Assembly: GCA_017623675.1 (NCBI GenBank)
Contig: JAGAOO010000068.1
Location: forward strand, 1 to 55,195
DNA length: 55,195 nucleotides
DNA from: Lachnospiraceae bacterium
GTDB taxonomy: Bacteria > Bacillota > Clostridia > Lachnospirales > Lachnospiraceae
Direction of reading: 5' to 3'
This document shows, in pieces, positions 1 to 55,195 of the stretch. The position numbers and the translations under genes were made by a program. The stretch's first letter is position 1. Each line of letters starts with the position of its first letter. The notes under the pieces are model-generated. The model was not told the origin of the DNA. It saw nothing but the letters and a program-made list of their open reading frames with translations, and made no database searches.

Positions 1-2064
1 GCAACACCTTATGTAGCAACAAAGCCAACAGCATCAGCACTCACTTATGGACAGACACTCAATCAGTCAGTATTATCAAATGGTGTAATCCATTATAGTG
101 AGACGGACAGCACGGTAGTGGCAGGAAGCTTTGCATGGGAAACTGGTACTGTAAAGCCTGCAGTTTCGGACAGTGCGACTACATTGTATAATGTTTTATT
201 TACGCCTGACGATTCAGACAATTATAAGGAAGTTACGGTGAAACTTACTGTTTCAGTAAGCAAAGCCGAAGCAACCGCATTAAATAATGCAAATAAAACA
301 TATGTATATGCAGAAAGTAAGAACGGTGAGAGCGTTAGTATTGAAGGACTTCCTGAAGATTGCGGCTCGGTATCCTATGAAATTTCTTCTATTAGTGATA
401 CAAATAACATGCTTGAGAATGTGTCAGTAGATGCCACCGGTAAGCTTACTTATGATGTAAAATCATTGAATGCATATAGTAACGGATTGTCTGCAACTGT
501 AACAGTAACGGTATCAATGCAGAATTATGAAGATTTAACTTATACATTGACTGTTGTCAGAACTGATAAGCTTGTACAGAATATCAGTGCAGAGAATATT
601 TCACTTACTTTTGGTGATAATGATACAGATATTGTTGTTACAGGAAACAAGACTGAACTCTCATATCGTGTAGTTGATGATTCAAATGAAAACGGTGATG
701 TAGTTACCGTGGATTCGACCGGAAAAGTACATATTGTTAATTCCGGAACTGCTACAGTTGAAATCAAAGCAGAGGGTTCAAGTTCATATGCAGAAGCAAT
801 CTGTGAGATTCAAGTGGCTGTTGCAAAACGAACTGTTAATGTACCTGCAAAAGACGATACTGTGTATACATATACTGGTCTTCCACAGACGTATAGTATC
901 GCAAGTAGTCCATTCTATACGATAGAGAATACAACACAGACGAATGCAGGTACTTACGATGTGGCAGTAAGCTTAATCAGTGACAATTACCAGTGGTCCG
1001 CAGTGTTGCCTGAGTATAAATTTGTGATTAAGCCTGCACAGGTTACAATTACAGCAGAAAGTCATACAGTAAAACAAGGAGATGAACTTCCTGCATTCAC
1101 ATATATTACAACAGGGCTTGTGAATGGTGAAAACCTTCCAATTACTGTAGGTGTAAGCTGTAGTGCAACAAATTCAGAAACAGTTGGAACGTATGATATT
1201 GTTGTAAGCGGACCTGCTAATGAAGGGAATTACACATATACCTATAAAAAGGGAACATTGGAAGTTCTTGCAGAGGATAATGCGCCATTTATAAAGGGCG
1301 ATGATGGTAAAATGGGTTGGGATGCTATCAGAGATGCAATCGAAGCTGCTAATAAAGGAGACACTATTGTAGTAGATATGAATGGTGCAACCGTTGTGCC
1401 GGGAGATATCATTGAGTTGGTAAGAGATAAAGGTGTTATTATATCATTTGAATTCGATAATGGTTTGACATGGACAATAGACGGAAGTACTGTTTCTGAC
1501 GGTGAAATTGGCAATATCAATTTTGATACAACAGTAGAAGATGAAAATAATTCGCTGAATAATATCCCGATTGATGTTATCAATAATATAACCGGCGAGA
1601 AGGGAACTATTGAAATATACCTTGTTCATTCCGGTGAATTTGGATTTACCGCTGTACTTAAAGCGAACCTTGGAAGCGATAATGCTGGTTATTATGCAAA
1701 TCTGTATTATTATAATCCTACAACCGGCAAGCTTGAATACATGTGTGCAGATGTGATAGCTTCAAATGGTGAGGCAGAACTGACCTTTACCCATGCATCA
1801 GATTATGTGGTTGTCATTGATGATGAAGATTTAGGTAAGAAGACACCTGATGATGACGATGATGACGATGATAATGGTGGTGGAAATAATAACAACAATA
1901 ATACTTCTGACACAGGTAATACCAAGAAAGAAGACGAGAAGGATGAAGTACCTGATACCGGAGATGCAGGAACTTTATATCTCTGGATTATGATGGTTTG
2001 TGCTGCACTTGGTATGGCAGGAGTTGCTTGTTATGAAAGACTGCAAAAAAGAAACAAAAAATAG
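1..2064 (+). CDS. Cell-wall-anchored Ig-like/MBG-domain surface protein, C-terminal part
   Basis: The frame is open from base 1, so the gene starts before the window and only its last 687 residues are seen. The visible part is a string of beta-rich Ig-like modules: a segment with a YGQTL...FAWETGT...TPDD..NY pattern, a threonine/valine-rich module, and an MBG-type domain near 1033-1275. It ends with an Asp-run and Asn-rich linker (about 1850-1905), a VPDTG sortase motif at 1948-1962, a hydrophobic span and a basic tail. This is the standard layout for covalent attachment to peptidoglycan. The protein is probably a surface adhesin; the ligand cannot be inferred. A sortase gene lies two genes downstream. 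Confidence 0.85.
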   Translation, partial: ATPYVATKPTASALTYGQTLNQSVLSNGVIHYSETDSTVVAGSFAWETGTVKPAVSDSATTLYNVLFTPDDSDNYKEVTVKLTVSVSKAEATALNNANKTYVYAESKNGESVSIEGLPEDCGSVSYEISSISDTNNMLENVSVDATGKLTYDVKSLNAYSNGLSATVTVTVSMQNYEDLTYTLTVVRTDKLVQNISAENISLTFGDNDTDIVVTGNKTELSYRVVDDSNENGDVVTVDSTGKVHIVNSGTATVEIKAEGSSSYAEAICEIQVAVAKRTVNVPAKDDTVYTYTGLPQTYSIASSPFYTIENTTQTNAGTYDVAVSLISDNYQWSAVLPEYKFVIKPAQVTITAESHTVKQGDELPAFTYITTGLVNGENLPITVGVSCSATNSETVGTYDIVVSGPANEGNYTYTYKKGTLEVLAEDNAPFIKGDDGKMGWDAIRDAIEAANKGDTIVVDMNGATVVPGDIIELVRDKGVIISFEFDNGLTWTIDGSTVSDGEIGNINFDTTVEDENNSLNNIPIDVINNITGEKGTIEIYLVHSGEFGFTAVLKANLGSDNAGYYANLYYYNPTTGKLEYMCADVIASNGEAELTFTHASDYVVVIDDEDLGKKTPDDDDDDDDNGGGNNNNNNTSDTGNTKKEDEKDEVPDTGDAGTLYLWIMMVCAALGMAGVACYERLQKRNKK

Positions 2065-2083
2065 GTAGTGTAAAAGGGGTTTT

Positions 2084-2380
2084 ATGGATTTTAACAATAT
2101 GGATTATAGCTTCTTTGACCTGGATGTAGATGATTTCGAATATGAAGAAGCTACCGGGAAATTGACAATAGACTGCAAATACAGGGGTGAAGAGAATACA
2201 AAGATTGTATTTCGTGGCGTTGTTAATACGGAGTTTTTGTCAATTCTTCCGGTTCATACTATCGAATATATCTATATTGACCGGGATACAGAGAAGGAAA
2301 AAGGTCGTTTTGAGATTCATTTGAAACGATTGATTGAAAAAGCAACGGTATGGGCAGATAGCGTGGAAATAGTACGCTAA
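2084..2380 (+). CDS. Small acidic protein of unknown function
   Basis: This 98-residue protein starts 19 bases after the surface protein and has an AAAGGGG-type ribosome-binding site. It is acidic, soluble-looking and predicted to be beta-rich (alternating charged and aromatic residues), with no signal peptide or membrane span. I do not recognise the family. Its position between a sortase substrate and a sortase suggests a role in surface protein export or assembly, but that is inference from context only. Confidence 0.6.
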   Translation: MDFNNMDYSFFDLDVDDFEYEEATGKLTIDCKYRGEENTKIVFRGVVNTEFLSILPVHTIEYIYIDRDTEKEKGRFEIHLKRLIEKATVWADSVEIVR

Positions 2381-2414
2381 TACCTGTAAAAGCAAACGAA
2401 GTAAGGAAACTGAA

Positions 2415-3371
2415 ATGAAAAAACATAATAAAAGCAGTAGTAAACTGTTACGTTTTTTTCAACGAGTGGGTGGCAGTTGTCGCCCGCTCGTTTCCTATGT
2501 GAAGGAGCACATCTTGTTTTCTGTCTTTGCTATGATATTTATTGTCAGCGCATCCATGCTTCTGATAAGTACGGTAAAAAGACATGCTGATACAAAAGAA
2601 GCAGAGGAACAACAGGTTGTTTTATCGGATGAAAAAGAGATGGCATCTGTTATGCCGGATTTCAAAGATGGATTACCCAAAGCGGGTGTGGCAGAAATAC
2701 TAGATGATTTTGATTACGAAGCTATTGCGAAGATAGATCCGTTTTATACAACACAGATTATGACAAAGTATCAGTCTTTATATGAGACGAACAGCGATAT
2801 GATAGGATGGTTGTATATTAAGGATACCGTAATAGATTATCCCGTGATGCAGACACCGGAGGATGAAAACTATTATCTGACAAGGGACTTTTATCATAAT
2901 GAAAATTCCAACGGAACATTGATTATGGATACAGATTCTGTTGTGGGAGTAGGAATTGCTGATAATGAGTATTCTAATGGTCAGAGACCATCTACCAATC
3001 TAATTATTCATGGTCACACTATGAGAAACGGTGATATGTTTGGCTCACTTGACTTATATGCGGATGAGGCATATGGAAAAACTCATGCTATCATTTGTTT
3101 TGATTCCCTCTATGAAGAACGTGAATATGAACTGATAGCGGTATTTTATTCGCAAGTTTATAATAAGAGCGATGATGTGTTTAAGTATTACAAGTTTTTC
3201 CAAGCAGATACACAGGCGGAGTTTGATGATTGGTACAACAATATTAAACTAATGTCTTTATATGATACCGGAGTTGAAGCGGAGTATGGAGATGAGTTTA
3301 TTACTTTGAGCTGCTGTGCCTATCATGTAGAAGATGGAAGATTTGTTGTAGTAGGTAGAAGAATTAAGTAA
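2415..3371 (+). CDS. Class B sortase
   Basis: A 318-residue sortase that would cleave a cell-wall sorting signal and join the protein to a peptidoglycan amine on the outer face of the membrane. A basic N-terminus is followed by one membrane anchor (about residues 32-52). The catalytic domain holds SDMIGWLYI and DYPVMQ, typical of class B sortases. The likely catalytic His is H201 in IIHGHTM, the Cys is C301 in TLSCCAY, and the Arg is R309 in DGRFVVVGR. Length and order suit a SrtB-like enzyme. The neighbouring substrate carries VPDTG, closer to LPXTG than to the NPQTN motif of staphylococcal SrtB, so the pairing is plausible but not proven. Confidence 0.88.
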   Translation: MKKHNKSSSKLLRFFQRVGGSCRPLVSYVKEHILFSVFAMIFIVSASMLLISTVKRHADTKEAEEQQVVLSDEKEMASVMPDFKDGLPKAGVAEILDDFDYEAIAKIDPFYTTQIMTKYQSLYETNSDMIGWLYIKDTVIDYPVMQTPEDENYYLTRDFYHNENSNGTLIMDTDSVVGVGIADNEYSNGQRPSTNLIIHGHTMRNGDMFGSLDLYADEAYGKTHAIICFDSLYEEREYELIAVFYSQVYNKSDDVFKYYKFFQADTQAEFDDWYNNIKLMSLYDTGVEAEYGDEFITLSCCAYHVEDGRFVVVGRRIK

Positions 3372-3408
3372 TTATATATGGAAAGAGATACAGGTATTTT
3401 TGTGTTGA

Positions 3409-3642
3409 TTATGTATTAGCGTTGCAGATAATGGTATCGGGATTGCTCCGGAATATCAGGATAAGATGTTTGAACGTTTTTATCGTGTGGACAAGAGTCA
3501 TTCCAAGCAGTCAGGCGGAACCGGACTTAGATTATCAATTGTTAAGCATGCAGTAAAGCATCATAATGATAAGATTGCCGTGGATAGTAAGTTGGGTAAA
3601 GGAACTACTATATCTGTTGAGTTTCAAAAGAATAAAGGATAA
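3409..3642 (+). pseudogene. Histidine kinase C-terminal remnant
   Basis: A reading frame of about 77 codons closes with TAA at 3640-3642. It encodes the end of a HATPase_c domain: the G1 box ADNGIGI, the F box MFERFYRVDKSH, and a G2 box GGTGLRLSIVKH, where the second glycine of the usual GTGLGLS is replaced by arginine. A stop at 3406-3408 lies immediately upstream and no sensor, dimerisation domain or N box precedes it. I read it as the tail of a two-component sensor left by deletion. No response regulator is seen nearby. Confidence 0.75.
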
Positions 3643-3705
3643 GGTCATAAAAAACATTGGTTAATAGTTGATTTTTTGAAGCGTTGATGCGATTGAAGGA
3701 ATATA

Positions 3706-4485
3706 ATGAGAAAGAAGCAGTATAGCTCAATTCATTCAATCAGAGGAGTTGTACGTCCGGCTTTTCAGATGGCGGTAGACGATGACTTAATTCGCAAGAA
3801 TCCGTTTGGATTTGAACTCGCTTCAGTAGTTGTAAATGACAGTGTAACAAGAGAAGCTGTTACAAGAAAGCAGGAGCGAGATTTCTTAAAATTCATAAAG
3901 GAAGATAAGCATTTTTGCAAATACTATGATGGTATTTATATTCTGTTCAATACGGGGCTTCGTATTTCGGAGTTTTGTGGGCTTACTATTTCTGATATTC
4001 AATTTAATGATATGAAGATTAGGGTGGATCATCAGTTACAGAGAAAGCGTAATATGGAATATTCTATTGAAGAACCGAAAACAGAAAGTGGTGTGCGGTT
4101 TGTTCCAATGACTGAAGAAGTGGCAGCATGTTTCAAAAGAATCATTGCTAATCGTCCACGACCAACAGTAGAACCTATGATTCAAGGATATACAGGATTT
4201 TTGTTCTTGGATAAAAATGACAGACCAATGGTTGCTTTGCATTGGGAAAAGTATATGAAGCACATCAGAGATAAATATAATAGTATTTATAAGATTCAGA
4301 TGCCTAAGATAACACCGCATGTGTGTCGTCATACGTTTTGTTCGAATATGGCAAAATCCGGCATGAATCCCAAGACTCTACAGTATATCATGGGGCACTC
4401 AGATATAAGTGTTACTTTGAACACATATACCCATGTGAACTTTGAGGATGCACAAGATGAAATGCGAAGAGTTGCGGGAGCCTGA
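3706..4485 (+). pseudogene. Tyrosine recombinase/integrase, N-terminally truncated
   Basis: The 259 residues cover part of the core-binding domain and the whole catalytic domain of a Tn916-type tyrosine integrase. Visible catalytic residues are R86 (NTGLRISEF), K125 (EPKTESGVR), H205 and R208 (PHVCRHTF), H231 (MGHSDIS) and nucleophile Y241 (LNTYTHVN). Full-length relatives have roughly 350-410 residues, so the arm-binding N-terminus is missing; an in-frame stop (3703-3705) abuts the ATG. The catalytic core is intact, but loss of the N-terminus makes normal recombination unlikely. With the kinase remnant it suggests the relic of an integrated element. Confidence 0.75.
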
Positions 4486-4494
4486 AAAAAGTCG

Positions 4495-4527
4495 AGTGGT
4501 AAGCGCAAACAGTTTACCACTTTTTTT
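4495..4527 (+). terminator. Rho-independent terminator after the truncated integrase
   Basis: AGTGGTAA (4495-4502) and TTACCACT (4514-4521) form a perfect 8-bp stem with an 11-base loop, followed by a run of seven T. A second TTACCACTTTT copy follows at once. Confidence 0.65.
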
Positions 4528-4540
4528 ACCACTTTTGCAG

Positions 4541-4580
4541 GGAAAGATATGCCAAGATATGCCAAGATATGCCAAGTTAG
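4541..4580. repeat. Tandem 10-bp repeat, about 3.5 copies
   Basis: GCCAAGATAT occurs at 4551-4560 and 4561-4570, with a diverged copy at 4571-4580 (GCCAAGTTAG) and a partial one at 4541-4550. It lies just beyond the integrase gene, where Int arm-type sites or an attachment site would be expected; function is inferred from position. Confidence 0.6.
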
Positions 4581-4651
4581 GGTATAAAATCAGGAATCTG
4601 AAAATGCTTGAAAACACTGGAAAATAGCGTATTTAAAGGAGTTTTTATAGA

Positions 4652-5116
4652 ATGATTAAAATATTATTTATTTGCCACGGCAACATTTGTCGTTCCCCCA
4701 TGGCGGAATTCTGGTTCCGCCATCTGGTGGAGCAGGCAGGTTTATCCAACGAAATAGAAGTAGCGTCGGCGGCTACCAGTTCCGAAGAAATCTGGAACGG
4801 TGTGGGGAACCCGGTGCACACCGGAACCCGGAATCTGCTGAGGCGGTATGGAATTTCCGTGGAAGGGAAACGGGCGCAGCAGCTTACGAAGAAAGACTAT
4901 CAATCTTATGATTACCTAATTGGCATGGATCAATGGAATATGCGGAATATGAAACGCATCCTGGGTGATGACCCGGAACACAAGCTAAGTCTTCTCTTGG
5001 ATTACAGTGAACATCCAAGAGATATTGCAGACCCATGGTATACAGGAGATTTTGAACAGACCTTTTCTGATATTGATGAAGGCTGTAAAGCACTTCTGCA
5101 ATACTTAATGAATTAG
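4652..5116 (+). CDS. Low-molecular-weight protein tyrosine phosphatase
   Basis: This 154-residue cytoplasmic enzyme has the LMW-PTP active-site loop at its N-terminus: C8 and R14 in CHGNICRS, a CX5R motif, and the general acid D127 in ADPWYTGDF. These residues place it firmly in the family that hydrolyses phosphotyrosine. The start has an AAAGGAG site 8 bases upstream. In Gram-positive bacteria such enzymes often oppose tyrosine kinases of capsule or stress pathways; no kinase is adjacent, so the substrate is unknown. It is the first ordinary gene after the accessory island. Confidence 0.9.
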   Translation: MIKILFICHGNICRSPMAEFWFRHLVEQAGLSNEIEVASAATSSEEIWNGVGNPVHTGTRNLLRRYGISVEGKRAQQLTKKDYQSYDYLIGMDQWNMRNMKRILGDDPEHKLSLLLDYSEHPRDIADPWYTGDFEQTFSDIDEGCKALLQYLMN

Positions 5117-5210
5117 GTCTGAGACCGTATTTATATTTGCTACGGAATAGAACAGTGTAACGATATTGTAGATATAAGGCATGATATAAGGAGTTCTGCG
5201 GAAGAATGCG

Positions 5211-5239
5211 TTGACAAATAAAATATCCCATAATAGAAT
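5211..5239 (+). promoter_or_regulatory. Sigma-A-type promoter of the AI-2E permease gene
   Basis: TTGACA at 5211-5216 and TAGAAT at 5234-5239 are separated by 17 bases. Transcription would begin near 5246, which rules out the in-frame ATG at 5245 as start and supports the ATG at 5344. Confidence 0.7.
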
Positions 5240-5343
5240 TAATTTTGCATTCATACACAGAAAACGAAACAGTGTTAACTGGGAACGAAATGGGTTTTAT
5301 CACTGTTGAAACCTATGTAAAGATAAAAGATAGGAGTTTCTTT

Positions 5344-6546
5344 ATGAAAAAATGGGAAGAGATTTTAGAAAAAAGATGGGTGGCAAATCTGGTAGCAGTC
5401 TGTGGCGGTGTCCTTTTATACATGCTGCTGGATAATTTCGGCATCATATCTGAGAAAGTCGTTGCAATATTTAGAATGTTGTCTCCGATTATTGTCGGTT
5501 TGGTAATGGCGTATTTGATTGATCCCATTGCTAAATTTTTTGACCAAAAGGTGTTTCGAATGTTGAAAGATGAAAGCAGGCGATGGGGGTTATCCGTAAT
5601 TTTTGCAATTATTTTTGTGGTGATTCTGATTGCTCTCTTCATAATCTCTCTTGTACCGTCCTTGATTGACAGCTTTAATTTATTAGTTGCGAATCTGGAG
5701 AACTATGCAGCCAATATAGACGGTATAATAGCAAAGATAAATGACTTGGGCATACCGTTGAATTTAAAACTGAATTTGGTCGATATCATAGAATATATTG
5801 AAGATACAACAGATGACTTGTTGAATTATATTGTAAAGAACATGAACGTAATTTTGAAAACCTCACAAAATATTGGCGTTTCTCTTTTTAACGGGGCCGT
5901 AGGTTTTATTTTTGGTATTTACTTTCTACTTGGGAAAAAGAACCTTTTGGCAGGAGGAAATGAACTGCGACAGGCGGCAATGAAGGAACAGACATTTCAA
6001 AAACATAATGAATTCTGGAATCGTTGTCATGAGATATTTATTCGCTATATCGGCTACAATCTGTTGGATGGAATGATTGTGGGTGTCGTGAATGGAATCG
6101 TTATGTTAATTTTGCAAATGCCATATGTGACTTTGATTTCCGTTGTGGTGGGAGTTACCAATCTTTTGCCAACCTTTGGTCCGATAATTGGTGCTGTAAT
6201 TGGAGCATTTATACTTGTTCTGAACAGACCGGTCTATGCACTTTGGTTCTTGATTTTGACGATTGTTTTACAGACGGTTGACGGTTATGTTCTGAAACCG
6301 AAAATGTTTGGAGGTTCTATGGGTATTCCTCCGGTATGGACGTTGATTGCAATTATTATCGGCGGGAAATTGTTTGGTGTCATGGGAATTTTTCTGGCAA
6401 TCCCGGTTGCGGCAGTTATTTCATTTTTGTATAAAGAGCGCTTCCTGCCTTGGCTGAAAAATAGAAAACAGACTTCTGAAAAAGAGGAACCGGTGGAGAG
6501 CGTAGCGGACAGTGTAGAGGAAAGTGAACAGGATGTAAGCAGTTAA
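5344..6546 (+). CDS. AI-2E family (PerM/YdiK-like) membrane permease
   Basis: A 400-residue integral membrane protein. Two hydrophobic segments lie near the N-terminus, then a third, a long amphipathic middle region, and a cluster of spans in the C-terminal half, ending in an acidic tail rich in Glu and Ser. Conserved-looking stretches are PIIVGLVMAYLIDP, TNLLPTFGPIIGAVIGA and the final GIPPVWTL...FGVMGIFLAIPVAA region, all characteristic of the AI-2E transporter family. Members have been linked to autoinducer export or to sodium/proton exchange, so the substrate is open. The ATG at 5344 has a TAGGAG site; an in-frame ATG at 5245 overlaps the promoter start point. Confidence 0.85.
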   Translation: MKKWEEILEKRWVANLVAVCGGVLLYMLLDNFGIISEKVVAIFRMLSPIIVGLVMAYLIDPIAKFFDQKVFRMLKDESRRWGLSVIFAIIFVVILIALFIISLVPSLIDSFNLLVANLENYAANIDGIIAKINDLGIPLNLKLNLVDIIEYIEDTTDDLLNYIVKNMNVILKTSQNIGVSLFNGAVGFIFGIYFLLGKKNLLAGGNELRQAAMKEQTFQKHNEFWNRCHEIFIRYIGYNLLDGMIVGVVNGIVMLILQMPYVTLISVVVGVTNLLPTFGPIIGAVIGAFILVLNRPVYALWFLILTIVLQTVDGYVLKPKMFGGSMGIPPVWTLIAIIIGGKLFGVMGIFLAIPVAAVISFLYKERFLPWLKNRKQTSEKEEPVESVADSVEESEQDVSS

Positions 6547-6574
6547 AAAATGATAGTGCATTTTGCATAAAAAC

Positions 6575-6603
6575 TTGATTATTTTTTGAAAAAATTGTAT
6601 AAT
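6575..6603 (+). promoter_or_regulatory. Promoter of the chemotaxis receptor gene
   Basis: TTGATT (6575-6580), a 17-base spacer and TATAAT (6598-6603). A possible start codon at 6602 lies inside the -10 box, so translation must begin downstream. Confidence 0.75.
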
Positions 6604-6685
6604 GTACACATATTACCTCACTGGCAGAATGAATGAAATTCATAAAAGTGAAAACCGGAAAAAAGTAAGACAGGGGGAGAGGAAT

Positions 6686-8386
6686 ATGGAACAGAAGAAG
6701 GTAGGGTTTGTACACTCCATTCGGAGTCGTATCATTTTATTGGTTGCAGTAACGATTGTAATCAATGCAGTTTTGGTATGGGTTATGATTCAGCCCAAGA
6801 TTTCCAAGAGTTTTTCCACAACCCAGGAAAGCTACATGGAGGATATGGCGATTTCTTATGGGAAGATGCTTGGTAACTATGTGGATGAAGGCGGTTTGGA
6901 GATTATATCCACGCCGGAGATTCAGAGTATGTTAAGTGAGATTCAGATTAATGGAAAAGAAAGCAGTTATGCATATGTGGTTAATCTGGATGGAATTATG
7001 TTATATCATCCGACTGCGGAAAAGATAGGTGTCTCTGTAGAGAATTCCGTAGTAAAAGGTGTTTTGGCAGACATTGCGGAAGGAAAACCACAGAAAACTG
7101 CCGTTTATGAATATGATTTCCGTGGGGCAATTAAGTATGCCGGTGTTTATCCGGATGTAGAACGTGGATTTTTATTAATTATTTCTTCTGATAAGGCAGA
7201 AATTAATAAAGAGATTAATGCCATTATTATTACTATGTTTCTAAGTACATTGATAGCACTTGTAATTGGTATTGTATTTGCGGTGATTATATCTAGTGTT
7301 ATTACCAAACCGATTAAGGAAATGTCCGGTATCACCAATCGTTTCTCAACCCTGGATTTGCGGAAAGATGAGAATCAGGATCGTATGGATAACCGGAAGG
7401 ATGAAGTTGGTTTAATGGGCCGTTCATTAAATGAACTTCGAAATCAGTTTGAAGAGGTAGTTACATATATTAAATTGCAAAGTGGTCATTTGTATGAGGC
7501 GGCTACCGAGTTAGATGAACATGCCAAGGAGACAGCTAACAATCTGGAGCAGGTGGAAAAGGCTGTATATGAGATTGCAGAAGGTGCAAGCTCTCAGGCA
7601 GAAGAAACGCAGAATGCAACAGAAAATGTTATCCAGATGGGTAAAATGGTACAAGCAACCAATAATGAAGTAGAAAACTTATTTGGTTATGCAAATGAAA
7701 TGAAGGCTTCCGGAGATGAAGCTTCCAGAAGCTTGAAAGAGTTAGATGCAATCAATGATAAGGCAAAGGAATCCATTGATTTGATTTATCGACAGACAAA
7801 TAATACCAATGAATCGGCATTGAAGATTCGGGAAGCAACAGAATTGATAACATTTATTGCAGAACAGACGAATCTGTTGTCATTGAATGCGTCCATTGAG
7901 GCGGCAAGAGCCGGAGAGCAGGGACGTGGTTTTGCAGTTGTAGCGGCACAGATTCAAAAGCTGGCGGAACAATCCAATGATTCAGCCAGACAGATTGGGG
8001 AAATTATTACCTTGTTGATTGAAGATTCCAATGAAGCTGTAGGAACCATGAATGAAGTAATGGAAATCATGGAAGAGCAGAATAAGAATATTCAACAGAT
8101 AGAAACTCAGTTTGAACGGTTATATGAGCAGATTGATATGTCAATGTCAGGAGTAGGCAATATTTCAGATAAAACACAGGTTTTAGACAAAGCACGCGTC
8201 AATGTAGTGGATATCGTACAGAATCTGACTGCCATTGCACAGGAGAATGCAGCAAGTACGGAAGAAACCTCTGCATCGGTATCTGAAGTCAGCGATATTG
8301 TAAAACAGATTTCTGAGAGTGTCAATGAACTTCGGGCTATTGCAGAAGAGCTGGAGGCTCATATCGGTAAATTTGTTGTAGAATAG
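6686..8386 (+). CDS. Methyl-accepting chemotaxis protein
   Basis: A 566-residue transmembrane chemoreceptor. Order: first membrane span about residues 14-36, an extracellular Cache-type sensor of about 140 residues containing [17 protein letters not shown], a second span about 178-204, a HAMP linker, then a long helical signalling domain. The hairpin tip at about 391-420 ([20 protein letters not shown], followed by [11 protein letters not shown]) is the CheA/CheW contact region and is fully conserved. There is no C-terminal CheR/CheB docking pentapeptide. The ATG at 6686 is chosen because a GGGGGAGAGG site precedes it. The ligand is unknown. It appears monocistronic. Confidence 0.93.
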
Positions 8387-8434
8387 GCCGTAAACAAAAT
8401 GATAGATATGAAAAGAAATTCGTAGATTTTTGCG

Positions 8435-8463
8435 TTGACAAACAGGTATTTTTATGCTAATTT
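8435..8463 (+). promoter_or_regulatory. Promoter of the leuA T-box leader
   Basis: TTGACA (8435-8440), 17-base spacer and TAATTT (8458-8463), placed so that the transcript begins just before the T-box stem I. Confidence 0.6.
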
Positions 8464-8469
8464 CATAGT

Positions 8470-8752
8470 ATATTTTAGAAATGCAATGACAAGGAGTAGT
8501 AGGACTTAAGAAGTATTCAGAGAGCTGTTGGTGGGTGTGAAACAGTTATGGATTGAGTTTGAACTGGCCTTTGAGCAGCAGGCTGAAATTAGAGTAGGCT
8601 TCGCCGGAACCTGACCGTTACAACAGGAAGATATAAAGCCTAAACTGTATTGACAGGCTCGTATCTGTGAGAGTGCATACGATAAGTATGAATTAGAGTG
8701 GTACCGCGCAAGTTCCTTGCGTCTCTAAGTATGGAGACGCAAGGATTTTCTT
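8470..8752 (+). promoter_or_regulatory. T-box leader, leucine-specific (predicted CUG specifier)
   Basis: The conserved T-box sequence AGAGTGGTACCGCG is at 8695-8708 and is followed by a strong terminator: CCTTGCGTCTC (8715-8725) pairs with GAGACGCAAGG (8734-8744), then ATTTTCTT. Stem I can be folded from AAGG/CCTT below and ACTTAA/TTGAGT above a specifier loop, with AGTAG on the 5' side and GAA-CTG-G on the 3' side. CTG at 8564-8566 would be the specifier codon, reading leucine, which fits the leuA gene downstream. Uncharged tRNA-Leu should stabilise the antiterminator and switch leuA on. Confidence 0.9.
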
Positions 8753-8857
8753 ATGTTTACGTAAAATTACGTGAGAATTTGTGTTGTAAAGGCGAAGCAG
8801 ACGATTAGTAGGAAGTCATTTGTGAAATGAAAGTAATCGGATAAGGAGGTAAACGAA

Positions 8858-10522
8858 ATGAAGAATTATCAGAAGTATCAGCGAGGTTATTTTATGCCAC
8901 CGGTGGAATCTTTAAAATGGACCCACAAGGAGTATATTGATAAGGCACCAATGTGGTGTTCTGTGGATTTACGGGATGGTAATCAGGCATTGATTGTGCC
9001 AATGAGCTTAGAGGAAAAGGTAGAATTTTTCAAGATGCTGGTAAAAATCGGTTTCAAGGAAATTGAAGTTGGATTTCCGGCAGCTTCCGAAACAGAGTAT
9101 ACCTTCTTAAGAACCTTGATTGAAGAAGATTTAATTCCGGATGACGTAACGGTACAGGTGTTGACCCAGTCCAGAGAACATATCATTAAGAAAACCTTTG
9201 AAGCAGTACGGGGCTGTAAAAAGGCAGTCGTACATTTGTATAATTCCACCTCTCTTGCACAACGGGAGCAGGTGTTTAAGAAATCCAAGGAGGAAATTCT
9301 TGAAATTGCGGTTTCCGGGGCAAAGCTTTTGAAGCAGTTAGCAGAAGAGGATGGAGGCAACTTCCAGTTTGAGTATTCGCCGGAAAGCTTCACCGGTACG
9401 GAAGTAGAATATGCATTAGAGGTATGTAATGCAGTCATTGATGTATGGCAGCCTACACCGGAAAAGAAGGTGATTATCAACCTTCCTGCTACAGTTGAGA
9501 TGTCATTACCTCATGTATATGCAAGCCAGATTGAGTACATGAGTGAACATATGAACTGTAGGGAGAATGTGATTCTTTCTCTTCATCCGCATAATGACAG
9601 AGGTTGTGGTGTGGCAGATGCGGAACTTGGCTTACTTGCCGGCGCAGACCGAATTGAAGGAACCTTATTTGGTAACGGTGAACGTACCGGTAATGTAGAT
9701 ATTATTACCTTGGCAATGAACATGTTTACCCATGGTGTAGACCCACAGCTTGATTTAAGCAACATTCCGGAGTTAACAGAGCTTTATGAACGTGTTACCA
9801 GAATGCATGTATATGAGCGTTCACCATATACCGGACAATTGGTATTTGCAGCATTTTCCGGTTCTCATCAGGATGCCATTGCCAAGGGAATGAAATGGAA
9901 GGAAGAGCATAATTTAGACCATTGGAGTGTGCCATATCTTCCGTTAGACCCACAGGATGTTGGCAGAAAGTATGATGGAGATGTCATCCGTATTAACAGT
10001 CAGTCCGGTAAGGGTGGTATCGGATATCTCTTAGAGCAGAAATATGGCTTTGATCTTCCGCCAAAGATGCGAGAAGATTTGGGCTATGCCGTAAAAGATG
10101 TTTCCGACCATATGCACAAGGAGTTGGCACCGAATGAAGTGTTGGATATTTTCCAGAAGACATATGTGAATATTCCTTCTCCAATTGAGTTGTTAGAAGC
10201 ACACTTTACTCAGGGCGAACAGTTCACGGCAGAAATTACCATTAACATTCATGGTGCCAAGAAGGTATATCATGGTCGGGGAAATGGACGTTTGGATGCT
10301 ATTTCCAATGCAGTGAAGAAACATTTTGATATTCAGTTCTCTTTGATTTGCTATGAAGAGCATGCATTACAGGTAGGTTCCAATTCACAGGCGTGTGCCT
10401 ATGTGGGAATTCAGAAGGAAGATGGCAGTGTTTCCTGGGGAGCAGGAATTCAGAATGATATTATTGATGCATCTGCCTATGCTTTAATTAGTGCTATCAA
10501 CCGTTCCGGATTGGTAGAATAA
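8858..10522 (+). CDS. leuA: 2-isopropylmalate synthase (LeuA, long type)
   Basis: A 554-residue cytoplasmic enzyme that condenses acetyl-CoA with 2-oxoisovalerate, the first committed step of leucine synthesis. The TIM-barrel motif VDLRDGNQALIVPMS (about 36-50) carries the metal-binding Asp and the catalytic Arg; H243 and H245 in LHPHNDRG complete the metal site; GNGERTGNVD follows. The last 130 residues form the regulatory LeuA dimer domain (TAEITINIHG...). Length matches the long LeuA type. The start has an AAGGAGG site. Expression is controlled by the leucine T-box just upstream, a strong independent support for the assignment. No leuBCD genes follow. Confidence 0.96.
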   Translation: MKNYQKYQRGYFMPPVESLKWTHKEYIDKAPMWCSVDLRDGNQALIVPMSLEEKVEFFKMLVKIGFKEIEVGFPAASETEYTFLRTLIEEDLIPDDVTVQVLTQSREHIIKKTFEAVRGCKKAVVHLYNSTSLAQREQVFKKSKEEILEIAVSGAKLLKQLAEEDGGNFQFEYSPESFTGTEVEYALEVCNAVIDVWQPTPEKKVIINLPATVEMSLPHVYASQIEYMSEHMNCRENVILSLHPHNDRGCGVADAELGLLAGADRIEGTLFGNGERTGNVDIITLAMNMFTHGVDPQLDLSNIPELTELYERVTRMHVYERSPYTGQLVFAAFSGSHQDAIAKGMKWKEEHNLDHWSVPYLPLDPQDVGRKYDGDVIRINSQSGKGGIGYLLEQKYGFDLPPKMREDLGYAVKDVSDHMHKELAPNEVLDIFQKTYVNIPSPIELLEAHFTQGEQFTAEITINIHGAKKVYHGRGNGRLDAISNAVKKHFDIQFSLICYEEHALQVGSNSQACAYVGIQKEDGSVSWGAGIQNDIIDASAYALISAINRSGLVE

Positions 10523-10629
10523 GGTAGAAAACAGTTAAATTATCTGACATTTTTCTTTACGGAATACACATAAAATGGTATTCTATAACTAGCAAAAACA
10601 CTATCAATTTTGTATGGAGGAGCTATAGA

Positions 10630-11937
10630 ATGGGAAATTATTTTCAACCAGAGATTGAATGTGCGTCTCAGGAGCAGATTCGCGCATGGCAGGATGAACG
10701 CCTGGTAAAGCAAGTAAAGCATGTTTATGATAATGTGCAAATGTACAGAGAACGAATGGACGAAATGGGATTAAAGCCGGAAGACATTAAAGGAAGAGAA
10801 GATTTAAGTAAGCTTCCGTTTACTACGAAGGATGATTTAAGAGATCAGTATCCATATGGTTTACTGGCAATGCCATTAGAGGACTGTGTCCGTATTCAGT
10901 CTACCAGTGGAACCACAGGAAGACGTGTAGTTGCTTTTTATACACAGCATGATATTGATTTATGGGAAGAATGTTGTGCAAGAGCTATTGTAGCAGTAGG
11001 TGGTACGAAGGAAGACGTAGTGCATGTAAGCTATGGATATGGTTTATTTACCGGTGGTCCCGGTTTGAACGGCGGTTCTCATAAGTTGGGTTCCTTGACT
11101 CTGCCAATGTCCTCCGGTAATACAGACCGTCAGATTCAGTTCATGACCGATTTAGGTTCTACTATCCTTTGTTGTACACCATCCTATGCGGCATATCTGG
11201 CAGAATCCATTATTGAACGTGGATTACGGGATCAGATTCATTTAAAGGCCGGTATCTTTGGTGCAGAAGCATGGACAGAGGAAATGCGTCATGATATTGA
11301 GGAAAAGCTTGGAATTAAGGCATATGATATTTATGGATTGACGGAGATTTCCGGACCGGGTGTTTCTTTTGAGTGTGAAGCTCAGACCGGTATGCATATC
11401 AATGAAGACCATTTTATTGCAGAAGTTATCAATCCGATTACCGGTGAAGTTTTACCGGATGGAGAAAAGGGAGAACTGGTATTTACCAGTATTACCAAGG
11501 AAGCATTCCCATTACTGCGGTACCGTACCAGAGATATCTGTATTTTGAGTCATGAAAAATGTCCTTGTGGCAGAACGCATGTAAAGATGACGAAGCCGTT
11601 AGGACGTAGTGATGATATGTTGATTGTTAAGGGTGTTAATGTATTCCCTTCACAGATTGAGACTGTATTGTTGAATAAGGGATATCCTGCTAATTATCAG
11701 ATTATTGTTACCAGAGTGAATAATAGCGATAATCTGGAGGTTCAGGTAGAGATGACGCCGGAAATGTTCTCAGATTCTATTAGCGAGATTTCCGGAAAAG
11801 AGAAGGAATTGGTTGGTGCATTAAAGGCAATGCTGGGTATTTATGCAGATGTGAAGCTGGTAGCACCAAAAACCATTGCAAGAAGTGAAGGAAAAGCTGT
11901 CCGTGTCATTGATAAGCGGAATCTATATCAGGCATAA
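10630..11937 (+). CDS. Phenylacetate-CoA ligase family enzyme
   Basis: A 435-residue adenylate-forming enzyme of the PaaK family, which activates an aryl-acetate as an AMP ester and then forms the CoA thioester. The phosphate-binding loop STSGTTGRR is at residues 91-99, the adenine-contact motif YGLTEISGPG at about 237-246, and a late RYRTRD motif and GRSDDMLIVKGVNVFPSQIE hinge are present. The start has a GGAGG site. It is followed by an ACT-domain protein, a pairing often found in anaerobes that oxidise aromatic amino acids to aryl-acetyl-CoA, so the natural substrate may be phenylacetate, indoleacetate or a relative. Confidence 0.9.
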   Translation: MGNYFQPEIECASQEQIRAWQDERLVKQVKHVYDNVQMYRERMDEMGLKPEDIKGREDLSKLPFTTKDDLRDQYPYGLLAMPLEDCVRIQSTSGTTGRRVVAFYTQHDIDLWEECCARAIVAVGGTKEDVVHVSYGYGLFTGGPGLNGGSHKLGSLTLPMSSGNTDRQIQFMTDLGSTILCCTPSYAAYLAESIIERGLRDQIHLKAGIFGAEAWTEEMRHDIEEKLGIKAYDIYGLTEISGPGVSFECEAQTGMHINEDHFIAEVINPITGEVLPDGEKGELVFTSITKEAFPLLRYRTRDICILSHEKCPCGRTHVKMTKPLGRSDDMLIVKGVNVFPSQIETVLLNKGYPANYQIIVTRVNNSDNLEVQVEMTPEMFSDSISEISGKEKELVGALKAMLGIYADVKLVAPKTIARSEGKAVRVIDKRNLYQA

Positions 11938-11984
11938 GTGAACAGTGGTGAAGTAATTGGCTATAAGTGAAGGAGGTTATGGGT

Positions 11985-12407
11985 ATGACAGTGAAGCAAA
12001 TTTCTATTTTTGTTGAGAATAAAATTGGTAATTTGGCAGAGGTCACGAAGGTGTTGTCAGATGCAGGAGTCAGCCTGCATGCAATTTCGCTGGCTGATAC
12101 TAAGGATTTCGGTGTTCTTCGGGTGATTGTAGATGATTCTTATCTGGCAGCTACCACATTGAAGGAGCAGGGATATATCTTTTCAATTACTAAGGTATTA
12201 GCTGTGGCAATTAATGATGAACCGGGTGGCTTATATCGGATTTTGACCTTGCTGGAGGAAAGCAAGATTAATCTGGAGTATTTGTACGATATCAATACCA
12301 GAAAGAGTGATTATGCATATCTGATTTTCAAGGTTGGTAATGTAGAAGAAGCCATTGAAGTTCTGACAAAGAACAAGGTTCGCCTGCTGTGTCAGGAAGA
12401 TTTATAA
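11985..12407 (+). CDS. Tandem ACT-domain protein
   Basis: A 140-residue protein with two ACT modules, about residues 3-70 (QISIFVENKIGNLAEVTKVL) and 72-138 (AVAINDEPGGLYRILTLLEE). ACT domains bind amino acids and act as allosteric sensors. The ATG at 11985 is 8 bases from an AAGGAGG site; GTG at 11967 and ATG at 11979 are in frame but lie before or against that site. It has no enzyme domain of its own and probably senses an aromatic or branched-chain amino acid to modulate a partner, possibly the ligase encoded 47 bases upstream. Confidence 0.85.
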   Translation: MTVKQISIFVENKIGNLAEVTKVLSDAGVSLHAISLADTKDFGVLRVIVDDSYLAATTLKEQGYIFSITKVLAVAINDEPGGLYRILTLLEESKINLEYLYDINTRKSDYAYLIFKVGNVEEAIEVLTKNKVRLLCQEDL

Positions 12408-12464
12408 TCTGATGCAGGACACTTGTGACTTTAGTTATGAGATGAATGCGTAAAAGCAACATTT

Positions 12465-12512
12465 ATGCAATAGACAATTGATATTTTTTATCAATTGCCT
12501 ATTGCATTTTTT
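12465..12512 (+). terminator. Terminator after the ACT-domain gene
   Basis: ATGCAATAG-ACAATTGATA and its near-complement TATCAATTG-CCTATTGCAT form a long stem around a T-rich loop, followed by six T (12507-12512). Confidence 0.85.
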
Positions 12513-12587
12513 AAATTATGCTCACATAATAAAAATGAATTATGGTAAGAAATGCATACACTTTATATTGGATAAGAGGAATGAAAG

Positions 12588-14954
12588 ATGACATTAGATA
12601 AATTGGAAATAGGCAAAGATGCTGTTATAGAGGCTGTGAACTGTGAGTCACCTTCCCTTCGGAAGCACATATTGGATATGGGCTTAACACCGAATACGGA
12701 GGTGACTTTAGTTAAAATTGCACCAATGGGAGATCCGTTGGAACTGCGGGTACGGGGATATGAATTAACCTTACGAAAAGAGGATGCAGCCAATATCGTA
12801 TTAAAAGATATTCATGATGCTCATGCTTATGAACGCAAGAATTCTCAGGCGGCAGAATTATCCCATCCGGGTGTGGGAGAAACGGATACCTTAAAAAGAA
12901 AGGTATACAATACACAGGTGAGGGGAGAGGAAATACCGGAAGGTGAGGCGATTACCTTTGCTCTGGCAGGTAATCAGAATTGTGGTAAGACAACACTGTT
13001 TAATCAGTTAACAGGTTCCAAACAGCATGTTGGAAACTTTCCCGGAGTTACGGTGGAACGTAAGGATGGAGTAATTCGCAATCATCCTGAGGCAACGGTT
13101 GTGGATTTGCCGGGAATCTATTCCCTGTCTCCGTACACCAGTGAAGAGATTGTGACCAGAGAATTTCTGCTGAATGACCGGCCTAGGGGAATTATCAATA
13201 TATTGGATGCTACGAATATTGAACGGAATCTGTATCTGACCATGCAATTGATAGAATTGGATATTCCGATGGTACTGGCACTGAATATGATGGATGAGGT
13301 GAGGGAAAACGGTGGAACCATCCGTGTCAACGAATTAGAGGCAGCCCTTGGCATACCGGTAGTGCCAATATCAGCGGCAAAGAATGAGGGTATCGAGGAA
13401 TTGGTAGACCATGCCATTCATGTTGCCAGATATCGGGAGCGTCCGGGACGGTTGGATTTTTGTGATGCAGAAGGCAGAGATGATGGTGCGATGCATCGTT
13501 GTATCCATGCCATTATTCATTTGATTGAAGACCATGCTTTAAAATATAAGATTCCAAGGCGATTTGCGGCAACCAAGCTGGTAGAAGGAGATCAACTAAT
13601 TCTGGAAGCTTTACATCTGGATGACAACGAGAAGGAAACCTTAGAGCATATCATCACACAGATGGAAGAGGAAAGTGGAAAAGACCGTCTGGCAGCCTTG
13701 GCAGATACAAGATTCCAATTCATTGAGGAGCTTTGTCAGGAAACAGTGGTAAAGCCGAACGAAAGCAAAGAACATCTTCGAAGTATTAAGATGGATCGGT
13801 TGCTGACGGGAAAGTATACCGCATTTCCTATGTTTATCTGTATTATGGCATTGATATTTTACCTGACCTTTGGGGTGATTGGAAAATATCTGACAGAGTG
13901 GCTGGAATTAGGCATTGAGTGGTTTACGAATATTTGCGATAAAGGGCTGACCTTATATGGAATCAATCCTGTGGTACACTCTCTTGTAATAGATGGAATT
14001 TTTGCGGGAGTAGGTAGTGTGCTTGGTATTCTGCCGACCATTGTGGTGTTATTTTTCTTTCTGTCTATATTGGAAGATAGTGGTTATATGGCAAGAGTGG
14101 CGTTCGTTATGGATAAGCCATTAAGAAAGATAGGCTTGTCCGGACGAAGTTTTGTACCAATGCTTATGGGCTTTGGCTGTTCCGTTCCTGCGATTATGGC
14201 AACCCGTACCCTTCCTTCGGACCGGGACCGGAAAATGACCATTTTACTTACCCCGTTCATGAGCTGCTCTGCAAAATTGCCGATTTATACCTTATTTGCT
14301 GCGGTATTTTTTCCAAAACATGCAGCTTTGGTTATGATTGGTTTATATCTGGCCGGTATTGTAATGGGAATGTTGTTTGCCATTATCATGCAGGGAACAA
14401 AATTCAAGGGAGCACCGGTACCCTTTGTTATGGAACTGCCGAATTACCGGTTTCCAAGTCCGAAAAGTGTTCTGCGCCTGATTGGAGAGAAGGCAAAGGA
14501 TTTCATCACTAGAGCTTTTACAGTGATTTTTCTGGCATCGGTAATTATCTGGTTCTTGCAGACCTTTGATACCCGTCTGAATGTTGTGACGGATTCTTCC
14601 CAAAGCCTGTTGGCAATGATTGGCGGTTTGATTGCACCGGTACTGGCACCTTTAGGATTGGGCGACTGGCGGATTTTGACGGCTTTGATTACAGGCTTTA
14701 CTGCCAAGGAAAGTGTAGTCAGTACCTTGAATGTGTTATTGGCAGGACAGCCGTTAGATACTTTGTTTACACCGTTTACGGCTGTTATCTTTTTGGTGTT
14801 CTCTCTGTTGTATACCCCGTGTGTTGCGGCAATTGCAGCGGTTCGGAGAGAAATGGGAACGAAAAATGCAGTTCTGGTTGTATTGATGCAGTGTGGGATT
14901 GCCTGGCTGGTATGTTTCATTATTCGTCTGGTTGGCATGGCGTTTGGCTTATAA
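12588..14954 (+). CDS. feoB: Ferrous iron transporter, FeoA-FeoB fusion
   Basis: A 788-residue inner-membrane Fe(II) transporter. Residues 1-75 form a FeoA-like SH3 domain (RKHILDMGLTPNTEV), joined by a linker to the FeoB G domain: G1 GNQNCGKTT (128-136), G3 DLPG (173-176), G4 NMMD (233-236). The membrane domain follows from about residue 405, with the Gly-rich and Cys-containing GFGCSVPAIMATR and LTPFMSCSAKLPIY segments thought to line the iron path. FeoA is normally a separate gene; fusion occurs in several anaerobes. G1 has Gln where Pro is common (GNPNCGK). No Fur-like site is obvious upstream. Confidence 0.95.
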   Translation: MTLDKLEIGKDAVIEAVNCESPSLRKHILDMGLTPNTEVTLVKIAPMGDPLELRVRGYELTLRKEDAANIVLKDIHDAHAYERKNSQAAELSHPGVGETDTLKRKVYNTQVRGEEIPEGEAITFALAGNQNCGKTTLFNQLTGSKQHVGNFPGVTVERKDGVIRNHPEATVVDLPGIYSLSPYTSEEIVTREFLLNDRPRGIINILDATNIERNLYLTMQLIELDIPMVLALNMMDEVRENGGTIRVNELEAALGIPVVPISAAKNEGIEELVDHAIHVARYRERPGRLDFCDAEGRDDGAMHRCIHAIIHLIEDHALKYKIPRRFAATKLVEGDQLILEALHLDDNEKETLEHIITQMEEESGKDRLAALADTRFQFIEELCQETVVKPNESKEHLRSIKMDRLLTGKYTAFPMFICIMALIFYLTFGVIGKYLTEWLELGIEWFTNICDKGLTLYGINPVVHSLVIDGIFAGVGSVLGILPTIVVLFFFLSILEDSGYMARVAFVMDKPLRKIGLSGRSFVPMLMGFGCSVPAIMATRTLPSDRDRKMTILLTPFMSCSAKLPIYTLFAAVFFPKHAALVMIGLYLAGIVMGMLFAIIMQGTKFKGAPVPFVMELPNYRFPSPKSVLRLIGEKAKDFITRAFTVIFLASVIIWFLQTFDTRLNVVTDSSQSLLAMIGGLIAPVLAPLGLGDWRILTALITGFTAKESVVSTLNVLLAGQPLDTLFTPFTAVIFLVFSLLYTPCVAAIAAVRREMGTKNAVLVVLMQCGIAWLVCFIIRLVGMAFGL

Positions 14955-14994
14955 AGCTTTTGTTTTACAGACTATGATTTTCATATGCAAATGA

Positions 14995-15023
14995 TTGACG
15001 GACAATAGGGATATTGCTATACT
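14995..15023 (+). promoter_or_regulatory. Promoter of the AIM24-like gene
   Basis: TTGACG (14995-15000), 17-base spacer, TATACT (15018-15023). Confidence 0.75.
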
Positions 15024-15115
15024 AAATGTGTTAGGTTTTCTGAGAATATTGGCATAATGCAGATAGTACAGAATATCTATAAATGAGGAAACAGGAGTAA
15101 AAAAGGAGGAAAAAT

Positions 15116-15793
15116 ATGAAATACGAAGTATGGGGCAGTATGATGCCGGCAGTTACCATTGGATTAGAAGCAGGAGAAAGCATTTATACCCAGTCTGGTG
15201 GTATGAGCTGGATGACTGACCAGATGGAAATGACAACCAATATGCAAGGTGGACTTGGAAGAGGAATCGGGCGTATGTTTGGTGGTGAATCTTTGTTTAT
15301 GGCAACATATACAGCAAAGGCACCAAATCAGCAGATTACATTAGCAAGTTCCGTGCCGGGTGAAATCAAGATTTTTGAACTGAGACCGGGATATGATATT
15401 ATTGCACAGAAGGGAGCATTTTTGTGTGCGACTCCAGGTGTAGAATTAAAAGCATTTGTAACCAATGTAAAAGGTGGACTTTTTGGTGGTGAAGGATTTG
15501 TTCTTCAGCATTATACCGGACAAGGATTAGTTTTTTGTGAATTGGATGGAGCTGTTCGTGAAGTGACATTAGCAGCAGGGGAAAAGTTGGTAATTGATAC
15601 CGGTAATGTAGCAGCTTGGGAAGCTTCGGTTACATATAATTCCCAGATGGTCAAAGGCTTTAAGAATGTACTGTTTGGTGGAGAAGGTTTGTTCTTAACC
15701 ACCTTAACCGGTCCGGGTAAAGTATGGCTGCAGACAATGTCAGTTTCTGAATTGGCAAAGCGGTTAATTCCATATATGCCTGCAAGAGGTTAA
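15116..15793 (+). CDS. AIM24 family (TIGR00266-type) protein
   Basis: A 225-residue soluble protein built from repeated beta-strand units: the pattern GGEGLF/GGESLF/GGEGFV followed by an aromatic-rich strand occurs three times (about residues 56-61, 125-130 and 191-196). This is typical of the AIM24 family, which folds as a stacked beta-sandwich. Bacterial members have no agreed biochemical role. It has its own promoter, an AAGGAGG site and its own terminator, so it is probably transcribed alone. I am confident of the family, not of the function. Confidence 0.85.
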   Translation: MKYEVWGSMMPAVTIGLEAGESIYTQSGGMSWMTDQMEMTTNMQGGLGRGIGRMFGGESLFMATYTAKAPNQQITLASSVPGEIKIFELRPGYDIIAQKGAFLCATPGVELKAFVTNVKGGLFGGEGFVLQHYTGQGLVFCELDGAVREVTLAAGEKLVIDTGNVAAWEASVTYNSQMVKGFKNVLFGGEGLFLTTLTGPGKVWLQTMSVSELAKRLIPYMPARG

Positions 15794-15807
15794 TCGATTA
15801 TAAAGGA

Positions 15808-15850
15808 ATGTCTGGATTTCATGGTTGACTGTGAGATTCAGGCATTTTTT
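15808..15850 (+). terminator. Terminator after the AIM24-like gene
   Basis: ATGTCTGGAT (15808-15817) pairs with ATTCAGGCAT (15836-15845) over 10 bp including two G-U pairs, then a run of six T. Confidence 0.8.
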
Positions 15851-15907
15851 AATTTATGAAAAAATCATTACTTATCGTAGTATTTTGTTTCTTTTTTTGC
15901 AAGAAAG

Positions 15908-15916
15908 TGCTATAAT
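15908..15916 (+). promoter_or_regulatory. Extended -10 promoter of the sulfation operon
   Basis: TGC followed directly by TATAAT (15911-15916) forms an extended -10 element; no good -35 box lies at the right distance. Transcription would start near 15923, about 90 bases before cysD. Confidence 0.6.
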
Positions 15917-16013
15917 CACTTGGAGTGTATTATGAGACGAAGATATGTAGTGTATACATAAGTCATAAACCATTGAAAAATGTCAGATTATTAAGAATTT
16001 GAGGTACAGGTTC

Positions 16014-16913
16014 ATGAAAACATTATCCCATCTGGATAAACTGGAAGCAGAAGCAATTTATATTATTCGGGAGGTTGCAGCAGAATGTGAAAAGCCGGTG
16101 ATGCTGTATTCCATTGGTAAGGACAGTTCGGTTATGTTGCATTTGGCAATGAAAGCCTTCTATCCGGAAAAACCACCATTTCCATTTATGCACATTGATA
16201 CGACATGGAAATTCCGGGAAATGACGGAATTTCGTGACCGGAAAGCAAAGGAACTGGGAATTGATATGATTGTTTATACCAATGAAGAAGGTGTAAAAGC
16301 AGGAATTAATCCCTTTGACCATGGTTCCTCTTATACGGATATTATGAAAACCCAGGCATTAAAGCAGGGCTTGAATAAATATGGATTCACAGCGGCCTTT
16401 GGCGGAGGACGAAGAGATGAAGAGAAGTCCAGAGCAAAGGAACGGATTTTCTCATTCCGTAATGCTGAGCATGCATGGGACCCGAAGAATCAGAGACCGG
16501 AGATGTGGAAGCTTTATAATACCCAGATTCAAAAGGGAGAAAGTATGCGGGTGTTCCCGTTATCAAACTGGACGGAAAATGATATTTGGCAGTACATATT
16601 GCGTGAAAGAATTGATATTGTATCTCTGTACTTTGCGGCAGAACGGCCGGTGGTTTACCGGGACGGCAACATCATTATGGTAGATGATGACAGAATGCGT
16701 CTGTTACCGGGAGAAGAGGTACAGATGAAAAAAGTTCGGTTCCGTACCCTTGGCTGCTATCCATTAACCGGTGGTGTGGAATCGGATGCAGATACCTTGG
16801 AGGCAATTGTAGAGGAAACTCTGGGAGCAGTGAATTCAGAACGAACCAGCCGGGTAATTGACCACGAAGGGGCCGGCAGCATGGAGCGTAGAAAAAGGGA
16901 AGGATATTTTTAA
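16014..16913 (+). CDS. cysD: Sulfate adenylyltransferase subunit 2 (CysD)
   Basis: A 299-residue cytoplasmic subunit of ATP sulfurylase, which forms adenosine 5'-phosphosulfate (APS) from ATP and sulfate. The ATP-pyrophosphatase loop [10 protein letters not shown] (33-42) is near the N-terminus, followed by [10 protein letters not shown], a [14 protein letters not shown] stretch and the [10 protein letters not shown] motif; all match CysD rather than PAPS reductase. The ATG at 16014 follows a GAGG site; an in-frame TTG at 15999 is less likely. It is the first gene of an apparent operon and is separated from cysNC by one base. The enzyme needs the GTPase subunit encoded next. Confidence 0.95.
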
Positions 16914-16914
16914 G

Positions 16915-18738
16915 ATGAAAGAATTATTGAAGTTTATCACCTGCGGAAGTGTAGATGATGGAAAATCAACATTAATCGGACATATGCTTTACGATTCTAA
17001 GCTGTTATTTGCTGATCAGGAACGGGCACTGGAATTGGAGAGCAAGGTTGGAAGTACCGATGGAAGTCTGGATTATTCTTTGTTATTAGACGGCTTGATG
17101 GCAGAACGGGAACAGGGTATTACCATAGATGTGGCATATCGTTATTTTACTACCTCTAAGAGAAGCTTTATTGTAGCAGATACGCCGGGACATGAGGAAT
17201 ATACCAGAAATATGGCAGTAGGTGCTTCTTTTGCAGATGTAGCAGTGATTCTGTTAGATGCAACGAAAGGTGTGTTGGTGCAGACCAGACGGCATACCAG
17301 AATCTGTTCCCTTATGGGTATTCGTGATTTTGTATTTATTGTAAATAAAATGGATTTGGCAGGATATACGGAAGAAACCTTCCGGAGTATCAAAAAGGAA
17401 TTGGAGCAGTTTATTCAGAATTTTCCATATCACAGTATGACAGTAATTCCGGTTTCTGCAACGATAGGAGATAATATTACGAATCCATCGGAAACTATGA
17501 ATTGGTATCAGGGACCGACCCTGTTGGCTTACTTAGAGGATTTAGAGTTGACCTCCAAGAGCAGTGAAGAAGATTTCATTCTGCCGATACAGCGGGTCAG
17601 CCGTCCAAATCATACCTTCCGTGGTTTTCAAGGACAGGTAGAAGCAGGAAGTCTGCGGCTTGGGGATACAGTTACCGTATATCCAAGCGGAGAGCAGGCA
17701 GCAGTTTCCCGTTTGCTGGCAGCAGGAGAAGAGACAGAAGAAATCGTTGAAGGACAGCCGGTAACCGTATGTCTGGATAAAGAAATTGACTGTTCCAGAG
17801 GCTGTGTCATGGTAAAAGGACGAACACCGGAAGTTGGCAACATGTTCCGGGTAACCATGCTTTGGATGGATGATGTTCCTCTGGTAGAAGGAAAAGAGTA
17901 CATGTTAAAGCTGGGAACGAAAAAAATACCGGCACGAATTGTTAAAATAGAGTATAAGATTGATGTAAATACCGGAGAACAGATACCGGTTACACAGGTG
18001 GAGAAGAACGGAATTGTAGTTTGCAGTGTGTTAACTACAGAAAAGATTGTATTTCGTAAATTTTCGGAAAATGAAGCTTTGGGTGGCCTGATTCTGATTG
18101 ATCGTATTACCAACATGACTTCTGCCTGTGGTGTCATTGAACAGGCATTGAAGCATTTCGATAATCTGACCTGGCAGGATTCCGATGTAACCAAGGAAAT
18201 ACGGGAAAAACGGTTAGGACAGAAGGCAGCAACTCTCTGGTTCACCGGTCTTTCCGGTTCCGGAAAATCAACCCTTGCCAATGCATTGGAGATTCAATTA
18301 ACTGCCATAGGTAAGCACACCATGTTGTTGGATGGTGATAATATCCGCATGGGTCTGAATCGGGACTTAGGCTTTTCGGATGAAGACCGGACAGAGAATA
18401 TTCGGCGGATTGCTGAGGTGGCTAAGCTGATGAATGATGCCGGATTGATAGTGCTTACCTCGTTTATATCACCATTTAAGCAGGATAGAGAACTGGCACG
18501 CTCTATTATTGGTGAGGATTTCGTGGAAATCTATGTAAATACACCGTTAGAAGAGTGTGAACGTCGAGATGTGAAGGGCTTATATAAGAAGGCGAGAAAA
18601 GGCGAGATTCCGGTATTTACCGGAATATCAAGTCCATATGAAGCACCGGAGCAACCGGAAATTCAGATAGACACCAGCAAGTGTTCGGTTGAGGAAGCAA
18701 TGGAACAAGTTATGAAAGCCTTAAAGGACTATATGTAA
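16915..18738 (+). CDS. cysN: Sulfate adenylyltransferase subunit 1 / APS kinase fusion (CysNC)
   Basis: A 607-residue bifunctional protein. Residues 1-430 are an EF-Tu-like GTPase: G1 GSVDDGKS (11-18), G3 DTPGHE (89-94), G4 NKMD (144-147). It drives APS synthesis with CysD. Residues 441-607 are APS kinase: Walker [10 protein letters not shown] (445-453), [16 protein letters not shown] and the FISPF loop. The kinase phosphorylates APS to PAPS, the universal sulfuryl donor. The fused gene therefore carries sulfate all the way to PAPS. The ATG at 16915 is preferred to the GTG-type start at 16858 because a GGGAAGGA site precedes it. Confidence 0.95.
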
Positions 18739-18780
18739 GTATTTCTATCATTCATAGATTGATTTGTGTAAATAGAGGAT

Positions 18781-20226
18781 ATGAATAAGAAGTTTTCAAC
18801 CATGGTACTGTCTATGTTAAAGGTGGGATGTATCGGATTTGGCGGCGGTAGTGCGTTAATTCCGGTATTACATCGGGAGGCGGTACAGGAGAAAAAGTTA
18901 ATAACAGAAGAAGAACTGGATAGTGGTGTAGTTGCCGCCAGTATTACACCGGGAGCATTGCCGGTAGAAATGGCAGCCGGTATTGGTAAGAAAACCAATG
19001 GTACATTGGGAATGTTTGCCGGGGCTACAGCAATGGCGTTGCCGGGGGCGTGTTTTACTACATTGCTTATGATATTTGCATCTTTAGTCGGAGAGAAACT
19101 GACATATCAGATTAATTATGCATCGGTTGGTATTACAGCATATATCATTCTTGTCCTGATAGAATACATTCTTACGACCTTAAAGAAGGCAAAGAATAAC
19201 CGGGGAGGTATGATACAGGCAGCGATTGTGATTCTGGCAGTATGGATGTTCAATGGCGAGCAGAAAGTATTTAAACTGTTAGGAATTCATGACACCCCAA
19301 TCTTTGGTGTTTCGACAGTGGAAATATTTATAGTTGCTTTTTTTGTAATCGTTTGTACAGCAGGGAATTTTAAATCCATTTGGTTTTTGATTTCTGCAAT
19401 TATAAGTATCGTTTTTTTGTTAGTACAAGGAAAATCTCATATTATTGAATCGCCGGTTGTGGCAGGCATTACATTAGCTGCAATGATTATTCTTGTGATT
19501 GTCCGGTTATGTATGAATTTTAGGACAAAGGAAAGATTTTCAAAGGAACAGATGAAAGAAATATCTAAGGAAGTGCTGTTGTGGATTGCCTTTTTGACTG
19601 CCTTTTGTCTGCCGGCACTTATAGCAGCCCCACGGTCCATATTGTTTATTGGACAAGGTTTGCTTTCTGCATTAATGTCTTTTGGAGGAGGAGATGCATA
19701 TCTTTCGGTTGCACAGGGATTATTTGTGGATTCCGGCATGATTTCTTCAGAAGTATTTTATGGAAATGTAGTAACCATTGCCAACATTTTACCGGGCTCA
19801 ATTCTGTGTAAAGTATTAAGTGGTATTGGTTATAGTTGGGGTGTTAATCGCACCGGAACTGTTTTGGGAGGAATTTGCGTTGCCTTAGCAGGCTTTGCCA
19901 GCGCCACGGCAGCTTCCTGTGCAGTATTTGGTGTAGTAAAGATTTTATATGATAAGTGGAAAAAGATGGAAATATTCCGGGCAATGAATGATTTGATTCG
20001 TCCCATTGTGTCAGGCCTGCTCATCAGCGTTGGGATTTCTTTGTTTAATACCAATTGTACCATTGAGGCAGCTGCAGGCTGGGAATGGGGGAGTGTTGCG
20101 TTACTAATGCTTTTGATTGCCGGAATTATCATATTTATGCAAAAGAAGAAGGTACACATGGTTTGGCAGGTATTGTCGGCACTTGTCATATCACTAATAG
20201 GCTGTAACGTATTTAATATTATTTAA
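18781..20226 (+). CDS. CHR-family (ChrA) anion transporter
   Basis: A 481-residue membrane protein with the two homologous halves of the CHR family: the first carries IGFGGGSALIPVLHREAV (about 18-35), the second SFGGGDAYLSVAQGLFV. About ten hydrophobic spans are visible. Known members export chromate or exchange it with sulfate. Here the gene sits between sulfate-activation genes and a sulfotransferase with a 42-base gap, so sulfate transport for PAPS synthesis is a reasonable inference; chromate resistance is the alternative. The ribosome-binding site (GAGG) is only two bases from the ATG at 18781; an ATG at 18802 is also possible. Confidence 0.87.
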   Translation: MNKKFSTMVLSMLKVGCIGFGGGSALIPVLHREAVQEKKLITEEELDSGVVAASITPGALPVEMAAGIGKKTNGTLGMFAGATAMALPGACFTTLLMIFASLVGEKLTYQINYASVGITAYIILVLIEYILTTLKKAKNNRGGMIQAAIVILAVWMFNGEQKVFKLLGIHDTPIFGVSTVEIFIVAFFVIVCTAGNFKSIWFLISAIISIVFLLVQGKSHIIESPVVAGITLAAMIILVIVRLCMNFRTKERFSKEQMKEISKEVLLWIAFLTAFCLPALIAAPRSILFIGQGLLSALMSFGGGDAYLSVAQGLFVDSGMISSEVFYGNVVTIANILPGSILCKVLSGIGYSWGVNRTGTVLGGICVALAGFASATAASCAVFGVVKILYDKWKKMEIFRAMNDLIRPIVSGLLISVGISLFNTNCTIEAAAGWEWGSVALLMLLIAGIIIFMQKKKVHMVWQVLSALVISLIGCNVFNII

Positions 20227-20243
20227 GGTGAAGGAGATTAGCT

Positions 20244-21371
20244 ATGAAAAAGAAACCGGTAGATTTTGGACATATGTTGAGTGGTATCCGTTTGGATGTA
20301 TGGTTAAAGCTGTTACGGGAAAATAAGATTGACAAGGAATACTATCCACAAGCGGCTGTTATTACATTGGAAAGTGCGTTGCTGACACCGTTGGCATTGT
20401 TAGAGTATTTGATATACTGGATACCAATCCATGCTACAAAGATTAAGAAAGATCCAATTTACGTTGTTGGATTCTGGAGAAGTGGAACCACCTATTTGCA
20501 GAACCTGTTGACACGTGATCCCCAGTTTGGATGGTTAGATCCTGTCAGCACCATTACTTTCGGTAATTGTATATTACTTCGAAAGCCATTAACTGCACTT
20601 GCAAAGGACGGCTTGAAGGGTGCCAGAGCTATGGACAATTTGGAATTTGAACTGGATTTACCTATGGAGGAAGCACATGCTTTTACCAACTTGACCGATT
20701 TATCTGTTAGTCATATGATGGCATTCCCGGATCATGGAAAGGGTGGAAAATATGTGAATACCATTTTTACAGATAGCCTTTCCAGCAAGGATCGGAGACG
20801 ATTCTACAACACTTATAATTATTTGTTAAAGAAAATCACTTATATCAAGGGTGGAAAACAGTTATTGTTAAAGAGTCCGGATAATACGGCACGAATTGCA
20901 TTTTTGAAGCGGGCATATCCGAAGGCAAAGTTTATTAATATCTACCGGAATCCATATACGGTGGTTCGTTCTGCCTTGAATATGTTCCGAATTGAAATGG
21001 ATAAATATGCATTATCAGAAAGTGTCAGTGACCAGTATTTGTTAGACCGTGTATGCCTGATTTTTGAACGGGTGTATCGTCGGGCATTTCGGGATTTGGA
21101 CAACCTGGGTGAATGCGATAAGATAGAAATTAAATACGAGGACTTTATTGAACATCAGGAAGAATATCTGGAAAAGATATATCAAAAGCTGGGCATTAAG
21201 GATTATGATAAGGCATATCCATATTTTAAGGAGTATATGGACAGTATGAAGGATTATCAGACTAATACCTATGATTATGCACCGGAATTGATTGAGAAGG
21301 TGAATGAACGGCTGGGCTTCTACTTTGAACGGTATGGATACGAAATGATTCAGCCGGATTATTCAAAGTAA
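20244..21371 (+). CDS. PAPS-dependent sulfotransferase
   Basis: A 375-residue sulfotransferase, which moves the sulfuryl group of PAPS to a hydroxyl or amine. The 5'-phosphosulfate loop GFWRSGTTYL is at residues 76-85, and the 3'-phosphate motif NIYRNPYTVVRSA at 232-244, both intact. A hydrophobic stretch near 40-62 may help it meet a membrane or lipophilic acceptor. It begins 17 bases after chrA with a GAAGGAG site. The acceptor cannot be read from sequence; steroids, bile acids, lipids, glycans and secondary metabolites are all possible. It is the only gene in the operon that consumes the PAPS made by the first two. Confidence 0.9.
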   Translation: MKKKPVDFGHMLSGIRLDVWLKLLRENKIDKEYYPQAAVITLESALLTPLALLEYLIYWIPIHATKIKKDPIYVVGFWRSGTTYLQNLLTRDPQFGWLDPVSTITFGNCILLRKPLTALAKDGLKGARAMDNLEFELDLPMEEAHAFTNLTDLSVSHMMAFPDHGKGGKYVNTIFTDSLSSKDRRRFYNTYNYLLKKITYIKGGKQLLLKSPDNTARIAFLKRAYPKAKFINIYRNPYTVVRSALNMFRIEMDKYALSESVSDQYLLDRVCLIFERVYRRAFRDLDNLGECDKIEIKYEDFIEHQEEYLEKIYQKLGIKDYDKAYPYFKEYMDSMKDYQTNTYDYAPELIEKVNERLGFYFERYGYEMIQPDYSK

Positions 21372-21379
21372 TAAAAATG

Positions 21380-21540
21380 CTAAGGATAATCCTTTGCTTC
21401 TTCAACATAGTCAATATTCATCCGGGGAGCGGAAAGAATCTGTTCCTCGGATATTTTTATGCCTGTGTCTGCAATATAGAAGTTTCCACCCTTAGCTAGT
21501 AATAAAGTGACAAAATCTGTTTCCGGTGCAGATTGCAATT
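21380..21540 (-). pseudogene. Possible decayed coding remnant, unknown
   Basis: On the minus strand a frame closes at a TAG (complement of 21380-21382). It reads protein-like text such as AKGGNFYIADTGIKISEEQI and ends IDYVEEAKDYP, but no convincing start codon or ribosome-binding site exists before it runs into the antisense of the next gene. I do not recognise a family; it may also be chance. Confidence 0.3.
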
Positions 21541-21560
21541 TGGTTAAAAGCAGATATAAT
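21533..21560 (+). promoter_or_regulatory. Promoter of the M24 peptidase gene
   Basis: TTGCAA (21533-21538), 16-base spacer and TATAAT (21555-21560). Confidence 0.65.
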
Positions 21561-21609
21561 AAATTAGAAGAATATTGTAATAGAAATGTTTCGTTTGGAG
21601 GAAAATATT

Positions 21610-22668
21610 ATGGGAATTGATTCGGTTCTGGAAGAATTTAAATTAGATGCACTGTTAATCACGGACCCTTACAATATGCGTTATATCAGTGGCTTTCGTG
21701 GAGGAGAAGGAACCTTATACATTTCAAGGAACAATAAAGTTCTGATTACAGATTCCCGTTATACAGAAGCTGCAGGGAAAGAAAGTGATTTTACAGTTAT
21801 TGAAAGCAATCGGAATCACAAGACCACTGACATATTGTTGAAATTACTGCAGGAGGAAAACGGGGTAATCTTAGGCTATGAGGACGAAGCTATGTTGTGC
21901 AAAACCTTCCGAACTTATCAGAAGGAGCTGCCGGTGGTAAAAGAGTGGGTTCCGGTTGGTGGTGCCGTGACAAAGCTGCGTCAGATTAAAACAGAGGAGG
22001 AAATTGGTTATCTCCGTCAGGCAGAGGCAATCGGAGATATTGCATTTTCTAAGATTCTGGATATTATCCGTCCGGGCATGACAGAACTGGAGATACAGGC
22101 AGAATTGGAATACCAGTTAATGAAAGCAGGAGCGTCCGGGACATCCTTTGATACCATTGTAGCTTCCGGCATTCATTCTTCCATGCCTCATGCCATACCA
22201 ACGGATAAAAAGGTGGAAATGGGAGACTTTATTACCATGGATTTTGGCTGCCGTTACATGGGATATTGCTCAGATATGACACGTACTATTGTGCTGGGAA
22301 AGGCAAATGATAAGCAGAAAAGAATCTATCAACTGGTTTTAAAAGCCAATTGTATAACAGAATCTTTTTTGCATGCAGGTATGATATGCCGGGAAGTAGA
22401 TAAGATTGCCAGGGATATTATTACCAATGCCGGATATGGAAGGTATTTTGGTCATGGCTTAGGTCATAGTGTGGGATTAGAGATTCATGAATCTCCGGCT
22501 TGTAATACCAGTGATACTACGGTATTACAGCCCAATATGATTATGACCATTGAACCGGGAGTGTATCTGCCGGGTTTTGGCGGAGTGCGTATTGAAGATA
22601 TGGTCGTAATTACCCGGGGAGGGTACGAGAATTTATCTCACTCAACCAAGGAATTAATCGAACTTTAA
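21610..22668 (+). CDS. Xaa-Pro peptidase, M24 family
   Basis: A 352-residue cytoplasmic metallopeptidase of the Xaa-Pro aminopeptidase type, cleaving N-terminal residues before proline. Residues 1-120 are the creatinase-like N-domain (MRYISGFRGGEGTLYIS). The pita-bread catalytic domain carries the five-ligand dimetal site: TMDFGCRYMGYCSDMTRTI (two Asp), GHGLGHSVGLEIHES (His), TIEPGVYL (Glu) and GGVRIED (Glu). The ATG at 21610 is preferred because TTGGAGG lies 9 bases upstream; an ATG at 21586 precedes that site. It is likely transcribed alone. Confidence 0.92.
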   Translation: MGIDSVLEEFKLDALLITDPYNMRYISGFRGGEGTLYISRNNKVLITDSRYTEAAGKESDFTVIESNRNHKTTDILLKLLQEENGVILGYEDEAMLCKTFRTYQKELPVVKEWVPVGGAVTKLRQIKTEEEIGYLRQAEAIGDIAFSKILDIIRPGMTELEIQAELEYQLMKAGASGTSFDTIVASGIHSSMPHAIPTDKKVEMGDFITMDFGCRYMGYCSDMTRTIVLGKANDKQKRIYQLVLKANCITESFLHAGMICREVDKIARDIITNAGYGRYFGHGLGHSVGLEIHESPACNTSDTTVLQPNMIMTIEPGVYLPGFGGVRIEDMVVITRGGYENLSHSTKELIEL

Positions 22669-22670
22669 GA

Positions 22671-22699
22671 TTGCACATTGCCCTTAAGTTTGTTATACT
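22671..22699 (+). promoter_or_regulatory. Promoter of the trkA-trkH operon
   Basis: TTGCAC (22671-22676), 17-base spacer, TATACT (22694-22699), starting two bases after the stop codon of the preceding gene. Confidence 0.7.
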
Positions 22700-22721
22700 G
22701 ATAGTTGTATTAAGAAATCAT

Positions 22722-22765
22722 AAAGATTGTACAAAGATTACACAAAGATTGTACAAAGATTGTGT
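22722..22765. repeat. 11-bp direct repeat, four copies, in the trkA leader
   Basis: AAAGATTGTAC (22722-22732), AAAGATTACAC (22733-22743), AAAGATTGTAC (22744-22754) and AAAGATTGTGT (22755-22765) are head-to-tail. They fall in the 5' untranslated region between the promoter and trkA. Confidence 0.85.
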
Positions 22766-22821
22766 TAAGATGCGGTAGCAGAAAATGCAACAATAGATGG
22801 TATAGGAAGGGTAAATAGGAG

Positions 22822-24177
22822 ATGAATATTATTATTGCCGGTTGCGGTGGTGTTGGTCATACACTGGCGGAACAGTTGACCGGAGAAGGTCACGAAGTAA
22901 CTGTCATAGATTCGGATAGTAAGAATCTTCAAAATGTAGTATCGCAGTTTGATGTCATGGGAGTGCAAGGAAATAGTACCAGCTATCTGGTGCAAATGGA
23001 GGCCGGTATTGACTCGGCAGATTTGCTGATTGCAGTAACAGATCATGATGAAGTAAATATGCTGACTTGTCTGATTGCTAAAAAGGCTGGTAATTGTCAG
23101 ACAATAGCAAGGGTACGCAGCCCGCAGTATTTTACGGAAATTGATTATATTCGGGATGAATTAGGTTTGTCGATGGCAGTCAATCCGGAATTTGCAGCAG
23201 CACAGGAGATTTCCAGACTGATACAGATACCATCTGCCCTTGAGGTGGATACCTTTGCAAAAGGCCGTGTGAATCTGATAAAAATCAGAATTCCTCAGGG
23301 TTCTATACTGGATCGGTTAATGCTGGCGGATTTTTCGGTTAAAGTGGGTGTGGAAGCGTTAATTTGTATTGTGGAACGGGAAAAAGAGGTTTTCATTCCA
23401 AGTGGTAATTTTGTATTACAGGCAGGAGATATGATATATGTCACCATGCAGATTTCTACGTTGAATGACTTTTTGAATAAAATAGGTATCAAAGAAAAAC
23501 CAATTAAAAAGGTTATGATTGCCGGAGGCGGAACATTAGGCTATTATCTGGGACGAATTCTGACAGAAGCCCGTATGCAGGTAAAGATTATTGAACAGAA
23601 TGCAAAGCGGTGTGCAGAGTTAAGTGAATTAATTCCAAAAGCTATGGTAATACATGGGAATGCAACAGACAAGCAGTTAATGATTGAAGAAGATGTTGAA
23701 ACTACAGATGCAGTGGTTGCAGCGACGAATCTGGATGAAGAAAATATGCTGCTTGCTTTATATGTGAATAAGGTATCGGATGCAAAAGTAATTACACGGA
23801 TTAATCGGCTGTCCTTTGAAGATGTGCTGACTGATTTGCCAATCGGAAGCACTGTAACACCAAAAGATATTACGGCAGAGTACATTATCCGATATGTCCG
23901 TTCTATGCAGAATTCTTATGGAAGTAATGTGGAAACTCTATACCGTATGGTGGATAATCAGGTAGAGGCTTTGGAATTCCATGTAGAAAGTGATGCTAAG
24001 GTAACGAAGGCAACTCTGGGTGAGTTGAAAATTAAGAAAAATACGTTGATTTGTTGTATTAACCGAAATAAGAAAATCATCCGTCCTACCGGTCGGGATA
24101 TCATTATGCCGGGTGACAGTGTGATTGTAGTGACCACCAACCGGGGATTAAATGGTATTGATGAAATCTTAGCGTGA
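22822..24177 (+). CDS. trkA: Trk potassium uptake regulatory subunit TrkA
   Basis: A 451-residue peripheral membrane protein that gates the TrkH channel. It is a duplication of RCK_N-RCK_C units: the first Rossmann motif is IIAGCGGVGHTLAEQL with the acidic VIDSD end of strand 2 (nucleotide-binding), the second VMIAGGGTLGYYLGRIL around residue 230 with KIIEQN. Each is followed by a TrkA-C domain (FIPSGNFVLQAGDMIYV; IIRPTGRDIIMPGDSVIVV). It heads an operon with trkH, 88 bases downstream. Confidence 0.95.
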   Translation: MNIIIAGCGGVGHTLAEQLTGEGHEVTVIDSDSKNLQNVVSQFDVMGVQGNSTSYLVQMEAGIDSADLLIAVTDHDEVNMLTCLIAKKAGNCQTIARVRSPQYFTEIDYIRDELGLSMAVNPEFAAAQEISRLIQIPSALEVDTFAKGRVNLIKIRIPQGSILDRLMLADFSVKVGVEALICIVEREKEVFIPSGNFVLQAGDMIYVTMQISTLNDFLNKIGIKEKPIKKVMIAGGGTLGYYLGRILTEARMQVKIIEQNAKRCAELSELIPKAMVIHGNATDKQLMIEEDVETTDAVVAATNLDEENMLLALYVNKVSDAKVITRINRLSFEDVLTDLPIGSTVTPKDITAEYIIRYVRSMQNSYGSNVETLYRMVDNQVEALEFHVESDAKVTKATLGELKIKKNTLICCINRNKKIIRPTGRDIIMPGDSVIVVTTNRGLNGIDEILA

Positions 24178-24265
24178 TAGAACGTACAAAGTCAAATATG
24201 AAGAAGCTGGCATTAGGACTTCGTCACCTGCGATGACATCTCATGCCAATAGAAGAGGGAAAAAT

Positions 24266-25705
24266 ATGAATTATCGAATATTAATTAATATACTTGGTTG
24301 GGTTATGAATTTTGAGGCATTATTTTTGCTTTTACCCTGTATTGTAGCATTGGTATATCAGGAGCCGGAAGGCTGGTACTTCCTGGCGACAGCAGTAGCG
24401 ACCGGCCTTGTTGGAATCGGCTTGACGATAAAAAAGCCTAAGAATAATCAGTTTCATGCAAGAGAAGGCTTTGTTTTAGTGGCATTGAGCTGGATACTGA
24501 TAAGCTTGATTAGTGCCATTCCTTTATGTGTCAGTGGACGGATACCAAACTATATTGATGCATTATTTGAAATGGTATCCGGTTTTACTACAACGGGTGC
24601 CAGTATTCTGCCTGCAGTAGAGGAACTGCCAAATTGTATGAATTTCTGGCGTTGTTTTAGTAACTGGATTGGTGGAATGGGCGTAATAGTATTCATTCTT
24701 ACCATTCTTCCCCTTACCGGATCCAATGCCAATATGTATCTGATGCGTGCAGAAAGTCCGGGACCATCCTTTGGTAAATTGGTTCCAAAATTAAAGAAGA
24801 CAGCGATGATTCTTTATATTATGTACATTGGTCTTACTCTGTTACAGCTAATACTATTGTTGTTTGGTGGATTGGATTTATTTGATGCCTTATGTGTAAG
24901 TATTGCGACAGCAGGAACAGGTGGATTCGGTATCAAAAATGATGGATTTAGTGGTTATAGTAGCTATGTTCAGATTGTAGTAACGGTTTTCATGTTTTTG
25001 TTTGGCGTGAATTTTAAGTTTTATTTCCTGCTTATCATGCGGAAGTTCAAGGAAGCATTCTCGATTGAAGAAGTACGTTGGTATGCTATTTTATATGCGT
25101 TGGCAACCATTTTGATTGCAATTGATATCTTCCATTTGATGGGTGGTATTGGAGAAAGCCTGAAGCACTCAGCATTTCAGGTGGCAACAGTTATGACAAC
25201 AACCGGTTTTGCAACCACTGATTTTAACCAGTGGCCGGTATTCTCACAGACGATTATGGTGCTTTTGATGTTTGTAGGTGCCTGTGCCGGCAGTACCGGT
25301 GGTGGTATGAAGATTTCCAGATTTATCATTTATATCAAATCTGCATTAAAAGAGGTGGCAACTTTGTTGCATCCGAATAGCGTAAAGAAGATAAAGATGG
25401 ATGGAAAAGTAGTGGACCATGAAACGATACGGACTGCCAACATATATTTGATTACATATATTTTGCTGGTAAGTGCCTCCATTTTAATCGTCAGTCTGGA
25501 CGGGTTTGATTTGGTAACGACGGTAACCTCTGTCATAGCAACCTTTAATAATATTGGACCGGGTCTTGGTGTGGTTGGCCCAATGGGGAACTATAGTTCT
25601 CTCTCTATTCTTTCTAAGCTGGTCTTGATATTTGATATGTTGGTGGGACGTCTGGAGATTTTCCCTATGATTGTATTATTCTTCCGGGATACATGGAAGC
25701 GGTAA
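24266..25705 (+). CDS. trkH: Trk potassium uptake channel TrkH
   Basis: A 479-residue integral membrane protein forming the K+ pore. Four pore-loop repeats are visible: GFTTTGASILPA, ATAGTGGFGI, MTTTGFATTDF and ATFNNIGPGLGVVGP, each with the conserved filter glycine. A GACAGSTGGGMKISR segment and about ten hydrophobic spans match TrkH/KtrB. The ATG at 24266 follows a GAGGGA site; an upstream in-frame ATG at 24233 lacks one. It works with the TrkA subunit from the preceding gene. Confidence 0.95.
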   Translation: MNYRILINILGWVMNFEALFLLLPCIVALVYQEPEGWYFLATAVATGLVGIGLTIKKPKNNQFHAREGFVLVALSWILISLISAIPLCVSGRIPNYIDALFEMVSGFTTTGASILPAVEELPNCMNFWRCFSNWIGGMGVIVFILTILPLTGSNANMYLMRAESPGPSFGKLVPKLKKTAMILYIMYIGLTLLQLILLLFGGLDLFDALCVSIATAGTGGFGIKNDGFSGYSSYVQIVVTVFMFLFGVNFKFYFLLIMRKFKEAFSIEEVRWYAILYALATILIAIDIFHLMGGIGESLKHSAFQVATVMTTTGFATTDFNQWPVFSQTIMVLLMFVGACAGSTGGGMKISRFIIYIKSALKEVATLLHPNSVKKIKMDGKVVDHETIRTANIYLITYILLVSASILIVSLDGFDLVTTVTSVIATFNNIGPGLGVVGPMGNYSSLSILSKLVLIFDMLVGRLEIFPMIVLFFRDTWKR

Positions 25706-25720
25706 ATAGGAATGAAATAA

Positions 25721-25755
25721 AAGAAGCTCAAGCGAATGTTGCTTGAGCTTCTTTT
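25721..25755 (+). terminator. Terminator of the trkA-trkH operon
   Basis: AAGAAGCTCAAGC (25721-25733) pairs with GCTTGAGCTTCTT (25741-25753) in a perfect 13-bp stem with a 7-base loop; only four T follow. Confidence 0.85.
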
Positions 25756-25780
25756 GGAGTATTTCTATTACATTAAGGAA

Positions 25781-25829
25781 GCAGTTTACTGCATAACAGC
25801 ATGCCGCGACACAAGCTGTATGAAACTGC
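25781..25829. repeat. Imperfect inverted repeat before lrp
   Basis: GCAGTTT (25781-25787) matches AAACTGC (25823-25829), with an inner pair CATAACAGC / GCTGTATG. No T-run follows. Function unknown. Confidence 0.5.
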
Positions 25830-25912
25830 ATAGTTTATTAACTTTGTTTATCATAATTGGCATGTGGACATAAGTCAATATCAATGGGAAAAGTCAAGAA
25901 TAATTAAATTAA

Positions 25913-25970
25913 TTAAGTGAAAAACTTAAATTAATAAACAAAATGACAAAAAAACTTAACTAAGTTAAGT
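25913..25970. promoter_or_regulatory. Two palindromes, candidate operators for the Lrp regulator
   Basis: TTAAGT-GAAAA-ACTTAA (25913-25929) and ACTTAAC-TAA-GTTAAGT (25954-25970) share the ACTTAA half-site. They lie just upstream of the lrp -35 box, where a self-regulating Lrp/AsnC protein would bind. Confidence 0.5.
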
Positions 25971-25987
25971 GTATGAGCAAACAGTAG

Positions 25988-26016
25988 TTGACGCAGAAAA
26001 CGTGGAATGATAGGAT
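25988..26016 (+). promoter_or_regulatory. Promoter of lrp
   Basis: TTGACG (25988-25993), 17-base spacer and TAGGAT (26011-26016). Confidence 0.6.
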
Positions 26017-26078
26017 AAAGCTAGAAAAAATATATATGGCAGCGCGTGAAAACAGGGAGTGAGCCAAAGGAGTTAATT

Positions 26079-26549
26079 ATGAAAAAGGACAGTTTAGACC
26101 ATATTGATATTGAAATACTGAATATTTTACAGGAAAATGCCAGTACGCCGATAAAGGAAATTGCGGCAAGCGTATTTTTGTCCTCTCCGGCAGTTTCGGC
26201 GCGGATAGAACGGATGGAACGACAGGGTTATATTTTAGGATATCATGCACAGGTAAATCCCATTGCATTAGGATATCATATTAAGGCATTTATCAGCCTT
26301 GAAATTGAGCCAATCCGTAAAAAGGAGTTCTATCCTTATATAAAAGACTGTCGTAATGTAATTGAGTGTAATTGCGTAACGGGAGATTATTCCATGCTTT
26401 TGGAAGTGCTGTTCCCGGATACTGTAAAGTTAGACCAATTTATAGGAGAATTACAGACCTATGGAAGAACCAAAACATTGATTGTATTCTCCACCTCTGT
26501 AGAACACCGGGGAATTCAATTGCCTGTTGGTGACGAAGAGGTGGGATAA
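26079..26549 (+). CDS. Lrp/AsnC family transcription regulator
   Basis: A 156-residue DNA-binding protein. Residues 1-60 form the winged HTH (LDHIDIEILNILQENAST then VSARIERMERQGYI), and residues 65-150 the RAM/AsnC ligand and oligomerisation domain (IKAFISLEIEP, ECNCVTGDYSMLLEV). Such proteins respond to amino acids. The ATG at 26079 has an AAAGGAG site; the in-frame GTG at 26046 does not. The target is unknown; palindromes just upstream suggest autoregulation. Confidence 0.92.
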   Translation: MKKDSLDHIDIEILNILQENASTPIKEIAASVFLSSPAVSARIERMERQGYILGYHAQVNPIALGYHIKAFISLEIEPIRKKEFYPYIKDCRNVIECNCVTGDYSMLLEVLFPDTVKLDQFIGELQTYGRTKTLIVFSTSVEHRGIQLPVGDEEVG

Positions 26550-26568
26550 GTCATAGACGATACAGTGA

Positions 26569-26745
26569 TTATTTTTTGTTTCGGTTAATCAGATTCCCGG
26601 AAGCAACCAGTAAAACACCTACCAGAAACAGCAAGTACAAAGGACCACGGGAGCCTGTGTTTGTAATCAGGCTGATTACAATTGCAACGAAGGAAAAGAT
26701 TTCAATGGTAAAGCCAAAGATTTGTAAAAAATGAAATTTCTTCAT
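26569..26745 (-). CDS. Small two-span membrane protein
   Basis: A 58-residue ORF, convergent with lrp. It has two hydrophobic segments, about residues 8-28 (IFGFTIEIFSFVAIVISLI) and 36-50 (LYLLFLVGVLLVASG), and a basic C-terminus. Its start follows an AGAAGG site. I recognise no family. It lies 75 bases downstream of the araC-type gene on the same strand and may be cotranscribed with it. Confidence 0.6.
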   Translation of the reverse strand: MKKFHFLQIFGFTIEIFSFVAIVISLITNTGSRGPLYLLFLVGVLLVASGNLINRNKK

Positions 26746-26820
26746 AAGTAAAGCCTTCTTTCTATCGTATTTTCAGCGTGTGTTTGATAGCATACAGAGT
26801 AGCACAGGAAGGATGAAAAG

Positions 26821-27732
26821 TCAAAGGGGGTGATTGCGATTGGTAATTGCAATCTCTTTGCGTTTTTGACTTGGCGTGCACCCGTAGGTCTGGCGAAACA
26901 GTCGCATGAATAGTTTATAATTCGTAAAACCATTCCGTTCCAGTATTGTCTGTATCGGTAAATCCGTAGAAATGACATCCTCGTAGATACGGCGCAGGCG
27001 GATGGTACAGAGATATTCGGTAAAGGTCATTCCCATATATTTCTTAAAAAATCTTGCAAAGTAGGATGGATTTAAGGCAAGATAGTCGGTAATATCCTGC
27101 AAGGATATTTCTTCCTGATAATGCTCCTTGACATAGGACATGACAGAGGTCAGCCGTTCCATATATTTTTCACTCTGATGATATTCCGTTTGTGTGATAT
27201 CTACTTTAAAATTAGTCATCATGATGTAAAGCAGGTCAAAAATGTGACTATAATATTTTAAACGGTATCCTTCCGGTTTTGTATTCCATAATTGTGTCAG
27301 TTCGTCCAGAATTCTTCGAATATCTGACAATACAGAAGCATCCGGCAAGGTGGTTTCCGGGCTCTTTTGACCGGAGGAAGTGGTATCGACAGACGAACAT
27401 ACATTTTTGAAATGCATATAGTCAATGTCAGGTATATGGGTTTTCAAAAACTGATATGGAATCTGAATAATTAAAAAGTGGCTGAAACTCTGACAACAGG
27501 TGGAATGAATGACATTGGAGTCTATGATGATGAAATCATCCTTTGTCAGGGTATAGGTACGTTGTTCCATGCTTGATGTGGTTTCTCCATCCAGAATATA
27601 GAGAACCTCCAGACTGTCATGCCAGTGGGCCGGAACAAAGTAGCCATAGTCCTTACAGCAGGAATACCGCATATTGACATCTGCATCAATTTTAATTGTT
27701 TCATAAGCAACCACTGGTCGGTTCATAAGCAT
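26821..27732 (-). CDS. AraC family transcription regulator
   Basis: A 303-residue regulator. The N-terminal third is a cupin-like sensor (FVPAHWHDSLEVLYILDGE, with the usual HWH), and the C-terminal 100 residues contain two HTH motifs: ISLQDITDYLALNPSYFARF and PIQTILERNGFTNYKLFMRL. The pattern GFTNYKLFMRLFRQTYGCTPSQ is diagnostic for AraC/XylS. The ATG at 27732 and a second ATG two codons later both fit the AAAGGGA site. It is divergent from the methyltransferase gene and their promoters overlap, so it could regulate both. Confidence 0.92.
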   Translation of the reverse strand: MLMNRPVVAYETIKIDADVNMRYSCCKDYGYFVPAHWHDSLEVLYILDGETTSSMEQRTYTLTKDDFIIIDSNVIHSTCCQSFSHFLIIQIPYQFLKTHIPDIDYMHFKNVCSSVDTTSSGQKSPETTLPDASVLSDIRRILDELTQLWNTKPEGYRLKYYSHIFDLLYIMMTNFKVDITQTEYHQSEKYMERLTSVMSYVKEHYQEEISLQDITDYLALNPSYFARFFKKYMGMTFTEYLCTIRLRRIYEDVISTDLPIQTILERNGFTNYKLFMRLFRQTYGCTPSQKRKEIAITNRNHPL

Positions 27733-27777
27733 TTCCCTTTCATAATTAACGGATTTCTATCCCTGTTGGTATAAGTC

Positions 27778-27806
27778 AGTATAGCGAATTATGATAGAAT
27801 TGTAAA
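27778..27806 (-). promoter_or_regulatory. Promoter of the araC-type gene
   Basis: On the minus strand: TTTACA (27801-27806), 17-base spacer and TATACT (27778-27783). The -35 overlaps the -35 of the opposite promoter. Confidence 0.65.
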
Positions 27807-27828
27807 TAAGAATAAAACGTGATATACT
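27800..27828 (+). promoter_or_regulatory. Promoter of the methyltransferase gene
   Basis: TTGTAA (27800-27805), 17-base spacer and TATACT (27823-27828). Confidence 0.65.
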
Positions 27829-27888
27829 TATGTCATTTATTGGGAAGTAATAATAATGCATCATAGAGCTTAAAGAGAGGAAACAGGT

Positions 27889-28752
27889 ATGTGGATAGCT
27901 GATCATTGGAAAGAATATGAAGTGCTGGATTGCTCCAGAGGTGAAAAACTGGAACGCTGGGGCGATTATTTGTTAGTTCGCCCTGACCCACAGGTGTTAT
28001 GGGATACACCCAGAACAAATGAAGGCTGGCGGAAGAAAAACGGGCATTACCACAGAAGCAATAAGGGTGGCGGCGAATGGGAGTTCTTTCAATTACCGGA
28101 GCAATGGGAAGTTCATTATAAGGAACTAACCTTTCATTTAAAACCTTTTAGTTTTAAGCATACAGGCCTGTTTCCGGAACAGGCGGTGAATTGGGATTGG
28201 TTTTCGGACTTAATTCGCAATGCCGGCAGGCCGGTGAAAGTGTTGAATCTGTTTGCATACACCGGAGGTGCTACCTGTGCAGCTGCCAAAGCCGGAGCCA
28301 GTGTTACCCATGTGGATGCATCAAAGGGAATGGTAACCTGGGCAAAAGAAAATGCAAAAGCCAGTGGTTTGGAAGCTGCGCCGATTCGTTGGATTGTAGA
28401 TGATTGTGTGAAATTCGTAGAACGGGAAATCCGGCGGGGAAACCGGTATGATGCTATTATTATGGACCCTCCGTCTTATGGCAGGGGTCCGAAAGGAGAA
28501 ATCTGGAAGATAGAGGAGAAAATTCATCCATTTATTCAGTTATGTACACAGGTACTAAGTGACAAGCCATTATTTGTGTTGGTGAATTCTTATACTACCG
28601 GACTGGCACCGGCGGTTCTTACGTATATGCTGGGTACGGAAGTGGTTCCGAAATTCGATGGAAAGGTAGAGGCACAGGAGATTGGACTGCCGGTTAAGGA
28701 AACCGGATTGATTCTTCCGTGTGGAGCAGCCGGACGATGGAGTCATGAATAG
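27889..28752 (+). CDS. SAM-dependent methyltransferase, RlmI/RlmK-like
   Basis: A 287-residue class I methyltransferase. The N-terminal 100 residues form a beta-rich domain, then SAM motif I VLNLFAYTGGATC (118-130), an acidic VDASKG loop, and the catalytic DPPSYGRGPKGEIW (193-206). The DPPSY pattern with the preceding D and the overall order resemble 23S rRNA cytosine-C5 or guanine methyltransferases (RlmI/RlmK), so rRNA is the probable substrate. It lacks the N-terminal PUA domain of full-size RlmI. It begins a run of same-strand genes to 32265. Confidence 0.85.
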   Translation: MWIADHWKEYEVLDCSRGEKLERWGDYLLVRPDPQVLWDTPRTNEGWRKKNGHYHRSNKGGGEWEFFQLPEQWEVHYKELTFHLKPFSFKHTGLFPEQAVNWDWFSDLIRNAGRPVKVLNLFAYTGGATCAAAKAGASVTHVDASKGMVTWAKENAKASGLEAAPIRWIVDDCVKFVEREIRRGNRYDAIIMDPPSYGRGPKGEIWKIEEKIHPFIQLCTQVLSDKPLFVLVNSYTTGLAPAVLTYMLGTEVVPKFDGKVEAQEIGLPVKETGLILPCGAAGRWSHE

Positions 28753-28837
28753 TTATTACGTTTGATAAAGAAGCGGGGAAACGAAAAGAACATAGAAGCG
28801 AAAAGAGCATGGAAACGTAGATGCGAAAGGAGTTTCG

Positions 28838-30424
28838 TTGCCAATGGAAGAGCAAAAGAAAGAGAAGAAACAGGATAGCAAAAAACAAAAACAGAAGAAA
28901 GACCGGTTATTCTTATCAAAGGTAATTATTGTAGGTCTATTGCTTGTGGTACAGATTGTGTTTTTGGTTGTAATGATTGTGAAATTAGGGGATTATTATG
29001 TTTATGTTCAGGTCCTTTGTACTGTCATCAGTTTGTTGGTTGTTATTTATATTGTAAATAAACCGGATAATCCTGCTTATAAGCTGGCTTGGGTGATTCC
29101 GATTCTACTGTTTCCGATTTTTGGCGGTATCTTTTATCTGGCAATTGCAGGTAACCGCTCCAGTAAGGGCTTTGTTCGTAAAATTGAGGATAGTATTACA
29201 GATTCCTGCCAATTCCTGCCTCAGAATCCTGAGGTTGCCCAACGGTTGATGGAGGAATCCAAGGTTGTAGGTATGCAGTCCCAATATATTCAAAATTATG
29301 GGAAATACCCGGTTTATCAGCATACGGAAGCAACCTATTACCCGGTGGGAGATGATAATTTTCAACCCTTATTAGACGAATTGCGGAAAGCAAAGCGATA
29401 TATTTTTATGGAGTATTTCATTATTCGGGAAGGCTTGTTTTGGGATTCTGTTTTAGAGATTCTGGAGCAAAAGGTAAAAGAAGGGGTAGATGTCCGTGTC
29501 ATGTTTGATGACATGGGTTGTGTTGCCACGATTCCTTCTGATTATGAGAAGCGACTTAGGGCAAAAGGAATCCGGTGTTATTCCTTTAATCGTTTCATAC
29601 CGATTCTGACACTTCGATTAAATAACCGGGACCATAGAAAAATCACAGTTATTGATGGACACACCGGTTTTACGGGTGGAATCAATCTGTCGGACGAATA
29701 CATTAATCATACTTCTCCATATGGGCATTGGAAAGACACGGGTATTATGATAAAGGGAGAAGCAGTTTGGAGCCTTACGGTTATGTTCCTGCAACTGTGG
29801 GGTTACGTATCCGGGGAAATAGAGGACTTTTATCAATATGCACCGAAACCGGAGGATTTGATTGGAATCGGTAATGATGGTTATATACAGCCTTACAGTG
29901 ATTCGCCATTGGATCAGGAGATTGTGGGCGAAAATATCTATTTAAATATGATAAATAAGGCAAAGGAACGTATCTATATTATCACGCCTTATTTGGTATT
30001 AGATAACGAAATGGTAACAGCTTTGACTTTGGCTGCGAAAAACGGAGTGGATGTAAGAATTATTATTCCGGGCATACCGGATAAAAAAATCGTATATATA
30101 CTGACTCAGCTTAACTGTACACCTTTGCTGGAAAGTGGAGTACGGGTGTTCAAATATACACCGGGCTTTACTCATGCAAAAGGGGTTTTGGTTGACGATG
30201 AAATTGCAACAGTAGGAACTGTGAATTTTGATTACCGAAGCCTATATCTCCATTTTGAATGTGGAGTATGGGTATATGGTTCCCGTATTATTGCGGATAT
30301 TCGGAAGGATTTTGAAGCGACATTGCAACAGTGCAAGGAATACACCTTGGAGGAGAACCTAAAGGCATCGCCAATACGAAAACTTATGGGAGCAATTTTG
30401 AAATTGCTGGCACCACTGATGTAA
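28838..30424 (+). CDS. cls: Cardiolipin synthase, phospholipase D family
   Basis: A 528-residue membrane enzyme that joins two phosphatidylglycerol molecules into cardiolipin and glycerol. A lysine-rich N-terminus precedes membrane spans at about 28-50, 55-74 and 82-104, then two phospholipase D domains. The HxK motifs are intact: H266/K268 in RDHRKITVIDG and H446/K448 in FTHAKGVLVDD, each followed by the GG.N or GT.N.D pattern. The listed TTG start is 5 bases from an AAAGGAG site; an ATG two codons later (28844) is also possible. Confidence 0.95.
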   Translation: MPMEEQKKEKKQDSKKQKQKKDRLFLSKVIIVGLLLVVQIVFLVVMIVKLGDYYVYVQVLCTVISLLVVIYIVNKPDNPAYKLAWVIPILLFPIFGGIFYLAIAGNRSSKGFVRKIEDSITDSCQFLPQNPEVAQRLMEESKVVGMQSQYIQNYGKYPVYQHTEATYYPVGDDNFQPLLDELRKAKRYIFMEYFIIREGLFWDSVLEILEQKVKEGVDVRVMFDDMGCVATIPSDYEKRLRAKGIRCYSFNRFIPILTLRLNNRDHRKITVIDGHTGFTGGINLSDEYINHTSPYGHWKDTGIMIKGEAVWSLTVMFLQLWGYVSGEIEDFYQYAPKPEDLIGIGNDGYIQPYSDSPLDQEIVGENIYLNMINKAKERIYIITPYLVLDNEMVTALTLAAKNGVDVRIIIPGIPDKKIVYILTQLNCTPLLESGVRVFKYTPGFTHAKGVLVDDEIATVGTVNFDYRSLYLHFECGVWVYGSRIIADIRKDFEATLQQCKEYTLEENLKASPIRKLMGAILKLLAPLM

Positions 30425-30452
30425 CATATAATATAGAAGAAAAGGACATAGA

Positions 30453-31622
30453 ATGGAAACGATAAGAGAGGATTTTTTACAAACCATATGTGAAGAACAA
30501 CCGTATAAACTGGTTATCAGTAATCCTGCAACGAAAGAGCAGGAGATTCGTAAGATTGTGATTCAACTGCAACAGGGGAAGCGTGGATTGCAGTATCAGA
30601 TTGAGAAGTTTACAGATAAGCAGGCGTTTCATATCAATATAGAAGAAAGAGATTTGCAGGAGGCTGTATCTGTATACTTTGGAACGGATTTTCTACAAAT
30701 GACTGCATGGACAAAACAGTGGGAATATCAGGGGAAAATCAGTAAAAAGGGAAAATTGCTATATAATCGCAGAAGGAATCAGGAAGAAGTTAAAATCCGG
30801 CAGGGCAATAACCGGGAAAAACAGTATTGTATTCCGGAGGGAACCTTTATCCCGCCTTTGGTAGATATGGGGATTTTTACAAAGGAAGGAAAAGTAGTGC
30901 AATCCAAGTATGATAAGTACCGCCAGATAAACCGTTTCTTAGAAATGGTAGAGGATGCGTTGAAGGAATTGCCGGAGGGACCGTTAAATATTATTGACTT
31001 TGGATGCGGCAAATCCTATTTGACCTTTCTTCTATATTATTATATGGTAGAAGTTAAGAAACGAGCTGTGACCATTACAGGACTGGCTTTGAAAAAAACG
31101 GTAATTGAACAATGTCGTCAGACTGCAGAACGATATCATTATGATAATTTGAAATTTGAGTTGGGAGATATTCATGGATATCAGACCACAGAGCCGGTAG
31201 ATATGGTAATTACACTGCATGCCTGTGATACGGCTACAGACTATGCATTGTTCAATGCGATACGTTGGAATTCACGTGTGATTTTGTCCGTGCCTTGCTG
31301 CCAGCATGAATTCAATGGGCAAATGAGTGGACAACAGCTTTCGATTCTGTCAAAGTATGGTATTGTGAAGGAACGGACTGCGGCTTTAATGACGGATGCG
31401 GTACGAGGCAATCTGTTAGAGTATAGTGGATATAAAACACAGCTTCTGGAATTCGTCGATATGGAACATTCGCCTAAGAATATCTTGATACGGGCGGTAA
31501 AAGAGAATATTTCGGAAAAGAAAAAACAACAGGCATTACAAGAGGTGAAGGAAATAATGGAAGCATTTCATTTCGTGCCAACGTTGTACCGGTTGATTTT
31601 TGAGGGAGAAGAACATGAGTGA
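30453..31622 (+). CDS. SAM-dependent methyltransferase, Methyltransf_32-like
   Basis: A 389-residue soluble protein. The first 170 residues are an uncharacterised module; a class I methyltransferase domain follows with motif I IIDFGCGKSYLTF (180-192), and the later ITLHACDTATDYAL and SVPCCQHEFN segments. The LHACDTATD and PCCQHE motifs are typical of the Methyltransf_32 group (related to eukaryotic GSTCD). The substrate is unknown. It follows cls by 28 bases and overlaps the next gene. Confidence 0.85.
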   Translation: METIREDFLQTICEEQPYKLVISNPATKEQEIRKIVIQLQQGKRGLQYQIEKFTDKQAFHINIEERDLQEAVSVYFGTDFLQMTAWTKQWEYQGKISKKGKLLYNRRRNQEEVKIRQGNNREKQYCIPEGTFIPPLVDMGIFTKEGKVVQSKYDKYRQINRFLEMVEDALKELPEGPLNIIDFGCGKSYLTFLLYYYMVEVKKRAVTITGLALKKTVIEQCRQTAERYHYDNLKFELGDIHGYQTTEPVDMVITLHACDTATDYALFNAIRWNSRVILSVPCCQHEFNGQMSGQQLSILSKYGIVKERTAALMTDAVRGNLLEYSGYKTQLLEFVDMEHSPKNILIRAVKENISEKKKQQALQEVKEIMEAFHFVPTLYRLIFEGEEHE

Positions 31623-32265
31623 GAATCAGGAAATGAAAAACAGTATTATTGAAAGCTACGATGGAGATCCGGACGACCTTGTATTTTTTCAAACGCCGGA
31701 GCAGGAAGAAATAGAAGAAGATGACGAATTCTATGAATATGAGGAATCCGAGGAAGAAGTAGAAGAAACTTTGACGATTGATAATTTGCCAGAGAAGGAT
31801 TCTTCTATTGAAATAGTCAACGGGAATGCATCTACGGATAAACTGACAAGTGAAATGAAACAGGAGACTGTTAATCAGAATGGAACCGTTAGTATGGTGA
31901 GTGGAGAGATTGACCTGAATGATCCCCATTATGCCAACTTTGAACTGGACCCATATTATGATTATGGATATGGACCGGAGCCGAAGGCTAAGAATACAGA
32001 TGAAAAGAAAGAAGCCTCCACGTTGGGTATCATCAGTATGTCTACCGGTATTGGAAGTATATTTTTCATGTGCTGTGGCATTCAATATCTGTTAGCCCTG
32101 GGAGCACTGATTACAGGTATCTGGTGTTTGTGTTTAAAGGGAAATTCGAGAACGACAAAGACTTTTGCCATTGTGGGAATTGTTTGTGCCTGTCTTCCGT
32201 TTTTGTTTGCTGTAATCAGTGTGGTGTTCCAGATATTTACACCAATGATATTGTCAAATTTTTAA
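31615..32265 (+). CDS. Acidic protein with C-terminal DUF4190-like membrane segment
   Basis: A 216-residue protein whose first 130 residues are very acidic (runs of Glu, Asp and Ser) with no clear fold. The rest has two or three hydrophobic spans (LGIISMSTGIGSIFFMCCGI, YLLALGALITGIWCL, FAIVGIVCACLPFLFAVISV) in the pattern of DUF4190-type membrane domains. The ATG at 31615 overlaps the end of the preceding gene by 8 bases, so they are translationally linked. Function unknown. Confidence 0.75.
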   Translation: MSENQEMKNSIIESYDGDPDDLVFFQTPEQEEIEEDDEFYEYEESEEEVEETLTIDNLPEKDSSIEIVNGNASTDKLTSEMKQETVNQNGTVSMVSGEIDLNDPHYANFELDPYYDYGYGPEPKAKNTDEKKEASTLGIISMSTGIGSIFFMCCGIQYLLALGALITGIWCLCLKGNSRTTKTFAIVGIVCACLPFLFAVISVVFQIFTPMILSNF

Positions 32266-32335
32266 TTGGATGAGGTATGAGAGAAACCAAGAACAGAACT
32301 GTTGAGAAAACAGATAAAAAAATGTAAAAAAGTGC

Positions 32336-32364
32336 TTGCATTTTAAGAAAAGGTGGTTTATAAT
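32336..32364 (+). promoter_or_regulatory. Promoter of the S10 ribosomal protein operon
   Basis: TTGCAT (32336-32341), 17-base spacer, perfect TATAAT (32359-32364). The transcript would begin near 32371 and carry a leader of about 225 bases before rpsJ. Confidence 0.85.
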
Positions 32365-32370
32365 AGCACT

Positions 32371-32597
32371 TGCTGTGACATTGATAGCGTTGAAGCGTGA
32401 GGTTGCTGCACGAAGGTTGCAGGTTTTTCCGTGGAGCGAATGTCAAGTTAGGAAACTGGCGACAAGTCACTGTACGATATAAACCATCTACTAGAAAGTA
32501 GAAATGACGTGTGAGAATAAAAAAGAAACACACGGGAATGTGTACAGTCACCACTTGTCGTACTGAAATTAAGTGCGAAAAGGAGGCGGCTTTTTTT
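32371..32597 (+). promoter_or_regulatory. Structured leader of the S10 operon
   Basis: This leader has several nested helices. TGACATT (32376-32382) pairs with AATGTCA (32439-32445). A long closing stem joins 32459-32467 to 32553-32561 (with GACAAGT/ACTTGTC) and 32469-32475 to 32542-32548 (ACTGTAC/GTACAGT). Inside it are two hairpins: TCTACT-AGAA-AGTAGA (32487-32502) and CGTGTG/CACACG (32508-32513 and 32529-32534). No terminator is evident, so control would probably act on translation. By analogy with the L4 control of the S10 operon in Escherichia coli it is a candidate autoregulatory element. Confidence 0.7.
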
Positions 32598-32909
32598 ATG
32601 GCAAGTCAAGTAATGAGAATTACACTCAAGGCTTATGATCATCAGTTAATTGATCAGGCTGCAAAAAACATCATCGAAACTGTAAAGAAGACAGGAGCAA
32701 AGGTGAGTGGACCTGTACCAATGCCAACTAAGATTGAAAAGATTACAATCTTAAGAGCAGTTCATAAGTATAAGGATTCCAGAGAGCAGTTTGAGCAGAG
32801 AACTCATAAGAGACTGATTGATGTAATTCAACCTACTCAGAAGACTATCGATGCATTACAGAAAATGGATATGTCTGCTGGCGTTTACATCGACGTAAAG
32901 ATGAAGTAA
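32598..32909 (+). CDS. rpsJ: 30S ribosomal protein S10
   Basis: The 103-residue protein of the 30S head, also NusE in antitermination. The conserved core [31 protein letters not shown] and [16 protein letters not shown] is complete. The ATG at 32598 is 11 bases from an AAGGAGG site; the frame is open further upstream only through the leader. First gene of the S10 operon. Confidence 0.98.
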
Positions 32910-32925
32910 TTATTATTAGTAAGAA

Positions 32926-33005
32926 AGAATCAAACAAGATTCTTAACATGCAGTACCTAATAAGTTGGAAATCCCAATGAATTTAGTATGATTGCAAAAG
33001 CAATC
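32926..33005 (+). other. Two hairpins between rpsJ and rplC
   Basis: AGAATC-AAACAA-GATTCT (32926-32943) and GATTGC-AAAA-GCAATC (32990-33005) can form hairpins in the 125-base gap. No T-run follows either. They may adjust translation or mRNA processing. Confidence 0.45.
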
Positions 33006-33034
33006 CGCTGTAGATTAATTAGGAGGAAAGAAAA

Positions 33035-33718
33035 ATGAAGAAGGCTATTTTAGCAACAAAAGTCGGAATGACTCAAATCTTCAATGAAGACGGTGTTTTA
33101 ACACCTGTTACCGTACTTCAGGCTGGACCATGTGTTGTTACTCAGGTAAAGACAGTTGAGAACGATGGTTACAGTGCAATTCAGGTAGGATTCGGCGAAA
33201 AGAAAGAACGAATCGTAAATAAGGATGTAGCTGGTAAGAAGGTAGTAATCAATCCACACGGTGCCGGTAAGGCAGCAGTTGGTCACTTCAAGAAGGCCGG
33301 CACAACTCCAAAGATGTTTGTAAGAGAATTCAGATTAGACAATGCTGAAGAGTATGAAATTGGCAGTGAGATTAAAGCTGATATCTTTGCAGAAGGCGAT
33401 AAGATTGATGCAACTGCTAAGTCAAAGGGTAAAGGATACGCAGGTGGTATTAAGCGTTATGGCATGCGTTCCGGTCCTGCAGCTCATGGTTCTAAGTATC
33501 ACAACCATGCAGGTTCCAATGGCTCTGCAACAACTCCGGGCCGTGTATTCAAGGGCAAGAAGATGCCTGGTCATATGGGAGCTGTTCGCGTAACTGTTCA
33601 GAATTTGGAAATCGTTAAGATAGATACTGAGAATAACGTTATCTTAGTAAAGGGTTCAGTACCGGGACCTAAGAAGTCATTAGTAATGCTTAAGGAAACA
33701 GTAAAAGTCGGCAAATAG
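33035..33718 (+). CDS. rplC: 50S ribosomal protein L3
   Basis: A 227-residue early assembly protein reaching the peptidyl transferase centre. [20 protein letters not shown] and the central [14 protein letters not shown], then [14 protein letters not shown] are the family signatures; the extended glycine-rich loop is intact. Good AGGAGG site. Second gene of the operon. Confidence 0.98.
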
Positions 33719-33741
33719 ACTTGAGGAAGGAGGAGCTTTAG

Positions 33742-34362
33742 ATGGCATCAGTAGCAGTTTATAACATCGAAGGTAAGGAAGTAGATAAGTTAGAACTTAA
33801 TGATTCCGTATTTGGTGTTGAAATAAATGAACATTTAGTGCATATGGCTGTTGTTGGACAGCTTGCAAACAAACGCCAGGGAACACAGAGTGCTAAAACT
33901 CGTTCAGAAGTTTCCGGTGGCGGTAAGAAACCTTGGAGACAGAAGGGAACCGGTCATGCCAGACAGGGTTCAACACGTTCTCCACAGTGGACAGGCGGTG
34001 GTGTTGTATTTGCACCAAAGCCAAGAGATTACTCTGTAAAGATGAACAAGAAGGAAAAGCAGTTGGCAATGAAGTCTGTTTTAACCTCTAAGGTTCAGGA
34101 AGAGAAGTTGATTGTTGTTGATGAGTTCAAGATGGACGAAATCAAGACAAAGAAATTCGTTGAGATTATGAACAACTTAAAGGCAGAAAAGGCATTTGTT
34201 GTAACAAAGGATGTTGAAGAGAACTTAGTATGCTCTGCAAATAATGTTCCATCTGTTAAGACTGCAGTTGTAAATGAAATCAACGTATATGATATCTTAA
34301 AGTATGATACCTTAGTTTTAACTAAGGATGCAGTAGCAGCAATTGAGGAGGTGTACGCATAA
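33742..34362 (+). CDS. rplD: 50S ribosomal protein L4
   Basis: A 206-residue protein lining the exit tunnel; in E. coli it represses the S10 operon by binding the leader. The loop [19 protein letters not shown] and [13 protein letters not shown] are typical. It ends with TAATG, overlapping the next start by one base, which points to coupled translation. Confidence 0.98.
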
Positions 34363-34661
34363 TGGCAGATATTAAATATTATGACGTTATCTTGAAGCCG
34401 GTTGTAACAGAAAAGAGTATGAATGCAATGGCTGAGAAGAAATACACATTCCTTGTTCACCCGGATGCAACCAAGTCTCAGGTAAAGGAAGCTGTTGAGA
34501 AAATGTTCGAAGGAACAAAGGTTGCTAAGGTAAATACCATGAATTACGATGGTAAGACCAAGAGACGTGGAATGGTTTACGGTAAGACCGCAAAGACCAA
34601 GAAAGCAATCGTTCAGTTGACCGCAGACAGCAAGGATATTGAAATCTTTGAAGGTCTGTAA
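34362..34661 (+). CDS. rplW: 50S ribosomal protein L23
   Basis: A 99-residue protein at the tunnel exit, docking site for trigger factor and [23 protein letters not shown] and [19 protein letters not shown] are the family pattern. One-base overlap with rplD. Confidence 0.97.
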
Positions 34662-34739
34662 AACAAAACAACTTACGAAAGCAAGTATACGCAACGTAAG
34701 CGTGATGACAAATAGGTATAGTTGAAAGGAGATACAAAA

Positions 34740-35582
34740 ATGGGAATTAAAACATTTAACCCATATACACCTTCCAGAAGACATATGACCAGTCTTGATT
34801 TCGCTGAGATTACAAAGACAACACCAGAAAAGTCTTTGACAGTTTCATTGAATAAGAAAGCTGGCCGTAACAATCAGGGAAAGATTACAGTTAGACATCA
34901 GGGCGGTGGTTCCAGAAGAAAGTACAGAATCATCGACTTTAAGAGAAATAAGGATGGTATTCCGGCAAAGGTTACTGCAATTGAATACGATCCAAACAGA
35001 ACCGCTAACATTGCATTAATCTGCTATGCAGACGGTGAGAAAGCATATATTCTTGCACCGGTTGGATTAAAGGTTGGCGATACTGTTATGAACGGTAAAG
35101 ATGCCGAAATCAGAATTGGTAACTGCTTACCATTGGAAGCAATTCCGGTTGGTACAGAAATCCACAATATCGAGTTATATCCTGGTAAGGGAGCACAGTT
35201 AGTACGTGCAGCTGGTAACTCAGCACAGTTAATGGCTAAGGAAGGAAAGTATGCAACACTTCGTCTTCCATCCGGTGAAATGAGAATGGTTCCAATTATT
35301 TGCCGTGCAACCATCGGTCAGGTTGGTAACATTGAACATGACCTTGTAAATATCGGTAAAGCCGGACGTAAGCGCCATATGGGTATTCGTCCTACTGTTC
35401 GTGGTTCGGTTATGAACCCTAACGACCATCCACATGGTGGTGGTGAAGGTAGAGCTCCAATCGGACGTTCAGGCCCTTCTACTCCATGGGGTAAGCCTGC
35501 TCTTGGTTTGAAGACCAGAAAGAAGAACAAGCAGTCTAACAAGTTGATCGTAAGAAGAAGAAACGGAAAGAGTATTAAATAG
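34740..35582 (+). CDS. rplB: 50S ribosomal protein L2
   Basis: A 280-residue core protein next to the peptidyl transferase centre and in bridge B7b. [10 protein letters not shown]-type start, the [13 protein letters not shown] motif and the C-terminal [18 protein letters not shown] segment with the conserved His are present. The ATG at 34740 follows AAAGGAGA; an in-frame start at 34722 is disfavoured. Confidence 0.98.
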
Positions 35583-35599
35583 TTTAAGGAGGTAACCTA

Positions 35600-35878
35600 A
35601 TGGCACGTTCAGTTAAAAAAGGACCATTTGCAGATGACTATTTACTCAAGAAGGTAGATGCATTAAATGCTGCAAATGATAAGCAGGTAATTAAAACTTG
35701 GTCTCGTCGTTCTACAATCTTCCCATCATTTGTAGGTCATACAATTGCCGTATATGATGGAAGAAAGCATGTTCCGGTATATGTAACTGAGGATATGGTA
35801 GGACACAAGCTTGGTGAGTTCGTAGCAACCCGTACTTACAGAGGTCATGATAAGACTGAGAAGAAGGGTAAGAGATAA
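35600..35878 (+). CDS. rpsS: 30S ribosomal protein S19
   Basis: A 92-residue protein of the 30S head that binds 16S rRNA with S13. [19 protein letters not shown] and [19 protein letters not shown] are diagnostic. Seventeen bases after rplB with an AAGGAGG site. Confidence 0.98.
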
Positions 35879-35907
35879 AGATTTGATATTGAAAGGAGGT
35901 AACATCC

Positions 35908-36297
35908 ATGGCAAAAGGACATAGATCCCAGATTAAGAGAGAACGTAATGCAAATAAGGACACCAGACCATCAGCAAAGGTTTCTTATGCAAGAGTTTCT
36001 GTTCAGAAAGCATGCTTCGTTCTTGACGCAATCAGAGGCAAGGATGTACAGACAGCACTTGGTATTTTGGCATACAATCCAAGATATGCATCAAGTGTTA
36101 TAGAAAAATTATTAAAGTCTGCAATTGCTAATGCAGAAAATAATAACGGTATGAAGTTGGAGGACCTTTACATTGCAGAGTGTTATGCAAACAAAGGACC
36201 TACAATGAAGAGAGTTCAGCCTAGAGCACAGGGCAGAGCTTACAGAATCGAAAAGAGAACCAGTCACATCACAATCGTGCTTGATGAGAAGAAATAG
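35908..36297 (+). CDS. rplV: 50S ribosomal protein L22
   Basis: A 129-residue protein whose beta-hairpin reaches the exit tunnel, a site of macrolide resistance changes. VQKACFVLDAIRGKDVQTAL and the C-terminal hairpin KRVQPRAQGRAYRIEKRTSH are intact. An AAAGGAGGT site precedes it. Confidence 0.98.
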   Translation: MAKGHRSQIKRERNANKDTRPSAKVSYARVSVQKACFVLDAIRGKDVQTALGILAYNPRYASSVIEKLLKSAIANAENNNGMKLEDLYIAECYANKGPTMKRVQPRAQGRAYRIEKRTSHITIVLDEKK

Positions 36298-36306
36298 GAG
36301 GTCATT

Positions 36307-36972
36307 ATGGGACAGAAAGTTAATCCTCATGGTTTAAGAGTCGGCGTCATCAAGGATTGGGATTCCAGATGGTATGCTGACACAAAAAATGATGAATTTG
36401 CAAATAACCTTGTTGAAGATCATAAGATTCGTGAATTCTTAAACAAGAAATTAGCAAATGCAAGTGTTTCTAAGATTGAAATCGAAAGAACCACTGACAG
36501 AGTAAAAGTAATCGTTCAGACTGCACAGGCCGGTGTTGTTATCGGTAAGGGTGGTGCTGAAATTGATAAATTAAGAGCAGAAGTTCAGAAGCTGACTTCC
36601 AAGAAGTTAAACATTGAGATTAAGGAAATTAAGAAGCCAGACAGCGATGCACAGTTAGTTGCAGAGAATATTGCACAGCAGTTAGAGAATCGTGTTTCTT
36701 TCCGTCGTGCTATGAAGTCCTGCATGTCTAGAACAATGAAAAACGGTGCTTTAGGAATTAAGACATCTGTTTCTGGTCGTTTAGGCGGTGCTGATATGGC
36801 TCGTACAGAATTCTATGTAGATGGAACAATTCCTCTTCAGACACTTCGTGCAGATATTGATTATGGTTTTGCTGAGGCAGATACAACTTATGGTAAAGTT
36901 GGTGTCAAGGTATGGATTAACCATGGTGAAGTACTTCCTGTAAAAGGAGAAAAGGAAGGGAGCGATAAATAA
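36307..36972 (+). CDS. rpsC: 30S ribosomal protein S3
   Basis: A 221-residue protein at the mRNA entry site with helicase role. [20 protein letters not shown], the KH loop [14 protein letters not shown] (about 79-92) and [13 protein letters not shown] are diagnostic. Its stop shares one base with the rplP start. Confidence 0.98.
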
Positions 36973-37409
36973 TGTTAATGCCTAAGAGAGTAAAACGTCG
37001 TAAGCAGTTCAGAGGTTCTATGGCTGGTAAGGCGTTACGTGGTAATACAATATCAAATGGTGAATATGGTATCGTTGCATTGGAGCCTGCTTGGATTAAG
37101 TCTAACCAGATTGAAGCAGCCCGTATCGCAATGACCCGTTATGTAAAGCGTACCGGTAAGGTTTGGATTAAGATTTTCCCGGATAAGCCGGTTACAGCAA
37201 AGCCTGCTGAAACTCGTATGGGTTCCGGTAAAGGTTCATTAGAGTACTGGGTAGCAGTTGTAAAGCCGGGCAGAGTTATGTTTGAGATTTCCGGAGTACC
37301 GGAAGAGACTGCAAGAGAAGCGTTAAGACTTGCTATGCACAAGCTGCCAGTTAAGTGTAAGATTGTTTCAAAGGCAGATTTAGAAGGAGGTGCCGGCAGT
37401 GAAAACTAA
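36972..37409 (+). CDS. rplP: 50S ribosomal protein L16
   Basis: A 145-residue protein that helps place the A-site t[37 protein letters not shown] and the RMGSGKGS loop are typical. A second in-frame ATG at 36978 exists, but the MLMPKR start matches the family. The 3' end overlaps rpmC by 11 bases. Confidence 0.97.
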
Positions 37410-37602
37410 GGAATATGTTCAGGATTTAAAAGCAAAATCAGTAGAAGAATTGAATGCTGAGTTAGTAGCTGCTAAGAAGGAACTTTTCAACTTGAGATTC
37501 CAGAATGCTACCAATCAGTTAGAGAATACAAGCCGTATCAAAGAAGTACGTCGTAACATTGCCAGAATTCAGTCTATTATGTCTGAAAAGGCGAATGCTT
37601 AA
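37399..37602 (+). CDS. rpmC: 50S ribosomal protein L29
   Basis: A 67-residue helical protein at the tunnel exit. [20 protein letters not shown] and the [14 protein letters not shown]-terminus are diagnostic. The GTG at 37399 lies 8 bases after AAGGAGG; a GTG at 37390 overlaps that site and is unlikely. Confidence 0.95.
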
Positions 37603-37625
37603 TTATCTGGAAGGAGGAAATTGTT

Positions 37626-37880
37626 GTGGAAAGAAATCTGAGAAAGACACGTGTAGGTATTGTTACAAGTGATAAGATGGATAAGACAATTGTTGTTTCA
37701 ATCGTAGATAATGTTAAGCATCCTCTTTATGGAAAGATTGTAAAGAGAACTTATAAATTAAAGGCACATGATGAGAATAACGATTGTAAAATCGGTGATA
37801 GAGTAAAAGTTATGGAAACAAGACCATTATCCAAGGATAAGAGATGGAGACTTGTTGAAATCGTAGAGAAAGCGAAGTAA
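37626..37880 (+). CDS. rpsQ: 30S ribosomal protein S17
   Basis: An 84-residue OB-fold protein of the 30S body. [40 protein letters not shown] and the [16 protein letters not shown] end are typical. GTG start with a GGAGG site. Confidence 0.97.
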
Positions 37881-37892
37881 GGAGGCAAAACC

Positions 37893-38261
37893 ATGGTTCA
37901 ACAGGAAACAAGACTTAAGGTTGCTGACAACACTGGTGCTAAGGAATTACTTTGCATTCGTGTTTTAGGCGGTTCAACTAGAAGATATGCAAATATCGGT
38001 GATATTATCGTTGCCTCTGTTAAAGATGCAACACCAGGCGGCGTTGTTAAGAAGGGTGACGTTGTTAAGGCAGTAGTCGTTCGTAGCAAGAAGGGTGCTC
38101 GCCGTAAGGACGGTTCTTACATCAAGTTTGATGAGAATGCGGCTGTAATTATTAAGGATGACTTAAATCCAAAAGGAACTCGTATTTTTGGACCTGTAGC
38201 TAGAGAGTTAAGAGATAAGAAATTCATGAAGATTGTCTCTTTAGCACCAGAAGTACTGTAG
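37893..38261 (+). CDS. rplN: 50S ribosomal protein L14
   Basis: A 122-residue protein forming bridge B8 at the subunit interface. [20 protein letters not shown] and [20 protein letters not shown] are highly conserved. Twelve bases after rpsQ. Confidence 0.98.
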
Positions 38262-38274
38262 GGAGGTGTCGACT

Positions 38275-38592
38275 GTGGCAACAATGAAGATTAAAAAGAA
38301 TGACCAGGTTGTAGTAATTGCTGGTAAAGATAAAGGCAAAGAAGGAAAGGTTCTTTCTGTAGATGCTAAGAATCATAAGGTTCTTGTTGAAGGCGTTAAT
38401 ATGGTTTCTAAGCACTGCAAGCCAAGTATGCAGAATCAGCAGGGCGGAATTATCCAGAAGGAAGCTCCAATTGACATTTCAAACGTAGCTTATTTGTATA
38501 AAGGAAAGCCAGTTCGTATCGGATTCCAGGGCGAGAAGAAGGATAAGGTTCGTGTGGCTAAGGTTGACGGTAAGTTAGAAGTAATCGATTAA
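38275..38592 (+). CDS. rplX: 50S ribosomal protein L24
   Basis: A 105-residue assembly-initiating protein with an N-terminal KOW motif ([20 protein letters not shown]). GTG at 38275 is 8 bases from GGGAGG; the earlier in-frame GTG at 38266 overlaps that site. [10 protein letters not shown] fits the family start. Confidence 0.95.
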
Positions 38593-38612
38593 TGGGAAAG
38601 GAGGCCGCACAA

Positions 38613-39152
38613 GTGAGTAGACTAAAAGATCAGTACAACGAGCAAATCGTTGATGCTATGATGAAGAAATTTGAATATAAGAATACAATGCAGGTACCAA
38701 AGCTTGATAAGATTGTTATCAACATGGGCGTTGGTGAAGCAAAGGACAATGCTAAGTTGTTAGAGGCTGCTATCAAGGATTTAGAGATTATCTCCGGTCA
38801 GAAGGCAGTTGTAACAAGAGCAAAGAAATCTGTTGCGAACTTCAAGTTAAGAGAAGGTATGCCAATCGGCTGTAAAGTAACCTTAAGAGGTGAAAAGATG
38901 TATGAATTTGCAGATCGTCTGATTAACCTTGCATTACCACGTGTTCGTGACTTTAGAGGTGTTAATCCAAATGCATTTGATGGAAGAGGAAATTATGCTC
39001 TTGGTATTAAGGAACAGTTAATCTTCCCGGAAATCGAGTATGATAAGGTTGACAAAGTTAGAGGTATGGACGTAATCTTCGTTACTACCGCTAAGACAGA
39101 TGAAGAAGCTCGTGAATTATTGACATTATTCGGTATGCCATTCAGTAAGTAA
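38613..39152 (+). CDS. rplE: 50S ribosomal protein L5
   Basis: A 179-residue protein that binds 5S rRNA and contacts P-site t[23 protein letters not shown] and the LRDFRG-like [20 protein letters not shown] are diagnostic. GTG at 38613 follows AAAGGAGG by 8 bases and gives the usual length; an ATG at 38592 lies before that site. Confidence 0.96.
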
Positions 39153-39168
39153 GAAGGAGGAAGATTTC

Positions 39169-39354
39169 ATGGCAAAGACATCTATGAAAGTAAAGCAACA
39201 GCGTAAGCAGAAGTTCTCTTCAAGAGAATATACCCGTTGCAAAATTTGTGGTCGTCCACATTCAGTGTTAAGAAAATACGGAATTTGCAGAATCTGCTTC
39301 CGTGAATTAGCATACAAGGGCGAGATTCCTGGTGTTAAGAAGTCAAGCTGGTAA
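39169..39354 (+). CDS. rpsN: 30S ribosomal protein S14, zinc-binding type
   Basis: A 61-residue, short (type Z) S14 with a zinc ribbon: [10 protein letters not shown]...CRICFRELA, four cysteines. This form replaces the longer zinc-free S14 in most Gram-positives. The AAGGAGGA site and downstream spacing fit. Confidence 0.97.
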
Positions 39355-39377
39355 GATTTGAAAGGAGGCAAACAACA

Positions 39378-39779
39378 ATGGCAATGAGTGATCCAATTGC
39401 AGATATGCTTACAAGAATTCGTAATGCAAATACTGCAAAACATGATACAGTAGATGTTCCGGCATCTAAAATGAAGATTTCTATCGCTGAAATCCTTTTG
39501 AATGAAGGTTATATCAAAGCATTTGATATTGTTGATGATGGAAAGTTCAAAACAATTCATATTACATTAAAGTATGGTGCAGATAAGAACGAGAAGATTA
39601 TCACAGGTCTTAAGAGAATTTCAAAGCCTGGTCTTCGGGTTTATGCTAGCAAAGAAGATTTGCCAAAGGTATTAGGCGGTCTGGGTATTGCTATTATTTC
39701 CACCAACAAGGGTGTATTAACGGATAAAGAAGCTAGAAAACAGAATGTAGGCGGCGAAGTGCTGGCATACATTTGGTAA
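39378..39779 (+). CDS. rpsH: 30S ribosomal protein S8
   Basis: A 133-residue protein binding the central domain of 16S rRNA; in E. coli it represses the spc operon. [20 protein letters not shown] and [20 protein letters not shown] are the family signatures. Confidence 0.98.
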
Positions 39780-39805
39780 TTAAAATATTTAGGAGGTAAC
39801 GGCAT

Positions 39806-40345
39806 ATGTCACGTATCGGAAGAATGCCTATCGCTGTACCAGCAGGTGTTACTGTTGATATCGCAGAAAATAACAAGGTGACAGTTAAGGGACCAAAAGG
39901 AACCTTAGAGAGAGTTTTGCCTGCTGAGATGGAAATTAAGCAGGAAGACGGACAGTTGATTGTAACAAGACCAAATGACTTAAAGAAGATGAAGTCTTTA
40001 CATGGTTTGACAAGAACCTTGTTAAATAACATGGTTGTTGGTGTTACAGAAGGTTTTACAAAGGAACTGGAAGTAAATGGTGTTGGTTACAGAGCATCTA
40101 AGCAGGGAAAGAAGTTAACACTTGCATTAGGTTACTCACATCCGGTAGAGATGGAAGATCCGGAAGGATTGGAATCTACTATCGATGGTAACAAAATCAT
40201 CATTAAGGGTATTGATAAAGAAAAAGTTGGCCAATACGCAGCAGAAATCAGAGCTAAGAGAGCACCTGAACCATACAAGGGTAAGGGTATCAAGTATGTT
40301 GATGAAGTGATTCGACGCAAGGTTGGTAAGACTGGTAAGAAATAA
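39806..40345 (+). CDS. rplF: 50S ribosomal protein L6
   Basis: A 179-residue protein of two related domains near the factor-binding site. [20 protein letters not shown] and [20 protein letters not shown] are diagnostic. TAGGAGG site. Confidence 0.98.
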
Positions 40346-40363
40346 TTAAAGGAGTGATAAGCA

Positions 40364-40732
40364 ATGGTTAGTAAAGAGTCAAGGAAAGTTATTCGTGAAA
40401 AGAAACATGCAAGACTTCGTAACCGTATCAGCGGTACTGCTGAGTGCCCACGTTTAGCGGTTTTCAGAAGTAATAATCATATGTACGCTCAGATTATTGA
40501 TGATACAGTTGGAAATACCTTAGTGTCTGCATCTACATTAGAAAAGAATGTAAAAGATGCTGTGGATCATACCAACGATGTTGCAGCAGCAGCAGCCGTA
40601 GGTAAAGCTGTAGCTGAGAAAGCATTAGCAAAGGGTATTAAGACTGTCGTATTCGATAGAGGCGGCTATATATATAAAGGTAAAGTTAAAGCATTAGCAG
40701 ATGCAGCCCGTGAAGCTGGTCTCGAATTCTAA
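40364..40732 (+). CDS. rplR: 50S ribosomal protein L18
   Basis: A 122-residue 5S rRNA-binding protein. [19 protein letters not shown] and the [20 protein letters not shown] end are typical. Eighteen bases after rplF. Confidence 0.98.
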
Positions 40733-40750
40733 TAAGGAGGAATACACAAT

Positions 40751-41260
40751 ATGAAGCATACAATCGTTGATGCTAGTCAGTTAGAATTAGAAGAAAAAAT
40801 AGTATCAATCAAGCGTGTCACCAAGGTTGTTAAGGGTGGACGTAATATGAGATTTGCAGCGCTTGTTGTAGTTGGTGACAGAAATGGTCACGTAGGTGCT
40901 GGCTTAGGTAAGGCTGCTGAAATTCCAGAAGCTATCCGTAAGGGCAAGGAAGACGCAATTAAGAAGCTGGTAACAGTTGCAATCAATGAGGATGGAAGTA
41001 TTCCTCATGACTGGACTGGTAAGTTCGGTAGTGCATCTGTATTGTTAAAGGCATCTCCGGAAGGTACCGGTATCATCGCTGGTGGTCCGGCACGTAATGT
41101 TTTGGAGCTTGCAGGATACAAGAACATCCGTACCAAGTCTTTAGGTTCTAATAACAAGCAGAACGTAGTTTTAGCTACTATCGATGGTCTTTCTAAGATT
41201 AAGACTCCGGAAGAAGTTGCTAGACTTCGTGGTAAGTCTGTGGAAGAAATCCTGGGCTAA
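40751..41260 (+). CDS. rpsE: 30S ribosomal protein S5
   Basis: A 169-residue protein important for decoding fidelity. [39 protein letters not shown] and the C-terminal STI-like segment are intact. Confidence 0.98.
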
Positions 41261-41273
41261 GGAGGTTATGGAA

Positions 41274-41456
41274 ATGGCAGATAAATTAAAAGTAACATTA
41301 GTAAAGTCTACAATTGGTGCAATTCCTAAGCATAAGAAGACAGTTGAAGCATTAGGTTTAAAGAAGCTGAACAAGTCTGTTGAACTTCCAAACAATGCAG
41401 CAACCTTAGGTATGGTTCAGCAGGTTAGACATTTAGTAAAAGTAGAAGAGATTTAA
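41274..41456 (+). CDS. rpmD: 50S ribosomal protein L30
   Basis: A 60-residue ferredoxin-like protein. LKVTLVKSTIGAIPKHKKTV and the LGLKKLNKSVELPNNAATLG motif mark the family. ATG at 41274 follows AAGGAGG; an ATG at 41268 is too close to it. Confidence 0.95.
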   Translation: MADKLKVTLVKSTIGAIPKHKKTVEALGLKKLNKSVELPNNAATLGMVQQVRHLVKVEEI

Positions 41457-41478
41457 TTGAAGATAGGAGGTGCACGTA

Positions 41479-41919
41479 ATGAATTTATCAAGCTTAAAGC
41501 CTGCAGAAGGTTCTAAACAAAGCGATAACTTCAGAAGAGGTCGTGGCCATGGTTCAGGAAATGGCAAGACTGCCGGTAAAGGTCATAAGGGACAGAAGGC
41601 TCGTTCAGGAGCTCCAAGACCTGGCTTTGAAGGAGGTCAGATGCCATTATACAGAAGAATTCCTAAGAGAGGATTTACATGCAGAAATTCAAAGGAAATC
41701 GTTAATGTAAATGTTTCTACATTGGAAAGCTTTGATAATGGTACAGAAGTAACTGTTGCTACATTAGTAGAGCAGGGTATTATTAAGAATCCAAAAGATG
41801 GCGTTAAGATCCTTGGAAATGGAGAGTTAACCAAAAAGCTTACAGTAAAGGCAAATGCATTCAGTGCAGGTGCTGTTGCTAAGATTGAGGCAGCTGGTGG
41901 AAAAGCCGAGGTGATCTAG
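41479..41919 (+). CDS. rplO: 50S ribosomal protein L15
   Basis: A 146-residue protein with the long basic N-terminal arm that penetrates the large subunit ([20 protein letters not shown]). The C-terminal domain ends with GGKAEVI. ATG at 41479; the in-frame GTG at 41470 overlaps the AGGAGG site. secY follows one base after its stop codon. Confidence 0.97.
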
Positions 41920-41920
41920 T

Positions 41921-43252
41921 ATGTTCAAAACATTAGTGAATGCTTTGAAGGTAAAAGATATACGAAGTCGAATTTTCTTTACGTTGGGAATCCTGTTGAT
42001 TTTTCGTATTGGTTGTACCATTACGATTCCGGGTGTTGACGTAGCAGCAGTTCAGGCAACCTTGCAGTCTGTATTAGGCAGTGATGGTAATGCCTGGTTA
42101 AGCATGTTTACCGGTGGTTCTTTGGAGCAAATGTCTATTTTTGCTTTGAATGTAACGCCATATATCACATCTTCCATTATTATGCAGTTGTTGACAATTG
42201 CAATTCCTGCATTAGAAGAAATGCAGCATGATGGTGAAGATGGAAGAAAGAAAATGACAGCAATCACTCGTTATGTAACAGTTTTGCTTGCAATTATTGA
42301 AGCAGCGGGTTTGGCAATCAGCTTACAGAATGCAAATGCATTGGGTTCTGATGCGAATTGGTTTACCGTTGTTACCATGATTGTAACGTTAACTGCCGGC
42401 AGTACATTGGTTATGTGGCTGGGCGAGCGAATTACGGAAAAAGGAATTGGAAACGGTATTTCCATTATTTTGTTAATTAATATTGTATCCAGAATGCCAA
42501 ACGATTTTTCAAATCTGTATACCATGTTTGTTGGAAAGCAATTCAAGGAAGCAGAGTATGTAAAGGGTATTGGTGCTGCACTTGTAATTATCGCAGTTAT
42601 CATTCTTACAACAATACTGGTTATTTTACTGCAGGATGCAAAGCGGAGTATTCCGATTCAGTATTCTCAGAAGGTTAGTGGACGTCGAACCATTGGCGGA
42701 CGTGCAACAGAGATGCCATTAAAGGTAAACACCGCAGGTGTTATTCCGATTATTTTCGCATCCTCATTATTGTCAATGCCAACAATGATAGTCAGTTTGT
42801 TTAAGATTAATGTGACCAATGCGGTAGTGCAGGAAATTATTTCCAGTTTGTCACAGAATTACTGGTTTTCGAAAGGGCATCCTTGGGGATATGTTGGTTT
42901 AGCAATTTACATCGCTTTGGTAATTATGTTTGCATACTTCTATACTTCTATTACCTTTAATCCTATGGAAGTTGCAAATAATTTGAAAAAGAGTGGTGCT
43001 TCTGTTCCGGGTATTCGTCCGGGAAAACCAACTCAGGAATATCTGGAAAAGGTATTGAAATACATCATCTTCATCGGAGCAGTTGCTTTGGTAATTGTAG
43101 CGATTATTCCAATTTTCTTTAGTGGTGTATTTGGTGCAAATGTGTCCTTCGGTGGAACTTCATTAATTATTATCGTTGGCGTTATCTTAGAGACATTAAA
43201 TCAGTTAGATTCTAAGATGCTGGATAGAAATTACGAAGGATTTTTGAAATAA
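41921..43252 (+). CDS. secY: Preprotein translocase channel SecY
   Basis: A 443-residue membrane protein with ten hydrophobic spans, the protein-conducting channel for Sec export and membrane insertion. FRIGCTITIPGVD, the GGSLEQMSIFALNVTPYITS plug-region, and MPLKVNTAGVIPIIFASSLL are conserved. The SecE and SecG partners are not in the window. Its location after rplO is the usual spc operon position. Confidence 0.98.
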   Translation: MFKTLVNALKVKDIRSRIFFTLGILLIFRIGCTITIPGVDVAAVQATLQSVLGSDGNAWLSMFTGGSLEQMSIFALNVTPYITSSIIMQLLTIAIPALEEMQHDGEDGRKKMTAITRYVTVLLAIIEAAGLAISLQNANALGSDANWFTVVTMIVTLTAGSTLVMWLGERITEKGIGNGISIILLINIVSRMPNDFSNLYTMFVGKQFKEAEYVKGIGAALVIIAVIILTTILVILLQDAKRSIPIQYSQKVSGRRTIGGRATEMPLKVNTAGVIPIIFASSLLSMPTMIVSLFKINVTNAVVQEIISSLSQNYWFSKGHPWGYVGLAIYIALVIMFAYFYTSITFNPMEVANNLKKSGASVPGIRPGKPTQEYLEKVLKYIIFIGAVALVIVAIIPIFFSGVFGANVSFGGTSLIIIVGVILETLNQLDSKMLDRNYEGFLK

Positions 43253-43262
43253 GATAAACTTA

Positions 43263-43293
43263 CAATAAGCTGTAGCTTGCCTACAGCTTATTG
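43263..43293. other. Perfect 13-bp hairpin between secY and adk
   Basis: CAATAAGCTGTAG (43263-43275), loop CTTGC, CTACAGCTTATTG (43281-43293). No T-run follows (GTGTGTTATC), so it is not a standard terminator; an attenuator, processing or mRNA stability element is possible. Confidence 0.7.
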
Positions 43294-43341
43294 GTGTGTT
43301 ATCTTAGGTTTGTGATTTGGAGTAGGTTAAAAATAGTGTAA

Positions 43342-44010
<669 letters not shown>

Positions 44011-44011
44011 A

Positions 44012-44779
44012 ATGCCAATTACCAGAAAATCTCAAAGCGAAATAGAGCTTATGCAGGAGGCTGGCCGCATACTTGCCATTACTCATCAGGAACTGGCAAA
44101 AGCGATAAAGCCGGGCATGACAACAAAAGAGATTGACCGTTTAGGTGAGACTGTAATACGGGATTATGGTTGTGTCCCATCCTTTTTGAATTATTGTGGA
44201 TATCCCGCATCCATATGTGTATCTGTGAATGATGAAGTAGTACATGGAATACCAAGTGATAAAAGAATCATTCAGGAAGGTGATATTGTAAGTCTGGATG
44301 CAGGGGTGATCTATAAAGGATACCATTCGGATGCAGCAAGAACAATTGCAGTCGGTAATATTTCAGCAGAAGCAGAAAAGCTGATAGCAGTTACAAAACA
44401 AAGTTTTTTTGAGGGGTTGAAATATGCGAAGCCTGGATATCATATTGTAGATATAGGAAGAGCCATACAATCCTATGTGGAAGCCAATGGTTTTTCGGTA
44501 GTTCGGGATTTGGTAGGACATGGGGTTGGAAAGAAACTTCATGAGAAACCTAACGTGCCGAATTTTGCAGGAAAGCAGAAAGGTGCAAAATTAAAACCCG
44601 GAATGACATTAGCCATTGAACCAATGGTAAATGCAGGAGAATATGATGTAGTATGGTTAGAGGATGATTGGACTGTGGTTACTTATGATGGTTCATTATC
44701 CGCACATTATGAAAATACGATACTGATAACAGAGAACGAACCAAGAATTCTTTCCCGGGCGGAAGGTATAGAAGTGTAA
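44012..44779 (+). CDS. map: Methionine aminopeptidase, type I
   Basis: A 255-residue enzyme removing the N-terminal Met from new proteins. The metal ligands D96, D107, H170, E203 and E234 are in DAGVIYKGYHSDAA, GHGVGKKLHE, IEPMVNAGE and SAHYENTIL; H79 is the catalytic His. ATG at 44012 is chosen; the GTG at 44003 overlaps the adk end. Confidence 0.96.
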   Translation: MPITRKSQSEIELMQEAGRILAITHQELAKAIKPGMTTKEIDRLGETVIRDYGCVPSFLNYCGYPASICVSVNDEVVHGIPSDKRIIQEGDIVSLDAGVIYKGYHSDAARTIAVGNISAEAEKLIAVTKQSFFEGLKYAKPGYHIVDIGRAIQSYVEANGFSVVRDLVGHGVGKKLHEKPNVPNFAGKQKGAKLKPGMTLAIEPMVNAGEYDVVWLEDDWTVVTYDGSLSAHYENTILITENEPRILSRAEGIEV

Positions 44780-44817
44780 GCGTAAGTTTTAGAAGCAGAG
44801 AGTAGGAGGTTTTGAAT

Positions 44818-45036
44818 ATGTCAAAAGTAGATGCAATTGAAGTAGAAGGCGTGGTTTTAGAGAAGTTGCCAAATGCAATGTTTCGTGTTCAGTTAGAGAA
44901 TGGTCATGTTGTGTTGGGACATATCAGTGGTAAGATTCGGATGGGATATATTAAGATTCTTCCGGGTGACACTGTTAAGATTGAATTATCACCATATGAT
45001 TTAACGAAAGGAAGAATCGTTTGGAGAAATAAGTAG
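44818..45036 (+). CDS. infA: Translation initiation factor IF-1
   Basis: A 72-residue OB-fold protein that sits in the 30S A site during initiation. [20 protein letters not shown] and [19 protein letters not shown] match IF-1. ATG at 44818 has a TAGGAGG site 8 bases upstream; a TTG six bases earlier is unlikely. Confidence 0.96.
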
Positions 45037-45081
45037 TGCAAACAGAAAATAAAAAAGTTTCGCAAAAAATGGAAAAAGCTC

Positions 45082-45110
45082 TTGCAAAAACTTGCAAAAA
45101 GTGATAAAGT
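45082..45110 (+). promoter_or_regulatory. Possible promoter upstream of rpmJ
   Basis: TTGCAA (45082-45087), 17-base spacer and TAAAGT (45105-45110). A second TTGCAA follows at 45092. The -10 is a weak match, so a separate promoter is only suggested. Confidence 0.45.
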
Positions 45111-45149
45111 ATTAGCTTGTAGCGGACTTTTTTGAAAGGAGAGATTTTA

Positions 45150-45263
45150 ATGAAGGTTAGAGCATCTGTAAAACCAATTTGCGACAAATGCAAAGTCATT
45201 AAAAGAAAAGGAAGCATCAGAGTAATCTGTGAAAATCCTAAGCACAAGCAGAGACAAGGCTAG
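45150..45263 (+). CDS. rpmJ: 50S ribosomal protein L36, zinc-binding
   Basis: A 37-residue protein, [20 protein letters not shown] followed by [17 protein letters not shown], with the C-X2-C...C-X4-H zinc ribbon of the zinc form. It starts after an AAAGGAGA site and lies 113 bases after infA. Confidence 0.97.
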
Positions 45264-45519
45264 GAATTTGACAGTTTATTAATTATGCGTGTTATTCCCG
45301 CACGAATGGTTAATAAATTAGCTCGAATCTGCAAAAGACCAAAAGAGATTGGTCACAAAATTGAAGCGGCTGTAGCATAAGTAATTATGCTAATTACAAA
45401 TAAACATTTCATTATAATAGGAAAGCGGCGTATGCATTTCACCCATACATATGTATGCGGATACGTTGGTTTTCGTATTATGCAAGTAAGAGAATACTAT
45501 TTTATGGAGGTAGAAATAC
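45264..45519 (+). other. Hairpin-rich leader between rpmJ and rpsM
   Basis: This 256-base gap is too long for the cluster and holds several stems: TTTATTAA (45275-45282) with TTAATAAA (45310-45317); GACCAA-AAGAGA-TTGGTC (45337-45354); AGCATAA-GTAA-TTATGCT (45374-45391); and a 14-base palindrome CATACATATGTATG (45444-45457) flanked by CGTAT/ATACG. A TATAAT at 45413-45418 has no matching -35. It may be the control region of the rpsM-rpsK-rpsD-rpoA-rplQ group. Confidence 0.6.
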
Positions 45520-45888
45520 ATGGCTCGTATTTCAGGTGTTGATTTACCAAGAGAAAAGCGTATTGAAATCGGTCTTACTTATATCTATGGTATTGGTAGA
45601 ACCAGTGCAGCGCGTATCTTAAAAGAAGCTAACGTAAACCCGGATACTCGTGTTCGTGATTTAACGGATGATGAAGTTCGCAGAATAAGTGAAGTTATTA
45701 ACAACACACAGACCGTTGAAGGTGATTTGCGTAGAGAAATAGCAATGAACATTAAGCGTTTACAGGAAATTGGATGTTACCGTGGTATCCGTCATAGAAA
45801 GGGACTTCCGGTTCGTGGTCAGAAGACTAAGACAAACGCAAGAACTCGCAAGGGTCCTAAGAGAACAGTAGCAAATAAGAAGAAGTAA
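45520..45888 (+). CDS. rpsM: 30S ribosomal protein S13
   Basis: A 122-residue 30S head protein contacting t[43 protein letters not shown] and a lysine-rich tail are diagnostic. First gene of the alpha group. Confidence 0.98.
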
Positions 45889-45938
45889 TAATTGAAATGA
45901 TAGAACGCAAGAGCGTTTAATACCTAGGAGGTTTAGTA

Positions 45939-46340
45939 ATGGCAGCAGCAAAGAAAGTTACTAAAAAAGTGACAAAGAAGCGTGTGAAGAAGAACGTTGA
46001 ACGTGGACAGGCACACATTCAGTCATCTTTTAATAATACAATTGTTACCTTAACTGATGCAGAAGGCAATGCTTTATCTTGGGCAAGTGCAGGTGGATTG
46101 GGCTTTAGAGGTTCTAGAAAGTCTACTCCTTATGCAGCTCAGATGGCAGCAGAGACTGCTACAAAGGCAGCATTAGTTCATGGTTTGAAGTCAGTTGACG
46201 TTATGGTTAAGGGACCAGGTTCCGGTCGTGAAGCAGCAATTCGTGCTCTTCAGGCATGTGGTTTGGATGTATTAAGCATCACAGATGTAACACCAGTTCC
46301 ACACAATGGATGTCGCCCACCAAAGCGTCGTAGAGTTTAA
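45939..46340 (+). CDS. rpsK: 30S ribosomal protein S11
   Basis: A 133-residue platform protein at the mRNA exit. The N-terminus is Lys/Val rich; [20 protein letters not shown] and [18 protein letters not shown] are typical. Confidence 0.98.
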
Positions 46341-46357
46341 TTAGGAGGTACAGATAG

Positions 46358-46951
46358 ATGGCAGTAGATAGAACTCCCGTTCTTAAGAGATGCAGATCTT
46401 TAGGCATGGAGCCAATGTATCTCGGAATTGACAAGAAGTCAAATAGAACATTGAATAGAGCAAACAAGAAGATGAGTGAATATGGTCTTCAGTTACGTGA
46501 GAAGCAGAAGGCAAAATTCATTTATGGTGTATTAGAGAAGCCTTTCCGTAACTTATATGCAACAGCAGAGCGTATGAAGGGCTTAACCGGTCCAAACTTA
46601 ATGATTTTATTAGAGTTAAGGTTGGATAATGTTATTTTCCGTATGGGATTTGCAAGAACTCGTAAGGAAGCTAGACAGATTGTTGATCACAAGCATGTAC
46701 TTGTAAATGGTAAGTGTGTAAACATTCCATCTTACAGAGTAAAAGCAGGCGATAAGATTGAAATCAGAGAGAAGAGCAAGTCTTCTCAGAGATATAAGGA
46801 CATCTTAGAAGTGACTGGCGGAAGATTAGTTCCAGCTTGGTTAGAGGCAGATCAGGAAAGCCTTAGCGGTACAGTTAAGGAATTGCCTTTAAGAGAGCAG
46901 ATTGATGTACCTGTTAACGAAACTCTTATCGTTGAGTTGTATTCTAAATAA
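46358..46951 (+). CDS. rpsD: 30S ribosomal protein S4
   Basis: A 197-residue primary assembly protein and, in E. coli, repressor of the alpha operon. [13 protein letters not shown]-type S4 domain (here [20 protein letters not shown]) about residues 86-145 and [19 protein letters not shown] are conserved. Confidence 0.98.
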
Positions 46952-47007
46952 TCCATAAGTATTTAGGAATAACCTCAACTTATTAACCCAAAAGGAGGGT
47001 CCCAATA

Positions 47008-47964
47008 GTGTTTGAATTTGAAAAACCTAGAATTGAAATTGCAGAGATTTCCGAAGATAATAAGTATGGACGCTTTGTAGTTGAGCCTTTAGAAAGAGGT
47101 TATGGTACAACTCTTGGTAACTCATTGAGAAGAATTATGCTTTCTTCTTTACCAGGTTCAGCAGTTACATCTGTAAAGATTAAAGGTGTTTTGCATGAGT
47201 TCAGTTCCATTCCTGGCGTAAAGGAAGATGTAACTGAAATCATCATGAATATTAAGGAATTGGCAATTAAGAATAATTCTACCGCTGAAACCTCTACCGC
47301 ATATATTGAATTTGAGGGTGAAGGTGTTGTAACAGCAGCAGATATTCATGTAGACAGCAATATTGAAATCCTGAACAAGGATTTAGTCATTGCAACATTG
47401 AATGGTGGTGCAGACTGTCGTTTGGATATGGAATTAACCATTTCCAAGGGCAGAGGCTATGTAGGTGCTGACAAGAATAAGAGAGAAGATTTATCCATTG
47501 ATGTTATTGCAGTTGATTCAATCTATACACCGGTTGAACGTGTGAATATGATTGTTGAAAATACTCGTGTTGGTCAGGTTACAGATTATGATAAATTAAC
47601 ATTGGATGTATTCACAAATGGTACTTTAGCGCCGGACGAGGCTGTCAGCCTTGCTGCAAAGGTATTAAGTGAGCATTTGAACTTATTTATTGATTTATCT
47701 GAGAATGCAAAGTCAACAGAGGTTATGGTTGAAACGAAGGATGATGAAAAGGGTAAGGTGCTTGAAATGAGCATCGACGAATTGGAATTATCCGTACGTT
47801 CTTATAACTGTCTGAAGCGTGCAGGTATCAATACAGTAGAAGAATTAACCAACAAGACTTCTGAGGACATGATGAAGGTTCGTAATCTTGGACGCAAATC
47901 ATTAGAGGAAGTGTTGGCAAAGTTAAAGGAATTAGGATTAGAGCTTCGCAATGGCGATGAGTAA
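47008..47964 (+). CDS. rpoA: RNA polymerase alpha subunit
   Basis: A 318-residue protein. The N-terminal assembly domain ([40 protein letters not shown]) and the C-terminal DNA- and activator-binding domain from about 250 ([34 protein letters not shown]) are complete. GTG start with AAAGGAGGG. Confidence 0.98.
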
Positions 47965-48051
47965 TCCACTTATCACTAAAGCTGAATAAGAGTAAGCATA
48001 GTGAAGATGCAGAGTATTCTGCATAATTATCCATAAGGAGGAAATATCTAT

Positions 48052-48588
48052 ATGGCAATGTATAGAAAGCTTGGTAAGAAAGCAAGCGCAAGAAAAGCAT
48101 TACTTCGTAATCAGGTGACCATGTTATTATACAATGGTAAGATTAAGACAACAGAAGCAAGAGCAAAGGAAGTTCGTCAGATTGCTGAACACTTAATTAC
48201 TTTAGCAGTAAAGGAAAAGGATAACTTCGATGAAGTAACCGTAACAGCTAAGGTTGCTAAGTTAGATAAAGACGGAAAGAGAATCAAGGAAGTTGTTGAC
48301 GGTAAGAAGGTTACTCAGTATGATACCGTTGAGAAGAAGGTTAAGAAGGATCAGCCTTCCAGACTTCATGCAAGAAGACAGATGTTAAAGGTTCTTTACC
48401 CGGTTGTTGAAGTTCCGGAAGAAGGAGCAGGCAGAAAGAAGGGTACTAAGAAGGTTGATTTAACAGCAAAGTTATTTGATGAATATGCACCTAAGTATGC
48501 AGGTCGTCCAGGTGGTTATACAAGAATCGTTAAGATTGGACCACGTAAGGGTGATGCAGCTATGGAAGTAATTCTTGAATTAGTATAA
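48052..48588 (+). CDS. rplQ: 50S ribosomal protein L17, extended form
   Basis: A 178-residue protein near the tunnel exit. The start [20 protein letters not shown] and [20 protein letters not shown] are conserved. The usual length is 115-130 residues; here a Lys/Asp-rich insertion follows about residue 60 ([20 protein letters not shown] onward), plus a second one near 123-135. Last gene of the supercluster before its terminator. Confidence 0.96.
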
Positions 48589-48597
48589 GAAAGTGTT

Positions 48598-48640
48598 AGG
48601 CTGTCGCATAATAGAATGCGGCAGCCTTTCTTGCTTTTTT
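48598..48640 (+). terminator. Terminator after rplQ
   Basis: AGGCTGTCGCAT (48598-48609) pairs with ATGCGGCAGCCT (48616-48627), 12 bp with one G-U pair, followed by TTCTTGCTTTTTT. Confidence 0.85.
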
Positions 48641-48702
48641 GTTAAAAAAGCGATAGGATTAGGAGAATACGGGATTCTAATGTAAAGGAAGGCAGGCAAC
48701 CC

Positions 48703-50553
48703 ATGATAAAAGCGAATCATGTGACATTTGAATATTTTCGCAGAGATGATGCAGGAAATGTTTCTGAGATAGTGGAAGCATTACAGGATATTTCACTCCA
48801 GATAGTGCCGGGAGAATTCGTAGGTATATTAGGGCAAAATGGGTCCGGTAAATCAACGTTTGCTAAATTGTTGAATGCCTTACTGGAACCAACAGAGGGT
48901 ATGATTACGGTTGCCGGAATGGATACTCATAAGGAAGACAACATTTGGGAAATTCGAAAAAATGCAGGAATGATATTCCAGAATCCCGATAACCAGATTA
49001 TTGGAACTACTGTAGAGGAGGATACTGCATTTGGCCCGGAAAATATAGGGCTGGAAAGTAGTGAAATCATCCAAAGGGTAGCGGATGCACTGGAATTGGT
49101 GGGAATGACAGCCTATTATCAGCAGTCACCCAATTGTCTGTCCGGTGGACAAAAGCAAAGGGTTGCCATTGCAGGCGTTCTGGCAATGCGACCAAAGTGT
49201 ATTATTTTTGATGAATCAACTGCCATGTTAGACCCTCAGGGTAGAAAAGAAGTGTTACAGGCGGCACATGCCTTGAATCAGGAGCAGAATATTACAATTC
49301 TTTATATTACCCACGAGATGGAAGAGGTTATTAATGCTGACCGGATTTTAGTCATTCATCAGGGACAGTTAGTGATGGAGGGAACGCCAAAGGAAGTCTT
49401 TCAATCCGGTGAACAATTGCAGGAATACGGCTTGGTTTTGCCGAGAGTATCCCAATTGGCGGTTCGATTACATGAAAATGGAATTGATTTTGCAGAAAAT
49501 GTATTGAATATAGAAGAATTCATCAGTGAGGTAAATCGGGTAAAAGCATATACCCGGATACAAGCTATGGGAGCCGGAAGAGAAAGAGATTCGGTAGTAG
49601 CAAATCCTGATGTAAAGCAGAAAGGTAGAGACGCATTTTTACAAGAACAGAATCGTGACTCAGAACGACTGGAAGCAGAGGTACAAGAGAATCGACAGAA
49701 TGCCATGACAAAGGGGTTGGTTCTCGATCAGGTTTCTTACGAATATAGCCCAAAGACTATTTATGCGTATCAGGCTTTGAAAAATATTAATCTTACTATC
49801 AATAAGGGAGAATTTCTGGCAATTATCGGACATACCGGTTCCGGAAAATCCACGTTGATACAACATTTTAATGGTTTGCTTTCCCCATCGGAAGGACATA
49901 TTTATTATGAGGGAAAGGATATTTATGAAAAAGGATATTTACGAGTACAATTGCGGGGAAAAATCGGGTTGGTATTCCAGTATCCCGAGTATCAGTTATT
50001 TGCAGAAACAGTATTAGAAGATGTCAGTTTTGGACCGAAGAATCTGGGACTGCCATTACTGGAGGTACAACAACGCGCATTTGAAGCCATTGAAGCTGTT
50101 GGCTTGAAAGATACGATATATGATTTGTCTCCGTTTGAGTTATCCGGTGGACAAAAAAGGCGGGTTGCCATTGCAGGTGTTCTGGCGATGAAACCTGAGA
50201 TTCTGGTATTGGATGAACCGGTGGCAGGGTTAGACCCTGCAGGTCGAAAAGAGTTATTAGAGCTGTTAAAAGCCCTAAATGAACAGGGGATGACTATTGT
50301 ACTGGTTTCTCATAATATGGAAGATGTGGCAGAATACGCAAAGCGAGTTTTGGTGATGGAAAATGGCAGTATCATATTGGATGGAACAACGAGCCGGATA
50401 TTTCAAGATAAAAAGAAATTGGAAAAGCTTGGGTTAGAACTGCCGGTTACAGCAGAACTAATGCGGGAATTAAGAGTGGCAGGACATGAAGTAAATCCAT
50501 GGATATACCAGATGGATGAAGCCGTAGAAGAGTTAACAAGATATCTGTCATAA
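48703..50553 (+). CDS. Energy-coupling factor ATPase, fused EcfA1-EcfA2
   Basis: A 616-residue protein made of two ABC ATPase units, which power ECF vitamin transporters with EcfT and exchangeable substrate subunits. Unit 1: Walker A GQNGSGKST (44-52), signature LSGGQKQR (146-153), Walker B IIFDEST with DES as in EcfA1. Unit 2: Walker A GHTGSGKST (376-384), signature LSGGQKRR, Walker B LVLDEPVAGLDP. They are joined by a charged linker near residues 265-335. In Bacillus these are two separate genes in the same place; here one frame runs through both. Confidence 0.92.
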   Translation: MIKANHVTFEYFRRDDAGNVSEIVEALQDISLQIVPGEFVGILGQNGSGKSTFAKLLNALLEPTEGMITVAGMDTHKEDNIWEIRKNAGMIFQNPDNQIIGTTVEEDTAFGPENIGLESSEIIQRVADALELVGMTAYYQQSPNCLSGGQKQRVAIAGVLAMRPKCIIFDESTAMLDPQGRKEVLQAAHALNQEQNITILYITHEMEEVINADRILVIHQGQLVMEGTPKEVFQSGEQLQEYGLVLPRVSQLAVRLHENGIDFAENVLNIEEFISEVNRVKAYTRIQAMGAGRERDSVVANPDVKQKGRDAFLQEQNRDSERLEAEVQENRQNAMTKGLVLDQVSYEYSPKTIYAYQALKNINLTINKGEFLAIIGHTGSGKSTLIQHFNGLLSPSEGHIYYEGKDIYEKGYLRVQLRGKIGLVFQYPEYQLFAETVLEDVSFGPKNLGLPLLEVQQRAFEAIEAVGLKDTIYDLSPFELSGGQKRRVAIAGVLAMKPEILVLDEPVAGLDPAGRKELLELLKALNEQGMTIVLVSHNMEDVAEYAKRVLVMENGSIILDGTTSRIFQDKKKLEKLGLELPVTAELMRELRVAGHEVNPWIYQMDEAVEELTRYLS

Positions 50554-50568
50554 TAGTAGGAGGCTGAC

Positions 50569-51396
50569 ATGATTCGAGATATTACAATTGGACAATATTA
50601 TCCGGTGCAATCGCCGATTCATCGATTAGATCCAAGAACAAAGCTGGCAATAACATTTTTCTATTTAATAAGCCTATTTTTAGCAAATAATAAGTATATG
50701 TACCTGACTGCCATTTTATTTCTTGGATTATATATTCTGCCTTCAAAGGTACCGGTAAAGTATATGGTAAAGGGATTAAAGGGCATTTTAGTATTTATTA
50801 TGCTTTCTGTTGTACTTAATATGTTCTTTACCAAGGGAGACCCTTTTATTGATTGGTGGATAATACATATTTCATGGCAGGGCTTTCGGACTGCCTGTTA
50901 TGCGATGCTGAGAATCATTTTATTGGTATTGGGTGCTTCAGTAATCACATACACCACTACTCCTACAAAGCTGACGGATGGGCTGGAACGGGCATTTCAT
51001 TGGTTGAAGCGTTTTAAGGTGCCGGTTCATGAGGTGGCAATGATGGTAAGCATTGCTCTGCGTTTTATACCAATCTTAGTGGAGGAATTGGATAAGATTA
51101 TGAAGGCACAGCAGGCGAGAGGTGCTGATTTTGAGAATGGAAGCATTCTGAAGCGTTTGAAAAGCCTGTTTCCTGTGATAATTCCTATGTTCGTATCTGC
51201 AATCCGACGTGCCAATGACCTGGCACAGGCGATGGAGGCAAGATGTTATCGTGGTGGTGACGGACGGAGCAAAATGAAGCCATTAAAGTATACCGGAGTG
51301 GATGTGGCAGCGTATGTATTGTTATTTCTCTATTTAGGGGGAATGATTGCCATGCGAATCCTTATGACGGATTGGATTTGGAATGGAGTAGCATAA
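50569..51396 (+). CDS. ecfT: Energy-coupling factor transmembrane protein EcfT
   Basis: A 275-residue membrane protein linking the two ATPases to substrate-binding subunits. Several hydrophobic spans are seen; the two coupling motifs with the A-R-G pattern are present as KAQQARGADFENG and QAMEARCYRGG. GQYYPVQSPIHRLDPRTKL is the usual N-terminus. Fifteen bases after the ATPase gene. Confidence 0.93.
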   Translation: MIRDITIGQYYPVQSPIHRLDPRTKLAITFFYLISLFLANNKYMYLTAILFLGLYILPSKVPVKYMVKGLKGILVFIMLSVVLNMFFTKGDPFIDWWIIHISWQGFRTACYAMLRIILLVLGASVITYTTTPTKLTDGLERAFHWLKRFKVPVHEVAMMVSIALRFIPILVEELDKIMKAQQARGADFENGSILKRLKSLFPVIIPMFVSAIRRANDLAQAMEARCYRGGDGRSKMKPLKYTGVDVAAYVLLFLYLGGMIAMRILMTDWIWNGVA

Positions 51397-51440
51397 GTAT
51401 AAGGCTTTGCAAGTTAAAAGTTGAAAGAAATGGAGCAGAC

Positions 51441-52178
51441 ATGAAGCGAGTAAAACTAATTGTGGCTTACGATGGAACAAACTATTGTGGGTGGCAGATT
51501 CAGCAAAATGGAATAACAGTGGAAGAAGTATTGAATAAAACCATTTCCCAGTTAGTTGGTTCGGAAGTGGCTGTGATTGGCGCCAGCCGAACAGATTCCG
51601 GTGTTCATGCCATGGGGAATGTGGCAGTTTTTGATACAGAAAGCCGGATACCGGCAGAAAAGATGAGTTTTGCATTGAACCAGCGTTTGCCGGAGGATAT
51701 TCGGATTCAGCACTCCTGTGAAGTTCCTTTGGATTGGCATCCGAGGTATTGTGATACAAGGAAAACATATGAATATCGAATACTGAATCGTAAATTTTCA
51801 ATTCCAACGGAACGATTGTATAGTCATTTCTTCTATTATCCGCTAAATGTAGAGAATATGCAGAAAGCTGCTGATTATCTGGTAGGGGAACATGACTTTA
51901 AGAGCTTTTGTTCTGCCCGGACGCAGGTAGAGAATACGGTACGAACCATATATTATCTGCGTGTAATAAAAGAAGGTGACATGATAAGGATTCAGATTAA
52001 TGGAAATGGATTCTTATATAACATGGTACGGATTATTGTAGGAACTTTGCTGAAAGTGGGAACAGGTATGTATCCGCCGGAACACATGAAGGAAATACTG
52101 GATGCCAAAGATCGTCGAATGGCGGGGCCAAAAGCAGAGGCAAGGGGACTTACCTTAATGGAAATCGAATATTTGTAA
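51441..52178 (+). CDS. truA: tRNA pseudouridine(38-40) synthase TruA
   Basis: A 245-residue enzyme isomerising uridines in the anticodon arm. The catalytic Asp is D52 in GASRTDSGVHAMGN; RLPEDIRIQ, FLYNMVRIIVGTL and the FCSARTQVENTVRTI segment are conserved. ATG at 51441 has a GGAG site; the earlier in-frame ATG at 51372 overlaps ecfT. Confidence 0.96.
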   Translation: MKRVKLIVAYDGTNYCGWQIQQNGITVEEVLNKTISQLVGSEVAVIGASRTDSGVHAMGNVAVFDTESRIPAEKMSFALNQRLPEDIRIQHSCEVPLDWHPRYCDTRKTYEYRILNRKFSIPTERLYSHFFYYPLNVENMQKAADYLVGEHDFKSFCSARTQVENTVRTIYYLRVIKEGDMIRIQINGNGFLYNMVRIIVGTLLKVGTGMYPPEHMKEILDAKDRRMAGPKAEARGLTLMEIEYL

Positions 52179-52383
52179 ATTATTACGAAAAAAGTAAAAA
52201 GAAAGTAAATTGGCAAGAATTGTGTGGAAAACTCGAATAATTCTGGTTGAATTTTGAAAGATATCCACAGAAATATCAACAATTCGTGGAAAACTTGGCA
52301 AAACAAATGTCATTTTCTGGGAATAAGACGATGGAAATGTGGAAAAAACTATGAAAAACAATAGAAAAATCAAAGAAAATTCA
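52179..52383. other. Intergenic region with repeated GTGGAAAA motifs
   Basis: This 205-base stretch carries no gene I can support. It is AT-rich and holds GTGGAAAA at 52224-52231, 52286-52293 and 52339-52346 plus TATCCACA at 52262-52269, a DnaA-box-like sequence. No further structure is clear. Confidence 0.4.
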
Positions 52384-52412
52384 TTGACACACCAGGCAGA
52401 GTGTAATATAAT
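52384..52412 (+). promoter_or_regulatory. Consensus promoter of rplM-rpsI
   Basis: TTGACA (52384-52389), 17-base spacer and TATAAT (52407-52412): a perfect match to the sigma-A consensus. The leader to rplM is about 90 bases. Confidence 0.92.
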
Positions 52413-52508
52413 ATAAAACTGTGACGAGAAAGATAAATACTTAAGCCAAAGCCCCGGTAATAGTATTATCAGATACATGTTATGTAATTATTTGAAGGAG
52501 GAACAACC

Positions 52509-52943
52509 ATGAAGAGTTATATGGCTAGCCCAGCAACGATTGAGAGACAGTGGTATGTAGTAGACGCTACAGGACATACATTAGGACGTTTAGCATCAGA
52601 GATTGCAAAGGTATTAAGAGGTAAGAATAAGCCTACTTATACCCCACACATTGATACAGGTGATTATGTAATCGTAGTCAATGCAGATAAGATTGAAGTA
52701 ACCGGTAAGAAGATGGATCAGAAGATTTACTACAATCACTCTGATTATGTAGGTGGTATGAAAGAAACCACATTAAGAGAGAAAATGAATAAGAAGCCGG
52801 AAGATGTTATTTACTTAGCAGTTAAGGGTATGCTTCCAAAGGGACCTTTAGGACGTGAGATGATTAAGAAATTACACGTATATGCAGGTCCGGATCATGA
52901 GCAGGCAGCTCAGAAGCCAGTTGCTTTAGAGATTAAGTATTAA
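52509..52943 (+). CDS. rplM: 50S ribosomal protein L13
   Basis: A 144-residue early assembly protein. [40 protein letters not shown] and the [13 protein letters not shown] end are diagnostic. First gene of a two-gene operon. Confidence 0.98.
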
Positions 52944-52964
52944 TTGTAGAAGGAGGAAATAACA

Positions 52965-53366
52965 GTGGCTAAGAAGAAAGATAACAAGTTCTATGGAACC
53001 GGTAGAAGAAAAAGCAGCATTGCAAGAGTATATTTAGTACCTGGTACAGGTAAGATTACAATTAATAAAAGAGATATGGATGATTACTTCGGATTAGATA
53101 CTTTGAAGTTAATCGTTAATCAGCCATTTGAAGCTACTTCTACACAGGGTAAGTTTGATGTATTAGTAAATGTTAAGGGTGGCGGTTTCACCGGACAGGC
53201 TGGTGCTATTCGTCATGGTATCGCTAGAGCTTTGTGCGTAGCTGATCCAGAGTACAGACCTGCTTTAAAGAAGGCTGGTTACTTAACTCGTGATCCTCGT
53301 ATGAAGGAAAGAAAGAAGTACGGTTTGAAAGCAGCAAGACGTGCTCCACAGTTCTCAAAGAGATAA
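52965..53366 (+). CDS. rpsI: 30S ribosomal protein S9
   Basis: A 133-residue protein whose C-terminal tail reaches the P site. [39 protein letters not shown] and the tail RRAPQFSKR are conserved. GTG start after AAGGAGG. A mobile element appears to start at its 3' end, the likely attachment site, leaving the reading frame intact. Confidence 0.98.
53341..53366. other. Candidate attachment site at the rpsI 3' end
   Basis: The last codons of rpsI are directly followed by repeats and an integrase gene. Integrases of several Gram-positive integrative elements use the rpsI 3' end. The core cannot be delimited because the other junction is outside the window. Confidence 0.4.
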
Positions 53367-53456
53367 TCTGCGGTCAACGCAAGATTCGAGAAAAGCCCAT
53401 TTTACAAGGGTTACAGAAGTTGTGGAAAGTTGTCAGATGTGTTGGATTTCAAACGG

Positions 53457-53489
53457 TATGCAACACATATGCAACAAGTATGCAACACG
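53457..53489. repeat. 11-bp direct repeat, three copies, near the integrase
   Basis: TATGCAACACA, TATGCAACAAG and TATGCAACACG occur head-to-tail. Position and size suit arm-type integrase binding sites at an element end. Confidence 0.7.
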
Positions 53490-53507
53490 AATATCAATGA
53501 TATGTAT

Positions 53508-53543
53508 AGGACATTTTCAGAGAAATCTGGGAATGTCCTTTTT
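53508..53543 (+). terminator. Terminator downstream of rpsI
   Basis: AGGACATTTTCAG (53508-53520) pairs with CTGGGAATGTCCT (53527-53539) over 13 bp including two G-U pairs, then a run of five T. It would end rplM-rpsI transcription. Confidence 0.85.
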
Positions 53544-53751
53544 GCGCGTTTCTACAAGCGGTGCAACAGACAGTGAATATGTTGAGATGATGCTTGCATC
53601 AATCGAAACATATTTGCTGGATGGTATAGCGCACCAGCGCGACATGAGCAAGATTGCTTCGCAATCTGCGAATGACCGCTTGGAACTAAATCTGATTAAT
53701 TGCATCTACAAGCTCCTTAACATCAAAGTGGGTATATACTTTCTCGGTTAA
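53533..53751 (+). other. Open frame of doubtful coding status beside the integrase
   Basis: A 72-residue frame starting at an ATG inside the terminator hairpin contains protein-like text (SGATDSEYVEMMLASIETYL) but has no ribosome-binding site and its end overlaps the integrase gene. It may be a relic of an element gene. Confidence 0.25.
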
Positions 53752-54741
53752 AGTCATTGCACCAGAGTGTCCCACAATCTTCTTAATAATCGTCTGATCG
53801 ACACCGGCTTCTGCTAACATGGAAATACATGTGTGTCTGCAGCAATGTGGTGTTCGATCAATCTTAAGTTGCTCCATCAGTGGATGGAAGTAGCTGTCAT
53901 AATAATTACGGTATTGGAAGTGTTTGCCATCCGGTGTATGGATAAGATACTCGCATTCCGGATTATCTTCAAACCAAGCCTTATAGAAAGGTAAGACCTT
54001 ATCTGCGATAGGAACCTTTCGGATTCCGTTTTCGGTTTTACTGCTAATCACATCAAAGTATTGCTCGTCCAGATGGACATTTTCCTTTTTTAAATCCAAG
54101 AATTCTGAAATTCTTACTCCGTTATACAGTAGCATCAATATGATTTGATAATACTTATCGTCTTTCTGCTCCCATATCCGTTCAATTTCTTTCTTCTCGA
54201 ATTTGTTTCGGTCATACTTATTCGGATTGCGGTCCTTATACTGAACAACATCTACAAAGGTGGAATAATCCTTATTGCAAATATCATTCTTGATAGCAAA
54301 ATCATAAAGCTGGTTGAACAGTACCTTGATTTTCCTTAAGGTAGGATAATTTTTACCGCAGGTATCAATGACTGTCTGTAAGTCCACAAGCTTTAAATCC
54401 TTGAATACCTTATGATATAGACTGCTACATGTCTTATAAGCGGCTGTGTAGCCTTTTACATTGGATTCTGATACGGTAGGGTATTTGCGCTTTGACCATT
54501 CCTCATATACATCATCAAAGGTCATCTTCGCAGCCTTCGTATCAAATGGATTTTTATTATAGTCTGCCAGCATCTGCAAGCCATCTGCTCTGGTGGGAGC
54601 ATATCCTATAATTATAAAATCCTGAACTTGTTTATCCTTCTCTTTGTCGAAGTGCCATCCATTGGTCTTTCGTACCAGATAAGGATTTCTTCTTTTACCG
54701 GAAAGTTTTACAACGCTTCCGTATCCGTTGGGTAACTTCAT
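53686..54741 (-). CDS. Tyrosine recombinase/integrase of the element at rpsI
   Basis: A 351-residue site-specific recombinase. The N-terminal 70 residues (MKLPNGYGSVVKLSGKRRNP) form an AP2-like arm-binding domain; a SAM-like core-binding domain follows at about 75-170. Catalytic residues, counted from the upstream ATG at 54750, are R213 (NGVRISEF), K238 (SSKTENGIR), H302 and R305 (PHCCRHTC), H328 (VGHSGAM) and nucleophile Y339 (KVYTHFD). All six are present. The ATG at 54741 is chosen because AAAGGA is better spaced and MKLPNGYGS is a typical start. It faces rpsI, the usual arrangement at an element end. Confidence 0.92.
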   Translation of the reverse strand: MKLPNGYGSVVKLSGKRRNPYLVRKTNGWHFDKEKDKQVQDFIIIGYAPTRADGLQMLADYNKNPFDTKAAKMTFDDVYEEWSKRKYPTVSESNVKGYTAAYKTCSSLYHKVFKDLKLVDLQTVIDTCGKNYPTLRKIKVLFNQLYDFAIKNDICNKDYSTFVDVVQYKDRNPNKYDRNKFEKKEIERIWEQKDDKYYQIILMLLYNGVRISEFLDLKKENVHLDEQYFDVISSKTENGIRKVPIADKVLPFYKAWFEDNPECEYLIHTPDGKHFQYRNYYDSYFHPLMEQLKIDRTPHCCRHTCISMLAEAGVDQTIIKKIVGHSGAMTLTEKVYTHFDVKELVDAINQI

Positions 54742-54793
54742 TCGCACCATTCCTTTCGCTTAATTTCAGCAAGCTGATAAGCGGAAACTCGTG

Positions 54794-55195
54794 CTAATCC
54801 TTGTCGTGGGTTACCTTTGTAACACTCGGACGGATGGTTTTCCATATTTCATAATTGTCCTGTGTCTGACTGCCTGATTGTAGTAATTCTTTCATAGCCT
54901 GCCAATCCTTCAGAAACTGTACCAGACTTGTGTTCTCAAAGAAGATTCCCGGTGTACCATCTACATCTTTAATAGTGGCAGGAAATGCTTCGTCGATAGC
55001 AAACAGGAGAGGTAGTATATCTCCGTCTGTCTGAATATCAAATTCTGCAAGTGTGTTGACATTTACATTCAATGCGTCTGCAATCTTTCGTAACTGCTCC
55101 GGTTTCGGAAGGTTCTTTCCTAACTCATACTTACGAATTGCGACTTCATGAATGCCGGCTAAATCACCAAGCTCTTTTTGCGTTAATCCACGAAA
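54794..55195 (-). CDS. XRE-type HTH regulator, N-terminus outside the window
   Basis: The frame is open to the right edge, so the gene start is missing; 133 codons are seen. They begin inside a Cro/C1-type HTH (GLTQKELGDLAGIHEVAIRK, then YELGKNLPKPEQLRKIADAL) and continue into an 80-residue C-terminal domain of unknown fold. Such regulators commonly control excision or transfer of integrative elements. It precedes the integrase gene by 52 bases on the same strand, so the two may be cotranscribed. Confidence 0.85.
   Translation of the reverse strand, partial: FRGLTQKELGDLAGIHEVAIRKYELGKNLPKPEQLRKIADALNVNVNTLAEFDIQTDGDILPLLFAIDEAFPATIKDVDGTPGIFFENTSLVQFLKDWQAMKELLQSGSQTQDNYEIWKTIRPSVTKVTHDKD

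What the first reader, a model, noticed from the sequence alone, without database searches (positions are those of the whole stretch)
15908..21371. Compact sulfation operon: cysD, cysNC, CHR transporter and sulfotransferase
Four same-strand genes with gaps of 1, 42 and 17 bases follow one extended -10 promoter. They encode every step from sulfate to a sulfated product: ATP sulfurylase (CysD plus CysN), APS kinase (CysC domain), a candidate sulfate carrier and a PAPS-using sulfotransferase with both binding motifs intact. No APS reductase, PAPS reductase or sulfite reductase is in the window. Comparable clusters making sulfated steroids are known in gut Bacteroides; a Firmicute version with a CHR transporter would be of interest. 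That the product is an exported sulfated lipid, steroid or glycan is inference.
Basis: partly seen in the sequence, partly recalled or inferred. Interest (0 to 1): 0.82.

Follow-up and report, generated by a model that had tools for sequence, protein, structure and literature searches.

The report
Gut Lachnospiraceae sulfation operon, acceptor unknown
A gut Clostridium relative carries a compact four-gene operon that should turn sulfate into activated sulfate and attach it to a still unknown, probably fat-soluble molecule; it resembles the known cholesterol-sulfating cluster of gut Bacteroides but uses a differently branched enzyme and a different transporter.

The parts
15908..15916 (+). extended -10 box TGCTATAAT, probable promoter of the operon
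   Evidence: sequence; TGnTATAAT in 4 of 6 aligned genus loci; not listed by the consensus scan, which needs a -35
16014..16913 (+). cysD, ATP sulfurylase small subunit (299 aa; the ORF extends to TTG 15999)
16915..18738 (+). cysNC, ATP sulfurylase GTPase subunit fused to APS kinase (607 aa; the ORF extends to TTG 16858)
18781..20226 (+). two-domain CHR-family (PF02417) membrane transporter, candidate sulfate importer (481 aa)
   Evidence: in the operon in 5 of 7 genus loci
20244..21371 (+). PAPS-dependent sulfotransferase, PF13469, STF9/STF1-like fold (375 aa); 5'-PSB WRSGTT at residue 78, 3'-PB region from residue 208 (LLKSPDNTARI) to NIYRNPYTVVRSA, invariant E142
21420..21452 (+). intrinsic terminator after the operon

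Best explanation
A dedicated sulfation operon. Sulfate enters the cell (probably partly through the CHR protein), CysD with the CysN domain makes APS, the CysC domain makes PAPS, and the STF-type sulfotransferase moves the sulfuryl group to a hydroxyl on an acceptor. The ST superfamily leans to lipophilic acceptors and the operon has no acceptor-making gene, so the acceptor is most likely either a sterol, terpenoid or other lipid met in the gut or an ordinary lipid of the cell itself. Shown here by sequence: gene content, order, intact motifs, predicted fold, absence of the reduction branch in the held genome, conserved linkage. Inferred: cotranscription, direction and substrate of CHR, catalytic role of E142, lipophilic acceptor, and PAP clearance by the unlinked PF00459 phosphatase.
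Against: CHR is absent from the operon in L004 and L005, and G106 (99% complete) has no CHR, no SulP and no TIGR00969 permease over cut-off, so CHR is dispensable for the pathway. The own genome also has a SulP. In the homologue-bearing genomes read outside the genus, other than the two of g22, the ST is not next to cysDN as far as the contigs reach, and 4 of 6 ST-bearing family genomes outside the genus have a PF01077 protein. PF00459 (CysQ type) is in only 2 of 8 ST-bearing genomes, the own one among them, so PAP clearance by it is not general. No biochemical evidence; the acceptor is unknown. Apr genes were not searched for. The genome is 94% complete, so an absent gene may be a gap.
Confidence: 0.76

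Rival explanations
1. The acceptor is a cell-envelope glycolipid or polymer of the bacterium, and sulfation is a surface modification, not a transformation of host or diet sterols. (A narrower version of the best explanation.)
For: Best fold matches are the mycobacterial STF9 and STF1; the ST is in all 4 genus genomes that are at least 90% complete, as expected for an own-cell function; the most hydrophobic stretch of the ST begins at residue 39, in a long predicted helix 31-64.
Against: No glycosyltransferase, lipid or polymer gene in the operon or among the conserved neighbours tested (feoB, aim24, M24 peptidase, trkA, trkH). What STF9 and STF1 act on was not looked up.
Confidence: 0.35
2. 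A BtSULT-like sterol sulfonation operon: the ST sulfates cholesterol or other flat steroids as BT_0416 does. (Another narrower version.)
For: Same ST superfamily (28% over 344 and 373 residues; 48 of 375 window residues invariant in 13 Lachnospiraceae and Bacteroidales members) and the same gene-cluster logic.
Against: Separate clades; Gloeothece, Persicobacter, Aureibacter and A. brasilense proteins score higher against the window ST (154-183 bits) than the three Bacteroidales ones do (122-137); residue 157 is H in the window clade and N in the Bacteroidales clade.
Confidence: 0.2
3. The operon is a remnant or variant of assimilatory sulfate reduction, with PAPS going to cysteine, and the ST is a passenger.
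For: cysD/cysN belong to assimilation in many bacteria (established knowledge); 4 of 6 ST-bearing family genomes outside the genus have a PF01077 protein.
Against: No CysH and no sulfite reductase domain in the own genome; 0 of 6 other ST-bearing genus genomes have PF01077; ST linkage is conserved.
Confidence: 0.04
4. CHR is a chromate or oxyanion efflux pump that happens to be in the operon and plays no part in sulfation.
For: Family name; absent from the operon in 2 of 7 genus loci.
Against: The three NCBIfam chromate-efflux models score far under cut-off (66.5 against 171.7; 59.2 and 54.4 against 250). CHR lies in the same co-directional run in 7 of 39 other Lachnospiraceae cysD-cysNC loci, from 6 genera: 4 with a PAPS-type ST, 2 with an arylsulfotransferase-cluster gene, 1 with neither.
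Confidence: 0.25

Closest known systems
BT_0411-BT_0416 cholesterol/steroid sulfonation cluster of Bacteroides (PMC9417993; passages seen)
   Same: Linked APS kinase, CysD, CysN and a homologous sulfotransferase as last gene, with a transporter beside them (compared through the B. finegoldii and P. distasonis clusters of that layout).
   Different: Here CysN and CysC are fused, CHR replaces the SLC13 permease, cysQ is not linked, and the ST is in a separate clade at 28% identity with H in place of N at position 157.
Mycobacterial STF9 (2z6v) and STF1 (2zq5) sulfotransferases
   Different: 14-19% identity. Their gene neighbourhood and substrates were not examined.
Other Lachnospiraceae cysD-cysNC units with a different sulfotransferase (for example L064)
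   Same: L064 has cysD-cysNC-CHR-ST in the same order.
   Different: The ST belongs to another family (cluster C2), without Pfam or NCBIfam match.
CHR/ChrA chromate transporters (PF02417)
   Same: PF02417 in two stretches.
   Different: Far below the chromate-efflux cut-offs of NCBIfam.

Membership tests
Bacteroidales PAPS-sulfotransferase cluster (BT_0411-0416 type) | ATP sulfurylase plus APS kinase genes linked to a sulfotransferase | tested here: met
   cysD, cysNC and ST in one unit
Bacteroidales PAPS-sulfotransferase cluster (BT_0411-0416 type) | SLC13 sulfate permease in the cluster | tested here: not met
   CHR instead; SLC13 seen in L155 and L156
Bacteroidales PAPS-sulfotransferase cluster (BT_0411-0416 type) | cysQ in the cluster | tested here: not met
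   The only PF00459 match of the genome is on contig C33, the window on C83
Bacteroidales PAPS-sulfotransferase cluster (BT_0411-0416 type) | ST in the Bacteroidales ST clade | tested here: not met
   Homologous but in a separate clade. BT_0416 itself was not in hand; B. finegoldii, P. distasonis, P. massiliensis, B. fragilis and other Bacteroidales proteins stood in for it
Bacteroidales PAPS-sulfotransferase cluster (BT_0411-0416 type) | sulfation of cholesterol or related steroids | not testable with these tools
   needs an enzyme assay
PF13469 (Sulfotransfer_3) | score over the gathering cut-off | tested here: met
   119.9 against 27 bits
STF9/STF1-type sulfotransferase fold | whole-chain structural match clearly above other sulfotransferases | tested here: met
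SULT1/SULT2 cytosolic sulfotransferases (PF00685) | PF00685 over cut-off | tested here: not met
Chromate efflux transporters (TIGR00937, NF053759, NF053760) | score over the curated cut-off | tested here: not met
   66.5/171.7, 59.2/250, 54.4/250
CHR family PF02417 | PF02417 over cut-off | tested here: met
   133.1 against 28.6 bits
Assimilatory sulfate reduction operon | CysH (PF01507 other than CysD) in the genome | tested here: not met
   only CysD matches; genome 94% complete
Assimilatory sulfate reduction operon | sulfite reductase (PF01077) in the genome | tested here: not met
   0 matches; the control rings in 11 of 14 named genomes
Dissimilatory/assimilatory APS reductase pathway | aprA/aprB in the genome | not tested

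The most novel reading that the evidence does not exclude
Lachnospiraceae own a modular sulfation cassette (cysD-cysNC, in some genera with CHR as a dedicated sulfate importer) that is plugged into different sulfotransferases. In this genus it drives a new STF-type clade that sulfates gut sterols or membrane lipids, reached separately from the Bacteroides BtSULT cluster; in other genera it drives a large, so far unmodelled glycan-type sulfotransferase family.
Probability: 0.3. Interest if true: 0.72.

Novelty: new variant of a known kind. Interest (0 to 1): 0.5.

Why it matters
In the papers seen here PAPS-dependent sulfation by gut bacteria is shown for Bacteroides (PMC9417993, PMC11271093) and reported by BLAST to be spread over gut genera, mostly Bacteroides and Parabacteroides (PMC10932419; passages only for all three). 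A self-contained PAPS-plus-sulfotransferase unit that seems core to a genus of Lachnospiraceae would add a second lineage able to conjugate gut metabolites or decorate its own surface, and gives a direct bench test. CHR next to PAPS genes and sulfotransferases in several genera also gives a testable function (sulfate uptake) for a family whose models here are named for chromate efflux.

Tried and rejected
Transfer of BtSULT specificity: rejected, because the tree puts the two STs in separate groups and several non-Bacteroidales STs score higher. Several long branches in that tree are flagged as unsure (Chloroflexota, Palleronia, both Azospirillum, Gloeothece, P0117), and the 19-row group that holds the window has support 89/99, under the tool's star; the Bacteroidales clade (100/100), its wider 13-row group (97/95) and the genus clade (100/100) are starred.

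CHR as the only sulfate entry: rejected, as the own genome has a SulP and G106 lacks CHR and SulP. TIGR00969 gave no permease over cut-off in G000 or G106; SLC13, CysZ, CysP and TSUP families were not searched.

Acceptor from gene neighbourhood: led nowhere. Genes tested beside unlinked homologues are DUF4317, transglutaminase, citrate synthase, Ni-insertion protein, SpoU methylase, GAPDH, DNA polymerase III delta and ABC-transporter parts.

Literature: eight searches listed no paper that by title or abstract start deals with this operon; each listed only 2 to 20 papers of the hits, and the library lacks most subscription papers. The BtSULT paper of Yao et al. 2022 is not held and is known to me only by recall; nothing is taken from it. 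PMC10932419 reports a wide spread of BT_0416-like proteins in gut genera (passages), so a Firmicute hit may already be in its supplement, which I could not open.

Full report
What is there. The four genes lie at 16014-16913 (cysD), 16915-18738 (cysNC), 18781-20226 (CHR) and 20244-21371 (ST), all on the + strand. NCBIfam names the first two well above cut-off as CysD and as the bifunctional CysN/APS kinase; Pfam names the others Chromate_transp and Sulfotransfer_3. The ORF caller starts cysD at TTG 15999 and cysNC at TTG 16858; the ATG codons at 16014 and 16915 are better: ATGAAA at 16014 is kept in 6 of 6 aligned genus loci with GAGG in front. The extended -10 (15908-15916) is kept in 4 of 6 of these loci; a strong hairpin with T run follows the ST. 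Cotranscription is therefore likely but unmeasured.

What PAPS is for. In the held genome (2.8 Mb, 84 contigs, 93.8% complete) the only PF01507 protein is this CysD, no PF01077 protein was found, and the ST is the only PF13469 protein. The other six ST-bearing genomes of the genus also lack PF01077 (0 of 6). Outside the genus this is not general: 4 of 6 ST-bearing family genomes have a PF01077 protein, of a type I did not resolve. So in this genus PAPS has one visible use, the ST. Apr genes were not searched. A PF00459 phosphatase (CysQ type) is in the own genome but in only 2 of the 8 ST-bearing genomes tested.

Conservation. The ST is in 7 of 8 genus genomes; the one without is 67% complete. 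Of 397 family genomes 9 match, 8 of them strongly. Full-length APS kinase (99 bits or more) is in 52 of 397 genomes, among them all 8 with a strong ST match; in 4 of these 8 (G103, G159, G309, G395) the kinase is on another contig than the ST (Fisher p 5e-8 without correction for relatedness). In the genus, cysD, cysNC and ST stand together in the window and in L003, L004, L005, L006 and L008; the contig of L007 ends inside CHR. CHR is there in 5 of 7 (window, L003, L006, L007, L008) and missing in 2 (L004, L005) (L023 from G106 appears to be the same contig as L004). In two genomes of genus g22 the order is ST-cysD-cysNC with a cysD 36-37% and a cysNC 40-45% identical to the window's: the pairing was either made twice or kept while the partner genes were swapped. 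In the other homologue-bearing loci read (L009-L013, L024, L027-L029, and 11 from other families) the ST is not beside cysDN as far as the contigs reach.

Relation to the Bacteroides cluster. A tblastn of plasmid records found the superfamily in 38 records, three of them Bacteroidales. In P. distasonis and B. finegoldii it ends a run cysQ-SLC13 permease-cysC-cysD-cysN-ST; the third record, P. massiliensis, is unannotated. This is the layout described for BT_0411-BT_0416, where BT_0416 makes cholesterol sulfate (PMC9417993, passages); that these STs are orthologues of BT_0416 is inferred from layout and genus. The window ST aligns with them over 344 and 373 residues at 28%. In the tree the seven Bacteroidales STs form one clade (100/100) next to Aureibacter and Persicobacter, and the window lies with its genus (100/100) on another branch. 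So the two operons share logic and enzyme superfamily, not a recent ancestor, and the substrate cannot be copied over. Homologues in A. oryzae and Palleronia sit beside crtI, crtI, an acyltransferase and GT2, and one in Gloeothece near a polyketide synthase, but those in Aureibacter and the Chloroflexota plasmid show no lipid genes. Together with the sterol case this leans to lipophilic acceptors.

The transporter. CHR scores far under the chromate-efflux models. I fetched all 51 further regions of the family around APS-kinase hits over 64 bits; 39 hold a complete cysD-cysNC pair by my clustering, and 12 were left out as truncated, split or free-standing APS kinases. In the same co-directional run (gaps up to 300 bases) 17 of 39 have a PAPS-type ST (12 of cluster C2, 5 of cluster C10), 6 have an arylsulfotransferase-cluster gene (a PAPS-independent type), 7 have CHR (4 with C2 or C10, 2 with the arylsulfotransferase, 1 with neither), 8 a CysQ-like gene, 3 an ABC permease of probable sulfate type; 0 of 39 have the window's ST family. 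The C10 label rests on Pfam for two members, the arylsulfotransferase, CysQ and ABC labels on one each. L064 has the window's exact order with a C2 ST. This supports a sulfate-linked role for CHR, most simply import. Against it as sole importer: the own genome has a SulP on contig C67, and G106 does without CHR and SulP.

Verdict. Real, coherent, conserved, and a Lachnospiraceae counterpart of a known Bacteroides system with its own enzyme clade and transporter. The open question, the acceptor, is directly testable. I rate interest 0.5. On re-checking, confidence in the best explanation was lowered slightly (0.78 to 0.76) for the patchy PF00459 result.

Noticed in passing
L064:4612-5766 (-) and 13 further members in L060, L062, L063, L066, L069, L075, L081, L084, L089, L096, L100: A family of about 385 aa near cysD-cysNC, without Pfam or NCBIfam match, is predicted to fold as a PAPS sulfotransferase closest to heparan sulfate N- and 3-O-sulfotransferases.
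   Followed up: partly
L079, L086, L087, L090, L102, L103 (same run) and L071 (opposite strand): Arylsulfotransferase-cluster genes (PF05935 shown for the L071 member) lie next to cysD-cysNC in several Lachnospiraceae, although that enzyme type does not use PAPS; why they sit together is unexplained.
   Followed up: no
L170:1-4885, L169:1-4915: Homologous STs of Azospirillum oryzae and Palleronia end a crtI-crtI-acyltransferase-GT2 run, suggesting sulfated carotenoid glycolipids.
   Followed up: no
L004:5270-7030: A Schlafen/AlbA-type gene (PF04326) lies between aim24 and cysD in this genus member, which also lacks CHR.
   Followed up: no
window 8477-8729: T-box leader (129 bits) in front of a 2-isopropylmalate synthase gene (8858-10522).
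   Followed up: no
window 32382-32465: S10-Clostridia ribosomal protein leader (90.4 bits).
   Followed up: no
G000 contig C67:25349-26443: A SulP-type permease (291 bits) elsewhere in the genome, a second candidate for sulfate entry.
   Followed up: no
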